64,000 nucleotides of DNA, from the NCBI RefSeq assembly GCF_946886105.1, contig NZ_CAMPHV010000011.1:1-64000 (forward strand), written 5' to 3'. Below the pieces are notes generated by a model. That model was not told where the DNA came from, searched no databases, and worked only from the letters and a program-made list of their open reading frames with translations. The DNA is from an uncultured Pseudomonas sp. GTDB taxonomy: Bacteria; Pseudomonadota; Gammaproteobacteria; Pseudomonadales; Pseudomonadaceae. Positions 1 through 64,000 of the stretch are shown here, piece by piece. A program made the translations under genes and the position numbers. Positions within the stretch are counted from its first letter, which is position 1. The number at the start of each line of letters is the position of its first letter.

Positions 1-6
1 CAATGG

Positions 7-185
7 GTAGGGTGGGTCGGGCCGCGCAGGTTAGGCGCGAACCGGAATCAGGCAAACAACATCAACACCCAGCGCGCCGTAACCCACCATGGCGGTCTAC
101 CGACAAACCGCAATGGTGGGTTACGCGGCGCTCGGGTTGCGTGGAGATACCCCATACCAACCCCAGCGCCGCTAACCCACCCTAC
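7..185. repeat. Palindromic intergenic repeat cluster (TAACCCACC family)
   Basis: The gap before the first gene is filled with inverted repeats. Bases 79-90 (GTAACCCACCAT) are mirrored by 114-126 (TGGTGGGTTACG), and a TAGGGTGGGT end at 8-17 is mirrored by ACCCACCCTA near 175-184. The same sequence family recurs at 1331, 22011, 35694 and 51773. It is non-coding; short open frames across it are artefacts. Confidence 0.75.
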
Positions 186-298
186 AAAAGCCGCCTGCAA
201 CACATGATGGGGACATAGATGACCGGCCGCGCCACAGCATCGCGACAGGCCGCGGTGCTGTGGCATGATTCACGACTCATCCTGCCTGGTTGTATTGC

Positions 299-1291
299 AT
301 GACTTCAGTGAAAGACGTTGCACGGCTGGCCGGCGTGTCCCTGATGACGGTCTCGCGGGCGCTGAACAATCCGGAGAAGCTCAGCCCCGAGACCTATCAA
401 CGGGTACGCAGCGCCATCGACGAACTGCAATTCGTGCCCAGCATGTCGGCGCGCAAGATTCGCGGCGACAACCTGCAGAGCCGCACCATCGGCGTGTTCG
501 CCCTGGACACCGCGACCACGCCGTTCGCCGTGGAGCTGCTGCTGTCCATCGAACGGACCGCACAACAGGCCGGCTGGAACGTATTCGTGCTCAACCTGCT
601 GAGCGATCCGCCGAGCGAGCAGAGCATCGACCTGATGCTCTCGCACCGCCCCGACGGCCTGATCTTCACCGCCATGGGCCTGCGCCGGGTGAGCATTCCC
701 GAGCGGCTGAAAAGCAAACCGCTGATCCTCGCCAACTGCCTGGATGAAGACAGCAACCTGGTCAGCTACATACCGGATGACGAGGCGGGCCAGTACCGTG
801 CCGTGCGCCACGCGCTGAGCCAGGGTTATCGGCGCCCGCTGTGCATCAACCTGCCGAGCCAGAGCCTGGCCTGGGAACTGCGCCAGCAGGGCATGCAACG
901 CGCCTTCGCCGAGTTCGGCCTGGCGCCCGACGAGGTGCTGCAGTACGACCTCTCGGCCCATGACGCCTACGGCGAGACGCCGGGCATCCTCGATCGACAT
1001 ATCGTCGATGGCCGTGCCCAGTTCGACATCCTTATCTGCGGCAACGACCGCATCGCCTTCTGCGCCTATCAGGTGCTGCTGGCCCGCGGCCTGAAGATTC
1101 CCGGCGATGTCGCGGTGCTCGGCTACGACAACATGATCGGCATCGCCGAACTGTTCATTCCGCCGCTGACCACGGTGCAACTGCCCTACTACGAGATCGG
1201 CCAGCGCGCTGCGCAGCACCTGATCGACAGCCTGGAGGCGAGCGGGCCGCAGCGGGTGGATTGCCCCCTGGTGACCCGCGCATCGCTGTAA
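299..1291 (+). CDS. LacI-family transcriptional regulator
   Basis: 330-residue DNA-binding repressor or activator of the LacI/GalR type. The N-terminal helix-turn-helix is clear: VKDVARLAGVSLMTVSRALN is followed by a hinge-helix region to about residue 60. The periplasmic-binding-protein-like effector domain (about 60-325) starts at TIGVFALDT and contains the typical ICGNDRIAF and VLGYDNM segments. I chose ATG 299 rather than a TTG nine bases upstream because the family starts two or three residues before VKDVA. No sugar-catabolic gene lies to its right; the next gene is convergent. Its target operon is therefore either left of the window or elsewhere, and the effector cannot be told from sequence. 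Confidence 0.9.
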   Translation: MTSVKDVARLAGVSLMTVSRALNNPEKLSPETYQRVRSAIDELQFVPSMSARKIRGDNLQSRTIGVFALDTATTPFAVELLLSIERTAQQAGWNVFVLNLLSDPPSEQSIDLMLSHRPDGLIFTAMGLRRVSIPERLKSKPLILANCLDEDSNLVSYIPDDEAGQYRAVRHALSQGYRRPLCINLPSQSLAWELRQQGMQRAFAEFGLAPDEVLQYDLSAHDAYGETPGILDRHIVDGRAQFDILICGNDRIAFCAYQVLLARGLKIPGDVAVLGYDNMIGIAELFIPPLTTVQLPYYEIGQRAAQHLIDSLEASGPQRVDCPLVTRASL

Positions 1292-1330
1292 GCGAGACTC
1301 GCCAATCCTGATTCCGAGGTTTCCAGCTTC

Positions 1331-1456
1331 GTAGGGTGGGTTAGCCGCCTGTTGCGTTTGTCGGTCGACTCGCTGCGCCTGGTGCGGCGTAACCCACCAT
1401 AGGCGCAACTCCATCCATCGCCTGGTGGGTTGCGCAGCCCGACCCACTCTACGGGA
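1331..1456. repeat. Palindromic intergenic repeat (TAACCCACC family)
   Basis: Between the convergent LacI and carbonic anhydrase genes lies GTAGGGTGGGTTAGCCGCC at 1331-1349, inverted CGTAACCCACCATA near 1388-1401, and an ACCCACTCTACGGG end near 1442-1456. It is the same family as at 7-185 and may act as a transcriptional barrier between convergent genes (inference). Confidence 0.75.
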
Positions 1457-1521
1457 GCAGCGCTCGGCACCTCTTGCCCAAACGGCCGCCCGTTAATGCG
1501 CACCTGACCATTCGCCGCCGC

Positions 1522-2247
1522 TCAGCCCTGCGGGTAACGCGCCCGCGGTGTGGCCATCGGCAGGGGGCCGTCGCCGATCAGGCGGAACTCGCCTTTCTCA
1601 GCGTCGTAGGCCCTGATATTGCTGGTTTCGATGTCGTAGACCCAGCCGTGGATAAATAGCTGCCCGCTGGCCAGACGCGAGGCCACCGAGGGGTGGGTGC
1701 GCAGGTGATCGAGCTGCGCGACCACGTTCTCTTCGGTGAGGACGCCCAGGGTGGTGTGGTCGGCGCAGCCGCAGTTGTCCGCCACCACGCTCTTGGCCAC
1801 CTCGGCGTGGCGTAACCAGGCCTTGACCGTGGGCATGCGCTCGAGCCCGGAAGGGTCGAGCACCGCCTTCATCGCGCCGCAATCGGAATGCCCGCAGATG
1901 ATGATGTGATGCACGCCAAGGGCCAGCACCGCGTATTCGATGGCGGTGGAAACGCCGCCCATCATCTGCCCATAGGGCGGCACCACATTGCCGACATTAC
2001 GGCTGACGAACAGGTCGCCCGGGGAGCTCTGGGTGATCAGCTCGGGGACCACGCGCGAATCGGCGCAAGTGATAAACATCGCCCGCGGCGTCTGCTCGTG
2101 GGCAAGCTTCTTGAACAATTCCTGCTGCTCCGGGAACACCTCATGGCGAAAACGCATGAAGCCGGCAACCAGCTGTTGCAGCGCCTCCTCGGCGCTCTCG
2201 GGAGCAGCGCCTTGGGGGTCGCCACTGGTTACGGATCGAATAGGCAT
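1522..2247 (-). CDS. Beta-class carbonic anhydrase
   Basis: 241-residue zinc enzyme that interconverts CO2 and bicarbonate, presumably in the cytoplasm. The beta-class signature is complete. TCADSRV (about residues 54-60) supplies the first Cys ligand and the Asp-Arg pair, and CGHSDCGAM (about 115-123) supplies the His and second Cys ligands. The start is ATG 2247, seven to eight bases after a GGGAG ribosome site. A TTG at 2271 would add eight residues without family support. It stands alone, convergent with the LacI gene and in the same direction as the radical SAM gene upstream. It is distinct from the gamma-class homologue at 10861. Confidence 0.95.
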   Translation of the reverse strand: MPIRSVTSGDPQGAAPESAEEALQQLVAGFMRFRHEVFPEQQELFKKLAHEQTPRAMFITCADSRVVPELITQSSPGDLFVSRNVGNVVPPYGQMMGGVSTAIEYAVLALGVHHIIICGHSDCGAMKAVLDPSGLERMPTVKAWLRHAEVAKSVVADNCGCADHTTLGVLTEENVVAQLDHLRTHPSVASRLASGQLFIHGWVYDIETSNIRAYDAEKGEFRLIGDGPLPMATPRARYPQG

Positions 2248-2364
2248 TTGAACGCTCCCTTTCTCAATCAAGTGTCTGAACCGCTCGCGACCGAGCCAAC
2301 ACAGGCAGCTTAACGCACCTCGCCCGCCCGTCCAGAGACACCATTAGCATGCTATTGGTTGCAT

Positions 2365-3426
2365 TCATAGCAGCGACAGCTGCGCGCCCGGTGGGGCGAA
2401 GAGGCTGCAGTCGAGGCCCTCGTATTCCCGATTGTCCAAGCCGAACTTGCGCTTGGCCAGGCGAAAACGTTGGGCCAGCAGCTCGGCGAACTGGCCCTCG
2501 CCACGCATGCGGCTGCCGAAGCGGCTGTCGTAGTTCTTGCCGCCGCGGGACTGGCGGATCAGGCTCATGACATGGGCCGCGCGCTCGGGGAAATGCGCCT
2601 GTAACCACTCCTCGAACAAGTCGGCGATCTCCAACGGCAGGCGCAGCAGCACGTAACCGGCCGAGCGCGCGCCGGCATCGCGGGCGGCTTCGAGCAGGTG
2701 CTCCAACTCCATGTCGTTGATCATCGGGATCATCGGCGCGCACAGCACACTGACCGGCACGCCGGCCTCGCGCAGCGTGCGCATGGCGCGCAAACGCGCG
2801 GCAGGGGCGGCGGCACGCGGCTCCATGATGCGTTTCAGTTCGTCGTCCAGGGTGGTCAAGCTGAACGCCACGCTGACCAGGCGCTGGCTGGCCAACTCGG
2901 CGAGCAGATCGAGATCGCGCAAAATCAGCGCGCCCTTGGTGATGATGCTCACCGGGTGCTTGTAACGCAGCAGCACCTCAAGGGCCTGGCGGGTCAGGCG
3001 CTGCTCGCGTTCGATCGGCTGGTAGGCATCGGTATTGATCCCCAGGGCAATCGGCCGCGGCACGTAACCGGGCTTTTGCAGCTCCTCTTCCAGACGGCTG
3101 GCGAGGTTGGTCTTGGCGATCAACTTGGTTTCGAAATCGATGCCCGGCGAAAGATCCCAATAGGCATGGCTGGGCCGCGCAAAGCAGTAGATACAGCCGT
3201 GTTCGCAGCCCCGATAAGGGTTCACCGAACGGTCGAAACCGACATCCGGCGACTGGTTGCGGCTGATCACCGTTTTCGCCGTTTCGCGGCGCACTTCGGT
3301 GGCGCGCGAGGGCGGCGTCTCGTCCTGGAACCAGCCATCGTCCTCGGCCACCGAGCGGGTCGGGGCGAAGCGGTTGTGCGGGTTGCTGGCGGTGCCGCGA
3401 CCGCGCGGCGGGAGAACAACGGACAT
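2365..3426 (-). CDS. PA0069-family radical SAM protein (spore photoproduct lyase-like)
   Basis: 353-residue radical S-adenosylmethionine enzyme. The 4Fe-4S cluster motif CEHGCIYC (Cx3Cx2C) lies at about residues 75-82, preceded by VNPYRGCEHG as in the SPL-like family. It is in the same family as P. aeruginosa PA0069, which I recall as an SOS-regulon member. A LexA-type box sits 21 bases upstream of the ATG, so a DNA-damage role fits, though the substrate is unknown. The C-terminal half has the usual SPL-family YVLLRLP and FPERA segments. It is a single gene, separated from the carbonic anhydrase by about 120 bases. Confidence 0.9.
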   Translation of the reverse strand: MSVVLPPRGRGTASNPHNRFAPTRSVAEDDGWFQDETPPSRATEVRRETAKTVISRNQSPDVGFDRSVNPYRGCEHGCIYCFARPSHAYWDLSPGIDFETKLIAKTNLASRLEEELQKPGYVPRPIALGINTDAYQPIEREQRLTRQALEVLLRYKHPVSIITKGALILRDLDLLAELASQRLVSVAFSLTTLDDELKRIMEPRAAAPAARLRAMRTLREAGVPVSVLCAPMIPMINDMELEHLLEAARDAGARSAGYVLLRLPLEIADLFEEWLQAHFPERAAHVMSLIRQSRGGKNYDSRFGSRMRGEGQFAELLAQRFRLAKRKFGLDNREYEGLDCSLFAPPGAQLSLL

Positions 3427-3446
3427 GGCAGGGTTCCGACAAAATA

Positions 3447-3462
3447 CTGTATGAATGTACAG
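3447..3462. promoter_or_regulatory. LexA (SOS) box
   Basis: CTGTATGAATGTACAG matches the gammaproteobacterial LexA consensus CTGT-N8-ACAG exactly in both half-sites. It lies 21 bases upstream of the ATG of the radical SAM gene, where LexA would block transcription. Damage-induced expression is inferred. Confidence 0.85.
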
Positions 3463-3683
3463 TTAATTATCGAATCGACCAAGCCCTGTTCGTCGCCAGC
3501 AACGCTTTGGCCCCAAACCGACAATGATGCGAGAATGCTGGCGCTCCCGCTGCCGCGCTTGTTCGGTAGCCTTGCCATCGTATACCTGGCCCGAGGCCGA
3601 CCCTATCCACCGCCACCTGCGAAATCTGGCCAAAAGCGAGATTCGCAATGGGTGCAAGCTTCCCATTGAAACGGAGTAGTTCG

Positions 3684-4436
3684 ATGAAAACAGTTCTGGT
3701 TACCGGCGCGTCTTCCGGGTTCGGCGAAGCCATTTGCCGTCGGCTGATCGCCGATGGGCACCAAGTCATCGGTGCCGCGCGGCGCGCCGAGAAACTCACC
3801 TCGCTGGCCGCCGAATTGGGCGACAAATTCATCGCGCTGGTGATGGACGTCACCGACAAGGCCTCGATCGATCAGGCCTTCGAGACGATTTTCCAGCGCT
3901 GCGCGCAAATCGACGTGCTGGTCAACAACGCCGGCCTGGCCCTGGGCATCGAACGCGCCCAAGTCGCCAGCGCGGCCAACTGGGAACGCATGATCGCCAC
4001 CAACGTCACCGGCCTGAGCCTGGTCACGCACAAGGTATTGCCGCATATGGTCGCCGCCAACAGCGGCTTGATCATCAATATGGGCTCGATCGCCGGCACC
4101 GTGCCCTACCCCGGCGGCAACGTCTACGGCGCGACCAAGGCCTTCGTCAAACAGTTCAGCCTGAACCTGCGCGCCGATCTGGCCGGCAGCAAGGTGCGGG
4201 TCAGCAATATCGAACCGGGGCTGTGCTCGGGCACCGAGTTCTCCGTGGTGCGCCTGGATGGCGACGCCGAAGCGGTCAACGCGCTGTACAAAGACGTCGA
4301 GGCGATCCGCCCCGAGGACATCGCCCATACGGTGTCCTGGATCAGCCAACTGCCCGAGCACATGAACGTCAACTCGATCGAAATCATGCCGGTGGCGCAG
4401 ACTTATTCGGCGCTGACGATAACGCGCAACCTGTAA
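3684..4436 (+). CDS. SDR-family NADP-dependent oxidoreductase (YdfG-like)
   Basis: 250-residue classical short-chain dehydrogenase. The cofactor loop TGASSGFG is at residues 7-14, NNAG at about 83-86, the catalytic Ser in INMGSIAG at about 135, and the YxxxK pair in YGATK at about 151-155. An Arg-rich AARRAEKL after the second strand fits NADP preference. Overall it is closest to the YdfG type (3-hydroxy acid / malonic semialdehyde reductase), including the C-terminal NSIEIMPVAQT. ATG 3684 follows GGAG at a good distance. It is monocistronic. The exact substrate is not determinable. Confidence 0.9.
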   Translation: MKTVLVTGASSGFGEAICRRLIADGHQVIGAARRAEKLTSLAAELGDKFIALVMDVTDKASIDQAFETIFQRCAQIDVLVNNAGLALGIERAQVASAANWERMIATNVTGLSLVTHKVLPHMVAANSGLIINMGSIAGTVPYPGGNVYGATKAFVKQFSLNLRADLAGSKVRVSNIEPGLCSGTEFSVVRLDGDAEAVNALYKDVEAIRPEDIAHTVSWISQLPEHMNVNSIEIMPVAQTYSALTITRNL

Positions 4437-4857
4437 CACCCTCCGTCAATTCCTGGCGCGCCCGCAGTGCGGGTGCGGCCCAGTGCCGGATCGCCGACCG
4501 CTAGCGCCGCGGCGCTGTCGACGCATTTCCGACGACCTGCACTCGGCGCTGCAGGCTCTGCCACCGAACGCCGCTCGTCAGCAGGTTGGGCCAACCGGCC
4601 AGGATACTCGCACAACGAAATTAGTCTGCTACTACTAAAGTTGTAGGCCCAGACAAAGGCAGCCCGTGCCCATCGATCCATGCGGCTGATTGGCTGATTC
4701 AGGTTCGAACGACCACGCTCCGAGACTGGGCGGCGACGCGCTATCAGAGTCTCAGGCATCGAAATCGATCGAACTTACCGACCAGACGGAACACACCCTG
4801 CCATCTCCCACCATGGACGGTCGCGCAGCCCATCGCCCCGAAAGGCGAGGAGGATGT
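4437..4857. other. 420-base intergenic region upstream of the heme-sensor/chemoreceptor pair
   Basis: No open frame with credible coding features. The middle (about 4610-4650) is locally AT-richer, with ATTAGTCTGCTACTACTAAA, and is the likeliest promoter area for the operon starting at 4858. I found no clear sigma-28 or sigma-54 site. A strong ribosome site (AGGCGAGGAGG) ends the region just before ATG 4858. Confidence 0.4.
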
Positions 4858-5610
4858 ATGAATGCCGTTCTACGTATCACCGGTCTCGCACTCATGGCAC
4901 TGCTCGCCGCGCCCGTTTCGATACCTCAGGCACTCGCCGCAGACGATGTCGAAGCCATCAGCAGCGATCTGACGCTGATCTTCCGCGCGGCGCGCAAGAT
5001 GATTTCCGACAACCAGGACCAGATCAACGACCCCAGCAAAGGCGACAAAGGCCTGAGCGCGACGGCGGTAGTCGAGCAAACCAAAGCCAATTACAAGACG
5101 GCTACGGGGAAGGATCTGGACTTGAGCGACGACGGCAGCCCGGCCGCCAAGGCGCGTATCGCCATGATCGAAGCCGTGCGGGCGACCATGGACGAAGCCC
5201 AGCCACTGATCAACGAGCAGGGCAAAGGCTTCAAGGGCTTCCTCCCGGCGGTGTTCGGTGGACGCGTGGCGAGTAACTTCAGCGCGACCATGGCCGGCAC
5301 CTTCGCGATCAAGCTGACCGCGCCCAAGGCCTACGTGCGTAACCGCGCCAACCGCCCCGACGAGTGGGAGAACAAGGTGATCGAAACCATGTTCAAGCAA
5401 CCCGGCTACGAGAAGGGCAAAGCCTATGCCGAAGCCGTGCCGGTCAAAGGCAAGCCGGCTTATCGCTATATCCTGCCGGAGTATTACGGCGCCTCCTGTC
5501 TGGGTTGCCATGGCGACCCCAAAGGCGAGATCGATATCACCGGCGGCAAGAAGGAAGGTGCCAAGCTCGATGAGCTCGGCGGCGCGATTTCCTTGATCAT
5601 CTACCAGTAG
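4858..5610 (+). CDS. Secreted c-type heme protein, DUF3365 (Tll0287-like)
   Basis: 250-residue precursor. Residues 1-27 are a Sec signal peptide (basic start, LALMALLAA core, probable cleavage after QALA). The mature part is a DUF3365/Tll0287-like sensor domain. A single c-type heme site CLGCH lies near residues 216-220, followed by GDPKGE and a GG-rich end, as in the family. In many bacteria this domain is the extracytoplasmic part of a sensor kinase or chemoreceptor. Here it is a free periplasmic protein whose stop is only 11 bases before a chemoreceptor gene, so it may serve as a redox- or gas-sensing partner of that receptor (inference). Confidence 0.85.
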
Positions 5611-5621
5611 AGGCCACCGGC

Positions 5622-7259
5622 ATGCCTCGTTTAACCAACCTCAGCATCAGCGCCCGCTTGCTGCTGCTGTCCGCTGTGGTGGCTGTGCTCCTGGCCGCGA
5701 TGCTGTTCTATCTGGCCAATGTCATAGGCGCCAACAATACCCGTATGGATGAACAGCAGGAGGCGGTGCACCAGCAAGTCGAAGAGCTGAGCCGCTGGCA
5801 GCTGGCCGACCGCGGCCTGCGGGAATTCGGCGCCATGCGCTTCTGGCTGTACGACCTGCAGGTCAGCTGGCTGAACGACTCGGAAAGTGCCGCCGACGAA
5901 GCCCATGAACGACTCAAGGCGGTACTGGCCGAACAGCAACAGCATGGTGTGGATCTTGGCCAGATGCCCGCGCAGATCGAGGAATTTCGCAGCAAGATGC
6001 TCGCGGCGGTGGATGCCTACGTCGACAACAACCGGGTGCTGGGCAACGCCACCGTCGCCGAGGCACGCAAGATCGCCACGACCATCGACACCAACCTGGC
6101 GGCGCTGCAGGAGGAGCGCAGCAGCAGCGCCACGCTCAAGGCCGAGGAAATAGCCGCGGCCGCGACGCTGGTACAAGCCGGCAACGGCCGCCTGTTCGCC
6201 CTGGCCTGGTGGGTGCTGGCGGCAGTGGTGGTAATCCTCGGCATTTTCTACCTGCTGCTGGTGCGCTCCATCTCTCGACCGATGCATGACTTGGAGCACG
6301 GTATTTCCGCGATCGAGCGCACCTCAGACCTGTCCCATCAGTTGCCGGTGCTCAGCGCCGATGAAATCGGCCTGACCGCCAGCGCGATCAATCGCATGCT
6401 GGAGAAATTCCGCAGCATCATCCTCGAAGTCGACAGCATCGCCGGGCAGGTGGCGGGTAAAGTCGAGGATACGCGGCAAAGCATGATCAGCACCCACAAA
6501 GGAATACAGGCGCAACAGCAGGAAACCGATCAAGTGTCCTGCGCGGTCACCGAGATGAGCCATACCATCCAGGACGTGGCGAAGAACGCCGAACGCGCCT
6601 CGGAAGCCGCGCATCAGGCCAACCGCAATGCCGATAAAGGCAACGCGGTGGTGGCCGCCAATGTCAGCGCCATGAACGCCCTGGCCCAGGAGGTGCATTC
6701 GGCGGCCGACGTGGTACGCCGGGTGGCCCAGGACACCGGGCAGATCGGCCGGGTGGTGGAGGTGATTCAGAGCATTTCCGACCAGACCAACCTGCTGGCG
6801 CTGAACGCCGCAATCGAAGCCGCGCGCGCCGGCGAGGCCGGACGGGGCTTTGCCGTGGTCGCCGACGAAGTGCGCACCCTGGCCCAACGTACGCGCGAAT
6901 CCACCCAGGAAATCAACGACATGATCGAGCGTCTGCAACAGGGCGTCGGTCAGGCCGAGCGGGTTATGGCCGAGGGCGTCGACAAGGCGCAGAACGCGGT
7001 CGAGCAAGTGCAATCGGCCGGCGTGGAGTTGGCCGGGATCAGCCATTCGGTGCACAGCATCGAAGACCTCAACGTGCAGATCGCCAGCGCCGCGGAAGAG
7101 CAGAGCACCGTGACCGCGGGCATCGCCGAAAGTGTGGTGCATATCCGCGATGTCACCATCGCCAATGCCAAAACCGCCACCGTGGCGATGACCGCCTGCA
7201 ACGAACTGGAGACGCTGACTCAGCATATGCAGGCGCAGGTCAGGCAGTTCCGCCTTTAA
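5622..7259 (+). CDS. Methyl-accepting chemotaxis protein
   Basis: 545-residue chemoreceptor. TM1 is about residues 11-33. A helical periplasmic domain of about 160 residues looks like a four-helix bundle. TM2 is about 195-217, HAMP follows from [14 protein letters not shown] to about 270, and a full signalling domain carries the hairpin-tip sequence [20 protein letters not shown]. It signals to CheA/CheW; there is no PAS or C-terminal CheR-tether pentapeptide. It is co-transcribed with the DUF3365 heme protein just upstream (11-base gap), suggesting that ligand or redox information arrives through that protein. The ligand is unknown. Confidence 0.93.
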
Positions 7260-7364
7260 TGCCGCCTAGCCTTTAACCGCGTACCGCGCTGTTGGGCTTC
7301 GCTACGCTCAGCGCCAACCCGCCGATCACACGGCGAGCTTCCCGACTGGCTCAGGGCGCCTTTT

Positions 7365-7394
7365 GTAGGGTGGACATAGCGAAGCTTTGTCCAC
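7365..7394. repeat. Short palindromic repeat (TGGACA/TGTCCA)
   Basis: GTAGGGTGGACA followed by TGTCCACC forms a small inverted repeat in the gap between the convergent chemoreceptor and DUF1835 genes. It resembles the dispersed GTAGGGTGG-type intergenic repeats of this genome. It may help termination, but there is no T-run. Confidence 0.5.
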
Positions 7395-7434
7395 CGCGCG
7401 AGTACCGCAGCCGAGAGTCACGTCGTTCGACCGT

Positions 7435-8211
7435 TCAGATCAGGCGCGCCTGCAGCCCTCCATAGCCATGGGCGCCCGCCTCGCCAGTGAGTGCGATACG
7501 GCCCATCGCGGCCAACTCGCGCGCCCGCCAGAACAGGAAATAGTCGGTGGCGAAGAAACCGTCGTTGCGCACCATCACCTCGGCCATCAACCGAGCCAGC
7601 GGTTGCTCGTCATCACGGGCATGGCGCAACAGCGCGGCGTCGACAGTCTGATAGCCCTCGCCGAAAAAAGCATTCGCCTGCCAACGGCGCACCAGGGCGT
7701 TGTTCGCCAGCGCGGCACGCCACTGTGCGGCCAGCAGCTGGCGCCGCTCTGCATCGACCTCACGGGGCTTAGCCAAGGCCGCCAGTGCCTCGGGCGCATG
7801 CATGGCCACGGCCCTACGCGTCTCGACACGGCTGGCGCCGCTGCCGCAGCACACCTCCCAAAACGGCAATGCGCTAGCCGCCAGAGCGTTTGCCACACGG
7901 GCCAGCAGCAATTGCTCACTGGCACTGTCGCCATGCCAGACGGTCACCGGCCGCGACTGCTCAGGCAGTGCCGCAAGCCAACGTGCATCCGCGGGAAGGT
8001 CCGTGGCGAAATCCGGCACCGGGCACACAGACTCGGGCCACACCGCCTGCCAGAAGGCAGCGCGAGCGGCGCAGGGTGGCGTATCCACATCCGCCAGCGG
8101 GCCGACGGCGAGATCATCGCGCAGCACGCGCAAACCCGCCTCGGCCTCGTGCGCACCTATCACATGGGTCACAGCTGCTACCGCGTTATCACCACAGACC
8201 AGATGCCACAT
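7435..8211 (-). CDS. DUF1835 domain-containing protein
   Basis: 258-residue protein of unknown function. The N-terminal part (MWHLVCGDNAV, then VLRDDLAVGPL at about residues 30-40) is the DUF1835 signature, with a typical VTVWHGDSASEQL segment near residue 90. The C-terminal part resembles the DUF3658 partner domain. No signal peptide or membrane segment is seen. ATG 8211 is preceded by GGGAGG three bases away; a TTG 24 bases upstream is less likely. It is a single gene. No enzymatic activity can be assigned. Confidence 0.8.
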   Translation of the reverse strand: MWHLVCGDNAVAAVTHVIGAHEAEAGLRVLRDDLAVGPLADVDTPPCAARAAFWQAVWPESVCPVPDFATDLPADARWLAALPEQSRPVTVWHGDSASEQLLLARVANALAASALPFWEVCCGSGASRVETRRAVAMHAPEALAALAKPREVDAERRQLLAAQWRAALANNALVRRWQANAFFGEGYQTVDAALLRHARDDEQPLARLMAEVMVRNDGFFATDYFLFWRARELAAMGRIALTGEAGAHGYGGLQARLI

Positions 8212-8302
8212 AAGCCTCCCTATTGATCGTTCCAAGGCTCCATCATGGGAACGCCGCCCGTGGCGCTCCGCGTCACCTAGGATCCAGCACCTGACAGACC
8301 GT

Positions 8303-8334
8303 TCCCGGATTGCGCCGGGGCTGATCCGGGCTAC
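8303..8334. repeat. Palindromic intergenic repeat (CCGGATT/GATCCGGG family)
   Basis: TCCCGGATTGCGCCGGGGCTGATCCGGGCTACG has internal dyad symmetry and shares the ATCCGGGCTAC end with copies near 16355 and 18155-18220. It lies just past the 3' end of the yheV-like gene. Confidence 0.6.
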
Positions 8335-8356
8335 GAGTCGCGCCGTCTGCGCAGTC

Positions 8357-8641
8357 CTATTCGGTCGGCTTCTTCAGCTTGGGATTGGGAAAGAACTGCA
8401 CCGCCTGCACCTTGGGGTCGGTGACCTTGGGTTTCAGGGCGCTGACGTTGACCCGGGTCGGCAGCTCCTTGGGCACCGAGTTGCCGCGCGCATCCAGGGT
8501 GTCGGCGTAGCCGCAGGCCACGCATTCGCGGTTCGGCACGCCGTCTTCGTCCCACATCTGGATCTTGTCCATCTCGCTGCACGCCGGGCATACGGCGCCG
8601 GCGATAAAACGGCGTTTGCTCACCTTGGCGTCGTCGCTCAT
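8357..8641 (-). CDS. yheV: YheV-family putative zinc ribbon protein
   Basis: 94-residue small protein with two CxxC pairs (CPAC at about 18-21 and CVAC at about 40-43), making a predicted zinc ribbon. The spacing and the pairing with prlC match the YheV family, whose function is not established. Its ATG overlaps the prlC stop by four bases (ATGA), so translation is coupled to that of the peptidase. The basic, Lys/Pro-rich tail is probably flexible. Confidence 0.88.
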   Translation of the reverse strand: MSDDAKVSKRRFIAGAVCPACSEMDKIQMWDEDGVPNRECVACGYADTLDARGNSVPKELPTRVNVSALKPKVTDPKVQAVQFFPNPKLKKPTE

Positions 8642-10686
8642 GCCGCCTCCTGGCTCAAGCCGAGATGGCGCAGCAAGGCATCGATGCTCGGCTCGCGGCC
8701 GCGGAAATCGACGAACAGCTGCATCGGCTCGCGCGAGCCGCCGCGGGCCAGGATCGCCTCGCGGAAGGCGCGGCCAGTGTCGCTGTTGAACACGCCCTCT
8801 TCCTCGAACCTGGAGAAGGCATCGGCCGACAGCACTTCAGCCCATTTGTAGCTGTAGTAACCGGCCGCGTAACCGCCGGAGAAGATGTGCGCGAAGCTGT
8901 TGGGGAAGCGGTTGTAAGCCGGCGGACGCAGCACCAAGACTTCGTCGCGAATGCCTTCGAGCACCTGCAGCACACTGCGGCCGTCGCCGTGGTTGGCGTG
9001 CAGTTCGAAGTCGAACAGGGAGAACTCCAGCTGGCGCACCATCATCAGCCCGGACTGGAAATTCTTCGCCGCCAGCATCTTGTCCAGCAGGTCCTGGGGC
9101 AACGGCTCGCCGCTCTGGTAATGGCCGGAGATCAGCGCCAGGCCTTCCGGCTCCCAGCACCAGTTCTCCATGAATTGGCTCGGCAGCTCCACCGCGTCCC
9201 AGGCCACGCCGTTGATCCCCGAAGCGCCAGCATGCTCGACGCGGGTCAGCAGGTGGTGCAGGCCGTGGCCGAATTCATGGAACAGGGTGGTGACTTCGTC
9301 ATGGGTCAGCAGCGCCGGCTTGTCGCCCACCGCCGAGGTGAAATTGCACACCAGGTTGGCCACCGGGTTGATCAGTTCGCCGCTGGCGTCGCGGCGCTTG
9401 TCGCGCGCGCCGTCCATCCAGGCGCCGCCGCGCTTGTTGGCGCGGGCATAGAGGTCGAAGAAGAAGCGCCCGACGTGCTGGCCGTTTTCGCTGATCTCGA
9501 ACAGACGCACATCCGGGTGCCAGCTATCGAAGCCGGAGAGTTCCTTGATCTGGATGCCGTAGAGCTTCTCGACGATGGCAAACAGGCCGCCGAGCACCTT
9601 GTCGATCGGGAAGTAGGCGCGGAGGATTTCCTGGGAAATGCTGTAGCGCTGCTCACGCAGTTTTTCGCTGTAGTAGCCGACGTCCCAGCTCTGCAGATCG
9701 GCGCAGCCCTGATCGGCGGCGAAGGCCTGCAATTCGGCAAGGTCCTGGGCGGCGAAGGCTTTGCTGCGCTGGGCCAGGTCGCGCAAAAAGTGCAGCACCT
9801 GCTCGGTGGAGTCGGCCATTTTGCTGGCCAAGCTGAGTTCGGCGTAATTGGCGAAGCCGAGCAGCTGGGCCAGTTCCTGGCGTAAATCGAGGATCTGCGC
9901 CATCACCGGGCCGTTGTCGTGCTGACCGGCGTTCGGCCCCTGATCGGAGGCGCGGGTGCAATAGGCGGCGTAGAGTTCTTCGCGCAAGGCGCGGTCGTCG
10001 GCGTAGGTCATCACCGCGAAGTAGCTGGGGAATTCCAGGGTGATCAACCAGCCATCCAGGCCCTTGGCTTCGGCGGCTTGCTTCATTTGCGCCTTGGCCG
10101 ACTCGGTCAGGCCGGCAAGCGCCGCTTCGTCGCTCACCTGCTTGGTCCAGGCCTGAGTGGCGTCGAGCAACTGGTTGGAGAACTGGCTGCCCAACTCCGA
10201 CAGTTTCATCTGGATCTCACCGTAGCGCTGTTGCTCGGCTGCCGGCAGGTCGATGCCGGACAGGCGGAAGTCGCGCAGGGCGTGTTCGAGAATGGTCTGC
10301 TGCGCCACCTCGAAACCCGCGGCCTCGGGGCTGGCGGCCAAGGCCTGATAGGCCTCGAACAGCGCACGGTTCTGCCCCAGCTCGGTGGCGTACTCCGAAA
10401 GTTTGGGCAGGCAGGCTTCATAGGCGGCGCGCAGCTCGGCGTTATTGCACACCGCGTTGAGGTGGCTGACCGGACTCCAGGCGCGGCCGAGACGGGCATT
10501 CAACTCGTCGAGCGCCAGCACCAGCCCGTCCCAGCTCGGTGTGCCAGACTGTCGCTGGAGCAACTCGGCGATCGCCGCGCGGTTATCGGCGAGAATCGCA
10601 TCCACCGCGGGCTCGACATGCGCGGGACGGATGGCGGAATACGGCGGCAGGTCGAACGCTTGCAGCAAGGGATTATCGGCAGTCAC
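8638..10686 (-). CDS. prlC: Oligopeptidase A (M3 metallopeptidase)
   Basis: 682-residue cytoplasmic zinc oligopeptidase that degrades short peptides, including cleaved signal peptides. The M3 active-site motif HEFGHGLHHLL lies near residue 469, with a downstream glutamate ligand expected in the segment around GVAWDAVELPSQFMENW. Length and the N-terminal NPLLQAFDLPPYSAI agree with PrlC/OpdA. It is the first gene of a two-gene unit with the yheV-like gene (four-base overlap). In E. coli the gene belongs to the heat-shock regulon; I saw no clear sigma-32 promoter here. Confidence 0.96.
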   Translation of the reverse strand: MTADNPLLQAFDLPPYSAIRPAHVEPAVDAILADNRAAIAELLQRQSGTPSWDGLVLALDELNARLGRAWSPVSHLNAVCNNAELRAAYEACLPKLSEYATELGQNRALFEAYQALAASPEAAGFEVAQQTILEHALRDFRLSGIDLPAAEQQRYGEIQMKLSELGSQFSNQLLDATQAWTKQVSDEAALAGLTESAKAQMKQAAEAKGLDGWLITLEFPSYFAVMTYADDRALREELYAAYCTRASDQGPNAGQHDNGPVMAQILDLRQELAQLLGFANYAELSLASKMADSTEQVLHFLRDLAQRSKAFAAQDLAELQAFAADQGCADLQSWDVGYYSEKLREQRYSISQEILRAYFPIDKVLGGLFAIVEKLYGIQIKELSGFDSWHPDVRLFEISENGQHVGRFFFDLYARANKRGGAWMDGARDKRRDASGELINPVANLVCNFTSAVGDKPALLTHDEVTTLFHEFGHGLHHLLTRVEHAGASGINGVAWDAVELPSQFMENWCWEPEGLALISGHYQSGEPLPQDLLDKMLAAKNFQSGLMMVRQLEFSLFDFELHANHGDGRSVLQVLEGIRDEVLVLRPPAYNRFPNSFAHIFSGGYAAGYYSYKWAEVLSADAFSRFEEEGVFNSDTGRAFREAILARGGSREPMQLFVDFRGREPSIDALLRHLGLSQEAA

Positions 10687-10860
10687 TAGAGGTCACCTGA
10701 AAGACGAAATGGGTTTACAGCTGCGAGCCCGTTTACCGTCAAAGGTTCTCGGGCTGGCTCGCATCGACGCACATCCGTTATAAAAAACACGGGCATGGCC
10801 TGAACATGGGTGCCATCTTAATTACAATCAAGCCCAGGCGCAGCTTAAGAGGTTTCTATC

Positions 10861-11406
10861 GTGGCGATACGTACTTACCAACAGTTCACCCCGCAGCTCG
10901 GCGCGCGGGTCTTTGTCGACGCATCGGCGGTTGTCCTGGGCGATGTGGAAATCGGCGCGGACAGCTCGGTCTGGCCCCTGGTGGTGATCCGCGGCGACAT
11001 GCACAGCATCCGCATCGGCGAGCGCACCAGCATTCAGGACGGCAGCGTGCTGCACATCACCCACGCCGGGCCGTTCCATCCGCACGGCTACCCGCTGAAT
11101 ATCGGCGACGACGTGACCATCGCCCACAACGTCACCCTACACGGCTGCAGCATCGGCAACCGGGTACTGGTCGGCATGGGCAGCATCGTCATGGACGGCG
11201 TGGTGATCGACGATGAAGTCATGCTCGGCGCCGGCAGCCTGGTGCCCCCGGGCAGCCACCTGGAAAGCGGCTACCTGTACCTTGGCAGCCCAGCGAAAAA
11301 AGCCCGCGAACTGACCGAAAAGGAACGCAGCTTCTTCAGCTACAGCGCCGCCAACTACGTGCGCTTGAAGGACCAGCACCTGATGGAAAACTACTCCACG
11401 CGCTGA
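10861..11406 (+). CDS. Gamma-carbonic anhydrase family protein (YrdA-like)
   Basis: 181-residue left-handed beta-helix protein built of hexapeptide repeats (for example IGADSSVWPLVVIRGD, IGDDVTIAHNVTLHG, IGNRVLVGMGSIVMDG). Zinc-ligand histidines are visible in LHITHAGPFHPH and IAHNVTLHG. Such proteins form trimers. Some hydrate CO2, while many YrdA-type members have no proven activity. The start is GTG 10861, with AAGAGG about nine bases upstream. It is divergent from prlC across 170 bases that hold both promoters. Confidence 0.9.
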   Translation: MAIRTYQQFTPQLGARVFVDASAVVLGDVEIGADSSVWPLVVIRGDMHSIRIGERTSIQDGSVLHITHAGPFHPHGYPLNIGDDVTIAHNVTLHGCSIGNRVLVGMGSIVMDGVVIDDEVMLGAGSLVPPGSHLESGYLYLGSPAKKARELTEKERSFFSYSAANYVRLKDQHLMENYSTR

Positions 11407-11537
11407 TGCAGCGATGAGGCTGGCATATCCAGCATCTGGCCTCATGCAACAACCCTCACTTACCACGGAACGCACTGACACCCGTCGGAGAGTGCGCTTC
11501 GCGCGCCCAGCTTTCCAAGGTTTTCGCCAACACGCAT

Positions 11538-11564
11538 ATGCTTCACCGCTAGGAGATGAAGCAT
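11538..11564. promoter_or_regulatory. Inverted-repeat operator candidate 1 upstream of hipBA
   Basis: ATGCTTCA (11538-11545), 11 bases, then TGAAGCAT (11557-11564): a perfect 8-base dyad. The second dyad at 11597-11623 has the same arms and the same 11-base spacer. The twin arrangement upstream of an XRE antitoxin suggests HipB operators, as in E. coli hipBA where HipB binds several dyads. Binding is inferred. Confidence 0.7.
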
Positions 11565-11596
11565 ATAAGCTACTAATGATTATTTATGAGCCTTGA

Positions 11597-11623
11597 ATGC
11601 TTCATTTACTATATATGAAGCAT
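11597..11623. promoter_or_regulatory. Inverted-repeat operator candidate 2 upstream of hipBA
   Basis: ATGCTTCA (11597-11604), 11 bases, then TGAAGCAT (11616-11623), inside a very AT-rich stretch (17 G+C in the 60 bases 11581-11640, my count). The dyad centres of the two operators are 59 bases apart, near six helical turns, which would allow looping or cooperative binding. A 10-base direct repeat TTTTATGGCT follows at 11651 and 11663. Confidence 0.7.
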
Positions 11624-11718
11624 ATATACCTCATTTTCAGCGGATGAGTCTTTTATGGCTCATTTTATGGCTACTGAATCTTATATGCTGCAATTTCCAT
11701 CCCTGTCGGAGGTAGCCC

Positions 11719-12072
11719 ATGCGCACCACCTTGCTCGAACAGATCAAACAGCGGCGTTTGCAGCTCGGCCTGAAAGGCAAGGACATGCCGCTGCGGGTGG
11801 GCCTGAATCGGCAGCAGTACGGCAAGATCGAGAAGGAAGGCAATCCCAGCCTGGCCACCCTGGATAAGATCGCCGAGGGGCTGGATGCGACCCTGATGTT
11901 GGTTCCCAAAGAGCTGGCAAGCCATGTCGAACAGTTGTTGGCAGCTGGTGCCACTGGGGCGCTCGAGGCTCGGTTCGTCTACCCCCCGGGCGGCTCGTCG
12001 TCCGCCATGCTGCTGTTCGACGGCGTGAAGGAAACCATCGAAGACCCCTGGCAAGAACCGGGGGATGACTGA
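11719..12072 (+). CDS. hipB: HipB-like XRE-family antitoxin
   Basis: 117-residue protein with an N-terminal XRE helix-turn-helix: LLEQIKQRRLQLGLKGKDM, then RQQYGKIEKEGNPSLATLDKIAEGL (about residues 5-55). The acidic, Gly/Ser-rich tail could contact the kinase. It should neutralise HipA and repress the operon through the dyads at 11538 and 11597. ATG 11719 follows GGAGG by six bases. Its stop overlaps the hipA ATG by one base (TGATG), the usual translational coupling of such pairs. The tail is longer than that of E. coli HipB (about 88 residues). Confidence 0.88.
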   Translation: MRTTLLEQIKQRRLQLGLKGKDMPLRVGLNRQQYGKIEKEGNPSLATLDKIAEGLDATLMLVPKELASHVEQLLAAGATGALEARFVYPPGGSSSAMLLFDGVKETIEDPWQEPGDD

Positions 12073-13337
12073 TGGCCGGCGAACAAGTCTCGGCCCTCAA
12101 GTTGACGCTGCACGGGCGACTGGTCGGCTATGTCGCCGGCTATGCGCACAACCGCTCGGTATTGTCCCTGGCGCCGGAGTTCATCGCCGATGCCAGGCGC
12201 CCCGCGCTGACCTTATCGCTGGCAAACCCGAGCACATTCGCCCTCCGCGCGAGCAAGGTGTTTCCGGTGGCGACCAATATGCAATTGCATCCACTGCTGA
12301 GCAATCTGCTGCCCGAGGGAGCCCTGCGCCAGCTGCTCGCCCAACGCCTGAAAATCCACGAGAACAACGAATTCCCCCTGCTCGTCCACCTCGGCGCTGA
12401 CCTGCCCGGTGCTCTGATCGCCGAGCCGGTCAAGGCTGAGGATATTCCGGATACGGCCTTTGGCGACCGCGGCCGACTCGATCGGGTGGCGGTGGATGCC
12501 GTGGATCGGGTGGCGCATTTTTCCCTGGCCGGGGTGCAGATGAAGTTTTCCATGCGCAACCGCGACGGTCGTTACCTGCTGGGCGATGCCAACGCGCCAG
12601 GCGACTGGATCATCAAGACACCCTCCACGGTACATGCCCATGTGCCGCTGAACGAATACACCAGCATGCAACTGGCGGCGCTGGCGGGCGTGGATATACC
12701 GGAGATCCGCCTGGTAGAACTGGACCGGCTCGAACGCCTGCCGGAGATCAAGCTGCCCGACGAAGGCTATGCCTACGGGATTCGCCGGTTCGACAGAACC
12801 GACACTGCCCGTGTACATGCCGAAGACTTCGCTCAGGTGCTGTTCGCCTATGCAACAGACAAATACCACAAGGCCAGTTACGAGCAGATCGCTCGGCTGA
12901 TCTACCAGAACACCTACAGCGGCCAGCGTGACGTGGTGCAGATGGCCATACGCTTGCTGGTCAATATCCTGCTAGGCAACGGCGACGCTCATTTGAAGAA
13001 CTGGAGCATTCTCTACCCCGATGGCCTGACACCCATGCTCGCACCGGCCTACGATATCGTCTTCACCAAGGCCTATATCCCCGCCGAGCAGCACTACGCG
13101 TTGAATATGGCGCAGACCAAGCAGTGGTATGTGGTGTCACTCGAGCACTTCCGCCGTTGGGCAAAACGCGCGGACCTGCCGGAATCGCCAATCCTCTACA
13201 ACCTCAAAGCCGCCATTGGCAAAGCCCGCGAGCTATGGCCAACCGCATTGCGCGACAGCCCGATGCACGAAGCGCACAAAGCCGCTCTGCGCGCGCACTG
13301 GCAGGCGCTGCATAAGGACTTTCGCATCGAGAGCTAG
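12072..13337 (+). CDS. hipA: HipA-like serine/threonine kinase toxin
   Basis: 421-residue type II toxin of the HipA kinase family. The HipA N-terminal domain (about 1-110) is followed by the conserved FSLAGVQMKFSM ATP-contact segment (about 150-160), the catalytic loop LLGNGDAHLKNWS (about 300-312, with Asp and Asn in the usual positions) and PAYDIV for metal binding (about 325). In E. coli HipA phosphorylates glutamyl-tRNA synthetase and causes persistence; the target here is not known. The kinase residues look intact, so the module is probably active. It forms an operon with hipB. Confidence 0.92.
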   Translation: MAGEQVSALKLTLHGRLVGYVAGYAHNRSVLSLAPEFIADARRPALTLSLANPSTFALRASKVFPVATNMQLHPLLSNLLPEGALRQLLAQRLKIHENNEFPLLVHLGADLPGALIAEPVKAEDIPDTAFGDRGRLDRVAVDAVDRVAHFSLAGVQMKFSMRNRDGRYLLGDANAPGDWIIKTPSTVHAHVPLNEYTSMQLAALAGVDIPEIRLVELDRLERLPEIKLPDEGYAYGIRRFDRTDTARVHAEDFAQVLFAYATDKYHKASYEQIARLIYQNTYSGQRDVVQMAIRLLVNILLGNGDAHLKNWSILYPDGLTPMLAPAYDIVFTKAYIPAEQHYALNMAQTKQWYVVSLEHFRRWAKRADLPESPILYNLKAAIGKARELWPTALRDSPMHEAHKAALRAHWQALHKDFRIES

Positions 13338-13382
13338 GCGGGTGGGGCTCCTGCAGATTGTTCGCTGTTGCATCTGCAGTCG

Positions 13383-13452
13383 GTAGCCTGGGTCGAGCAT
13401 AGCGACACCCAGGCATCCCTTCCCGGGTATTGCTGCGCTCAACCCAGGCTAC
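13383..13452. repeat. Palindromic intergenic repeat (TAGCCTGGGT family)
   Basis: GTAGCCTGGGT at 13383-13393 is mirrored by ACCCAGGCTAC at 13442-13452, with an internal ACCCAGG/CCCGGGT pair. It lies just after hipA and could end its transcript by forming a large hairpin, although no T-run follows. Confidence 0.65.
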
Positions 13453-13560
13453 TTGCTGCACACCAGGCTTATATGTCCATCACGGACGGAGCAGTCACCT
13501 TGGCCAATCGCTATGCTATCGACTTTCCCTCACCCACCCGCAGAACTCAGGCTGCTGCCC

Positions 13561-14208
13561 ATGCACTACCAGAACATCCTCTTCGACCTCGACGGCACCC
13601 TGACCGACCCGCGTGAAGGCATCACCCGCTCGGTGCAGCATGCGCTGGCGCAGCTGGGTATCGACGAGCCGGATTTGCAGGCGCTGGAGCATTTCATCGG
13701 GCCGCCGCTCTTGCAGTGTTTTATGCAGACCTATGACTTCGACGAGGCCACGGCCTGGCAGGCGGTCGGGCATTACCGCGAGCGCTTCCGCGAGGTCGGG
13801 CTGTATGAGAACCGGCTGTTCGACGGCGTCGGCGAGCTGTTGGAGTTGCTGCTCGGGCAGAACCGTACGCTGTATATCGCCACCAGCAAGCCGACCGTGT
13901 TCGCCACCGAGATCGCCCGGCATTTCGATTTCGCCCGGCATTTCAAGCTGATCTACGGCAGCGAGCTGGATGGCACGCGCACCGACAAGGTCGAGCTGCT
14001 CGCCCATCTGCTCAGCGAGCAGGCGTTACCGCCGGAGAGCACGCTGATGATCGGCGACCGCAAGCACGACCTGATCGGCGCGCGGCGCAATGGCCTGGAC
14101 GCGGCGGCGGTCGGCTATGGTTTTGGCAGCGTCGAGGAGCTGCGTGCCGAGGCGCCGCGTTATCACTTTGCGACCCTGGCCGAGTTGCATCGGGCTTTTC
14201 AGCGTTAG
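13561..14208 (+). CDS. HAD-superfamily hydrolase (phosphoglycolate phosphatase-like)
   Basis: 215-residue HAD phosphatase. Motif I is FDLDGTLTD (residues 8-16), motif II is IATSKP (about 105), a Lys follows in the TRTDKVELL region, and motif III/IV is MIGDRKHDLIGARRNG (about 162-177). An alpha-helical cap domain lies between motifs I and II. It is of the Gph/YjjG-like type, acting on small phosphomonoesters; the physiological substrate is not determinable. ATG 13561 is chosen because it starts five residues before motif I. It is a single gene following the hipA 3' repeat. Confidence 0.88.
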   Translation: MHYQNILFDLDGTLTDPREGITRSVQHALAQLGIDEPDLQALEHFIGPPLLQCFMQTYDFDEATAWQAVGHYRERFREVGLYENRLFDGVGELLELLLGQNRTLYIATSKPTVFATEIARHFDFARHFKLIYGSELDGTRTDKVELLAHLLSEQALPPESTLMIGDRKHDLIGARRNGLDAAAVGYGFGSVEELRAEAPRYHFATLAELHRAFQR

Positions 14209-14313
14209 CAGCCCCATGAAGCCCCTTCACCGTTTTGACCTACAAAGATCGTCAGCATGCTGGCCCATCGAGCGAGCGCTATACCATTGATTTTATTGGT
14301 CATGATGCAGGAA

Positions 14314-14368
14314 GGGCTTTAGCCGCGAAAGATTGCCCAGCAACAGCACAGCTTCGCGGCTAAAGCCC
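14314..14368. repeat. Perfect 16-base inverted repeat
   Basis: GGGCTTTAGCCGCGAA (14314-14329) is perfectly mirrored by TTCGCGGCTAAAGCCC (14353-14368) across 23 bases. It sits between the convergent HAD and DUF1161 genes. It is a REP-like dispersed palindrome or a factor-independent barrier; no T-run is present. Confidence 0.75.
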
Positions 14369-14411
14369 CTCCCACAGTTTGCTGCGCGACAGCGCTCTCC
14401 GAGCGGGCGGC

Positions 14412-14648
14412 TTAGTCGTTGCGCTGATAGATGATTTTCTTGCTGCCGCCATCGCAGCTGCCGACCACCATGTTCGGGTCCTGGGCTTCGTCGTTGGGGA
14501 CGATTTCCAGGGTATAGCTGGCCACGCCGGCGGCCTGGATTTTCACTTCGATTTCCGCACGCAGTTCTTCGCAGGGTTTGGGCGCGGCGACGGCAGCGCT
14601 CGCAAGCAAACCAAGCAGTAGTGCCAGGGGCCATCTAGTCAATTGCAA
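14412..14648 (-). CDS. DUF1161 secreted small protein
   Basis: 78-residue protein with a signal peptide (LALLLGLLASAAVA, cleavage before APKPCEE). The mature 56 residues carry two cysteines, in KPCEEL and GSCDGG, probably disulphide-bonded in the periplasm. It matches the DUF1161 pattern, function unknown. There is no ATG in frame. TTG 14648 has AAAGGCG five to six bases upstream; TTG 14642 would give a four-base TTGA overlap with the stop of the preceding aminopeptidase-like gene. Either way it is translationally coupled to that gene. Confidence 0.78.
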   Translation of the reverse strand: MQLTRWPLALLLGLLASAAVAAPKPCEELRAEIEVKIQAAGVASYTLEIVPNDEAQDPNMVVGSCDGGSKKIIYQRND

Positions 14649-15796
14649 TACGCCTTTGTTGGGAGGGAATCGGGGGAGTTCGGCTGGAGCGCAACCGGGC
14701 TTTGCTGCAATAAGCAGTGCAATGCCTGATCGCGCTCAACCTCGGCTAGTTTGCCCAGTATTGCGACGCGCCGGTAGAAGTCCGACCAGTCGCCTTCGGC
14801 CTGCTCGAACAGCCGGGCAAAGGCCTCCACCCAGCGATCATACAAGCCGAACGGCAGCAGCTTGGCGTTGTTCAGTGGCGCGTTCATCCAGCCGTCGTAG
14901 CGGCCGACGCCGCCCCACTCACGCTCGCGCAGGGCGCGGTACTCGGCGCGCAGGCGGGCGAACTCGGCTTGCTTGCCGGCACGCTTCTGCTGCTCCGGCA
15001 AGCCGCTGGCGTAGAGCTGGGCCAGACGCTCCCGGCTCGCCAGCACCAAGGCGATGAACTGTTCGCGCTGGCGTTCACCCTGCGGGCCCGCCGGGACCAG
15101 GCCACGGGCGGCGCGCCATTGGCGCAGGCCCTCACGCTCGACGAAGGTGGCGAAGGATTCGTTGAACGCGGTGTCGTTGGCGACATACAGCTGCTGGTGC
15201 GCCAGCTCGTGGAAGATCACCGCCACCAGGCGCTCGTCGCTCCAGCGCAGCATGGTGTTGAGGATAGGGTCGTCGAACCAGCCGAGGGTCGAATAGGCTT
15301 CGATGCCGCCCAGGTAGGTATCGAAGCCTTGCAGCTGGCGCACTGCCGCCGCACCGCGGGCGCGGCTCTGGCTGTAGAAACCGCGATAAGCGACGCAGCC
15401 GGCGATCGGGAAACACTGCAGCTCGGGGCTCAGCGACAACTCGGGGGTGACGAACAGATTCCACACCACGTAAGGCCGCTGGATATCGGCATACAGGCGG
15501 TAGCTGCGGTTATCCGGCAACGCCAATTCGGCGCTGGCAAAGCGTCGCGCTTCCAGGGCCAGCGCCAGGCGTTGGCGCAGATCGGCATCGACGGCCGGGT
15601 CTTCCAGCAAAGCGGCAATCGGCTGGCGCGCGCGCAACACCTGCCATTGTCCTTGGGCCAGGTGGCCGTAGTAATCCAGGGTGCTGCACGCACTTAGCGT
15701 CAGGCATAGCGCCAGCAGCGGAACCCAGCGCCAACGCGTGAAGTCACTGGCAGGGCGCCGCCAGCGGAATGTCGAATACCCAAGCCTTCGCGGCAT
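14639..15796 (-). CDS. Putative zinc aminopeptidase, lipoprotein
   Basis: 385-residue predicted lipoprotein metallopeptidase. A signal segment LLALCLTLSAC ends in a lipobox Cys near residue 37. The gluzincin-type motif HELAHQ lies at about residue 199, followed by a downstream FNESFATFVEREG segment with a candidate third ligand Glu. This fits the COG4324 family of predicted aminopeptidases, which are uncharacterised. I chose ATG 15796 (AGGA about ten bases upstream) because it leaves a compact N-region before the lipobox; a longer upstream extension has no family support. It is transcribed with the DUF1161 gene, with which it overlaps. Confidence 0.8.
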   Translation of the reverse strand: MPRRLGYSTFRWRRPASDFTRWRWVPLLALCLTLSACSTLDYYGHLAQGQWQVLRARQPIAALLEDPAVDADLRQRLALALEARRFASAELALPDNRSYRLYADIQRPYVVWNLFVTPELSLSPELQCFPIAGCVAYRGFYSQSRARGAAAVRQLQGFDTYLGGIEAYSTLGWFDDPILNTMLRWSDERLVAVIFHELAHQQLYVANDTAFNESFATFVEREGLRQWRAARGLVPAGPQGERQREQFIALVLASRERLAQLYASGLPEQQKRAGKQAEFARLRAEYRALREREWGGVGRYDGWMNAPLNNAKLLPFGLYDRWVEAFARLFEQAEGDWSDFYRRVAILGKLAEVERDQALHCLLQQSPVALQPNSPDSLPTKAYCN

Positions 15797-15879
15797 CGCC
15801 GATGTTCCTGATCCATGACAGCTGCCGACTGTAGCGTATCGGCGTAGGCTAAGCCCATTGCATCGCTTCGGAGAGCACC

Positions 15880-16302
15880 ATGCGTTATTTCCTCCTGCTC
15901 GTTGGCCTGTCGACTCTCGGCGCATGCGCTTCGCCGGTGCCGCCGCGCGATCCGAACCAAGCCTGGGTCGAGCTGTACGCCAGCCCCGGCGAGCTGCTGA
16001 TGGCCGACCGGCTCGACGGCCAGCGCCTGAACGATGGCCGCTACTTCCAGGTGCCGAACGGCGCCCATGAATTGCAGGCGCGCTTTCAGTTCGAAGTGAA
16101 TGGCCTCGGCGGCGGCCTGGACGGCAGCACCGAACCGCGGCAGATCACCTGCGAGATCCGCGTACGCTACGACGATTTCGCTCCCGGCCAGCGCTATCGC
16201 CTGGAAGTCCGGCCGCTGGCGATGAAGGCGCAGGGCTGGCTGTACGACGAACAACGCAACGTCCTCGCACGGGCCAAGGTACCGCGCTGCGGGACGTTCT
16301 AA
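15880..16302 (+). CDS. Conserved hypothetical lipoprotein
   Basis: 140-residue predicted outer-envelope lipoprotein. MRYFLLLVGLSTLGAC gives a clear lipobox (LGAC, Cys 16). The mature part has a beta-rich look (VELYASPGELLMADRLDGQ, GYxQVPNGAHELQARFQFEV) with two further cysteines at ITCEIRV and PRCGTF that may pair. It is a Pseudomonas-conserved protein without known function. ATG 15880 follows GGAGAG by about six bases. It is divergent from the aminopeptidase-like gene, sharing an 83-base promoter gap. Confidence 0.8.
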   Translation: MRYFLLLVGLSTLGACASPVPPRDPNQAWVELYASPGELLMADRLDGQRLNDGRYFQVPNGAHELQARFQFEVNGLGGGLDGSTEPRQITCEIRVRYDDFAPGQRYRLEVRPLAMKAQGWLYDEQRNVLARAKVPRCGTF

Positions 16303-16354
16303 TAGTTGTGTCCTCGTTAGCGTTGCAAGCATTTCGAGACGAAGCAGGTTCGCT

Positions 16355-16376
16355 CCCCGGATTGCATCCGGGCTAC
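16355..16376. repeat. Palindromic intergenic repeat (CCGGATTGCATCCGG)
   Basis: CCCCGGATTGCATCCGGGCTAC contains the near-perfect dyad CCGGATTGCATCCGG. The same sequence recurs at 18155-18220 and in degenerate form at 8303. It lies between convergent genes. Confidence 0.7.
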
Positions 16377-16447
16377 GGATTTGTGAGCACCGCGACCCCG
16401 CTGGCGTGGCGGACAAACTGATACATAGCGTCTCTATCAGCCGACGC

Positions 16448-16873
16448 TTAAGTGTCGAGGCTGGCTTCCAGGGTGATGTCGGCGTTCAGCACCTTGGAGA
16501 GCGGGCAACCGTTCTTCGCGGTTTCCACCGCCTGCTCGAATGCGTCGCGATCGGCACCCGGCACTGTCGCCTTGAGCGACAGGTGAATGGCGGTGATGGC
16601 GAAGCCGCCCGCCACCTTGTCGAGAGTGACCTCGGCCTGGGTGTCGATGCTTTGCGCGGTCATCCCGGCATCACCCAGTTCCTTGGACAAAGCCATGGAA
16701 AAGCAGCTCGCATGGGCCGCGCCGAGCAGCTCTTCGGGGTTGCTGCCGGGCTGGTCTTCGAAGCGTGTATTGAAGCCGTAGGGCACGTTCGACAGGGCGC
16801 CGCTCTGGGTCGATACCGTGCCGCTGCCGTCCTTGATGCCGCCTTGCCAGTGTGCCGAAGCTGTCTTCTTCAT
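16448..16873 (-). CDS. osmC: OsmC-family peroxiredoxin
   Basis: 141-residue peroxidase that reduces organic hydroperoxides with a two-cysteine mechanism. The redox cysteines are in HASCFSM (about residue 59) and NGCPLSK (about 124), both in place. The N-terminus MKKTASAHWQGGIKDGSGT is typical of OsmC rather than Ohr. ATG 16873 follows AAGGAG at the ideal distance. In E. coli osmC responds to osmotic and stationary-phase stress; no regulatory site could be confirmed here. Confidence 0.94.
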   Translation of the reverse strand: MKKTASAHWQGGIKDGSGTVSTQSGALSNVPYGFNTRFEDQPGSNPEELLGAAHASCFSMALSKELGDAGMTAQSIDTQAEVTLDKVAGGFAITAIHLSLKATVPGADRDAFEQAVETAKNGCPLSKVLNADITLEASLDT

Positions 16874-16945
16874 CTGTGTTCTCCTTTCTCCATTACCCAG
16901 GGGATATAGAGTTCAGAGAGGCATGGGCGGCACAAGTTCGACCTG

Positions 16946-17941
16946 CTAACGCAGGCTGGCGAGTATGTCGAAAGCGCGCAATCGGTCGGCGAACTCGTAG
17001 AGGTCGCAGGTGAAGATCAGCTCGTCGGCGCCGGTCTGCTCGAGCAGCACCTCGAGGCGCGCGCGGATTTTCTCCGGGCCGCCGATCATCGCCATGCCGA
17101 GGAAGCTGCCGACCGCGTCCTTTTCATGGGGCAGCCACAGGCCTTCCATGCTTTTCACCGGTGGGCGTTGCACCAGGCTCTGGCCGCGGATCAGCGCGAG
17201 GATGCGCTGGTAGGCTGAGGTCGCCAGGTACTGCGCCTGCTCGTCGCTGTCCGCCGCGATCAGCGGCACGCCGAGCATCACATAGGGCTTGTCGAGCACC
17301 GCCGAAGGTTTGAAATGGTTGCGGTAGATGCGGATCGCCTCGTGCATCAGCCGCGGCGCGAAGTGCGAGGCGAAGGCGTAGGGCAAGCCTTTCTCGCCGG
17401 CCAGCTGGGCGCTGAACAGGCTGGAGCCGAGCAGCCAGATCGGCACTTCGGTGCCGCTGCCGGGCATGGCGATCACCCGTTGCCCCGGCGTGCGCGGGCC
17501 GAGATAGGCCTGCAGTTTCTCGACATCGCGGGGAAAATCCTCGGCGCTACCGGAGCGCTCGCGACGCAGGGCATGGGCGGTGAATTGATCGGCGCCCGGC
17601 GCGCGGCCCAGGCCCAGGTCGATGCGCCCGGGATAGAGTGTGGCGAGAGTGCCGAATTGTTCGGCGATTACCAGCGGCGCGTGGTTGGGCAGCATCACCC
17701 CACCGGCGCCGAGGCAAATGCGCGAGGTGCCGGCCGCCAGATAGCCGAGCAGCACCGCGGTGGCCGAGCTGGCGATACCGTCCATATTGTGGTGCTCGGC
17801 GACCCAGAAGCGGGTGAAGTCCAGACGCTCGACATGCTGGGCCAATGCCAGGGAATTATGCAGCGCCTGCTGCGGGCTGCCGTCGTCGCGGATCGGCGCC
17901 AGATCGAGGGTGGAAAATCGGGTGTGTGCTAGAGCGCTCAT
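16946..17941 (-). CDS. LLM-class flavin-dependent oxidoreductase (YhbW-like)
   Basis: 331-residue luciferase-like monooxygenase. Family marks include [19 protein letters not shown] (about 45-63), [23 protein letters not shown] (about 78-100), [12 protein letters not shown] (about 105-116), and the C-terminal [13 protein letters not shown]. It probably uses FMNH2 or F420-like reduced flavin. This subgroup (YhbW type, MsnO8-like) has no defined substrate in most bacteria. It is a single gene with GAGGCGG before ATG 17941. Confidence 0.88.
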
Positions 17942-18062
17942 GGCTACCGCCTCGGGTTATGCAGCGGCTTGGGCGCACGGCTGCGGTTATATCCGAGTTA
18001 AATAGTGGGGTTTGTTTTGGGGATTCCAAGGGCGCGTAACCATCGCCGGCCTCATCCAAGCT

Positions 18063-18220
18063 CGTAGCCTGGATAAGCGCAGCGCAATCCGGGGCCGCAA
18101 TCCCGGATTGCGCCAAGGCTTATTCGGGCGACAACGCGGCATTCGCCGTCTTGTAGCCCGGATGCAATCCGGGGTGATGTTGACGTGGCGGCAATCTCCC
18201 CGGATTTCATCCGGGCTACT
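18063..18220. repeat. Cluster of CCGGAT/ATCCGG palindromic repeats
   Basis: Bases 18063-18220 hold at least four related units: GTAGCCTGGATAAGCGCAGC; GCAATCCGGGG with CCCGGATTGCG; GTAGCCCGGATGCAATCCGG; and CCCCGGATTTCATCCGGGCT. They fill most of the gap between the flavin oxidoreductase start and the dodecin gene. Confidence 0.7.
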
Positions 18221-18239
18221 ATCTGGGCTATATGAATGC

Positions 18240-18455
18240 CTAGCTATTGCTCAGGCGAAAGCCGATTTTCAGGGTGACCTGATAATGGCCGACCTTGCCG
18301 TCCTGGATATGTCCGCGAGTTTCCACCACCTCGAACCAATCCATATTGCGCACCGACTTGGCGCATTCGGCCAGGGCATTCTCGATGGCGTCTTCGATGC
18401 TGGTCTTGGACGAGCCGACGATTTCGATTTTCTTGTAGGTGTGGTGATCGGTCAT
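18240..18455 (-). CDS. Dodecin flavin-binding protein
   Basis: 71-residue dodecin, a small dodecameric protein that stores or buffers flavins. Full-length match to the family: HTYKKIEIVGSSKTSIEDAI at the start, the flavin-stacking Trp in NMDWFEVVETRG (about residues 39-41), and the GKVGHYQVTLKIGFRL strand at the end. ATG 18455 follows GGAGAATTGCC. It is a single gene. Confidence 0.95.
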   Translation of the reverse strand: MTDHHTYKKIEIVGSSKTSIEDAIENALAECAKSVRNMDWFEVVETRGHIQDGKVGHYQVTLKIGFRLSNS

Positions 18456-18591
18456 GGCAATTCTCCGTGGCTAAGACGTGAGGCGGGGGTTGCCCCTGAG
18501 CTGTCGACTGCATGGCAAATCGACAGGTTCCTGGTTTCACGCTAGCCAAGCACGGAGAAAGCACAAGCGCGGCAACGATTGCCGGCTTGGC

Positions 18592-18831
18592 TCAGAACTG
18601 CAGTTCGCTGCGCAGTTCGGCGACCTTGGCCTGCATCGCCGCAGTCAACTCGGCTGGATTGAGGCGCTCGATGATGCCTTGCAGGATGCGTTTCTCGTTG
18701 CCATCGACCACGCCATCGCGGCGGGCGATATCCACCAGGCTTTCCAGTTCATGCACCAGCAGTTTGCCGTCGTCGGCAAAGCATTGGATCGAACGGAAGG
18801 CCATTTCCAGGTAATCGCGGCTTTCTTTCAT
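18592..18831 (-). CDS. Conserved hypothetical protein, TrpI-linked
   Basis: 79-residue acidic helical protein (MKESRDYLEMAFRSIQCFAD, then HELESLVDIARRDGVVDGNE and a C-terminal helix). The GVVDGNEKRIL segment resembles the TerB/calcium-loop-like helical proteins, but I would not assign a function. It is conserved next to trpI in Pseudomonas as I recall (PA0038 type). ATG 18831 follows GGAG by eight bases and lies 57 bases after the trpI stop, so it may be co-transcribed with trpI. Confidence 0.75.
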   Translation of the reverse strand: MKESRDYLEMAFRSIQCFADDGKLLVHELESLVDIARRDGVVDGNEKRILQGIIERLNPAELTAAMQAKVAELRSELQF

Positions 18832-18888
18832 GCGGGCACTCCATGTGGGTGGCGCGTCCATCCGGCGGATGGCTCGGGCGCGCACAGG

Positions 18889-19800
18889 CTAATCGACGGC
18901 CGGGGCCTCGGCAAGATCGCCCAGTTCGGCCGCCAACCAGCGCGCCAACTGCGCCGCGCGCTGATCGCGACTGCGTAGCGGTTGCCACAGAGCCAGGCGC
19001 GCCGGCGTTTCGACGAAGCCCCAGGGCGCCAGCAGACGACCGGCCGCCAGGTCGTCGGCCACCAGCTGCTGCGGAGCGATGGCCACCCCAAGGCCGGCGG
19101 CGGCCGCCTCGAGCAGGTAGTAGAGGTGTTCGAAACCCTGGCCGTAACGCAACGCGCCGCTATCCAGGGCATTGCCGGCGGCCCAGCTCGGCCAGGCTTG
19201 CGGGCGCGAGCTGGTGTACAGCAGCGGCTCGCCGAGCAGCGCCGCGGCCGGTGCCCGGTGCAACTCGGCGAAGCGCGCATAACGCGGGCTGAGCACCGGG
19301 CCGATGCGTTCAGCGGCCAGCTCGAACACCTGCATATCGGCCGGCCAGGGCGGTTCGGCGAACAGCAGGGTGGCATCGACCTGGGGGCTGCGCGGGTCGA
19401 GTTCGCCGTGGCTGGTCGACAGTTGCAGGCGCAGCTCCGGCAGCTCGCGGTTGAGCCGATCCAGGCGCGGGATAAACCAGCGGGCCAATAGACTCCCGGG
19501 GCAACCGAGGACAAAAGGCGCGTCCTGAGTCTGGCGCTTGAGCTCGGCGCAAACCAGGCGCAGGCGCTCGAACGTCTCGCCCGCCGCATCGCGCAGACGC
19601 ATGCCGGCATCGGTGAGTTTTATGCCGCGGCCGTCCTTGCTCACCAGGCGGATGCCGAGTTCTTCCTCCAGGGCGCGGATCTGCCGGCTGATCGCGCCAT
19701 GCGTGACATGCAGCTCCTCGCCGGCCTTGCTGACGCTAAGCAAGCGGGCGGCGGCTTCGAAGGCGCGCAAGGCGTTGAGCGGCGGCAAGTCCTGGCTCAT
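18889..19800 (-). CDS. trpI: LysR-family activator of trpBA, TrpI
   Basis: 303-residue LysR regulator. The N-terminal helix-turn-helix ([21 protein letters not shown], then [19 protein letters not shown], residues 11-50) is followed by a LysR substrate domain. Its divergent position next to trpBA is the classic Pseudomonas arrangement, where TrpI binds indoleglycerol phosphate and activates trpBA while repressing itself. ATG 19800 is used, with AGGAAAA upstream; an 18-residue upstream extension is not supported. The operator sites must lie in 19801-19932. Confidence 0.94.
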
Positions 19801-19932
19801 CTGTGAGTTTTCCTGACGTGTTTGCGCAATCTTATCGCTTTTGTCCCGGGCCACACAGCCTTATCCTTTGGCCATTGCCGTAGGGGCCCGATGCTGGCTC
19901 CTGCAAATCCTCGATACCCGCAGGAGAATGCC
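19801..19932. promoter_or_regulatory. trpI-trpBA divergent promoter region
   Basis: 132 bases between divergent start codons. In pseudomonads TrpI protects two adjacent sites here, giving indoleglycerol-phosphate-dependent activation of trpBA. The part next to trpI (19803-19832) holds a TGTGAG half-site and a TTTGCGCAA dyad that are candidate contacts. I could not fix the boxes precisely. A strong AGGAGA ribosome site precedes trpB. Confidence 0.6.
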
Positions 19933-21147
19933 ATGACTTCCTATCGCAGCGGCCCCGACGCCACCGGCCTGTTCGGCTCGTTCGGCGGCCAGTACGTCGC
20001 CGAAACCCTGATGCCGCTGATCCACGACCTGGCCGCCGAATACGAGAAGGCCAAGCTCGATCCCGAATTCGCCAAGGAGCTGGCCTATTTCCAGCGCGAT
20101 TTCGTCGGCCGCCCGAGCCCGCTGTATTTCGCCGAGCGCCTGACTGAGCATTGCGGCGGCGCGAAGATCTACTTCAAGCGTGAAGAGCTCAATCACACCG
20201 GCGCGCACAAGATCAACAACTGCATCGGCCAGGCCCTGCTCGCGCGGCGCATGGGCAAGAAACGCATCATCGCCGAGACCGGCGCCGGCATGCACGGCGT
20301 GGCCACCGCCACCGTGGCAGCGCGCTTCGGCATGGAATGCGTGATCTTTATGGGCACCACCGATATCGACCGGCAGCAGGCCAACGTCTTCCGCATGAAG
20401 CTGCTGGGCGCCACCGTGATCCCAGTGGTCGCCGGCACCGGCACCCTGAAAGACGCGATGAACGAAGCGCTGCGCGACTGGGTGACCAACGTCGACAACA
20501 CCTTCTACATGATCGGCACCGTGGCCGGCCCGCACCCCTATCCGGCGATGGTCCGCGACTTCCAGGCGGTGATCGGCAAGGAAACCCGCGAGCAGATCCT
20601 CGCCCAGGAAGGCCGTCTGCCCGACAGCCTGGTGGCCTGCATTGGCGGCGGCTCCAACGCCATCGGCCTGTTCCACCCCTTCCTCGACGATAAAGAGATA
20701 CAAATCATCGGTGTCGAAGCGGCGGGTTACGGTATCGAAACCGGCAAGCACGCGGCCAGCCTCAACGGCGGCGTACCGGGCGTGCTGCACGGCAACCGCA
20801 CCTTCCTGCTGCAGGACGACGATGGCCAGATCATCGACGCCCACTCGATTTCCGCCGGCCTCGACTACCCCGGCATCGGCCCCGAGCACGCCTGGTTGCA
20901 TGAGATCGGCCGCGTCGAATACACCTCGGTGACCGACGACGAAGCGCTCAAGGCCTTCCATACCTGCTGCCGCCTCGAGGGCATCATCCCGGCCCTGGAA
21001 AGCGCCCACGCCCTGGCCGAAGCCTTCAAGCGCGCGCCGACCCTGCCGAAAGACCACCTGATGGTGATCAACCTGTCCGGGCGCGGTGACAAGGATATGC
21101 AGACCGTTATGCACCACATGCAACAAGATCAGCAGGAGAAACACTGA
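19933..21147 (+). CDS. trpB: Tryptophan synthase beta chain
   Basis: 404-residue PLP enzyme that condenses indole with serine to give tryptophan, in the alpha2-beta2 complex. The PLP lysine is in [10 protein letters not shown] (about residue 94), the phosphate loop is GGGSNAIG (about 239-246), and [11 protein letters not shown] is conserved. ATG 19933 follows AGGAGA. The stop overlaps the trpA start by one base (TGATG), giving equimolar coupled synthesis. It is activated by TrpI. Confidence 0.97.
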
Positions 21148-21956
21148 TGAGCCGTCTGCAGAGCCGTTTTGCCCAGCTCAAGCAAGAAAACCGCGCCGCC
21201 CTGGTGACCTTCGTTACCGGCGGCGACCCGAACTACGACACCTCGCTGAAGATTCTCAAGGGCCTGCCGGCCGCAGGCGCCGATGTGATCGAACTGGGCA
21301 TGCCCTTCACCGACCCCATGGCCGACGGTCCGGCAATCCAGCTGGCGAACATTCGCGCCCTGGCCGCCAAGCAGGACCTGGCCAAAACCCTGCAGATGGT
21401 TCGCGAATTCCGTAAGGAAGAACAAGACACGCCGCTGGTACTGATGGGCTACTTCAACCCGATCCACAAGATGGGCGTCGCGCGCTTTATCGCCGAGGCG
21501 GTGGAAGCCGGCGTCGACGGCCTGATCGTCGTCGACTTGCCGCCAGAACATAACGCCGACCTGTGCGACCCGGCGCAAGCCGCGGGCCTGGATTTCATCC
21601 GCCTGACCACCCCGACCACCGACGACAAGCGCCTGCCCAAAGTACTGGGCGGCAGCTCCGGCTTCGTCTACTACGTTTCGGTGGCCGGCGTCACCGGCGC
21701 CGGCTCGGCCACCATCGAGCATGTCGAACAAGCCGTGGCGCGCCTGCGCCGGCATACCGATCTGCCGATCAGCATCGGCTTCGGCATCCGCACCCCGGAA
21801 CACGCGGCGACCATCGCCCGCCTGGCCGACGGCGTGGTGGTCGGCTCGGCGCTGATCGACCAGATCGCCAACGCCGAAACCGACGCCCAGGCGGTGGACG
21901 GCGTGCTCGGCCTGTGTAAATCCCTGGCCGACGGCGTGCGTGGCGCGCGGGTGTAA
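21147..21956 (+). CDS. trpA: Tryptophan synthase alpha chain
   Basis: 269-residue TIM-barrel subunit that cleaves indoleglycerol phosphate and passes indole to TrpB. The catalytic Glu is in [16 protein letters not shown] (about 51) and the Asp in the same segment (about 62). The phosphate site includes [10 protein letters not shown] (about 211) and VVGSALI (about 232). It is full length and coupled to trpB by a TGATG overlap. The downstream gap contains large palindromic repeats rather than an obvious T-run terminator. Confidence 0.97.
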
Positions 21957-22010
21957 TGATAGCCACCGAACGACCTCGTAGCGCGCGGTTGCAACGGCGA
22001 GCGCCAAACC

Positions 22011-22168
22011 CGTAGCCCGGGTTAGCCGCCTGCGCGGTGGCCTGGTAAATAGAGATAAAGGCGGCGGCGTAACCCGGGAATGGTGGCAACGCTATGTTGG
22101 GTTACGCGGCGTTCGATAGTGGTGTCGTTCGAGCGTTACGGGTGTGCGCCGCTAACCCAACCTACGGG
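22011..22168. repeat. Palindromic intergenic repeat cluster (TAACCCAA/TAACCCGG family)
   Basis: CGTAGCCCGGGTTAGCCGCC near 22011-22030 is mirrored by GGCGGCGTAACCCGGG at 22062-22077, and TGTTGGGTTACGCGGCG at 22095-22111 by CGCCGCTAACCCAACCTACG at 22147-22166. It lies at the convergent junction of trpA and the next gene. Confidence 0.75.
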
Positions 22169-22707
22169 TCTACCAATCGCAACCTCTCCAATTGCTCGAG
22201 GGCGGCGCGGGCTTCGTCGATTTCTTCGGCGCTGCGTTCGCCGGATTGCGCAGCCTGTTCGATGCGCTCACGAATCGCCGGAATTTGCTGCACACCGCTG
22301 GCGTAGGCCTGGATCAGCGCGCGGCTTTGCTTGTCCTCGAACGCCTGGTATTGCGCCGGGTCGGCCAGTTGCGCCGGCGTGGCCTGTTCGCGCGGTTTCA
22401 GTGTGCCGAGCTGCGGGCTGCGCGGGTCGCCCTGGTCGGCCATCAGCTGCATCAGCACCAGCGCCTCCTCGGCGTTTAACCCGGGCTCGACACTGCGATC
22501 GACGACCGCCGCCGTCGACACCGGAACGGCTGCGACGGGCAATGCGCGCGGTTCGGGCTCAGGCGACGAGAGCGGTTCCATCGAGCGATCTGGCGCCATC
22601 TCGGGCACCACGACCGGAGCAACCGGCGGCGTACTCGGAGCCAACCAAACACCCAGGGCCACTGCCACAGTGGCGGAGCACAAAGCCCCGATAAGCCAAA
22701 GCCTCAC
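22162..22707 (-). CDS. Hypothetical membrane-anchored protein
   Basis: 181-residue protein of unknown function. Residues 2-22 are a single hydrophobic anchor or signal. A Pro/Val-rich linker (about 25-65) is probably extended across the periplasm, and a charged helical C-terminal region (about 75-180, rich in Gln, Glu, Ala) may form a coiled coil. The start is GTG 22707, overlapping the upstream isomerase stop by four bases (GTGA), with AAGG before it. It belongs to a three-gene unit, plcB-ppiC-this gene. That order is shared with P. aeruginosa as I recall it and hints at a role in export or folding of the phospholipase. Confidence 0.72.
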   Translation of the reverse strand: MRLWLIGALCSATVAVALGVWLAPSTPPVAPVVVPEMAPDRSMEPLSSPEPEPRALPVAAVPVSTAAVVDRSVEPGLNAEEALVLMQLMADQGDPRSPQLGTLKPREQATPAQLADPAQYQAFEDKQSRALIQAYASGVQQIPAIRERIEQAAQSGERSAEEIDEARAALEQLERLRLVDP

Positions 22708-23954
22708 AGCCCTTCGACCTTGGCATTGGCCAGCAATGCATCGACGCGCTGCTGGAATTCGCGGCTCAGTTGCTCCTTGGCCACCGCCTGATTGACCTCG
22801 TAGCGCACGCTGGGGTCGCTGAGCGGCAGCTGTTTGTCCGCACGGCTGCGCACCTGAACGATCTCGAAGGCGCCGTCGATCAGCATCGGCTGGGAAATGC
22901 TGCCGGTCTTCTGCAACAGCGCGGTTTTACGCAGAAAATCCAGCTGCGCATCCTGCGGGCGGATCAGGCCGAGATCACCGGGTGGCGTTTGGCTTTTGTC
23001 GTCAGCCAGCGAATAGCGATGCACCGCTTCGTCGAAAGCCAGCCCAGCCTGTAGCTCTGCATATACCTGGTCGGCGGTGGCCTGATCGGCCAGACGGATA
23101 TGCGCGGCCTGCACCTGGGCGACATTGAGGAACAGCGGCAGATTGCGCCGGTAGTAGGCCTCGGCGTCGGCATCGCTGACCTGTCGGGCGCGCTGTTTGA
23201 GGCTGTCGGTTTCGTGGTGGAAGTCGTTGTGCAGGCCGAGCTGGTGCAGGTATTTGTGGCGGATCAGTTTGTCGCGCACCAGTTGGCGCAAGCCGGCCTG
23301 TTCGGCGGCGCTGAAACCCTTTTTCCCGAGCTGATACCAGAGGTAATCGCGCTGCGCCTGCTGGCGCACCTGCTCGGCGAGGTAAGCCAGATTGCCCTGT
23401 TGCAGCTCGACCTGGCCCTGGACATTGTCGCCCTGGTACAGATCCAGCAGCGTCAGCTGGCGCTCGGCCTGGCCGGGGAACTGCCAGGCGATCAGCTTCA
23501 GCGCCGCCGCCTCGGCCTGTTGCGCCGCGCTCAGTTGCAGGCTGTCGAGCACCACGCCTTGCTGCGGCGGCGCAAGAATCCGCCGCAAGCGTTCGCTGCT
23601 CAGCCCCTGCGGTTGGCGTAGGAACGGCCGTACGTCCCCATCGAACTGCTTGCCGTAGACCTGCTCGATCAGGTTGGCGGCTTCGCGTTCGACCAGCACC
23701 TCGAGGTCGCGGCGGTACTTGTCGTTAAGCTCTCCTTCCACCTCCCGAGCCAGCAGGTGGTTCTCCGCCAGGCCGGTGCGCAGCAGGCGCAGGTCGGTGT
23801 TGAATTTGACCCGGGTCATGGCCGTTTCCAACACCTCGATGCTCTTGCCGGGCAGGCGCTCGTCGTCGATGCGCAGATCCTGACTGGCCGGGGCCGACAG
23901 GCAGATGCCGGTCAGCCCCAGTACCAGCGAAGCGCGCAGGGATGTACCCAGCAC
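22704..23954 (-). CDS. Periplasmic PpiC-type peptidylprolyl isomerase
   Basis: 416-residue exported chaperone-like isomerase. It has a signal peptide (LVLGLTGICLSAPA), a long helical N-terminal domain to about residue 265, then a parvulin domain (about 270-375) with VQAAHIRLADQATADQVYAEL, FDEAVHRYSLADDKS and GDLGLIRPQD. The architecture is SurA/PrsA-like. Start GTG 23954 falls directly after the plcB stop, with no gap. Pairing with a secreted phospholipase suggests it folds that substrate (inference). Confidence 0.85.
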   Translation of the reverse strand: MLGTSLRASLVLGLTGICLSAPASQDLRIDDERLPGKSIEVLETAMTRVKFNTDLRLLRTGLAENHLLAREVEGELNDKYRRDLEVLVEREAANLIEQVYGKQFDGDVRPFLRQPQGLSSERLRRILAPPQQGVVLDSLQLSAAQQAEAAALKLIAWQFPGQAERQLTLLDLYQGDNVQGQVELQQGNLAYLAEQVRQQAQRDYLWYQLGKKGFSAAEQAGLRQLVRDKLIRHKYLHQLGLHNDFHHETDSLKQRARQVSDADAEAYYRRNLPLFLNVAQVQAAHIRLADQATADQVYAELQAGLAFDEAVHRYSLADDKSQTPPGDLGLIRPQDAQLDFLRKTALLQKTGSISQPMLIDGAFEIVQVRSRADKQLPLSDPSVRYEVNQAVAKEQLSREFQQRVDALLANAKVEGL

Positions 23955-24944
23955 TTAGAGGCCGCCCTGGCCGTAGAAGCTGTTGGCGCCCTTGGTCAGC
24001 ACGCTGACGGTCAGCGCGATGGATTCCGGGATCAGTTCCTTGGCGATGCGCAGGCGGGTGGCGTAGCTGGTGTCGTACAACGGCTCGGGGCGCTGGTAGG
24101 CGACTTGTGCGGTCTGGGTCAACAGATCGCGGATCGGCCGTTGCGGGTCGTAGGCGCCGACCCGGCCGGCCACCGCGGTCATGTCGTTGAGGCCTTCGCT
24201 GAAGTAATGGTCGTCGACCCAGCCTTCCCAGCCGGAATGACCGTTGCCCGAGGTGACCCAAGCATGGTGCGGCTGCGCCACGTCGCCGGTGGTGTGCAGC
24301 GAGTAGCCGATGGTTTGCAGCGAGGGCGCGGTCTTGAACTGATCGAACCAGTACTTGGCGAGGTTATCGATGGGCTGGAAGGCGGCGGTCTGGAAATCGC
24401 CGTAGTGGCTCTGCCAGTCGGAATTGCTGCCTTGGCGGTAGTGCGCCTCGGTGGTGTCGAAGTCGCTCTTTTTCAGCTCGCGGTTGTACAGGTAGACCAT
24501 GGCATACCAGTCGACATCGCCGCTCCAGCTGCCGTCGACCTTGCGGTAGCGGTAGTCGTAACCGCCGTGGTCGTTGCCATGGGCGTCGCCCTGGCGGGCC
24601 ATGTTGATGAAGTGCCAGTAGGAGGTGTAGTTGACGATGGAAGCCGCGGCGCCATACACAGGCGCATGCTCGTAGCCGACCCACCAACCGCCGAGGCGGG
24701 TGTCCTGGAAGTCGTCGACATCGTAGGCCGCCTGGCCGAGGATCTCGCCGGCACGGGCCTCGCTGCCGGCGGCGCCGACGTAGAACTGATAGGCGCGTTT
24801 CATCTCAGGCGTGGCGTAGGCCGAATTGAGAAAGGCCAGGGCATCCTTGACGATATTTTTATGGGTGGGTTGCGACCAGGCGCTGGCCTGGCCGGCGGCA
24901 AAAGCCAGGCCTAGACCAGCTACGAGAGTGGTGAGGGTTTTCAT
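23955..24944 (-). CDS. plcB: Secreted zinc phospholipase C (PlcB type)
   Basis: 329-residue exported enzyme. The signal peptide ends at AAGQASA so that the mature protein begins with Trp (WSQPTHKNIV). This is the hallmark of zinc phospholipase C / S1-P1 nuclease folds, where the N-terminal Trp ligates zinc. Further ligand segments are YDVDDFQD (about 83-90), LHTTGDVAQPHHAW (about 218-231) and a His/Asp-rich VDDHYFSEG. It is like P. aeruginosa PlcB (PA0026), which degrades phosphatidylethanolamine. ATG 24944 has only a weak ribosome site. It is the first gene of the plcB-ppiC-hypothetical unit. Confidence 0.88.
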   Translation of the reverse strand: MKTLTTLVAGLGLAFAAGQASAWSQPTHKNIVKDALAFLNSAYATPEMKRAYQFYVGAAGSEARAGEILGQAAYDVDDFQDTRLGGWWVGYEHAPVYGAAASIVNYTSYWHFINMARQGDAHGNDHGGYDYRYRKVDGSWSGDVDWYAMVYLYNRELKKSDFDTTEAHYRQGSNSDWQSHYGDFQTAAFQPIDNLAKYWFDQFKTAPSLQTIGYSLHTTGDVAQPHHAWVTSGNGHSGWEGWVDDHYFSEGLNDMTAVAGRVGAYDPQRPIRDLLTQTAQVAYQRPEPLYDTSYATRLRIAKELIPESIALTVSVLTKGANSFYGQGGL

Positions 24945-25070
24945 GGGGAAGGCGCTCTGCTTTGTTGTTGGAGTTGAGCAGTAATAGCCGGCGTTTATGG
25001 CAAAACCGTTGCAACGCCGCACTCCAACTTAAGCGCGATTAACAAACCCTACTCAACCCAACCAAAGGAT

Positions 25071-25092
25071 GGGTTTGGTATAGACCAAACCC
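25071..25092. other. 8-base-stem hairpin between pbpG and plcB
   Basis: GGGTTTGG, six bases, CCAAACCC forms a perfect stem between the 3' end of pbpG and the plcB promoter. No T-run follows on the minus strand, so it may be a weak terminator, an RNA structure or a protein-binding dyad. Confidence 0.4.
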
Positions 25093-25119
25093 AAAAACAT
25101 ACCCCTTCACACTGCAACG

Positions 25120-26028
25120 CTACTGCGCCGCATGCAGTTGCCGTTCGGCCATTTTCTGTTTGCGGTAGCTGATGGCGGCGGCCGGCACCGGGGTGACCTT
25201 GCCGGTTTCCAGCCAGCGCTTGAGGCGGTTGGCGTCGGCCATGTGGGTGTATTTGCCGAAGGCGTCGAGCACCACGAACGCCACCGGCTTGTTGGCCATG
25301 TGGGTGCGCATCACCAGGCAGTGGCCCGCGGCGTTGGTGAAGCCGGTCTTGGTCACCTGGATGTCCCAACCCGGCTTGCGTACCAGCGCATTGGTATTGC
25401 GAAAACCCAGGGTGTAATTGGGTTTGCGGAAGGCCACGGTGCGCTCGGAGGTGATGCTCAATTCGGTGAGCAGCGGGTAGCTGGCGGTGGCCTTGAGCAA
25501 CAGCACCAGGTCGCGGGCGGTGGAGACGTTATGCAGCGACAGCCCGGTCGGTTCGACGAACCGCGTGCTGTGCATGCCCAAGGCCTTGGCCTTGGCATTC
25601 ATCGCCGCGATAAAAGCGTTGTAGCCGCCCGGATAGTGATGGGCCAGGCTCGATGCCGCACGGTTCTCCGAGGACATCAGCGCCAGCAGCAGCATGTCGT
25701 GGCGGCTGAGCTCGCTGCCGATACGCACCCGCGAATAGACGCCGCGCATCTCCCAGTTGTCGCGGATGGTGATCGGCAAGACCTGCTCCAACGGTTGCTT
25801 GGCATCCAGGGTCACCATGCCGGTCATCAATTTGGTCACCGAGGCGATCGGCACCACCATGTCCGGGTTGCTGGCGTAGAGCACTTGATTGGTCTTGAGG
25901 TCGACCAGCATGGCGCTGCCGGCGGCGAGTTCTTGCTGCGCCGGGACCTTGGGCGCGGCCAGGCTGTGCGATGCGACGACAAGGCCGCCGCAAAGCAGCA
26001 AGCTTAATAACGAATGGCGAAGTTTCAC
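25120..26028 (-). CDS. pbpG: D-alanyl-D-alanine endopeptidase (PBP7)
   Basis: 302-residue periplasmic serine peptidase that trims peptidoglycan cross-links. The penicillin-binding triad is complete: SVTK (about 63-66), SEN (about 119-121) and KTG (about 227-229). There is a signal peptide in the first 25 residues ([15 protein letters not shown]). The start is GTG 26028; no in-frame ATG precedes the signal core. It is monocistronic, between the plcB unit and the betR gene. Confidence 0.95.
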
Positions 26029-26162
26029 GGCAGCGGTTCACAGAGTCGGTGGGCGGGAGCGGCGTGCGCAGCGGGGCGCGAGTATACGCAACGCAACGGT
26101 ACTTGGAGTTTAGGATGTTTTCCAAGCGTCAACTTTCTGTCCGCCGAGCGGTGCGCTTGTTC

Positions 26163-27074
26163 TCAGGCGGCAACGCGCAGTTCGGCCTGCAACCAGTCGA
26201 CAAAGGCCTGGGTCAGGCGCTGCCGACGTTTGCGCTCGGGCAACACCAGGTAATAACCGTGGGCGGAGTGCGCGACCTCGGCGCATACCCGGCACAGCAG
26301 TTTCTGCGCGAGCAACTCGTCGACCAGATGCCGCCAACCGATCGCCACGCCCTGGCCGGCGATCGCCGCCTGGATCAGCAGGGTGTAGTTATCGAAACGC
26401 AGGCTGCCGGGGCTGGGCGCCTCGACGATACCGTAGGCCTGGAACAGGCCGTTCCAGTCGAACCAGCGACTGCGGCTTTCCGGGCGCAGGTGCAGCAGCG
26501 GCAATTCGACCAGGGCCTCGACCGGTAACGGCAGCGGACGATCCTTGAGCAGGCCCGGGCTGCATACCGCGAACACTTCCTCGAAGAACAGCAACTGCGC
26601 CTCGGCATGCTTGAAACGGCCATCACCGAAGCTGATCGCCACATCGATCTCCGACGACAGGGCGCCCAGGTCGCGTTCGCTGGTGATCAGGCTGACATCC
26701 ACCTCGGGGTGCAGCTGGTGAAAGCGCTGCAAGCGCGGCATCAGCCAATAGGCGGCGAAAGCGAAATCGGTGGCCACCTGCAGCACCTCGTGCTGCTGCT
26801 GCGCGGTCACCGCCTGCAGCCCGGCATCCAGGCTGTGCAGGCCATCCTGCGCATAGCGCAGCAACAGCGTGCCGGCCTCGGTCAGGACGATGCCGCGGTA
26901 GACGCGGTCGAACAGGCGCACCGCCAGCTGCTGCTCGAGCCGTTTGATTTGCTGGCTGATCGCCGGTTGGCTGCTGCCGAGCTCGGCCGCCGCCGCGGTG
27001 AAACTCAGCTGCCGGGCCGCGGATTCGAACACCCGCAACACGTCCAACGACAGTCCTTCGAGCTGCCTAAACAT
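26163..27074 (-). CDS. betR: LysR-family regulator of choline sulfate use, BetR-like
   Basis: 303-residue LysR regulator. The helix-turn-helix is VLRVFESAARQLSFTAAAAE, then LGSSQPAISQQIKRLEQQLA (about 12-51), followed by a substrate domain (about 95-300). It is transcribed away from betC across 112 bases. In Pseudomonas the regulator divergent from choline sulfatase controls choline-O-sulfate use, so the inducer is probably choline-O-sulfate or a sulfur-status signal (family knowledge; not visible in sequence). Confidence 0.85.
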   Translation of the reverse strand: MFRQLEGLSLDVLRVFESAARQLSFTAAAAELGSSQPAISQQIKRLEQQLAVRLFDRVYRGIVLTEAGTLLLRYAQDGLHSLDAGLQAVTAQQQHEVLQVATDFAFAAYWLMPRLQRFHQLHPEVDVSLITSERDLGALSSEIDVAISFGDGRFKHAEAQLLFFEEVFAVCSPGLLKDRPLPLPVEALVELPLLHLRPESRSRWFDWNGLFQAYGIVEAPSPGSLRFDNYTLLIQAAIAGQGVAIGWRHLVDELLAQKLLCRVCAEVAHSAHGYYLVLPERKRRQRLTQAFVDWLQAELRVAA

Positions 27075-27186
27075 AAGCTGTAGTTATCCAATGCATGTAT
27101 CCAGGCCGGGTTTACCCGATTTTTTGTAGGGCAGATGATCGAAGCCGCAATGTCGCATAAATATTAGATATGGAATAGCGCGCCCC
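27075..27186. promoter_or_regulatory. betR-betC divergent promoter region
   Basis: 112 AT-leaning bases between divergent genes. ATAAATATTAGATATGG (27157-27173) looks like a -10 area with partial dyad symmetry for betC. TAAGCTGTAGTTATCC (27075-27090) lies next to the betR start. LysR T-N11-A contacts are expected here, but I could not fix them. Confidence 0.5.
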
Positions 27187-28695
27187 ATGAAACGCCCGAA
27201 TATCCTCTTCATCATGGCCGACCAGATGGCCGCGCCTATTCTGCCGATCTACCAGGCGGCCTCGCCGATCAAGATGCCGCACCTCGCGCGCCTGGCCGAG
27301 GAGGCCGTGGTGTTCGACTCGGCCTACTGCAACAGCCCGCTCTGCGCGCCGTCGCGCTTCGTTCTGGTCAGCGGCCAGTTGCCGAGCAAGATCGGCGCCT
27401 ACGACAACGCCGCCGACCTGCCCGCCGATGTACCGACCTACGCCCATTACCTGCGCCGTCTCGGCTACCGCACCGCGCTGTCCGGCAAGATGCACTTCTG
27501 CGGCCCGGACCAGTTGCACGGTTACGAGGAGCGCCTGACCAGCGACATCTACCCGGCCGACTACGGCTGGGCGGTGAACTGGGACGCGCCCGAAGAGCGC
27601 CTGAGCTGGTACCACAACATGTCCTCGGTGCTGCAGGCCGGCCCCTGCGTGCGCAGCAACCAGCTGGATTTCGACGAGGAAGTGGTGTTCAAGGCCCAGC
27701 AATACCTCTACGACCACGTGCGCATGACGCCGGATCAGCCGTTCTGCCTGACCGTGTCGATGACCCACCCGCACGACCCCTACACGATTCCCGAGGAGTT
27801 CTGGAACCTGTACGAGGACGTCGAGATCCCGCTGCCCGGTCAGTTTATCGACCAGGCCGAACAGGACCCGCATTCGCAACGCATACTCAAAGTCATCGAC
27901 CTCTGGGGCAAGACTCTGCCCGAGGACAAGATCAGGGACGCGCGGCGCGCCTACTTCGGCGCCTGCAGCTATATCGACGCGAATATCGGCAAACTGCTGA
28001 AAACCCTCGAAGCCTGCAATCTGGCCGAGGACACCATCATCGTCTTCTCCGGCGACCACGGCGACATGCTCGGCGAGCGCGGCCTCTGGTACAAAATGCA
28101 CTGGTTCGAAATGTCCGCGCGGGTGCCCTTGCTGGTGCACGCGCCCAAGCGCTTCACCGCGCAGCGGGTCGGCCAGAGCGTGTCGACCATGGACCTGTTG
28201 CCGACCCTGGTGGAGCTGGCCGGCGGCGCCGTCGAGAGCAATCTCGCGCTGGACGGCCGCTCGCTATTGCCGCACCTCGAAGGTCGCCAGGGCCACGACG
28301 AAGTCATTGGCGAATATATGGCCGAAGGCAGCAACGGCCCGCTGATGATGATCCGCCGCGGCCCCTGGAAATTCATCTACAGCGAACAGGACCCATTGTT
28401 GCTGTTCGACCTGCGCAACGACCCGCAGGAGCGCGAAAACCTCGCCGAATCCGCCGAACACCAGGCCCTGTTGGCCGACTTTATCAACGAGGCGCAAGCG
28501 CGCTGGGACATCCCGGCGATTCATCAAGCGACCCTGGCCAGCCAGCGCCGCCGCCGACTGGTCGCCGAGGCGCTGACTCACGGCAAGCTGAAAAGCTGGG
28601 ATCACCAACCGCTGGTCGACGCCAGCCAGCAATACATGCGCAACCACATCGACCTCGACGATCTGGAACGCCGCGCCCGTTACCCGCAGCCCTAG
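27187..28695 (+). CDS. betC: Choline-sulfatase
   Basis: 502-residue sulfatase that hydrolyses choline-O-sulfate to choline and sulfate. The N-terminal metal motif is NILFIMADQ, and the formylglycine-type site CAPSRF (about 54-59; Cys modified after translation) is intact. GDHGDMLGERGLWYK (about 293-307) supplies metal ligands, and the choline-sulfatase C-terminal extension is present. There is little ribosome site before ATG 27187. The TAG stop is formed by the first three bases of a MITE-like repeat (28693-28838). It is part of the betC-betX-SulP set under BetR. Confidence 0.95.
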   Translation: MKRPNILFIMADQMAAPILPIYQAASPIKMPHLARLAEEAVVFDSAYCNSPLCAPSRFVLVSGQLPSKIGAYDNAADLPADVPTYAHYLRRLGYRTALSGKMHFCGPDQLHGYEERLTSDIYPADYGWAVNWDAPEERLSWYHNMSSVLQAGPCVRSNQLDFDEEVVFKAQQYLYDHVRMTPDQPFCLTVSMTHPHDPYTIPEEFWNLYEDVEIPLPGQFIDQAEQDPHSQRILKVIDLWGKTLPEDKIRDARRAYFGACSYIDANIGKLLKTLEACNLAEDTIIVFSGDHGDMLGERGLWYKMHWFEMSARVPLLVHAPKRFTAQRVGQSVSTMDLLPTLVELAGGAVESNLALDGRSLLPHLEGRQGHDEVIGEYMAEGSNGPLMMIRRGPWKFIYSEQDPLLLFDLRNDPQERENLAESAEHQALLADFINEAQARWDIPAIHQATLASQRRRRLVAEALTHGKLKSWDHQPLVDASQQYMRNHIDLDDLERRARYPQP

Positions 28696-28838
28696 CGGGC
28701 CGTTGAAAAACGTAGGCGAGGCAGCCGAGACAAGGCAAAAACAGGCGAGGAAGCGGAGTTTACGAGTTGTAAATGAGCATTCCGAGCCTGTTTTTAACGC
28801 CGTATCGGCAACGCAGGTAATTTTTCAACAGCCTGCTA
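28693..28838. mobile_element. MITE-like repeat, copy 1 (146 bases)
   Basis: 18-base imperfect terminal inverted repeats: TAGCGGGCCGTTGAAAAA on the left (28693-28710), and TTTTTCAACAGCCTGCTA on the right (28821-28838); 16 of 18 match. A second copy in opposite orientation is at 39630-39774 and a remnant is at 34730-34758. It is non-coding; short frames within it are artefacts. It lies between betC and betX and supplies the betC stop codon. Confidence 0.85.
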
Positions 28839-28889
28839 GTGCGACAACCGATAAGCGTGCAACTACAACTAAAAAGACTGGAGAAGCCC

Positions 28890-29819
28890 ATGAACAAATT
28901 CAGCATCGTATTAGCCGCCGGCCTGGCGATCGCCGCCACGAGCTTGCAGACCCAAGCCGAGGACGCCCAGTGCGCCACAGTGAAACTCGGCGATCCCGGT
29001 TGGAGCGATATCGCCGTGACCAACGGCATCGCCAGCCTGCTGCTGGAAAACCTCGGCTACAAAGTCGAGACCCAGACCCTGGCCGTGCCGATCATCTACG
29101 CCGGCCTGCAGAAGGGCCAGGTCGATGCGTTCCTCGGCAACTGGATGCCGGCCCAGCAGAGCAACTACGACAAATTCGTCGCCACTGGCGAGGTCGACAA
29201 GGTGGTGGAAAACCTCGCCGGCACCGAATACACCCTGGCCGTGCCCACCTATGCATTCGACGCGGGGGTGAAGAATTTCGCCGATCTGGAGAAGTTCGCC
29301 GACAAGTTCGAACGCAAGATCTACGGCATCGCCTCGGGCTCGCCGGCCAACGAGTCGATCAAGCAGATGATCGCCGCCAACGAGTTCGGCCTGAAGGACT
29401 GGCAGCTGGTCGAGTCCAGCGAGCAGGCCATGCTGGTGCAGGTCGGGCGGGCGGTTAAACGCGACAAGTTCGTGGTCTTCCTCGGCTGGACGCCGCACCC
29501 GATGAACGTGCAGTACGCGATGAACTACCTCAAGGGCGGCGAGAAATATTTCGGCGCCAGCGGCAGCGTCAACACCCTGACCCGCAAAGGTTATGCGCAA
29601 GAGTGCCCGAACGCCGGCAAGTTGCTGAGCAACCTGACCTTCACCCAGGAGATGGAGAACGACATCATGGACCAGGTGCTGAGCAAAGAAGCGAGCAACG
29701 CCGATGCGATCAAAACCTGGCTGCGCGCCAACCCCTGGGTGATCGAAAGCTGGTTGAAAGGCGTCAATACCCGCGACGGCGGCGATGGCCAGCAGGCGAT
29801 AGTCGCCGCTTTGAAATAA
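28890..29819 (+). CDS. betX: Choline/betaine-type ABC transporter substrate-binding protein
   Basis: 309-residue periplasmic binding protein with a signal peptide (residues 1-23, IVLAAGLAIAATSLQTQA). It is an OpuAC-type quaternary-ammonium receptor: KLGDPGWSDIAVTNGIASLLLENLGY near the start, then DAFLGNWMPAQ and FLGWTPHPMN, whose Trp residues build the aromatic cage. Its place after choline sulfatase points to choline-O-sulfate or choline as ligand. In Pseudomonas this position is occupied by BetX. ATG 28890 follows GGAG. There is no permease or ATPase gene beside it, so it must share one or work with the SulP protein. Confidence 0.87.
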   Translation: MNKFSIVLAAGLAIAATSLQTQAEDAQCATVKLGDPGWSDIAVTNGIASLLLENLGYKVETQTLAVPIIYAGLQKGQVDAFLGNWMPAQQSNYDKFVATGEVDKVVENLAGTEYTLAVPTYAFDAGVKNFADLEKFADKFERKIYGIASGSPANESIKQMIAANEFGLKDWQLVESSEQAMLVQVGRAVKRDKFVVFLGWTPHPMNVQYAMNYLKGGEKYFGASGSVNTLTRKGYAQECPNAGKLLSNLTFTQEMENDIMDQVLSKEASNADAIKTWLRANPWVIESWLKGVNTRDGGDGQQAIVAALK

Positions 29820-29839
29820 GCGCCTGGATTGCGTAGGGT

Positions 29840-29870
29840 GTTTGGCAGACAGCCTGGCCGTCTGCCAAAC
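29840..29870 (+). other. 11-base perfect hairpin between betX and the SulP gene
   Basis: GTTTGGCAGAC (29840-29850), a nine-base loop, then GTCTGCCAAAC (29860-29870). The stem is perfect and strong but has no T-run. It may protect the betX mRNA 3' end or reduce read-through into the transporter gene, a common way to set binding-protein excess. Confidence 0.6.
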
Positions 29871-29897
29871 GCCATGTCTTACTAAAGAACCTTTTCG

Positions 29898-31466
29898 ATG
29901 CCGCTACCCAGCCGCCAGACCCTATTGCCGTTCCTCCGTTGGCTGCCCAACAGCAGCCGGCGCAGTCTGGCCAACGATCTGCTGGTCGGCCTCAGCGGCG
30001 CGATCCTCGCGCTGCCGCAATCGATCGCCTACGCCCTGATCGCCGGATTGCCCGCGGAGTACGGCCTGTACGCCGCCATAGTGCCGGTGATCATCGCCTG
30101 CCTGTGGGGCTCCTCGTGGCACCTGATCTCGGGGCCGACCGCGGCGATTTCCATCGTCCTGTTCACCAGCGTCAGCCCTTTGGCCACGCCGGGTAGCGAC
30201 CAATTCGTCGCCCTGGTGCTATTGCTGACGTTTCTCGCCGGGGTGTTCCAGTGGCTGCTCGGGCTGCTGCGTTTCGGCGCCCTGGTGAACTTCGTTTCGC
30301 ATTCGGTGGTACTAGGTTTCACCTTGGGCGCCGCGGTGGTGATCGCCCTCGGCCAGTTGCCGAACCTGCTCGGCATCAGCGTGCCGAGCCAGACCACGGC
30401 CTTGGCCAGCCTGCTGGATATCGGCCAACACCTGCCCCAGGCCGATTGGCGCTCGTTGGCCCTGGCCGGGTTCACCCTGGCGCTCAGCCTGCTGTGCAAA
30501 CAGCTGTGGCCGCGTTCGCCGGCGCTGCTGATCGGTCTGATCGTCGCCAGCCTGGCAGTCATGGCCTGGCCGGCGCAGCTCGGCGGCATCGCCCTGGTCA
30601 GTTCCTTCGAAGGCCGCCTACCGCCGTTCAGCCCACTGAGCTTCGAGCTGTCGAGCCTGCTGCAATTGCTGCCTGCCGCCGTGGCCTGCGGCATGCTCGG
30701 GTTGGTCACCAGCCTGTCGATCGCCCGCGCCTTGGCCAGCAAATCCCAGCAGTTTCTCGATGCCAACCAGGAAGTCCGCGCCCAGGGCCTGTCGAATATC
30801 ATCGGCCCCTGGTTTTCCGCCTCGCTGTCGGCCGGCTCCTTCACCCGCTCGGCGCTGAACCTGCAAGCGGGCGCCAAATCGCCCCTGGCCGGGGTGTTTT
30901 CCGCGCTGCTGGTCGCGCTGTTCGCGCTGTTCGGCGCCAAGCTGATCGCGCATATCCCGCTGCCGAGCATGGCCGCGGGGATTCTGCTGATCTGCTGGGG
31001 CCTGGTGGATATCCAGGGCGTGCGCGCGCTGTTTCGCGTCAGCCGCTCGGAGTTCCTGGTGATGCTGCTGACGCTGCTCGCCACCCTGCTGCTGGAGCTG
31101 CAAACGGCGATCTACGCCGGGGTCCTGGCGTCGCTGTTCTTCTACCTCAAACGCACCTCGCAGCCGCGGGTGAAGTTCTGGGAGGAAGGCGAGGAAGAAG
31201 TGCTGCGGGTGGAAGGCTCGATCTTCTTCGGCGCCTGCCACTACCTGCAACAGATCATCCAGCGCAGCGCCGGCGAGCGGGTGGTCATCGATGCCCACCA
31301 CGTCAATTTCATCGACTACGCCGGCGTCACCATGCTGCACCAGGAGGCCCGCCGCCTGCAGGCGCAACAACGCCAGCTGGTGCTGCGCCGCGCCAGGCCC
31401 CAGGTGATCGAAGAGCTGCAGAAGCTCGAAGGCGCCGAACATTGCCCGGTGCAGTTCGAGGATTGA
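29898..31466 (+). CDS. SulP-family transporter with STAS domain (choline sulfate locus)
   Basis: 522-residue inner-membrane anion transporter. About ten to twelve hydrophobic segments span residues 25-415, with the SulP signature GLPAEYGLYAAIVPVIIACLW near residue 48. A C-terminal STAS domain (about 430-515) contains VVIDAHHVNFIDYAGVTML. In P. putida a member of this family (BetT of the betR-betC-betX locus, from memory) transports choline-O-sulfate, so this is probably the uptake or sulfate-handling permease of the locus. It ends four bases from the convergent glycosyltransferase-debranching gene. Confidence 0.9.
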   Translation: MPLPSRQTLLPFLRWLPNSSRRSLANDLLVGLSGAILALPQSIAYALIAGLPAEYGLYAAIVPVIIACLWGSSWHLISGPTAAISIVLFTSVSPLATPGSDQFVALVLLLTFLAGVFQWLLGLLRFGALVNFVSHSVVLGFTLGAAVVIALGQLPNLLGISVPSQTTALASLLDIGQHLPQADWRSLALAGFTLALSLLCKQLWPRSPALLIGLIVASLAVMAWPAQLGGIALVSSFEGRLPPFSPLSFELSSLLQLLPAAVACGMLGLVTSLSIARALASKSQQFLDANQEVRAQGLSNIIGPWFSASLSAGSFTRSALNLQAGAKSPLAGVFSALLVALFALFGAKLIAHIPLPSMAAGILLICWGLVDIQGVRALFRVSRSEFLVMLLTLLATLLLELQTAIYAGVLASLFFYLKRTSQPRVKFWEEGEEEVLRVEGSIFFGACHYLQQIIQRSAGERVVIDAHHVNFIDYAGVTMLHQEARRLQAQQRQLVLRRARPQVIEELQKLEGAEHCPVQFED

Positions 31467-31470
31467 GCGC

Positions 31471-34400
31471 CTAGCTGATGCTTTGAATGCGCACCTCCCC
31501 TTGCCGGTCGAGCACATCGACCATCACATGGCTGCCGGAGCGACGCAGCGCCAGGTCCACGGAGCCGTTGCCGACACCGAGATGACGCAGGATCACCTCG
31601 TCGAGGAAATCGGCCAGCACCGGCTGGTTGAAGGTGACATGCAACGCCACGGGGTCGAAGCTCAGCCCCAGGCAGGACTGGATGATCGACAGCGGCGCCG
31701 CGGCCGCCCAGGCCTGTGGCGCGCAGGCCACCGGGTAGAAAGTCGGGCCCTGGGTGCGCTGCCTGGGAAACCCGCAGAACAGTTCGGGCAGCCGACGCAG
31801 ATCGATATAGGTGGAAGCGGCGAACAGGCCCTCGAATATGCGCGCCGCCTCATGACGGAAGCCGTAGCGCACCAACCCGGCGGCGATCAACGCGTTGTCG
31901 TGGGGCCAGACCGAACCGTTGTGATAACTCATCGGGTTGTAGCGCGCCTGCGACGAGGCCAGGGTGCGCACCCCCCAGCCGGAGAACGAGGTGCTGTCCA
32001 TCAGCGCTGCGACCACCGACGGCGCCCGTTCGGGGTAGGCGATGCCGGTGAAGAGCGCATGCCCGGCATTCGATGCACGAACCCGACAGGCCACCTTGTT
32101 ACCGTCGAGCGCCAGCACGTAGGTGCCGAGCTGTTCGTCGAAGAAGCACGCATCGAATTGGCGGCGCAACCCTTCGGCGCGGCTCCTCAGGGTTTCCGCA
32201 CGCACGCGGTCGCCGAGCCGCTGCGCCATGCCGGCCGCACCTTGCCAGGCGCCATAGACATAAGCCTGTACCTCGACAATGGCGATCGGTCCCTGGGCCA
32301 GGGTGCCGTCGGCATGGAACACCGAATCGTGGCTGTCCTTCCAGCCCTGGTTGAGCAGGCCCTCGGCCGATTGCCGCCCGTATTCGACGAAGCCGTCGCC
32401 ATCGCGGTCGCCAGCCTGATCGATCCAGGCCAGCGCCGCTTCGATCTGCGACCAGAGTTCGCGGATCGTCGCCAGGTCGTCGGTGCGCTCCAGGTAGGCG
32501 CTGGCGAGCATGACGAATAGCGGAGTGGAGTCGATGCTGCCGTAGTAGCGGCGAAAGGGAACTTCGCCGAGATTGGCCATTTCGCCGTGCCGCAGCTCAT
32601 GCAGGATCTTGCCGGGTTCCGCATCCGTGCGCGGGTCGAAGGCATTCGCCTGGTTGGCGGCCAGGTGCCTGAGTACGCCGCTGGCGATGCTCGGGTCGAG
32701 CCAGAGCATTTGCCAAGCGGTGATCAGCGCATCGCGACCGAACACCGTGCTGAACCAGGGTATGCCCGCGTAAGGGTAGAGCCCCTGGGGCGTTTCGGTC
32801 ATCAGCATGTAGAGGTCGGAGACGCTACGGCGCACCGCCTCGTTGAAGATTTCGTTGGAGGTCTCGATCGATGCGGCGCGCGAAGAGAAGCTGCGCAACG
32901 AGCGCCGGGCACCGCGCACGGAACTGAAAAAGGCATGCCGGGTGGGCAATTGCAGCGGCTCCTCGGCGCAATCGATATCGATGAACAGCGAGCGGCTTTT
33001 ATGCGGTGCCAGTTCCAGCTCGAACAGCGCCTGATCGCTGCTCAGGCTGCTCGGCGCGGGTTCGAACCTCAGCCGGGTGCTGCGTTGCTTATGATCGAGG
33101 CCGGTATACAACAAGCGCACGGCGTGGGTGTCGACCTCGGCCGGGTGCAGGGTGCCGCGGCGTGCGCGCCGGGTGCCGCGCACCTCGAACAGGTCGCTGA
33201 AATCCGCGGAGAACTCGAGCTTGAGCCGCACTCTATGCGGCTTTTCATCGAAGTTGCGCAGCGTCACCCGCTCGAAACAGGCGCCCTGCCAGAGAAAGCG
33301 CGAGCGGCGCAGGTGCAGCAGATCGTGGTGCAGGACAATCCGTCCCTCGCTGTCGAGCAGATCGGGGTTGGTTAGGTCGCAGGAGAGCATGGTGTTGTCG
33401 TCGCGCAGGGTCGAGCTGAGCAGCATCGGCCGCGCACCGTCCAAGGTCAGATAGAGCATCGCCAGGTGACGGGTGTCGTTGTGGAAAATGCCCTGGGGGC
33501 TGTTCGGCGCCGCCAACACATCGCCATTGGGGTCGAACACGGCGAAGGTGTCGCCATGTTTCAAGGTGCGTGGGCGCAGCTCCTGCAGGGAAGCGCTGGC
33601 CGGGATGGCGAAGGGCGCGCCTTTCCGCGCGTTGCCGGCCAGGTGGCGATAGAGCCCCAGGTAATCCCTGGCCATCCGTTCGACGCTGAAACGACGTTCG
33701 AAAACCGCCCTGATCCGCTCGCGGTCGAGCTGCTCGAGCCGCCCGACCGCGGCGGTCGCCTCGTCGATGCTGTCGACGATAAAACCTGAAACGCCCTCGT
33801 CCACCACCTCGCTGACCGAGCCCCCGCGAAAGGCGATCACCGGCGTGCCGCAGGCCATGGCCTCGATCATCACCAGGCCGAACGGCTCCGGCCAATCGAT
33901 GGCGAAGAGCAGGGCGCGGGCGTTGCCGAGAAACTCGGCTTTCTGCTGCTCGTCGATCTCGCCGATGAACTCGACCTCGGGATGCGCCTCGACCAGCGGC
34001 GCGACCACGTCTTCCCAGTATTGCTGGTCGACCTTGTCGATCTTCGCCGCGATCTTCAGCGGCAAACCGACCCGTGTGGCGATCTCGATGGCCCGATCCG
34101 GGCGTTTTTCCGGGGAAATACGCCCGAGGAACGCCAGGTAGTCGCCGCTGGGTTCGCGCTTGAACGGCAGCAGGTCGAGCGGCAGGCCGTGGTACACGTT
34201 CGCCGCCCAGTTCATCGTCGGCGGCAACGGGCTGCGCTGTTGCAGCGACAGCGAGACCAGCGGCACATTCGGGAAGCGGGTGTAGAAGGATTGATAATCG
34301 GGCAGGTCGAGGCGGCCGTGCAGGGTGGTGAGCGTGCGCTCGGCGAAATGACGGATCAGCGGGAAATGCAGGATATCCAGGTGGAAATGCAGCACGTCGA

Positions 34401-34662
34401 ATTCATCCGCCTGCCTGACCACTTGATCCAGCATGAGGATGTGATGCGGAATCTCGTTCTGCACCGCCGGGTTGAGCCGCAATGCCATCGGCGAACCGGG
34501 CACCAGTCGCGCCTGGGTCTGTGAGTCGCCGCTGGCGAACAAGGTCACCTCATGCCCCTGACGCACCAACTCTTCGGTGAGATAAGAGACGATTCGCTCG
34601 ATACCACCGTACAGATGCGGCGGGCAGCGTTCGGTCAATGGCGCGATCTGGGCGATTCTCAT
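31471..34662 (-). CDS. GT4 glycosyltransferase fused to glycogen-debranching-like glucosidase
   Basis: 1063-residue two-enzyme fusion. Residues 1-360 form a GT4 retaining glycosyltransferase: RIAQIAPLTERCPPHLYGG at the N-terminus, then FLGRISPEKRPDRAIE and the Ex7E segment EPFGLVMIEAMACGTPVIAF. From about 375 a GDE-N-bis-type beta domain (LKHGDTFAVFDPNGDVL, IFHNDTRHLAMLYL) leads into an (alpha/alpha)6 glucosidase domain with GIPWFSTVFGRDALITAWQM and HNGSVWPHDNALIA. It plausibly builds and trims an alpha-glucan. ATG 34662 follows GGAGGG. It has no cofunctional neighbour and sits where P. aeruginosa has plcB. No signal peptide is present. The substrate is unknown. Confidence 0.85.
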   Translation of the reverse strand: MRIAQIAPLTERCPPHLYGGIERIVSYLTEELVRQGHEVTLFASGDSQTQARLVPGSPMALRLNPAVQNEIPHHILMLDQVVRQADEFDVLHFHLDILHFPLIRHFAERTLTTLHGRLDLPDYQSFYTRFPNVPLVSLSLQQRSPLPPTMNWAANVYHGLPLDLLPFKREPSGDYLAFLGRISPEKRPDRAIEIATRVGLPLKIAAKIDKVDQQYWEDVVAPLVEAHPEVEFIGEIDEQQKAEFLGNARALLFAIDWPEPFGLVMIEAMACGTPVIAFRGGSVSEVVDEGVSGFIVDSIDEATAAVGRLEQLDRERIRAVFERRFSVERMARDYLGLYRHLAGNARKGAPFAIPASASLQELRPRTLKHGDTFAVFDPNGDVLAAPNSPQGIFHNDTRHLAMLYLTLDGARPMLLSSTLRDDNTMLSCDLTNPDLLDSEGRIVLHHDLLHLRRSRFLWQGACFERVTLRNFDEKPHRVRLKLEFSADFSDLFEVRGTRRARRGTLHPAEVDTHAVRLLYTGLDHKQRSTRLRFEPAPSSLSSDQALFELELAPHKSRSLFIDIDCAEEPLQLPTRHAFFSSVRGARRSLRSFSSRAASIETSNEIFNEAVRRSVSDLYMLMTETPQGLYPYAGIPWFSTVFGRDALITAWQMLWLDPSIASGVLRHLAANQANAFDPRTDAEPGKILHELRHGEMANLGEVPFRRYYGSIDSTPLFVMLASAYLERTDDLATIRELWSQIEAALAWIDQAGDRDGDGFVEYGRQSAEGLLNQGWKDSHDSVFHADGTLAQGPIAIVEVQAYVYGAWQGAAGMAQRLGDRVRAETLRSRAEGLRRQFDACFFDEQLGTYVLALDGNKVACRVRASNAGHALFTGIAYPERAPSVVAALMDSTSFSGWGVRTLASSQARYNPMSYHNGSVWPHDNALIAAGLVRYGFRHEAARIFEGLFAASTYIDLRRLPELFCGFPRQRTQGPTFYPVACAPQAWAAAAPLSIIQSCLGLSFDPVALHVTFNQPVLADFLDEVILRHLGVGNGSVDLALRRSGSHVMVDVLDRQGEVRIQSIS

Positions 34663-34729
34663 CGACAACCCTCCGGCAAAGCAGGGTATTCGCTGGTCGG
34701 CGGCGTGCACCTCGATCCGGTAATCCGGC

Positions 34730-34758
34730 TAGCAGGCCGTTTTTAACGCCGTATCGGC
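34730..34758. repeat. Remnant of the MITE-like repeat (internal deletion)
   Basis: TAGCAGGCCG (34730-34739), the outer half of a terminal repeat, is joined directly to TTTTTAACGCCGTATCGGC, which in copy 1 lies internally near 28790-28808. This is what a large internal deletion would leave. It lies between aroE and the glycosyltransferase-debranching gene. Confidence 0.65.
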
Positions 34759-34846
34759 CTTCTAGATCACTGCTATTGACCATGTACGGCGCCGGCGAAT
34801 TCCTCGCTGGCGCCGACCGATCGTCCCGTCGCGCGGCGCCAGGGCC

Positions 34847-35665
34847 TCAGGCCAACTGGCTGCGCAGCTCGGCCAGCACCGGCGCGCTGTCCGGGCGCAC
34901 GCCGCGCCAGACGAAAAACGCCTCGGCGGCCTGCTCGACCAACATGCCCAGGCCATCCAGCGTACGCGCCGCGCCCTGCTCGGCGGCCCAGCGGTTGAAG
35001 GCGGTCGGCTCCTTGCCGTACATCATGTCGTAGCACAGGGTATGGCCGGGCTCGATCAGGCTGGCGGCGAGCGGCGGCAACTCGCCGGCCAGGCTCGCCG
35101 AGGTGGCGTTGACAATCAGGTCGACCGGGGCATCCAGCCAATTGAACGCACTGGCCGCCAACGGACCGAGGTCGGCGAACTCATTGGCCAATTGCTCGGC
35201 TTTCTCCACCGTGCGGTTGGCGATTACCAGGGCCGCCGGCTGTTGCGCGAGAAACGGCTCGAGCACGCCGCGCGCGGCACCGCCGGCGCCCAGCAGAAGG
35301 ATGCGTTTGCCCTTGAGATCGAAGCTGGCATTCGCCGTCAGGTCGCGCACCAGCCCGGCGCCGTCGGTGTTGTCGCCGAGCAGGCTGCCGTCGTCGAGCT
35401 TCTTCAGGGTGTTCACCGCACCGGCACGTTGCGCCCGCGCACTGAGGCTATCGGCCAGCTGGAAGGCCTGTTCCTTGAACGGAACCGTGACATTGGCGCC
35501 CTTGCCCTCGACGAAGAACGCCCGGGCATAGCCGACGAAATCCTCCAGGGGCGCCAGCAAGGCCTCGTAGCTCAACTGCTCGCCGGTCTGCGCGGCGAAT
35601 AGGCGGTGGATCAACGGCGACTTGCTGTGGCCGATGGGGTTACCGAAAACACCGTAGCGGTCCAT
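34847..35665 (-). CDS. aroE: Shikimate dehydrogenase
   Basis: 272-residue NADP enzyme reducing 3-dehydroshikimate to shikimate. The shikimate-site segments are [16 protein letters not shown] (residues 6-21), [11 protein letters not shown] with the catalytic Lys (about 65), and [12 protein letters not shown] (about 102). The nucleotide loop GAGGAARG (about 127) and NRT (about 150) fit NADP. ATG 35665 follows AAGGA; an upstream 37-residue extension runs into palindromic repeats and is rejected. It lies beside hemF, as in P. aeruginosa. Confidence 0.96.
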
Positions 35666-35693
35666 GGGAAATCCTTCGTAGTAGCAGAGCGCA

Positions 35694-35767
35694 CCCGTAG
35701 GTTGGGTTAGCGGCGCACTCACTTTCAGATAAAGACAACGGTATAAGGCGCCGCGTAACCCAACAGG
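35694..35767. repeat. Palindromic intergenic repeat (TAACCCAAC family)
   Basis: CCCGTAGGTTGGGTTAGCGG (from 35694) is mirrored by GCGCCGCGTAACCCAACAGG (35748-35767). It sits between aroE and the end of hemF; a degenerate ATCCGGGCTACG unit follows at 35788. Confidence 0.7.
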
Positions 35768-35812
35768 TGTCGGCACGCCACCCGAAATTACAGAGGCATC
35801 CGGGCTACGAGG

Positions 35813-38895
<3,083 letters not shown>

Positions 38896-39057
38896 GTGCT
38901 GCTAGCTCCGTCCTTGCTGCTCTTATGAACCGACGGCGTTCCGGCAAAGCCAGGCCGGCGTCGGGAAGGGTAGCGGGCTTCTGTTGGCGTGAGCCCGACA
39001 GCAGGTTGATCCGCTAGGGATAGCTAAACCGCAGCAGCAACTTTGACCCTGACCTTT

Positions 39058-39615
39058 TCAGGACGGCCGGATCACATCGCCGCTCACCAGATCGCGGATC
39101 AAACTGGGGTTCTTGCGCCCACCCAGGGCGCCGCCGAGGACTTTGTCCAACTGACGCGGGAAGTACTGCTCGACCCGCAAGCGGCTGCGTGCCGCCGGGC
39201 GCCCAGCCGGGTTGGCCGAGGTCGAGACCAGTGGACCGGTGAGCGCGCAAAGCGCGCGGACCACGGGATGATCGCTGACGCGCAAGGCGACACTGGCGTG
39301 CTTACCGGTGATCCACTGCGGCAAGCGGTCCTGATGCGGCACCAGCCAGGTGTTGGGCCCTGGCCAGCTGCCGGCCAGGCGTTCCTGCCAGATTTCCGGT
39401 AGGTCTTCGAGCAGAAAGTCGAACTGGCGGATGTCATCGGCGACCAGAATCAGGCCCTTTTCCATCGGCCGCTCTTTCAACGCCAACAGACGCGCCACCG
39501 CCAATTCGTCCCAAGGATCGCAGCCCAACCCCCATACCGCCTCGGTCGGGTAGGCGATGACGCCCCCGGCGTGCACCACCCGCGCCGCCTGTTGTACCTG
39601 CCACTTACTCGTCAT
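39058..39615 (-). CDS. tsaC: Threonylcarbamoyl-AMP synthase
   Basis: 185-residue YrdC/Sua5-type enzyme making threonylcarbamoyl-AMP for the t6A37 modification of tRNA. Family marks: [18 protein letters not shown] (about 17-34), [16 protein letters not shown] (about 46-61), the Ser/Asn-rich [14 protein letters not shown] (about 128-141), and the terminal [15 protein letters not shown]. Its short length makes it TsaC, without the Sua5 tail. ATG 39615. A MITE-like copy starts 15 bases upstream, between it and dprA, so its promoter may be altered. Confidence 0.96.
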
Positions 39616-39629
39616 TCACTGCTCTCCAC

Positions 39630-39774
39630 TAACAGGCTGTTGAAAAACTACCTGCGTTGGCAATACTGCGTTAAAAACAGGCTCGGAATGCTCATTTACA
39701 GCAGTAAACTCCGCTTCCTCGCCTATTTTTGCCTTGTCTTGCCTGCCTCGCCTACGTTTTTCAACGGCCTGCTA
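39630..39774. mobile_element. MITE-like repeat, copy 2 (145 bases)
   Basis: Terminal inverted repeats TAACAGGCTGTTGAAAAA (39630-39647) and TTTTTCAACGGCCTGCTA (39757-39774). The interior is clearly the reverse complement of copy 1 at 28693 (shared blocks include AACAGGCTCGGAATGCTCAT and AAACTCCGCTTCCTCGCCT). It fills the tsaC-dprA gap. No transposase is encoded. Confidence 0.85.
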
Positions 39775-39799
39775 CACGCATGTCGGCAGTGTATCCAAG

Positions 39800-40909
39800 C
39801 TAGCCCCCGCGGCCCACCCAGCGGCCATTCTCACAGGCAATACGACCATCCAGTTCCAACTCGGTGAGCGCCGCCAGCACCTCGGACAACGCCCAGCCGC
39901 TGGCCGCCGCCAAGGCTTCGCTGCTGTGCGGTGCGGCATGCAGCAAATCCAGCAGCGGATTGCTCGGTGCAGACGATAGGGGGGCTTGTTCGACTGGCGT
40001 CTGCGCCTGCCAGCCGCGTAAAGCCTCGAGAATGTGCTCGATGCTTTCCACCAGCACCGCGCCGTCGCGGATCAATTGATGACAGCCGCGCGCGCCGGGG
40101 TGATGGATCGAACCGGGGATCGCATAGACCTCACGGCCCTGCTCGGCGGCCAGCCGCGCGGTGATCAGCGAACCGCTGGATGGGCTGGCCTCGACCACCA
40201 GCACACCCAAGGAAAGGCCGCTGATGATTCTGTTGCGCCGGGGAAAGTTGCTGGCCTGGGGCGGGCTATCCAGCTGCAACTCGGAAACCAGCGCGCCGCC
40301 GTGGGCGACTATATCGGCGGCGAGCTTCTTATGCCGGGCCGGGTACAGGCACTGCAGGCCGGTACCCAGCACCGCGATGGTCTTCCCGGCCACATCCAGC
40401 GCGCCTTGATGGGCGGCACCGTCGATGCCCAGGGCCAGGCCACTGGTGATCACGAAGCCGCCGGCGGCCAGGCTGCGGGCAAAACTATGGGCGGTGTCCA
40501 AGCCCGGACGCGAGGCGCGGCGACTGCCGACCATGGCCAGTTGCGGCCGCTCCAACAGCGTCGGGTCGCCGGCGACGAACAGCAGCGGCGGGGCATCGTG
40601 CAGTTCGGCGAGCAATCCGGGATAGAGGGCGTCGTCCCACATCAGCAGGTGTTGGTTATCGTCCTCCAGCCAGGCCAAAGCAGAAGCGGCGCGTTGACGT
40701 ATCTCGGCGCTACGGCGCGGCTCGGCGCAGGCTGCTGGCAAACCCAGAGAGCGCCAGGCGCTGGCGGGGGCGCTTAACGCGGCCGAGGCGCTGTCGAAGG
40801 CGCTGAGCAGTTTACGAAAACGCCGCGGCCCCAGCTCCGGCAGGCAATGCAGGCGCAGGCGGGCTTCGAGTTCGGCAGGGGATAGATTGGTGTAGAGGAG
40901 AGGCGACAT
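39800..40909 (-). CDS. dprA: DNA-processing protein DprA
   Basis: 369-residue protein that loads RecA on incoming single-stranded DNA in natural transformation. An N-terminal helical domain (about 1-85) precedes the Rossmann-like DprA core: LAMVGSRRASRPGLDTA (about 124), ITSGLALGIDGAAHQGAL (about 155), FPRRNRIISGLSLGVLVVEA (about 224), SGSLITARLAAEQGREVYAIPG (about 246). A C-terminal winged-helix-like domain (about 300-365) is present. It is co-directional with the LysM gene and about 80 bases downstream, on the other side of that gene's start from def. Confidence 0.95.
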   Translation of the reverse strand: MSPLLYTNLSPAELEARLRLHCLPELGPRRFRKLLSAFDSASAALSAPASAWRSLGLPAACAEPRRSAEIRQRAASALAWLEDDNQHLLMWDDALYPGLLAELHDAPPLLFVAGDPTLLERPQLAMVGSRRASRPGLDTAHSFARSLAAGGFVITSGLALGIDGAAHQGALDVAGKTIAVLGTGLQCLYPARHKKLAADIVAHGGALVSELQLDSPPQASNFPRRNRIISGLSLGVLVVEASPSSGSLITARLAAEQGREVYAIPGSIHHPGARGCHQLIRDGAVLVESIEHILEALRGWQAQTPVEQAPLSSAPSNPLLDLLHAAPHSSEALAAASGWALSEVLAALTELELDGRIACENGRWVGRGG

Positions 40910-40958
40910 AAGATCATCCTTGATCGGTCGCGCCGCGGTTGCGGCTGCAGAAAGTACA

Positions 40959-40978
40959 AGCCCCGCAATCGCGGGGCT
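40959..40978 (-). terminator. Hairpin after the LysM gene
   Basis: AGCCCCGC, four-base loop, GCGGGGCT: a strong 8-base perfect stem just past the LysM stop codon. The minus-strand sequence after it (TGTACTTTC) is only modestly T-rich, so termination efficiency is uncertain. It separates the LysM gene from dprA. Confidence 0.55.
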
Positions 40979-40987
40979 CGTCGGGGG

Positions 40988-42028
40988 TTACGGGTTACGC
41001 ACTTTATCCATGATCGCCAGCTGGCGCGTGGCATTGAGCACCAGGGCGTAGCTGAGCTTGTCGTAGGTGCGGAACACCATCAACAGGCCGGCGCGCTCAT
41101 CGGGAATCTTCACCGATTCACCGGTAACGCGGTCGCGCACGGTTTCGCCGGTTTTGTAGATCGCCAGCACGTTGCCTTCGACCAGACCGTCGCGAGCACC
41201 CTTGTTCAGGGTGACCACGTCGAACTGACCGATCTGGGTCACGCCGCGCGGCACGTCGAGAATCAGGCCACGAATTTCATTGGCCGGCTCGCTGGGCATA
41301 AAGGTCGAGTTGATCGCGCGTTCCTCGGTGGGGAACAGCCGGTCGCCAAGGCGCACTTCCTGAGTGGTGCGGGTCAGCATCATGGTGCCGATATCGCCTT
41401 CTTCGGCCACGATTTCGCCGCCACCGATATCGTCGGCATTGATCCCAAGGAATTCCTGGGTCTCGGGATCGATATAGGTTTTACCCTGACGGAAGATGCC
41501 GTACACCGGCGCCGATTCGTCGAAGCTGCCGCGAGCATAGACCCGATCGCCCGAACCGCTGACCACGCGCTCGGCGTTGCCGGCGACTATATAGGGTGCA
41601 GCTTCGAACTGTTCCGGGGTGTCGACGATGCGGTTGCTCAGCAGGAAGCTGTTGATCGCCTCCAGCGGAATCGCCGGGATGGCCTCGGCCATCGGCGTGC
41701 TGCGCACTTGCGGCGATAATTTGATGGTGCCGCGCGAAGCGCCGCGGTTGAGCATCAGGCGCGGTTGGCCGTCGATGTAAACCAGGCTGAGTTCGTCGCC
41801 CGGGTAGATCAGGTGCGGGTTTTCCACCTGTGGGTTGGCGTGCCAGATTTCCGGCCATTTCCATGGTTGGCTGAGAAATCGGCCGGAGATATCCCAGAGG
41901 GTATCGCCTTTGACCACGGTATAACGGTCGGGGTGACCGTCCTTGAGTTGCACTTCTGCCTGGGCCATCCCTGTCTGGGTCAAGCCGCTTGCCGCGAGCA
42001 GCAGCAGGGCGAGTAGTGATTTCCTCAT
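40988..42028 (-). CDS. LysM peptidoglycan-binding protein
   Basis: 346-residue exported protein with a signal peptide (LLALLLLAASGLTQTGMAQA). A single LysM domain directly follows (about 33-85: DRYTVVKGDTLWDISGRFL, then WHANPQVENPHLIYPGDELSL). The rest (about 100-340) is a conserved region of unknown fold. ATG 42028 is chosen at the signal peptide; a longer upstream frame crosses the promoter. It is divergent from def and corresponds to the LysM gene found next to def in pseudomonads. It is likely a periplasmic cell-wall factor. Confidence 0.88.
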   Translation of the reverse strand: MRKSLLALLLLAASGLTQTGMAQAEVQLKDGHPDRYTVVKGDTLWDISGRFLSQPWKWPEIWHANPQVENPHLIYPGDELSLVYIDGQPRLMLNRGASRGTIKLSPQVRSTPMAEAIPAIPLEAINSFLLSNRIVDTPEQFEAAPYIVAGNAERVVSGSGDRVYARGSFDESAPVYGIFRQGKTYIDPETQEFLGINADDIGGGEIVAEEGDIGTMMLTRTTQEVRLGDRLFPTEERAINSTFMPSEPANEIRGLILDVPRGVTQIGQFDVVTLNKGARDGLVEGNVLAIYKTGETVRDRVTGESVKIPDERAGLLMVFRTYDKLSYALVLNATRQLAIMDKVRNP

Positions 42029-42179
42029 GCGGTGAATCCCTTTATTATGTGTCTTCACGTAGAGCGCCCTAGCGCCGCGACTTACCCCACGGGAATGCGG
42101 CGTGAAGCCGTTTTCCAATGCTGCTCATCATCTTAGCAGCGGATTTTGACTTTATTCCACAAGTGCATCACAAACGCAT

Positions 42180-42686
42180 ATGGCGATCCTGAATATCCTT
42201 GAATTTCCCGATCCGCGCCTGCGCACCATCGCCAAACCGGTGAGTGCGGTGGACGATGCATTGCGTCAGTTGATCGACGACATGTTCGAAACCATGTACG
42301 AGGCACCGGGCATTGGCCTGGCGGCGACTCAGGTCAATGTGCATAAGCGTCTGGTGGTCATGGACCTGTCCGAAGACCGCTCCGAACCGCGGGTGTTCAT
42401 CAATCCCGAACTGGAGCCGCTGACCGAGGAAGTCGATCAATACCAGGAAGGCTGCCTGTCGGTGCCGGGTTTCTACGAAAACATCGACCGTCCGCAGAAG
42501 GTCAAGGTCAAGGCGCTGGACCGCGACGGCCAGCCTTACGAATTGATTGCCGAGGGCCTGCTCGCGGTGTGCATCCAGCACGAATGCGATCACCTCAACG
42601 GCAAGCTGTTCGTCGACTACCTGTCCAACCTCAAACGCGACCGGATCAAGAAGAAGCTGGAAAAGCAACATCGCCAGCAGGCTTGA
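42180..42686 (+). CDS. def: Peptide deformylase
   Basis: 168-residue metalloenzyme removing the N-formyl group from nascent proteins. All three motifs are intact: GIGLAATQV (about 43-51), EGCLSVPG with the metal Cys (about 89-96), and [11 protein letters not shown] with the metal histidines (about 132-142). It heads the def-fmt-rsmB-trkA series, the standard gammaproteobacterial arrangement. The ribosome site before ATG 42180 is weak. A terminator-like hairpin separates it from fmt. Confidence 0.97.
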
Positions 42687-42701
42687 GCCACAACTTGATA
42701 G

Positions 42702-42728
42702 AGGCTTGCTGCGGCAAGCCTTTTTCTT
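42702..42728 (+). terminator. Intrinsic terminator between def and fmt
   Basis: AGGCTTGC (42702-42709), TGCG loop, GCAAGCCT (42714-42721), followed by TTTTCTTT. This is a textbook rho-independent terminator. It ends 13 bases before the fmt start codon, so fmt must rely on read-through or an internal promoter. Confidence 0.85.
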
Positions 42729-42740
42729 TAGCGAGTCCCC

Positions 42741-43682
42741 ATGACTGAAGCACTGCGCATCGTCTTTGCCGGCACCCCGGAGTTCGCCGCCGAACACCTC
42801 AAGGCGCTGCTCGACACCCCTCATCGGCTCGTTGCCGTATACAGCCAACCGGACCGCCCGGCCGGCCGCGGGCACAAACTCACGCCCAGCCCGGTCAAGC
42901 AACTCGCCTTGCAGCATGACATTCCCGTGTACCAGCCGCAGAGCCTGCGCGACCCCGCCGCGCAAGCCGAGCTGGCCGCACTCGCACCGGACCTGCTGGT
43001 GGTGGTGGCTTACGGGCTGATCCTGCCGCAAGCGGTGCTGGATATTCCGCGTCTGGGTTGCATCAACAGCCACGCCTCGCTACTGCCGCACTGGCGCGGC
43101 GCCGCGCCGATCCAGCGCGCCATCGAAGCCGGGGACAGCGAATCCGGGGTCACCGTGATGCAGATGGAAGCGGGCCTGGATACCGGGCCGATGCTGCTGA
43201 AAGTGCACACGCCGATTGCCGCCGAAGACACCGGCGGCAGCCTGCACGACCGCCTGGCCGCGCTCGGCTCGCAGGCGGTCGTCGAAGCCATCGCCGGCCT
43301 GGCCGCCGGCAGCCTGGTCGGCGAAGTGCAGAACGACAGCCTGGCGACCTATGCGCACAAGCTGAATAAAGACGAAGCGCGGCTGGATTGGACGCGCCCG
43401 GCGGTCGAGCTGGAACGCCTGATCCGCGCCTTCAACCCCTGGCCGATCTGTCACAGCAGCCTGAACGAGACCCCGCTGAAGATCCTCGCCGGCCATCTCG
43501 CCGACGGCCAGGGCCAACCCGGCGCCATTCTCGCGGCGAGCAAGGACGGCCTGACTATCGCCTGCGGCCAGGGCGCGCTGTGCCTGACCCGCTTGCAACT
43601 GCCGGGCGGCAAGGCGCTGAATTTCGCCGACCTGTATAACAGCCGCCGCGAACAATTCGCCGTCGGCCTGGTGCTGGTGTGA
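42741..43682 (+). CDS. fmt: Methionyl-tRNA formyltransferase
   Basis: 313-residue enzyme that formylates initiator Met-tRNA with 10-formyl-THF. Motifs: [18 protein letters not shown] at the start, [19 protein letters not shown] with the formyl-transfer residues (about 108-126), GLDTGPML, and a C-terminal tRNA-binding domain (about 210-313). It forms the functional pair with def just upstream and is followed by rsmB after 13 bases. Confidence 0.97.
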
Positions 43683-43695
43683 CGAGGATCTGCCC

Positions 43696-45033
43696 ATGAA
43701 TCCGCGTCTCGCTGCCGCCCGCGCCCTGGCCTCGGTGCTGGCCGGCAAGGCCTCGCTGGGCAGCAGCCTGCCGCCGCTGCTCGAGCGGGTCGAGCAACGC
43801 GACCGGGGCCTGGCCCAGGACTTGGCGTTCGGTACCGCGCGCTGGCAACCGCGCCTGGCATTGATCGCCGAAAAACTCCTGCAGAAGCCGTTCAAAGCGG
43901 CCGACCGTGATGTCGAAGCGCTGCTGTTGATCGGCCTCTATCAACTGTTCTACACCCGCATCCCAGCGCACGCCGCGATCGGCGAAACCGTTGCCTGTAT
44001 CGATAAGCTGAAAAAGCCCTCGCTCAAGGGGCTACTGAATGCCGTGCTGCGCAATGCCCAGCGCGAGGGCGAGGCGATCATCGCCAATCTCGACCGCGAT
44101 CCGGTACTGCACACCGCTCACCCACGTTGGCTGCAAAAAGCCCTGAAAGGCCATTGGCCGGAACATTGGCAAGCCATCTGCGCGGCCAACAACGCCCATC
44201 CGCCGCTGATATTGCGGGTCAATCGGCGCCTCGGTAGCCGTGACGATTATCTGGCCGAACTGCGCCGGGTCGGCTTCGAGGCCGAGCCCTGCCGGCTCAG
44301 CCGCGACGGTATTCGTCTTCTGCAAGCCTGCGACGTCACCACCTTGCCGGGCTTCGCCGAAGGCCGCGTCAGCGTGCAGGACGAAGCCGCGCAACTAGCC
44401 GCCGATCTGCTCGAACTGGCGCCCGGGCAACGGGTCCTGGATGCCTGCTGCGCACCGGGCGGCAAGACCTGCCATATCCTCGAAGCCGAGCCCGAATTGG
44501 CCGGTGTGGTCGCGGTGGATCTGGAAGAGAAACGCCTGGTACGGGTACGCGAAAACCTCGAGCGCCTTGGTCTGACTGCCGAGCTGATCGCCGCCGATGG
44601 CCGCGACACCGCTGCCTGGTGGGATGGCGTGCCGTTCCAGCGCATTCTGCTCGATGCGCCCTGTTCGGCCACCGGAGTGATCCGCCGTCACCCGGATATC
44701 AAGCTGACCCGCCAACCCGAAGACATCGCCGCCCTGGCGCAATTGCAGGGCGAGCTGCTGGACCGCATCTGGCCAGCCCTGGCCGTCGGCGGCATGCTTG
44801 TCTATGCCACCTGCTCGGTGCTGCCCCTGGAAAACAGCGACACCATTGCCGCCTTTCTCCAGCGCACAACCGATGCCCAAGAACTGCAAATCGCCGCCGA
44901 CTTCGGCCTCGCACCCGCTCACGGCCGCCAACTGCTGCCGCAGATCGACGGCCACGATGGCTTTTACTATGCCAAGCTGATGAAAACCGCCACCGCACCA
45001 AGCGCTGCTGCCGCTAAGGAACAGACTGCATGA
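43696..45033 (+). CDS. rsmB: 16S rRNA (cytosine-967-C5)-methyltransferase
   Basis: 445-residue RNA methyltransferase. An N-terminal NusB-like RNA-binding domain (about 1-140) precedes a SAM domain (about 235-435): [15 protein letters not shown] (motif I), [16 protein letters not shown] with one catalytic Cys (about 318), and [11 protein letters not shown] with the second (about 372). ATG 43696. Its last codons overlap trkA by four bases (ATGA). Confidence 0.96.
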
Positions 45034-46403
45034 AAATCATCATTCTCGGCGCCGGCCAGGTCGGCGGCACACTGGCGGAACACCTGGCCAGCGAAGCCAA
45101 CGACATCACCGTGGTGGACACCGACGGCGACCGCCTGCGCGACCTCGGCGACCGCCTGGATATCCGCACCGTACAGGGCCGCGGCTCCTTACCCACGGTG
45201 CTGCGCCAGGCCGGTGCCGACGACGCCGACATGCTGATCGCGGTGACCAACAGCGACGAGATCAATATGGTCGCCTGCCAGGTCGGCTTCACCTTGTTCC
45301 ACACCCCGACCAAGATCGCCCGGGTTCGCGAGCCGGCCTACCTGACCCGTGCCGGCTTGTTCGACAACGAGGCGATCCCGGTCGACGTGCTGATCAGCCC
45401 GGAGCAGGTGGTGACCAACTACATCAAGCGCCTGATCGAATACCCCGGCGCCTTGCAGGTCATCGACTTCGCCGAAGGCAAGGCCCAGCTGGTCGCGGTG
45501 CGCGCTTACTACGGCGGCCCGCTGGTCGGTCAGCAACTGCGTCAGTTGCGCCAACACATGCCGAATGTCGATACCCGGGTGGCGGCGATCTTCCGCCGCA
45601 ACCGGCCGATCATTCCCCAGGGCGATACGGTGATCGAGGCCGACGACGAAGTGTTCTTCATCGCCGCCAAGGCCCATATCCGCGCGGTGATGAGCGAAAT
45701 GCGCCGCCTGGAAGACAGCTACAAGAAGGTGGTGATCGCCGGTGGTGGACATATCGGCGAGCGTCTGGCCGAGGCCATCGAAAGCCGCTACCAGGTAAAG
45801 ATCATCGAGATGAGCCCGGCGCGCTGCCGCTACCTTTCGGAAACCCTCGACAGCACCATAGTGCTGCAGGGCAGCGCCTCGGACCGCGATCTGCTGGTGG
45901 AAGAGAACATCAACGACGCCGATATCTTCCTCGCGCTGACCAACGACGACGAGGCCAATATCATGTCGTCCTTGCTGGCCAAACGCCTCGGCGCGCGCAA
46001 GGTGATGACCATCATCAACAACCCGGCCTACGTCGACCTGGTGCAGGGCGGCGAGATCGATATCGCCATCAGCCCGCAGATGGCGACCATCGGCACCCTG
46101 CTGACCCACGTGCGCCGCGGCGATATTGTCAGCGTGCACTCGCTGCGCCGCGGTGCCGCCGAAGCCATCGAAGCGATCGCCCACGGCGATGCCAAATCGA
46201 GCAAGGTGGTCGGCCGTCCCATCGAGGATATCGCGCTGCCGCCGGGCACCACGATCGGCGCGATCATCCGCAACGAAGAGGTATTGATCGCCCACGACAA
46301 TACGGTGATCGAGTCGGGCGACCATGTGATCCTGTTCCTGGTCGACAAGAAATACATCCGCGACGCCGAGCGGCTGTTCCAGGTCGGTTTGACGTTTTTC
46401 TGA
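45030..46403 (+). CDS. trkA: Trk potassium uptake system regulatory protein TrkA
   Basis: 457-residue cytoplasmic NAD-binding regulator of TrkH/TrkG potassium channels. It has two tandem RCK halves. The first nucleotide fold is [18 protein letters not shown] (residues 3-20) and the second is [19 protein letters not shown] (about 233-251), each followed by a TrkA-C domain. The start overlaps rsmB (ATGA) and the stop overlaps the next gene by one base. The membrane partner gene is not in the window. Confidence 0.97.
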
Positions 46404-46720
46404 TGACCATCGAATCCCTGGAAAAGCTGCTGGGCAAAGGCATGGACAACGCCCTGCTGCGTTTCGGCCTGGGCAAGGGATATCTGGATGCCGGCGACTT
46501 CGCCCGCGCGGCGGAGCATTTTCAGCATTGCGTGCGATTCGACCCTGACTATTCGGCGGCCTGGAAGCTGCTCGGCCAGGCCTTGAACAAGCAGGGTTTA
46601 CCGGTTGAAGCACGCGAAGCCTGGAACCAAGGCCTGCGCGCCGCCCAGGCGAAAGGCGATAAACAGGCGGAGAAGGAAATCGGGGTGTTTCTCAAGCGTC
46701 TGGATAAGGCCGGCAGCTGA
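46403..46720 (+). CDS. Small TPR-repeat protein
   Basis: 105-residue helical protein with two to three tetratricopeptide repeats: ALLRFGLGKGYLDAGDFARA (about 17-36), EHFQHCVRFDPDYSAAWKLL (about 38-57), then GQALNKQGLPVEAREAW (about 58-74). It probably mediates protein contacts; no partner is known. ATG overlaps the trkA stop by one base (TGATG), so it is the last gene of the def-fmt-rsmB-trkA transcript. It is conserved at this place in Pseudomonas. Confidence 0.85.
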   Translation: MTIESLEKLLGKGMDNALLRFGLGKGYLDAGDFARAAEHFQHCVRFDPDYSAAWKLLGQALNKQGLPVEAREAWNQGLRAAQAKGDKQAEKEIGVFLKRLDKAGS

Positions 46721-46735
46721 GCTGGCCACAACGCA

Positions 46736-47002
46736 TCAGTCATGCACGAAACGCAGACCAACGCCCATGGGTTCGACGCGCACCACTTCCAGTTGCAGGA
46801 TCGGCGCTTCCATCGGCAGGCCTTGCACCTGGCCGGTCACCCGTTCGCCCAGGGTCAGCAGGTCCTCGCCTTGATCCATCAGGATATAGACGCCGCAATC
46901 GGAAATATCACGGGTATTGACCAGTAGTTCGCCGTGCACGGGGTGCTCGATGCGTAGGCGAACCTTGAGGGGCGTGCGGGTGTTCTTGCGCTGGTTGCTC
47001 AT
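46736..47002 (-). CDS. PilZ-domain protein (c-di-GMP receptor candidate)
   Basis: 88-residue single-domain PilZ protein. The c-di-GMP contact motif RxxxR is present as RKNTR (residues 5-9) and the second motif as DISDCG (about 32-37), so nucleotide binding is likely. It lacks any output domain and would act by binding a partner. It corresponds to P. aeruginosa PA0012. It is convergent with the TPR gene, 15 bases apart. Confidence 0.9.
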   Translation of the reverse strand: MSNQRKNTRTPLKVRLRIEHPVHGELLVNTRDISDCGVYILMDQGEDLLTLGERVTGQVQGLPMEAPILQLEVVRVEPMGVGLRFVHD

Positions 47003-47068
47003 GCTGCATCCGTCGATGGCCGTTCAAGCAGACTAGCGAGCCCCTTCAAAAGCCGCAAGCCATGCGCC

Positions 47069-47956
47069 TCAATACCATTTGGCCTCGCCCGCCGGGCGCT
47101 TCTTGAAGCGCTTCATATTCCACATGTACTGACTCGGGTCTTTGCGCACCTGTTTCTCGATGCCCTGATTGAGCGCCGCGACCGCTGCTTCCTGGTCGTC
47201 GCCGTAGAGCGCCTCGGGGGCTGCCTCGACGACCACGCGGTAGCCGTTGCCATCCGGTAAACGCAGCGCATGCATAAACACCGCGACGGCCTTATGGTCT
47301 TTCACCAGCGAGGGCACGAACTTGCTGGTCAACGCCGGCACCCCGAGAAAGGGCACGAACAGGCCGCTCGACACGCTGGGTTCCGGGTCGGCGGCAATCC
47401 CGGCAACGCCGCCGCGGCGCACGGTTTTGATCAGGCTGAGAATGCCTTCCTTGGTCGAGGGCGCCAGGCTGTTGCCCTGTTGGGTGCGCTTGCGGATCAG
47501 CAACTCGTCGACCGCCTGCATCTTGATCGGCCGATACAGCAGCATGGGTTTGCTCACCGAGCTGGCATATTGCAGCAGCACCTCCCAGTTGCCCAGGTGG
47601 CTGCTGATCAGCACCACGCCCTTGCCGCTGTCCAGGGCAGCCTGCAATACGTCCAGGCCGTCGATCTGACGGATCAGTTTGAGGGTTCTCTCGGCCGGCC
47701 AAATCCAGGAGCAGGCGCTTTCGGTCAGGGTTTTGCCGATGGCCATCAGACTCTGGCGCAGCAAACGTTGATGGCTGGCTTCGTCGAGCTCGGGGAAACA
47801 TTTGCGCAGGTTGATGCTGGCGACGTCGCGCGAGCCATTCGGCAGTTTCCACATCAACCAGCCGATGGCCGCGCCCAGGTTCTGCGCGACCCGCCAAGGC
47901 AAGAGGGCGAACAGACGCAAAAAGCCCACCACCAGGGCACCTTTGAGTTTTTCCAC
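47069..47956 (-). CDS. LpxL/HtrB-family lipid A acyltransferase
   Basis: 295-residue inner-membrane acyltransferase adding secondary acyl chains to lipid A. It has an N-terminal membrane anchor (VVGFLRLFALLPW), the catalytic HLGNWE (Hx4E, about residues 120-125), and the AADPEPSVSSGLFVPFLG block. The GTG start at 47956 lacks an in-frame ATG alternative. It corresponds to P. aeruginosa PA0011 (HtrB1), though which acyl position it serves cannot be read from the sequence. It lies downstream of tag on the same strand. Confidence 0.9.
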   Translation of the reverse strand: MEKLKGALVVGFLRLFALLPWRVAQNLGAAIGWLMWKLPNGSRDVASINLRKCFPELDEASHQRLLRQSLMAIGKTLTESACSWIWPAERTLKLIRQIDGLDVLQAALDSGKGVVLISSHLGNWEVLLQYASSVSKPMLLYRPIKMQAVDELLIRKRTQQGNSLAPSTKEGILSLIKTVRRGGVAGIAADPEPSVSSGLFVPFLGVPALTSKFVPSLVKDHKAVAVFMHALRLPDGNGYRVVVEAAPEALYGDDQEAAVAALNQGIEKQVRKDPSQYMWNMKRFKKRPAGEAKWY

Positions 47957-48070
47957 AAGCAGCTCCGCCAGGCCAAAAAGCGCCTAGTGTAACCAAGAGT
48001 GGCTTAAGCGGAACGACGCGAGGCACAGATTGCGACGAGCCGGCTTGGCCTCGCGAGCGATCAGCAGTGT

Positions 48071-48125
48071 AGGGCGGGTGCAACCCGCCGGTAACCAGGA
48101 CGATCCAGGCGGGTTTCACCCGCCC
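48071..48125. repeat. Palindromic repeat (GGCGGGT/ACCCGCC)
   Basis: AGGGCGGGTGCAACCCGCC (48071-48089) and GGCGGGTTTCACCCGCCC (48108-48125) are two tandem dyads in the gap between tag and the lpxL-type gene. This is another family of dispersed intergenic palindromes. Confidence 0.65.
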
Positions 48126-48131
48126 AGGCTG

Positions 48132-48683
48132 TTAACCCGTTAATGCCGCGTAGCGGTCGCAATCGCTGGTGTGGTCCATAACCATGCCGCTGGCCTGCAT
48201 ATAGGCGTAGCAGATGGTCGGGCCGACGAAGTTGAAACCGGCCTTGCGCAGGGCCTTGCTCATCGCCTCTGCCTCCGGGGTCACCGCCGGCACCTGGCTG
48301 CGGTCCTGGAAGTGATTGACCTTGGGCGCACCGCCGACGAACGACCAGAGCCAGGCTACCGGGTCGTCCAGTTTGAGCCAGGCCTGGGCGTTCTGCCGCG
48401 CGGCTTTGAGCTTGAGCAGGTTGCGGATGATGCCGGGGTCCTGCATCAGCTGTTCGATGTATTCGTCGCTCATTTGCGCCAGGCGTTCGGGATCGAAGCC
48501 GAACAGCACCTCGCGGTAGCGTTCGCGTTTCTTCAGTACGGTGATCCACGACAGCCCGGCCTGAAAGCCTTCGAGCAGCAACAACTCGAACAGCGCTTTG
48601 GGGTCCCGTTGCGGTACGCCCCATTCCTCATCGTGGTAACTGATATACAGCGGGTCTTGGTTACACCAGAAGCAGCGCGGCAT
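48132..48683 (-). CDS. tag: DNA-3-methyladenine glycosylase I
   Basis: 183-residue base-excision repair enzyme that removes 3-methyladenine. The zinc-binding start [20 protein letters not shown] (Cys4, His17) is present; the catalytic-fold segments [20 protein letters not shown] (about 38-57) and [20 protein letters not shown], then DHTSDC at the end (zinc His and Cys), are intact. ATG 48683 follows GGAAGG. Open frame further upstream is the antisense shadow of glyQ. It is divergent from glyQ. Confidence 0.96.
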
Positions 48684-48764
48684 AGGGCCTTCCAGGGCAG
48701 TGGAGGCGGCGCGGATTGGGGTATACTCCCGCCCTTTCCGTCGCAGCCAACAGGTGAATTTTTC

Positions 48765-49712
48765 GTGAGCCAGACTACGCCTGCCGTGCGCACCTTCCAA
48801 GACTTGATCCTCGCCCTGCAGCAATACTGGGCCGAGCAAGGTTGTGTGGTGTTGCAACCTTACGATATGGAAGTGGGCGCCGGCACCTTCCACACTGCCA
48901 CCTTTCTGCGCGCCATTGGCCCGGAAACCTGGAACGCCGCCTACGTGCAGCCTTCGCGCCGTCCCGCCGATGGCCGTTACGGCGAGAACCCCAACCGCCT
49001 GCAGCACTACTATCAGTTCCAGGTGGTATTGAAGCCGAACCCGGAGAACTTCCAGGAGCTGTACCTCGGCTCGCTGAAGGCCATCGGCATCGACCCATTG
49101 GTGCACGACATCCGCTTCGTCGAAGACAACTGGGAATCGCCGACCCTCGGCGCCTGGGGTCTGGGCTGGGAAATCTGGCTGAACGGCATGGAAGTCACCC
49201 AGTTCACCTACTTCCAGCAGGTCGGCGGTATCGAGTGCTACCCGGTGACCGGCGAGATCACCTACGGCCTCGAGCGCCTGGCCATGTACCTGCAGGGCGT
49301 CGACTCGGTCTACGACCTGATCTGGACCGACGGCCAATTCGGCACCGTCACCTATGGCGATGTGTTCCACCAGAACGAGGTGGAGCAGTCGACCTATAAC
49401 TTCGAGCACGCCAACGTCGACAAGCTGTTCGAACTGTTCGATTTCTACGAGAGCGAAGCCAATCGCCTGATCGAGTTGGAGCTGCCACTGCCGACCTACG
49501 AAATGGTCCTCAAGGCCTCGCACACCTTCAACCTGCTGGATGCGCGCCGGGCCATTTCGGTGACCGCGCGTCAGCAATACATCCTGCGCGTACGCGCCCT
49601 GGCCCGCGCCGTGGCGCAGAGCTACCTGCAAGCGCGGCGCAAACTCGGCTTCCCGCTCGCCGCCCCCGACCTGCGTGATGAAGTATTGGCCAAGCTGGAG
49701 GCAGCAGAATGA
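48765..49712 (+). CDS. glyQ: Glycyl-tRNA synthetase alpha subunit
   Basis: 315-residue catalytic subunit of the alpha2-beta2 glycyl-tRNA synthetase. It is almost identical in pattern to the P. aeruginosa protein: [40 protein letters not shown] and [20 protein letters not shown]. The start is GTG 48765 with AGGTG eight bases before, giving the family length. A TATACT hexamer at 48722-48727 is a plausible -10. The stop overlaps the glyS ATG by four bases. Confidence 0.97.
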
Positions 49713-51763
49713 GTGCGCACGATTTTCTGGTAGAACTGGGCACCGAAGAGCTGCCGCCGAAATCCCTGAAGACTCTCGGCGAGGCCTTTCTCGCCGGTAT
49801 TGAAAAGGGCCTGAAAGCCGCCGGCCTCGATTACGGCCAGGTACGCTGCTACGCCGCGCCACGCCGCCTCGCCGTGCTGGTCGAGCAGTTGCAGACGCAA
49901 CAGGCCGATCGCATTCAGAACCTCGACGGCCCGCCCGTACAGGCCGCCTTCGACAAGGACGGCAAGCCGACCCAGGCCGCGCTGGGCTTCGCCAAGAAAT
50001 GCGGCGTCGACCTCGCCGATATCGACCGCAGCGGCCCCAAGCTGAAGTTCAGCCAGAGCATTCCCGGCCAAGCCGCCGCCGGCCTGTTGCCCGGCATAGT
50101 CGAAACCTCGCTGAACGAACTGCCGATCCCCAAGCGCATGCGCTGGGGCGCGCGTAAAACCGAATTCGTCCGCCCGAGCCAGTGGCTGGTAATGCTGTTC
50201 GGCGATCAAGTGATCGATTGCGAAATCCTTGCGCAGAAATCCGGCCGGGTATCGCGCGGCCATCGCTTCCATGCCAACCACGACGTGCGCATCTCCACAC
50301 CGGCCAGCTATGCCGAGGACCTGCGCAGCGCCTATGTGATCGCCGATTTCGCCGAGCGTCGCCAGCAGATCGCCGCGCGTATCGAGCAATTGGCCGCCGA
50401 GCAGCAGGGCACTGCCATAGTGCCGCCGGCGCTGCTCGATGAAGTCAGCGCCCTGGTCGAGTGGCCGGTGCCGCTGGTCTGCTCGTTCGAGGATCGCTTC
50501 CTCGAAGTGCCGCAAGAGGCGCTGATCACCACCATGCAGGACAACCAGAAGTACTTCTGCCTGCTCGATGCGAACGGCAAGCTGCTGCCACGCTTCATCA
50601 CAGTGGCCAACGTCGAGAGCAAGGACCCGACGCAGATCATCGCAGGCAACGAGAAAGTCGTACGCCCGCGTCTGACCGACGCCGAATTCTTCTTCAAGCA
50701 GGACAAGAAGCAGAAGCTGGAAAGCTTCAACCAGCGCCTGGCCAATGTGGTGTTCCAGGCCCAGCTCGGCTCGGTCTTTGACAAGGCCCAGCGCGTCTCG
50801 GCCCTGGCCGGCTTTATCGCCGAACGCATCGGCGGCGACGCTGCCCGTGCCGCGCGCGCCGGCCTGCTGTGCAAGTGCGACCTGGCCAGCGAGATGGTCG
50901 GCGAGTTCCCGGAAATGCAGGGCATCGCCGGCTACTACTACGCCAAGCACGACGGCGAGCCGGAAGACGTGGCCCTGGCGCTGAACGAGCAATATATGCC
51001 GCGCGGGGCAGGGGCGGAGTTGCCGAGCACCCTGACCGGCGCCGCCGTGGCCCTGGCCGACAAGCTCGACACCCTGGTCGGGATCTTCGGCATCGGCATG
51101 CTACCCACCGGCTCCAAGGACCCCTATGCCCTGCGCCGTGCGGCCCTCGGCGTGCTCCGTATTCTGATCGAGAAGCAGCTGGATCTGGATCTGGCCGACG
51201 CCATTGCCCATGCCACGCAACTGTTCGACGGCAAGGTCAAAGCCCAGGGTCTGGCTGCCCAGGTGCAGGACTTTATCTTCGACCGCCTACGTGCGCGCTA
51301 CGAAGACGAAGGCGTCGACGTGGCCGTGTACCAGGCCGTGCGTGCGGTCGCCCCGACCTCGCCACTGGACTTCGACCAGCGCGTGCAAGCGGTGCAGGTG
51401 TTCCGAAGCCTGCCGCAAGCCGAGGCCCTGGCCGCCGCCAACAAGCGCGTGTCCAACCTGCTGAGCAAGGCCGAAGGACAGATCGCCGCGCACGTCGAGG
51501 CTCATCACTTCGACAGCCCGAGCGAATTCGCCCTCAACGCCGCGATCCAGCAAGCCGAGCACGCGGTGCAACCGCTGGCCCAGGCGCGCCAATACAACCT
51601 GGCGCTGAGCCAGTTGGCCAACCTGCGCGAGCCGGTGGACGCGTTCTTCGAGGCGGTGTTGGTGAACGCCGAAAACCCCGCGGTGCGCGCCAATCGCTAT
51701 GCCTTGCTGGCTAAGCTGCGTGGCCTGTTCCTCGGCGTGGCCGATATCTCGGTGCTGGGCTGA
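49709..51763 (+). CDS. glyS: Glycyl-tRNA synthetase beta subunit
   Basis: 684-residue beta subunit needed for tRNA recognition and activity. Family marks: [18 protein letters not shown] at the N-terminus, [20 protein letters not shown] (about 270-290), [17 protein letters not shown] (about 470), and a C-terminal anticodon-binding DALR-like domain (about 580-684). ATGA overlap with glyQ ensures coupled synthesis. A palindromic repeat follows the stop. Confidence 0.97.
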
Positions 51764-51772
51764 TACCCAGTC

Positions 51773-51804
51773 GATGGGTTACGCCGCGCTGCGGCTAACC
51801 CATC
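51773..51804. repeat. Palindromic intergenic repeat (GATGGGTTA/TAACCCATC)
   Basis: GATGGGTTACGCCGCG (51773-51788) is mirrored by GCGGCTAACCCATC (51791-51804). It is a compact hairpin between glyS and gmhB, in the same family as the TAACCCACC repeats. Confidence 0.7.
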
Positions 51805-51817
51805 CTACGGAATAGCG

Positions 51818-52348
51818 ATGAAACTACTGATTCTCGACCGCGACGGCGTGGTCAACTACGACTCCGATGCCTATATAAAAAGCCTCGACGAGTGGATTCC
51901 GATTCCCGGCTCGGTCGAGGCCATCGCCCGTCTGAGCAAGGCCGGCTGGACGGTGGCGGTCGCCACCAATCAGTCGGGCCTGGCCCGCGGTTATTACGAT
52001 TTACCGACCCTCGAGGCGATGCATGCGAAACTGCGTGAGCTGGTCGCCGAGCAGGGCGGGGAAGTCGGTCTGATCGTACATTGCCCCCATGGTCCGGACG
52101 ACGGTTGCGCCTGCCGCAAGCCAAAGCCGGGTATGCTCCAGCAGATCGCCGCGCATTATGGCGTACCGCTTCACGGTGTCTGGTTCGTCGGCGACAGCAG
52201 CGGTGACCTGACGGCGGCATGTGCCGTCGACTGTCAGCCGGTTTTGGTAAAGACCGGCAAAGGCGAACGAACCCTGGCCAAAGCATTGCCAGCGGGCACC
52301 CTGGTATTCGATGATCTGGCGGCGGTTGCCGCTCAGCTACTCCACTAA
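51818..52348 (+). CDS. gmhB: D-glycero-beta-D-manno-heptose 1,7-bisphosphate 7-phosphatase
   Basis: 176-residue HAD phosphatase of ADP-heptose synthesis for the LPS inner core. HAD motif I is LDRDGVVNYD (about 6-15) and motif II is ATNQSGLARGYY (about 49-60). A zinc-binding insertion is seen in CPHGPDDGCACRKPKPGML (about 89-107), and motif IV is GDSSGDLTAA (about 127). It is full length and leads directly into an acyltransferase gene. Confidence 0.95.
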   Translation: MKLLILDRDGVVNYDSDAYIKSLDEWIPIPGSVEAIARLSKAGWTVAVATNQSGLARGYYDLPTLEAMHAKLRELVAEQGGEVGLIVHCPHGPDDGCACRKPKPGMLQQIAAHYGVPLHGVWFVGDSSGDLTAACAVDCQPVLVKTGKGERTLAKALPAGTLVFDDLAAVAAQLLH

Positions 52349-52383
52349 TAGAGCAGGCCCTGCCTGCGACGGTACAAGCCCTC

Positions 52384-53157
52384 ATGTCGACAGCGCTGGT
52401 CCTCAGAACTTTCCTCTTCTATCTGTTGTTGTCTTCCAGCGCCTTCTTCTGGTGCACCCTCAGCGTCTTCGTCGCCCCCTTCCTACCGTTCCGCGCCCGC
52501 TACCGTTTCGTCGTGCAGAACTGGTGCCGCTGCGCCACCTGGCTGGCCAAGGTGGTGATCGGCATCCGCTACGAGATCAAGGGTCTGGAAAACATCCCCG
52601 AGCGCCCTTGCGTGATTCTGGCCAAGCATCAGAGCACCTGGGAGACCTTCTTTCTCTGCGGTTTCTTCGAGCCGCTGAGTCAGGTGGTCAAGCGCGAGCT
52701 GCTCTATGTGCCGTTCTTTGGCTGGGCGATGGCCATGCTCAAGCCCATCGCGATCGATCGCAGCAACCCCAAAGCGGCGCTCAAGCAGGTCGCGCAAATG
52801 GGCCATAAGCGCCTCGAGCAGGGCGCCTGGGTACTGGTGTTCCCGGAAGGCACGCGGATTCCCACGGGGCAGATCGGCAAATTCTCACGCGGCGGCGCGT
52901 CGCTGGCGGTGAATGCCGGCCTGCCGGTCTTGCCGATCGCGCACAACGCCGGCGAGTTCTGGCCGAAGGAAGGCTGGGGCAAGACCCCCGGCACCATCCA
53001 GGTGGTGATCGGTCCGGCGATGCACGCTAACGGCACCGGCCCACGAGCGATTGCCGAATTGAACGACCGCGCCTTCGCCTGGGTCAGTCAGGCACAACGC
53101 GATATCGGCGCCCTGAGCCCCGAAGCGGTGCCCTGCGAAGCCGGCGAAACGGCTTGA
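52384..53157 (+). CDS. 1-acyl-glycerol-3-phosphate acyltransferase (PlsC family)
   Basis: 257-residue membrane acyltransferase that makes phosphatidic acid. There is an N-terminal hydrophobic segment (LFYLLLSSSAFFWCTLSVFV), the HX4D-like block AKHQSTWET (Glu in place of Asp, usual in this subgroup), FFGWAMAMLKPIAIDR, and VFPEGTRIPTGQIGKFSRGG (about 157-176). It is equivalent to the gyrB-linked acyltransferase of P. aeruginosa (PA0005). A second, smaller PlsC protein is encoded at 57586. Confidence 0.93.
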   Translation: MSTALVLRTFLFYLLLSSSAFFWCTLSVFVAPFLPFRARYRFVVQNWCRCATWLAKVVIGIRYEIKGLENIPERPCVILAKHQSTWETFFLCGFFEPLSQVVKRELLYVPFFGWAMAMLKPIAIDRSNPKAALKQVAQMGHKRLEQGAWVLVFPEGTRIPTGQIGKFSRGGASLAVNAGLPVLPIAHNAGEFWPKEGWGKTPGTIQVVIGPAMHANGTGPRAIAELNDRAFAWVSQAQRDIGALSPEAVPCEAGETA

Positions 53158-53163
53158 GGCAAT

Positions 53164-53172
53164 TGTGGATAA
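53164..53172 (-). promoter_or_regulatory. Consensus DnaA box
   Basis: TGTGGATAA on the plus strand is a perfect TTATCCACA 9-mer on the minus strand. It is a lone box between the acyltransferase stop and the ynb-like cassette, near but outside the expected oriC. It may be chance or a DnaA-responsive or titration site. Confidence 0.5.
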
Positions 53173-53227
53173 GCTGTGCATAGAATGAAATCAAAGTGCC
53201 ATTATTCGACATAAGGGACTGAAAAGA

Positions 53228-53266
53228 CCCGGTTTTAAACTCAGGCAAGGAAAGCCTGAAACCGGG
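53228..53266 (+). promoter_or_regulatory. Structured leader upstream of the ynb-like cassette
   Basis: CCCGGTT (53228-53234) pairs with AACCGGG (53260-53266), enclosing a second stem CAGGC/GCCTG (53242-53246 with 53254-53258) around an AAGGAAA loop. The bulged hairpin lies about 115 bases before the first cassette gene. It could be a leader structure or a factor-dependent terminator of the upstream transcript. No T-run. Confidence 0.4.
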
Positions 53267-53381
53267 GGATAAGTTTCGCCGCAACGCGACAATCTCGCCC
53301 ACGCGGTCTTGGCGAGCTGCCGGGCCGACAAACGGCTAAGCTGGTTCGAAACGTCACAGCAGCAAAAAGGAATTTTGCCTC

Positions 53382-53987
53382 ATGCTCTCCATCTACCAAC
53401 TCAAGCCGGCTTTCCAGAACCTGCTGCGGCCGGGGGTCAAGCGCCTGTACGAGCGGGGCGTCACCGCCAATCAGGTGACCCTGGCCGCGGCCGTGGTTTC
53501 CGTTGGCCTCGGCGTCCTTCTCGCGGCCATGCATCAGCATATCTGGCTGTTCGCCCTGGTCCCGCTGTGGATGCTGGTACGCATGGCGCTTAACGCCGTG
53601 GACGGCATGCTGGCTCGCGAGTTCGGTCAGCAATCCAAGCTCGGCGCTTACCTCAACGAACTCTGCGACCTGATCGCCGACAGCGCCCTGTACCTGCCCT
53701 TTGCGCTATTGCCCGGCGTCTCGCCGTTGCTGGTGGTACTGGTGGTGGTGCTGGCCCTGATCAGCGAATACGCCGGCGTAATCGGGCCAATGGTAGGCGC
53801 CTCGCGGCGCTACGACGGGCCCATGGGTAAGAGCGACCGGGCCTTGTGTTTCGGCGTGCTCGGCGCCGGCGTGGCCAGCGGCCTGTTGCCGCCGATGTGG
53901 ATCGACGTTCTGCTCGCCCTGATTCTCGCTCTACTGCTCTACACCCTCTACAACCGCGTGCGCCAAGGCCTGGCCGAAGCGGCATAA
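53382..53987 (+). CDS. ynbA: CDP-alcohol phosphatidyltransferase, YnbA-like
   Basis: 201-residue integral membrane enzyme with about six TM segments. The CDP-alcohol motif is DGMLAREFGQQSKLGAYLNE (from about residue 73) followed by LCD. The pattern DGx2ARx8Gx3Dx3D is kept except that the third Asp is Asn. E. coli YnbA, as I recall it, shares that Asn, so it marks the subfamily. The enzyme should replace CMP of CDP-diacylglycerol with an alcohol or alcohol phosphate; the acceptor is unknown. ATG 53382 follows AAGGA. It is the first gene of a cassette of six. Confidence 0.87.
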   Translation: MLSIYQLKPAFQNLLRPGVKRLYERGVTANQVTLAAAVVSVGLGVLLAAMHQHIWLFALVPLWMLVRMALNAVDGMLAREFGQQSKLGAYLNELCDLIADSALYLPFALLPGVSPLLVVLVVVLALISEYAGVIGPMVGASRRYDGPMGKSDRALCFGVLGAGVASGLLPPMWIDVLLALILALLLYTLYNRVRQGLAEAA

Positions 53988-54015
53988 CCGACTGACTCGA
54001 AATAAGGATATCTCG

Positions 54016-55773
54016 ATGCGCGAAGCCCAAGACCTGCGTTTCACCACCCATGACGGCGTGGAATTGTTCTACCGTCACTGGCCGGCCATCGCCGCCGAGG
54101 AGGGCGCGCCACGGCGTGCCCTGGTGATGTTCCACCGCGGCCACGAACACGGCGGGCGCATGGCCCATCTGGTCGACGAGCTGGATATGCCCGGCTTCGA
54201 CTTCTTCGCCTGGGACGCTCGCGGCCATGGCCTGTCCCCGGGCGAACGCGGCGACAGCCCGAGCTTCGCCACCAGCGCGCGGGACGTGCAGACCTTTATC
54301 GACCATATCCGCGTCGAACATGGGCTGGCCGAGGAAGACCTCGCCGTGCTGGCGCAGAGCGTCGGTGCCGTGGTCGTGGCGACCTGGGCCCATGACTACG
54401 CGCCGAAGATCCGCGCCCTGGTGCTCGCCTCGCCGGCGTTCAAGGTCAAACTCTATGTGCCCTTCGCCCGCAGCGGCCTCAAGCTGATGCGCGCCTGGCG
54501 CGGCAACTTCTTCGTCAACAGCTATGTGAAGGCCAAGTTCCTCAGCCACGACCCGGCACGTATCGCCTCGTTCGACAACGACCCGCTGATCACCCGGGCG
54601 ATTTCGGTGAACATGTTGCTCGGTCTGTACGAGGCGGCCGAGCGGGTGGTGGCCAATGCCCAGGCGATCCAAATCCCCACGCAGTTGCTGATCTCCGGCG
54701 CCGACTTCGTGGTGCACCGCAAACCTCAGGAGCAGTTCTTCGAACGCCTCGGCAGCCTGCGCAAGGAGCAACACATCCTGCCCGGCTTCTTCCACGACAC
54801 CCTCGGCGAGCGCGACCGCAGCCACGCCTTGAGCCGCGCCCGGCGCTTTCTCCTGCGCTGTTTCGAGGAACCGGTGCAACGCCCCTCGCTACTCGATGCC
54901 GACCGCCTCGGCGCGACCTGCGCCGAAGCCGAAAGCCTGGCCGCACCGCTGCCGCCGAACTCGCTGCGCGACCTTTACTGGCGCGCCACCCGCGCCGGCC
55001 TGAAGTTCGGCAGCACGCTGTCCGACGGGGTCAAGCTGGGCTTCGACACCGGCTTCGATTCCGGCAGCACTCTCGATTACGTTTACCGCAACCGTCCCAG
55101 CGGCAAGTCGGCTATCGGCAAGCTGATCGACCAGAACTACCTGAACTCCATCGGCTGGCGCGGCATTCGCCAACGCAAGGTGCACGCCGAAGAACTGCTG
55201 CGCCTGGCCATGGCCAAACTGCGCGTGCAGGGCGAGGCCGTACGCATCGTCGATATCGCCGCCGGCCATGGCCGCTATATCCTCGAAGCCCTGGAAGGCA
55301 TGGAACAACAACCGGACTCGATCCTGCTGCGCGACTACAGCGATATCAACGTGCGCGACGGCGCCGCGCTGATCGAGCAAAAGGGCTTGGGCGAGATCGC
55401 CCGTTTCGTCAAAGGCGACGCTTTCGACCGCGACGACCTGGCCGCCCTCGACCCCAAACCGACCCTGGCGGTGGTCTCCGGTTTGTATGAGCTGTTCGGC
55501 AGTAACCGGATGGTCGGCGACTCCCTGGCCGGCCTGGCGGCGGCGGTGGAAGAGGGTGGTTACCTGGTCTACACCGGCCAACCCTGGCACCCGCAGCTTG
55601 AACTGATCGCCCGCGCGCTGACCAGCCACCGCGGCGGCGAAGCCTGGGTCATGCGCCGGCGCAGCCAGACGGAGATGGATCAGCTGGTCGAGGCCGCGGG
55701 CTTTCGCAAGCTGACCCAGCGCATCGACGAATGGGGCATCTTCAGCGTCTCCCTGGCGCAGCGGGTGTCCTGA
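54016..55773 (+). CDS. ynbC: Alpha/beta hydrolase - methyltransferase fusion, YnbC-like
   Basis: 585-residue two-domain protein, the same length as E. coli YnbC from memory. Residues 1-290 are an alpha/beta hydrolase (lysophospholipase-like): LVMFHRGHEHGGRM near the oxyanion loop, FFAWDARGHGLSPG, nucleophile elbow LAQSVGA, and a late His in FFHDTLGERDRS. Residues about 340-585 form a SAM methyltransferase: motif I VRIVDIAAGHGRYILEAL and YLVYTGQPWHPQ. There are no membrane segments. It probably acts on the lipid made by the cassette or on its head group. AAGGA precedes ATG 54016; the stop overlaps the next ATG by one base. Confidence 0.87.
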   Translation: MREAQDLRFTTHDGVELFYRHWPAIAAEEGAPRRALVMFHRGHEHGGRMAHLVDELDMPGFDFFAWDARGHGLSPGERGDSPSFATSARDVQTFIDHIRVEHGLAEEDLAVLAQSVGAVVVATWAHDYAPKIRALVLASPAFKVKLYVPFARSGLKLMRAWRGNFFVNSYVKAKFLSHDPARIASFDNDPLITRAISVNMLLGLYEAAERVVANAQAIQIPTQLLISGADFVVHRKPQEQFFERLGSLRKEQHILPGFFHDTLGERDRSHALSRARRFLLRCFEEPVQRPSLLDADRLGATCAEAESLAAPLPPNSLRDLYWRATRAGLKFGSTLSDGVKLGFDTGFDSGSTLDYVYRNRPSGKSAIGKLIDQNYLNSIGWRGIRQRKVHAEELLRLAMAKLRVQGEAVRIVDIAAGHGRYILEALEGMEQQPDSILLRDYSDINVRDGAALIEQKGLGEIARFVKGDAFDRDDLAALDPKPTLAVVSGLYELFGSNRMVGDSLAGLAAAVEEGGYLVYTGQPWHPQLELIARALTSHRGGEAWVMRRRSQTEMDQLVEAAGFRKLTQRIDEWGIFSVSLAQRVS

Positions 55774-57131
55774 TGACAGAGGCTGCGGATAGCCGCGAAG
55801 CGGGGCTGTGGAAGCGCGGCGTGCTCTGGCTGCTGCTATTGGCGCCGCTGTTCTTCGCCAGCTATAGCTTTGCCAATTGGTTGAGCAGCCAACGCGATGA
55901 CGTCGGCACCCTGGTGTTCGCCTGGGAAAGCCGGATGCCGCTATGGCCGTGGACGATAGTGCCTTACTGGTCGATCGACCTGCTGTATGGCTTGTCCTTT
56001 CTGCTGCCGGCGACACGCCGGGAAATGGATCGCCACGGCCTGCGCCTGCTCAGCGTGCAGCTGCTGTGCATCGCCGCGTTCCTGCTTTGGCCGCTGCGCT
56101 TCACCTTCGAGCGGCCGGAACTGGATGGCCTGTTCGGCACCATGTTCGATGTGCTGATGGGCTTCGACAAACCCTTCAACCAGGCGCCATCCCTGCATAT
56201 CGCCCTGCTGGTGGTCATCTGGATGATGTTCGCCCGACATACCCATGGTCTATGGCTGCGCGGCCTGCTGCACGGCTGGATGGCGCTGATCGGCGTGTCG
56301 GTGCTGACCACCTGGCAACATCATTTCATCGATGTGCCCACCGGAGTTCTGGCCGGTTGGTTGTGCGTCTGGCTATGGCCGCAGCAAGGCCCCAGCCCGC
56401 TGCTGCATTGGCAGCTGGCGCGCGACCCGCAACGCTGGCGACTGGCCTTGCGCTACAGCCTCGGCGTAGCGCTGATGGCAGCTGTGGCGGTGAATCTGGG
56501 CGGCGTCTGGTTATGGTTGCTGTGGCCCGGTTTCTCGCTGCTGCTGGTGGCCCTCAACTACGCACTGTTCGATGCCCAAGGCTTCCAGAAGGATGCCGAC
56601 GGCCGCCTGAGCAGCGCCGCCTGCTGGTTGCTCGCGCCTTACCTGGCCGCCGCCTGGCTCAACTCGCGGTTATGGACCCGCGCCCATCCGCACGCCGATG
56701 AAGTCGGCGAGGGCGTCTGGCTCGGGCGCATTCCCGCAGCCGGGCAGGCCGAAGGATTTCACGCCCAGTTGGATCTCTGCGCCGAGCTGCCGAGACGAAC
56801 CGCCACCAAGGTCTATCGCTCGCTGCCGGTGCTCGACCTCAGCGTACCCAGCCCGCAGACGCTGCTGGCCGCCGCCCAGGCGATCGAAGCGCTGAGACAA
56901 GAAGGTCCGTTGTTGGTCTGTTGCGCGCTCGGTTATTCGCGCAGCGCCGCCGCGGTGGCCGCTTGGCTGTTGCACAGCGGTCGCTGCCAGAACCTGCCGG
57001 AAGCGCTCGCGCAGTTGCGCCGGGCACGCCCGCAGGTGGTGCTGAGCGAGGCCCACCAGCAGGCGTTGCGGGAGATGTTGCAACTGCACAGCATCGCGCC
57101 TGCGAGCCTGGCAGCAGCCCATGGCTACTGA
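55773..57131 (+). CDS. ynbD: PAP2 / dual-specificity phosphatase fusion, YnbD-like
   Basis: 452-residue inner-membrane protein. The first 320 residues have about eight TM segments and a PAP2-type phosphatase core: PSLHIALLVVI (motif 2) and TTWQHHFIDVPTGVLAGW (motif 3, His and Asp). The C-terminal 130 residues form a cysteine phosphatase with the Cx5R loop CALGYSRSAA (about 390). Two unrelated phosphatase folds in one chain suggest removal of a phosphate from a lipid head group, analogous to PGP phosphatase. ATG 55773 overlaps the ynbC stop (TGATG). Confidence 0.87.
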   Translation: MTEAADSREAGLWKRGVLWLLLLAPLFFASYSFANWLSSQRDDVGTLVFAWESRMPLWPWTIVPYWSIDLLYGLSFLLPATRREMDRHGLRLLSVQLLCIAAFLLWPLRFTFERPELDGLFGTMFDVLMGFDKPFNQAPSLHIALLVVIWMMFARHTHGLWLRGLLHGWMALIGVSVLTTWQHHFIDVPTGVLAGWLCVWLWPQQGPSPLLHWQLARDPQRWRLALRYSLGVALMAAVAVNLGGVWLWLLWPGFSLLLVALNYALFDAQGFQKDADGRLSSAACWLLAPYLAAAWLNSRLWTRAHPHADEVGEGVWLGRIPAAGQAEGFHAQLDLCAELPRRTATKVYRSLPVLDLSVPSPQTLLAAAQAIEALRQEGPLLVCCALGYSRSAAAVAAWLLHSGRCQNLPEALAQLRRARPQVVLSEAHQQALREMLQLHSIAPASLAAAHGY

Positions 57132-57576
57132 AATGCAGCTGTTCACCGTGGCCAGCCTGCTGCGCCGGGGCAGGGCCATGGATAGGTTATCCAATGCCCT
57201 CACCCTGTTCGGCCTGGCGATCGGTCTGGCGCCTTTGCTCGGCGCCCCGGCGCAGCCTCTCGGTGCCGTGTTCAGCGCCTTACTGGTGCTGCTGGGGCTG
57301 ATCGAAAAATACTGGGCGTTACGCGTCGCCCTGGATGCCGACTTGTTCCAGCACCTGGCGGGCGATGCCGAGCGCCTGGCGGCACGGACCATCGAGTTCG
57401 ATCAGGCGCTGATAGGGCTCAGCTTGCAACCGGCGGACAAGGCCGCGCGCAGCTGGGACGAACGCAGCCGCGGCGCACTGCGCTTGTTGCGCCTGCAGGC
57501 ACTCGCGCTGCTCGCGCAGGTGCTGCTGGCCGTGTCCCTTCTGCTTGGTTTGCCCTGGCTTTCAATCACTGGATAA
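57121..57576 (+). CDS. Small membrane protein of the ynb-like cassette
   Basis: 151-residue protein of unknown function with three hydrophobic stretches (about 24-42, 46-62 and 126-148) and a charged middle (ADLFQHLAGDAERLAARTIEF). ATG 57121 overlaps the end of ynbD by 11 bases. ATG 57133, two bases past that stop, is an alternative. It has no counterpart in the four-gene E. coli operon that I can recall. It may be an accessory subunit. Confidence 0.7.
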   Translation: MATEMQLFTVASLLRRGRAMDRLSNALTLFGLAIGLAPLLGAPAQPLGAVFSALLVLLGLIEKYWALRVALDADLFQHLAGDAERLAARTIEFDQALIGLSLQPADKAARSWDERSRGALRLLRLQALALLAQVLLAVSLLLGLPWLSITG

Positions 57577-57585
57577 GGAATCGTC

Positions 57586-58206
57586 ATGCTCGCTTCCCTG
57601 ACCGCCTTTGCGATTACCTCCGCCGCGCGCCTGCTGACCGGCGCCCGTGCGCTCTGGCTCGGCTGCACCGCGCAACCGGTGCAACGCCTGTACTATGCCA
57701 ATCACAGCAGCCACGGCGACTTCGTGCTGCTCTGGGCCTCGCTACCGCCGGAATTGCGGCGCAGCACCCGCCCGGTGGCCGGCGCCGATTATTGGCAGCG
57801 TGACGGCCTGCGTCGCTACCTGATCCACGAAGTATTCAACGGCGTGTTGATCGACCGCGAACGGGTTTCGACCCACGACAATCCCCTGCAACCCATGCTC
57901 GATGCCTTGGACAACGGCGATTCGCTGATCCTGTTTCCCGAAGGCACGCGCAACCTGGAGGAGGGTTTGTTGCCGTTCAAAAGCGGGCTCTACCATCTGG
58001 CTCAAGCGCGGCCGCAGGTCGAGCTGATCCCCGTCTGGATCGCCAATCTCAACCGCGTGATGCCCAAGGGCAGGGCGCTGCCACTGCCGTTGCTGTGCAC
58101 CCTGAGCTTCGGCGCACCGCTGCAACCGCAGGAAGGGGAAAGCAAGCAGGCGTTCCTCGAACGCGCCCGCAACGCATTACTGGCCATGGCACCCGAGGAG
58201 GCTTGA
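57586..58206 (+). CDS. Lysophospholipid acyltransferase, second PlsC homologue
   Basis: 206-residue acyltransferase with the catalytic NHSSHGD (Hx4D, about residues 39-45) and the substrate motif LFPEGTRNLEEGLLPFKSGL (about 125-144). The N-terminal hydrophobic helix is short. It likely makes phosphatidate or reacylates a lyso-product for the CDP-diglyceride synthase encoded next. ATG 57586 follows AAGGA, nine bases after the preceding stop. It is dedicated to the cassette, since a housekeeping PlsC lies at 52384. Confidence 0.88.
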   Translation: MLASLTAFAITSAARLLTGARALWLGCTAQPVQRLYYANHSSHGDFVLLWASLPPELRRSTRPVAGADYWQRDGLRRYLIHEVFNGVLIDRERVSTHDNPLQPMLDALDNGDSLILFPEGTRNLEEGLLPFKSGLYHLAQARPQVELIPVWIANLNRVMPKGRALPLPLLCTLSFGAPLQPQEGESKQAFLERARNALLAMAPEEA

Positions 58207-58207
58207 G

Positions 58208-59149
58208 ATGGATAACAACACCCTGATGCTGTTCGCCGGTATCGGTGCCCTGCTGTTGCTCGCTTCGGCCATCGGCTATTTCCTCAAGTTGCGCAGCGGC
58301 GACACGCCCAACCCGGTGATCGACAACCTCAACGCGCGGATCAACGCCTGGTGGGTGATGGTCGCCGTGATAGGCGCGGCCTTTCTGTTCGGCGATATCG
58401 GCGTGGTTTTGCTGTTCTACTTCGTCTCGTTCTACGCCCTGCGCGAATTCATGACCCTGACGCCGACCCGGCGTAGCGATTACCCGGCGCTGGTAGCGGC
58501 CTTCTATTTCGCCTTGCCGATGCAATACCTGCTGATCGCCGTCGACTGGTACGGCTTGTTCTCGATCTTTATCCCGGTTTACCTGTTTCTCTTGCTGCCG
58601 ATCCTCGCGTCCCTGGGCGGCGACACCACACGCTTCCTCGAACGCGCTTCCAAGGTGCAATGGGGGCTGATGATCGCCGTGTACTGCATCTCCGCGGTAC
58701 CGGCGCTGCTGACCCTGGACATCCCCGGCTATGAAGGGCGCAACCTGCTGCTGATCGCCTGGCTGATCATCGTCGTGCAGCTCTCCGACGTACTCCAGTA
58801 CGTCTGCGGCAAGCTGTTCGGCAAACACAAGATCGCACCACGCCTGTCGCCCTCGAAGACCCTCGAAGGCTTTGTCGGCGGGGTTTCCCTGGCCTGCCTG
58901 GCCGGCGCGCTGCTGTACTGGATCACCCCGTTCAACTTCTGGCAGGCCGCCCTGATGGCCCTGACCGTCAACCTCCTGGGCTTCGCCGGCGGCCTGGTGA
59001 TGTCGGCGATCAAGCGCGACCGCGGGGTGAAGGACTGGGGCCATATGATCGAAGGCCACGGCGGCATGCTCGACCGCCTGGACTCGGTGTGCTTCGCCGC
59101 CCCGATCTTCTTCCACTTCGTGCGCTACTGGTGGGTGCCGTTGGCGTAG
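58208..59149 (+). CDS. ynbB: Phosphatidate cytidylyltransferase (CdsA-like), YnbB-like
   Basis: 313-residue integral membrane enzyme with about eight TM segments. It converts phosphatidate and CTP to CDP-diacylglycerol. The CdsA signature is intact: SAIKRDRGVKDWG, then EGHGGMLDRLDSVCFAAP near the C-terminus, and RLSPSKTLEGFVGG in the middle. It resembles E. coli YnbB, a CdsA paralogue. ATG 58208 starts one base after the acyltransferase stop, with GAGGAGG inside that gene. It closes the cassette and provides the activated lipid for the YnbA-like enzyme. Confidence 0.9.
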   Translation: MDNNTLMLFAGIGALLLLASAIGYFLKLRSGDTPNPVIDNLNARINAWWVMVAVIGAAFLFGDIGVVLLFYFVSFYALREFMTLTPTRRSDYPALVAAFYFALPMQYLLIAVDWYGLFSIFIPVYLFLLLPILASLGGDTTRFLERASKVQWGLMIAVYCISAVPALLTLDIPGYEGRNLLLIAWLIIVVQLSDVLQYVCGKLFGKHKIAPRLSPSKTLEGFVGGVSLACLAGALLYWITPFNFWQAALMALTVNLLGFAGGLVMSAIKRDRGVKDWGHMIEGHGGMLDRLDSVCFAAPIFFHFVRYWWVPLA

Positions 59150-59175
59150 CGCGTTCTATCAGCCAGGCTAGGCAA

Positions 59176-59376
59176 TCACATTTTGAAGCCAGGATTGGCA
59201 TCGTCGCCGTCGAGGGTCCTTTCGACCAGAGCATGGAGATAGGCAATGTGTCTGGCGAGCAGCGTCCAGAATGCCGCCTGGTTGACGGTTTGGGTCACCA
59301 ACTCAATGGGTAGGAAGCGGCTCATTTCCTGGTGGTTCTTCAGCGCCTCATCCACCAACTCATCAAACAAGCTCAC
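59176..59376 (-). pseudogene. Truncated AbiEii-like toxin remnant
   Basis: 66-residue frame from GTG 59376, preceded by GGAG at eight bases. The start MSLFDELVDEALKNHQEMSR resembles the N-terminus of AbiEii nucleotidyltransferase toxins. The rest (FLPIELVTQTVNQAAFWTLL onward) does not, and the nucleotidyltransferase core is missing. It overlaps the 3' end of the antitoxin remnant by 14 bases, as toxin genes of this family often do. I read it as the surviving tip of a deleted toxin gene. It could instead be a small unrelated gene. Confidence 0.5.
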
Positions 59377-59957
59377 GGGCAACACTCCAATCAATCAAGT
59401 CCATGTTTCGTCGCGCAGCTTTCATATCGCGCAACGCCTGCTGAGGACAGGCCCGCCACAATCGGCAGCTTGAGTCATAACTAAGATGACCGACGAGATC
59501 CTGGGGTTGCTGTTTGGTATGAACGAACTCGATAGTGCCCCAACGACCGCATGAAATCGTGCTGCTGCGACCAGACGACATCAGAGTGATCCAATTGATC
59601 GGGATCTGTGAGATAACCCCGGCAGCTCAATGCGGTCTCAAGGCTGATGTAATTGAATTGAGCGGCACGCAGCCTCGCCGCAGCATGAAACAGCAAGAGC
59701 CCATTTGAAGGGCTGGCCGGCTCGAACAGATACAGGCCCCTGCACACGCGTACCAGATGCCCTTCCGACGCCGCACGGCTCAACAGGGTTTTGTAGGCAC
59801 CGTCAGAGATATCCGGCACAAGGGCCCTGAGGTCGTCTGGAGTGAAGAGATAGCGCTCTTCGCTGGCCAGCCGAGCCAGATTCCGGATCAGACGACGCAT
59901 AGGCTGGGCGGAGTTGGCGTGGGCCTGCATAGCATCTGACTCAACGGAAGACTTCAC
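59363..59957 (-). pseudogene. Frameshifted AbiEi-family antitoxin
   Basis: The first frame (59957 to about 59590, GTG or ATG 59930 start) has the winged-helix antitoxin start: LFTPDDLRALVPDISDGAYK, then LSRAASEGHLVRVCRGLYLF and AAQFNYISLETALSCRGYL. After DPDQLDHSDV it runs to a stop at 59481 with unrelated sequence. The expected continuation, ITLMSSGRSSTISC, GTIEFVHTKQQ and ALRDMKAARRNMDLIDW, lies in another frame from about 59593 to 59363. One frameshift (net +1 or -2) near 59590 explains both. GC is lower than in the core genes (32/60 at 59641, my count). Confidence 0.7.
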
Positions 59958-60146
59958 TAAATGTAACTTACTGTTTATCTACCAACATGTAGAGTGTCTG
60001 CGGCTTCGAAGGAGTATCCCTAAGCGCCTGGGCAGTACCTCACCCGCAACCTCATTCCAACGGAACCTCAGCAAAGAGGGAATATCCGGCTTCGATAAAG
60101 CCATCCCCTCGTTATGTACGGCGCTCTTGTCTCAAAGAACCTGCGC

Positions 60147-61082
60147 CTACCTTGTGACCCATAGCAGATGATCGGCCACCAGCACGCCTTCGCCGCTCCA
60201 GCGATAGGCACATAGCTTCGCCTTGGCCGCGTTGCTGCCCGCAACGCTCCAGTCCAGGCAGGCGATGTGATCGCTGATCAACTTGGGCACGCCGCTCATC
60301 CAGTAATGCCCGATGAACAAGGGTTTGACGCCGTCATAGCCCGGTTGGAGCTCCTGAGGCACCGGTTCATGGGGAATCTGCGCAATCAATTCCGGCGGTA
60401 CCATCGCCAGCTCCCGGTAGCTGAGCCCCTCCTTGGTACGCCACCAGTACGTCCGCGTGTTTCTGCGCACATGGCCATCCTTGTCGCGATACTCCACACC
60501 GGTCGGGAGCGGTATTTCCATCCCTTTGAGGATGGTCTCCAAGGCCTCAAATGACGCATTTCCTTCGCTGCACAGCATCGGCCAGGACTGCTCCTTGACC
60601 CTGTTTCCCTCATCGATATGAGAGGCGAGTACCTTTAGCTGAGCAGGGTGCCAACAGGCATGTACCACCCGTAACGCATCGAGATCCAGAAAGAGAGGCA
60701 GGGTCTTGAACCAGGCTATGGCTTCCTGGTGCGCGGGCGAGCCTTCGCCAATCTGTTCGAGAAAAGCCGCGTGCTGGTGACGATTCTTACTGCTATGGGC
60801 GCGAAGAAACTCGCCTGGCCTCGCGTCGTCCACAGTTGCCCAGGCAACGGCATTGAACTCGTGATTGCCCATCACCGCCAACGCATGGCCCGCCTCAACC
60901 ATCCGCCGCGCGATCTCGACGACCTCTACTTGCTCGGGCCCTCGGTCAATGAAATCCCCCAGGAAAATCACCTTGCGCTGCGGATGCCGCCAAACGCCAG
61001 CGTCCTCGACATAGTCGAGTTTGACCAGCAATCGCTTGAGCACCGATGCATAGCCGTGAATATCGCCAATTATGTCGTACAT
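60147..61082 (-). CDS. Metallophosphoesterase (ApaH/PrpE-like)
   Basis: 311-residue calcineurin-like phosphatase. Metal-binding motifs are complete: GDIHG (residues 6-10), GDFIDRG (about 42-48), GNHEFNA (about 71-77), and C-terminal His residues in VVHACWHPAQL and FIGHYWMSG. It resembles PrpE/diadenosine tetraphosphatase-type enzymes, but the substrate is open. AAGGAG precedes ATG 61082. It is an accessory gene between the AbiE remnants and gyrB, absent from this spot in P. aeruginosa as I recall; its GC is also lower (34/60 at 60481, my count). Confidence 0.85.
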   Translation of the reverse strand: MYDIIGDIHGYASVLKRLLVKLDYVEDAGVWRHPQRKVIFLGDFIDRGPEQVEVVEIARRMVEAGHALAVMGNHEFNAVAWATVDDARPGEFLRAHSSKNRHQHAAFLEQIGEGSPAHQEAIAWFKTLPLFLDLDALRVVHACWHPAQLKVLASHIDEGNRVKEQSWPMLCSEGNASFEALETILKGMEIPLPTGVEYRDKDGHVRRNTRTYWWRTKEGLSYRELAMVPPELIAQIPHEPVPQELQPGYDGVKPLFIGHYWMSGVPKLISDHIACLDWSVAGSNAAKAKLCAYRWSGEGVLVADHLLWVTR

Positions 61083-61201
61083 GGGTTCTCCTTAATCTAT
61101 GTACCGATTTGAAAGCAGTCGGGCTGTTGGCCTGCAGACGGTTGGCGCCGATAGGCGGATTTAGCATATATGCCTTATCGCGTTTATAACTCCTTGAGCA
61201 G

Positions 61202-61229
61202 AAAAGAAAACCCCGGCGCTAGGCCGGGG
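61202..61229 (-). terminator. Intrinsic terminator of gyrB
   Basis: Read on the minus strand: CCCCGGC, five-base loop, GCCGGGG, then TTTTCTTTTC. It is a strong rho-independent terminator 66 bases past the gyrB stop. Confidence 0.88.
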
Positions 61230-61295
61230 TAGTAAGGATTATTTCGCGACGTCAATTACGTACGAATACAACACCTATGCGTCCGTCGTGGTCTA

Positions 61296-64000
<2,705 letters not shown>

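Follow-up and report, generated by a model that had tools for sequence, protein, structure and literature searches.

The question raised by this locus of an uncultured Pseudomonas sp. is whether six lipid-related genes, packed closely on one strand, belong together as a pathway of their own, and if so, what that pathway would make. Within the window, that is, the whole stretch of 64,000 nucleotides that was analysed, they lie on the + strand in the order A-C-D-S-P-B, preceded by a flanking gene that is not part of the cassette:

52384..53157, + strand, flank, outside the cassette: lptA-like gene of the PlsC acyltransferase family (PF01553)
53382..53987, + strand, gene A (YnbA family): CDP-alcohol phosphatidyltransferase fold (CDP-OH_P_transf in Pfam)
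54016..55773, + strand, gene C (YnbC family): monoacylglycerol-lipase-like hydrolase fused to Methyltransf_20 (Pfam PF12146 Hydrolase_4 and PF12147)
55773..57131, + strand, gene D (YnbD family): putative PAP2-type membrane domain plus dual-specificity phosphatase (DSP) domain
57121..57576, + strand, gene S: small membrane protein, with no Pfam or NCBIfam family
57586..58206, + strand, gene P: PlsC-type acyltransferase with HX4D and EGTR motifs (PF01553, 63.1 bits)
58208..59149, + strand, gene B (YnbB family): CdsA-type phosphatidate cytidylyltransferase (PF01148, 243.8 bits)

The first-pass annotation of this DNA had described these six reading frames, their domains and their tight packing. 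The list of open reading frames confirms the coordinates and the strand, Pfam agrees with the domain content (with the PAP2 domain of D below threshold and S without a family), and the junctions are indeed short: a gap of 28 bases between A and C, an overlap of 1 base between C and D (TGATG), an overlap of 11 between D and S, and gaps of 9 and 1 at S-P and P-B, taking as the start of D the ATG at 55773 (another ATG, upstream at 55731, is also listed).

It is barely credible that these are unrelated lipid genes which happen to be adjacent. Among the best 80 of 449 relatives of gene C, all in Pseudomonas, the six genes occur in the same order at 79 loci, while the remaining one (L033), a contig of 6 kb, carries A, C, D and S; of the 79, one (L077) has D split into several pieces and another (L074) has an additional piece of A. 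In a second set of strong loci all six were found in 22 of 37, so that the search for genes failing to travel together gave the opposite result. The same gene content recurs in several arrangements, and across 23 loci, or fewer where P is concerned, the five larger proteins have correlated distances (0.86 to 0.98). What could be said for mere adjacency is that some loci have C with few or no other cassette genes: within the second set C has no A nearby in 5 of 37, with L157, L166, L192 and L193 lacking both A and B, and L162 having B and C on a short contig; L169, L171 and L174 are further loci without B.

The set also reaches beyond the genus. Plasmids of Burkholderia and Shinella hold all six genes, as does a Citrobacter plasmid in which S is assigned by position only. 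One cyanobacterium has a locus of A, B, P and a methyltransferase, without the hydrolase and without D, and one fusobacterium (Fusobacterium) has a C-A-B locus, without P and without D. These two loci narrow the shared core to A, the CdsA-like B and the methyltransferase domain. The smaller core in two phyla, the plasmid copies, the Asn/Asn signature of A and the published work on YnbB, both discussed below, were absent from the first-pass annotation.

Kinship to ynbABCD of E. coli, also proposed there, is borne out by orthologues of A, B, C and D at 47, 38, 58 and 42% identity in one cluster, although the E. coli order is A-B-C-D, and S and P are neither annotated nor found by profile in it. 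At least 80% of ynbABCD is present in 4242 of 5426 complete E. coli genomes. In the open-licence literature of PubMed Central, no paper was found on the six-gene set or on the product of the whole of ynbABCD, and the passages retrieved from it report no novel lipid for these genes.

We suggest that the cassette is a dedicated and horizontally mobile side-branch of phospholipid synthesis, leading from PA to CDP-DAG, to a phosphatidyl-X-phosphate and to a methylated phosphatidyl-X, and we give this reading a probability of about 0.5. Apart from the formation of CDP-DAG, reported by others for E. coli YnbB, each step is proposed from family membership and conserved residues. P would acylate lysophosphatidate to PA, B would convert PA and CTP into CDP-DAG, and A, similar to a PIP synthase with an altered metal site, would transfer the phosphatidyl group to a phosphorylated alcohol other than inositol; the DSP domain of D would then take the phosphate off phosphatidyl-X-phosphate and the methyltransferase domain of C would methylate the product, the order of these two steps being a guess. 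Trimming or transfer of acyl groups or head groups may fall to the hydrolase of C and the PAP2-type part of D, and S may be a membrane accessory protein. Since ynbABCD and the Fusobacterium locus are without P, and both cross-phylum loci are without D, acylation by P and dephosphorylation by D would not be needed everywhere. Also against this reading, protein DSPs match the DSP domain of D at least as well as PTPMT1 does, and some loci have C without A or B.

The residues on which these assignments depend are well kept in most of the genes. In P, H40, D45, E119, G120 and R122 are present in 99 of 99 copies and T121 in 98. In C, whose hydrolase part matches solved monoacylglycerol lipases, Asp230 is present in 119 of 119 and Ser115 and His260 in 118 each. 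D scores 42.3 bits against 33.5 for DSPc, and 22.0 against 27.2 for PAP2, under the cut-off, with 24 of 28 relatives matching PAP2 at E<=0.01; H142/H183/D187 and D355/C384/R390 are invariant in these 28, and also in 105 of 105 sequences with the start placed 14 residues earlier, so that the CX5R motif and general acid of the DSP domain (C, R and D) are intact in all 105. The predicted model of D has a pLDDT of 90.6, and the rows shown in the structure comparison (Foldseek, VIA-align) covered the DSP part only. Gene S has 258 relatives and was called in all 80 Pseudomonas loci; among the 34 relatives examined, no convincing family emerged.

For B, the named residues of S-x2-KR-x4-KD-x6-GHGG-x2-DR-x-D, which we take to be the CdsA signature, are present in 104 of 104 copies. 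B shares this C-terminal signature and PF01148 with the housekeeping CdsA, but differs from it in its CdsA equivalog score, 90.7 against 385. Two genes of CdsA type are present in each of the eight genomes checked, with one adjoining the cassette in seven of them, and this second gene makes the cassette a parallel set. The cluster had been called essentially uncharacterised, and for YnbB this does not hold: according to published work, the protein forms CDP-DAG in vitro and takes part in the synthesis of MPIase, and one paper states that YnbB does not replace CdsA; a review finds no significant homology between the N-terminal halves of the two E. coli proteins.

Gene A is the member that departs from expectation. 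By sequence and fold it belongs to the CDP-alcohol phosphotransferases (PF01066), whose signature D1xxD2G1xxAR...G2xxxD3xxxD4 comprises eight residues called absolutely conserved in a passage of one paper. A reads NxxDGxxAR-x8-GxxxNxxxD, with the metal-binding aspartates D1 and D3 replaced by Asn (N71 and N92), in 104 of 104 aligned cassette copies; the 240 relatives listed give Asn/Asn in 237, Tyr/Asn in 1 and 2 that are unreadable, and E. coli YnbA has the same pair. As a control, eight cassette genomes gave 31 PF01066 matches, 30 with loci, of which 7 were YnbA (Asn/Asn); the other enzymes had Asp/Asp in 20 of 20 readable cases, with 3 unreadable. With two of the eight residues missing, A may be unable to catalyse the usual reaction. 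The rest of the site is kept: D2, G, A, G2 and D4 in 104 of 104, R79 in 102, and, at TM1, N30 and T33 of the cytidine motif, given in the cited passages as (D/N)xx(T/S), in 104 of 104, the preceding Pro being Ala in the window. R153 and R192, also in 104 of 104, align with R155 and R195 of PIP synthase, described in a passage as phosphate-binding, and this likeness to the phosphate pocket is why a phosphorylated acceptor is proposed; the match of R153 holds in the profile alignment only, as a single-sequence alignment places it one residue off R155. The self-contained lipid pathway that the first-pass annotation had envisaged is partly supported, by the kinship to ynbABCD, the linkage of the genes, the CDP-DAG-pathway motifs, which are conserved except in A, and the parallel CdsA-type gene; that a lipid is made, that it is methylated and that the housekeeping enzymes are not needed are proposals.

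The acceptor has to be weighed against several alternatives. One, which we consider improbable, is that the cassette provides another way to make an ordinary phospholipid: PG via PGP, the phosphatase for which would be D, or PI via PIP. Closest to A are the PIP and archaetidylinositol-phosphate synthases; the pgsA model, too, is matched at E<=0.001 by 13 of 23 A proteins, though with weaker scores, and the DSP domain of D resembles PTPMT1, the mitochondrial PGP phosphatase. D, however, has its DSP domain fused to a PAP2-type membrane domain, and several protein DSPs match it equally well or better. Bacterial inositol-lipid gene sets comprise PIPS, a phosphatase and a PAP2-type phosphoinositol dihydroceramide synthase; the cassette shares with them a PIPS-like enzyme, a phosphatase and a putative PAP2 domain (D gives one weak match to that synthase, E 0.003), but has an extra CdsA, PlsC and methyltransferase, and only 1 of 28 relatives of D gives the match to the synthase. 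No inositol-phosphate synthase (PF07994) was found in any of 40 genomes with gene C, whose completeness is not established, while 5 of 14 controls were positive. A differs from the PIP synthases MtPgsA1, RsPIPS and MkPIPS in the Asn at D1 and D3, and the R94 and K135 positions are not conserved: position 97, equivalent to R94 of MtPIPS, which one paper describes in the passage seen as conserved in inositol-phosphate users, is occupied by V, I, L, A or M in all 104 copies. The PIP synthase equivalogs give 56 against 170 (NF045883) and 72 against 180 (NF040950). The missing synthase and position 97 make an inositol head group unlikely, although inositol could be taken up from outside. A glycerol head group is made unlikely by the pgsA score of window A, 19.6 against 109.1, and by a review passage stating that the pgpABC triple null is not viable, which would leave E. 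coli without a further PGP phosphatase, unless YnbD is simply unexpressed there.

The main rival, which we also consider unlikely, is that B and A couple a diacylglycerol backbone with a sugar phosphate, for example GlcNAc-1-phosphate, to give a glycolipid of the MPIase type, with the remaining genes finishing or recycling it. A phosphate as nucleophile could explain the changed metal/base site of A, whose arginines match the phosphate pocket, and, in published passages, MPIase rose when YnbB was overproduced, which the authors take to be involved in MPIase synthesis. The same passages report an unchanged MPIase level in the ynbB knockout and assign the formation of GlcNAc-PP-DAG to CdsA/YnbB; ynbA does not appear in the main text of the paper, and the methyltransferase and PlsC would be left unexplained. 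Rather doubtful, too, is a system for remodelling or repairing acyl chains, in which the hydrolase of C removes chains and P restores them, A being non-catalytic or regulatory, as its changed signature would allow. The likeness of C to monoacylglycerol lipases, a PlsC-type P in the same operon and the loss of D1 and D3 agree with this, but the conservation of the remaining residues of A is not the pattern of a decayed enzyme, and A and B are kept in the cyanobacterial locus without the hydrolase and in the fusobacterial locus without P.

Returning to the side-branch of phospholipid synthesis, a bolder form of it, which we put forward tentatively and hold to be possible rather than probable, is that the YnbA family consists of mechanistically distinct CDP-alcohol phosphotransferases, with Asn for two metal-binding aspartates, which, partnered by a CDP-DAG synthase of their own and a methyltransferase, would make a methylated phospholipid not described before. 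Its producers would be E. coli, Pseudomonas and relatives, rhizobia, fusobacteria and some cyanobacteria, with plasmids accounting for part of the spread. If so, a model organism would harbour a lipid class that has gone unnoticed, and a concrete entry to it would be offered by the six-gene version, the three-part core and the active-site signature of A, which predicts a changed mechanism.

As for the surroundings of the cassette, an all-against-all comparison of its neighbours found no seventh pathway gene. Related genomes share the neighbour groups; two groups extend to unrelated loci as well (17 loci, including 4 of the second set, and 12 loci, including 2), but their members, judged by eye, are LysR-type regulators in one case and resemble dihydrolipoamide dehydrogenases in the other. 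Both superfamilies are large, and hence point to no further gene. Site patterns for PhoB, AlgU/sigma-E, PhoP, CpxR, Fur, ColR and RpoH gave 1 match in 114 stretches upstream of A, and thus no shared regulator site. The flanking lptA is present in all 59 sampled genomes of the genus, and at the 30 loci viewed beside it the cassette is next in 7, gyrB is next in 1, and in 22 neither lies within 1.5 kb.

The cassette at 53382-59149 consists, in the window, of six ORFs in the order A-C-D-S-P-B, all on the + strand, with successive junctions of 28, -1, -11, 9 and 1 bases if the start of D is taken as 55773; A, B, C and D belong to the YnbA, YnbB, YnbC and YnbD families of E. coli ynbABCD. An lptA-like acyltransferase gene flanks it on one side and gyrB on the other, two unrelated minus-strand ORFs separating it from gyrB, and the six-gene set described at this place by the first-pass annotation is confirmed from the ORFs of the window.

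Genes of the cassette and the two ORFs between it and gyrB
A, + strand, CDP-alcohol phosphatidyltransferase
C, + strand, hydrolase and Methyltransf_20
D, + strand, PAP2-type domain and dual-specificity phosphatase (DSP)
S, + strand, small membrane protein
P, + strand, PlsC-type
B, + strand, CdsA-type
59481-59957, - strand, ORF with an AbiEi_4 antitoxin-type match (32.4 bits)
60147-61082, - strand, metallophosphatase gene (PF00149)

That these genes travel together was borne out when the neighbourhood check proposed in the first-pass annotation was run. With a two-sequence alignment of C as query and one genome per species scanned, 449 relatives of C were found, and the best 80, which were kept, are all from Pseudomonas; by profiles built in this analysis, 79 of these 80 loci carry all six genes in the same order and on one strand. 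Counted among the 79 are L077, where D is broken into several pieces, and L074, which has an additional piece of A; the remaining locus, L033, a contig of 6 kb, holds A, C, D and S. From other genomes, the choice leaning away from the Pseudomonas family, 40 loci were taken in 39 genomes (36 of the 63 with strong PF12147 hits, and three weak ones), and L163-L165 were dropped for having no strong C. All six genes are present in 22 of the 37 loci left, and A together with B in 29; the single-gene counts are 32 (A), 30 (B), 29 (D), 26 (P) and 26 (S). Those for S are the softest, because S often scores low here (26 to 70 bits) and the training set of its profile came from the profile's own hits. 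Between the five larger proteins the inter-locus distances have correlations of 0.86 to 0.98 (23 loci, fewer pairs for P); shuffled data reach maxima of 0.41 to 0.75. Two loci (L166, L192) have a strong C and no further cassette gene in the stretch examined, and the genome of L166 also has a second locus, L167, with all six.

A strong match to PF12147 (E below 1e-80, among the matches listed) occurs in at least 33 of 148 genomes from the family of Pseudomonas tumuqii (G001, the genome of locus L002), in at least 10 of 369 from its class and 27 of 398 from its phylum; for the order to which another genome, G278, belongs, the figure is at least 11 of 151. Among 5426 complete E. coli genomes, ynbABCD is at least 80% covered in 4242, and a plasmid version, A-B-P-C, has at least 80% of the query covered in 3; in all three of the latter D is reduced to 62 to 73 in-frame residues and no S was found, and one of them has an A marked as frameshifted. 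Three further plasmids have annotations for all six genes: one of IncF type in Citrobacter sp. TSA-1 (near Tn3-family transposase and recombinase genes), one of 19 kb in Burkholderia ambifaria and one in Shinella, the Citrobacter S being assigned by position (profile 7.3 bits, versus 56.3 and 30.5 in B. ambifaria and Shinella). By tblastn, C is at least 80% covered in 29 of 72,556 plasmid records, some of these being chromosome-sized.

Smaller sets occur in other phyla, with one locus for each: a plasmid of the cyanobacterium Pseudanabaena carries A-B-P-methyltransferase, with neither the hydrolase nor D, and in Fusobacterium vincentii the set is C-A-B, on a 2.1-Mb record classed as a plasmid; more Fusobacterium and Pseudanabaena copies of A are found by database name. 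Common to these and the proteobacterial sets are A, B and the methyltransferase domain; the remaining parts (D, P, S and the hydrolase) have been either added or lost. A distant set lies among IS elements on a Moraxella osloensis plasmid (L260, 6281-14224), with C split over two ORFs and with genes for a patatin-like phospholipase, an SDR oxidoreductase, and CdsA-type and PAP2 proteins; no YnbA was found in that stretch. On a Kosakonia cowanii plasmid (L262, 1436-7161), a protein resembling YnbC, with the annotation methyltransferase, is encoded behind genes for a carrier protein, a ketosynthase, MaoC, FabG and a metal-dependent hydrolase, which suggests a different lipid-type use of the YnbC family.

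The cassette would lead from phosphatidate (PA) through CDP-DAG to phosphatidyl-X-phosphate, where X is the head-group alcohol, then to phosphatidyl-X and finally to a methylated product. The general lipid-pathway reading, already proposed in the first-pass annotation, is plausible and in part supported. The six-step scheme cannot be general, since P is missing from E. coli ynbABCD and D from the loci of the two other phyla; for this reason, and because the altered metal site of A could mean an altered reaction, we give the pathway as a whole about an even chance. Experimental support is limited to CDP-DAG formation by one relative, YnbB of E. coli, described in vitro by a review; YnbB is also reported not to replace CdsA, and its overproduction to raise MPIase, a glycolipid in whose formation it is implicated. 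The description of ynbABCD as essentially uncharacterised was therefore only partly right. For E. coli ynbC (locus L001, 5622-10201), a transposon disruptant in HMS174(DE3) is reported to have accumulated polyphosphate, which the Keio deletion did not (PMC2435150); published tables list a ynbA insertion in a c-di-GMP screen and ynbC in persistence.

Except in A, the expected catalytic motifs are kept: the CdsA signature in B, the acyltransferase motifs in P, the Ser-Asp-His set in C, whose first half resembles monoacylglycerol lipases, and both catalytic sets, invariant, in D, for which the structure model is confident (90.6), the fold comparison covering the DSP part only. Two CdsA-type genes are present in each of the eight genomes checked, one of them adjoining the cassette in seven; in the eighth (G649) both are on other contigs.

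The most informative feature of the cassette lies in the sequence of its first gene, A, where Asn takes the place of two metal-binding Asp residues of the family signature. R153 and R192 of A are invariant and match, in a profile alignment, the two arginines that in PIP synthase are reported to bind the acceptor phosphate (R153 is one residue off in a single-sequence alignment), and from sequence this points to a phosphorylated acceptor. An inositol-phosphate synthase was found in none of 40 genomes with C, of unstated completeness (5 of 14 controls were positive); in the 38 of these that were viewed (all but G663 and G639), A was seen beside C in 35 and not in three (G307, G844, G757). Moreover, where PIP synthase has R94 and K135, the equivalent positions in 104 copies of A are never Arg and never Lys, respectively, the alignment being less certain at the second, and inositol phosphate is thus disfavoured. 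Glycerol phosphate is disfavoured as well, by the pgpABC argument, taken from a review, and by family scores. YnbA was once annotated as a cholinephosphotransferase, an assignment reportedly withdrawn from EcoCyc.

One source names a relative of S (P0036) 'phosphatidylglycerophosphate synthase', a name that looks carried over, because S has no family match. Upstream of A, at 53164-53172, the window has TGTGGATAA, the complement of a DnaA-box consensus; among 114 upstream stretches compared, 26 have the same 9-mer, and it may reflect only the gyrB/origin neighbourhood. Inspection by eye showed an inverted repeat (cccggttt ... aaaccggg) between lptA and A, at about 53227-53268, possibly a terminator or a regulatory hairpin.
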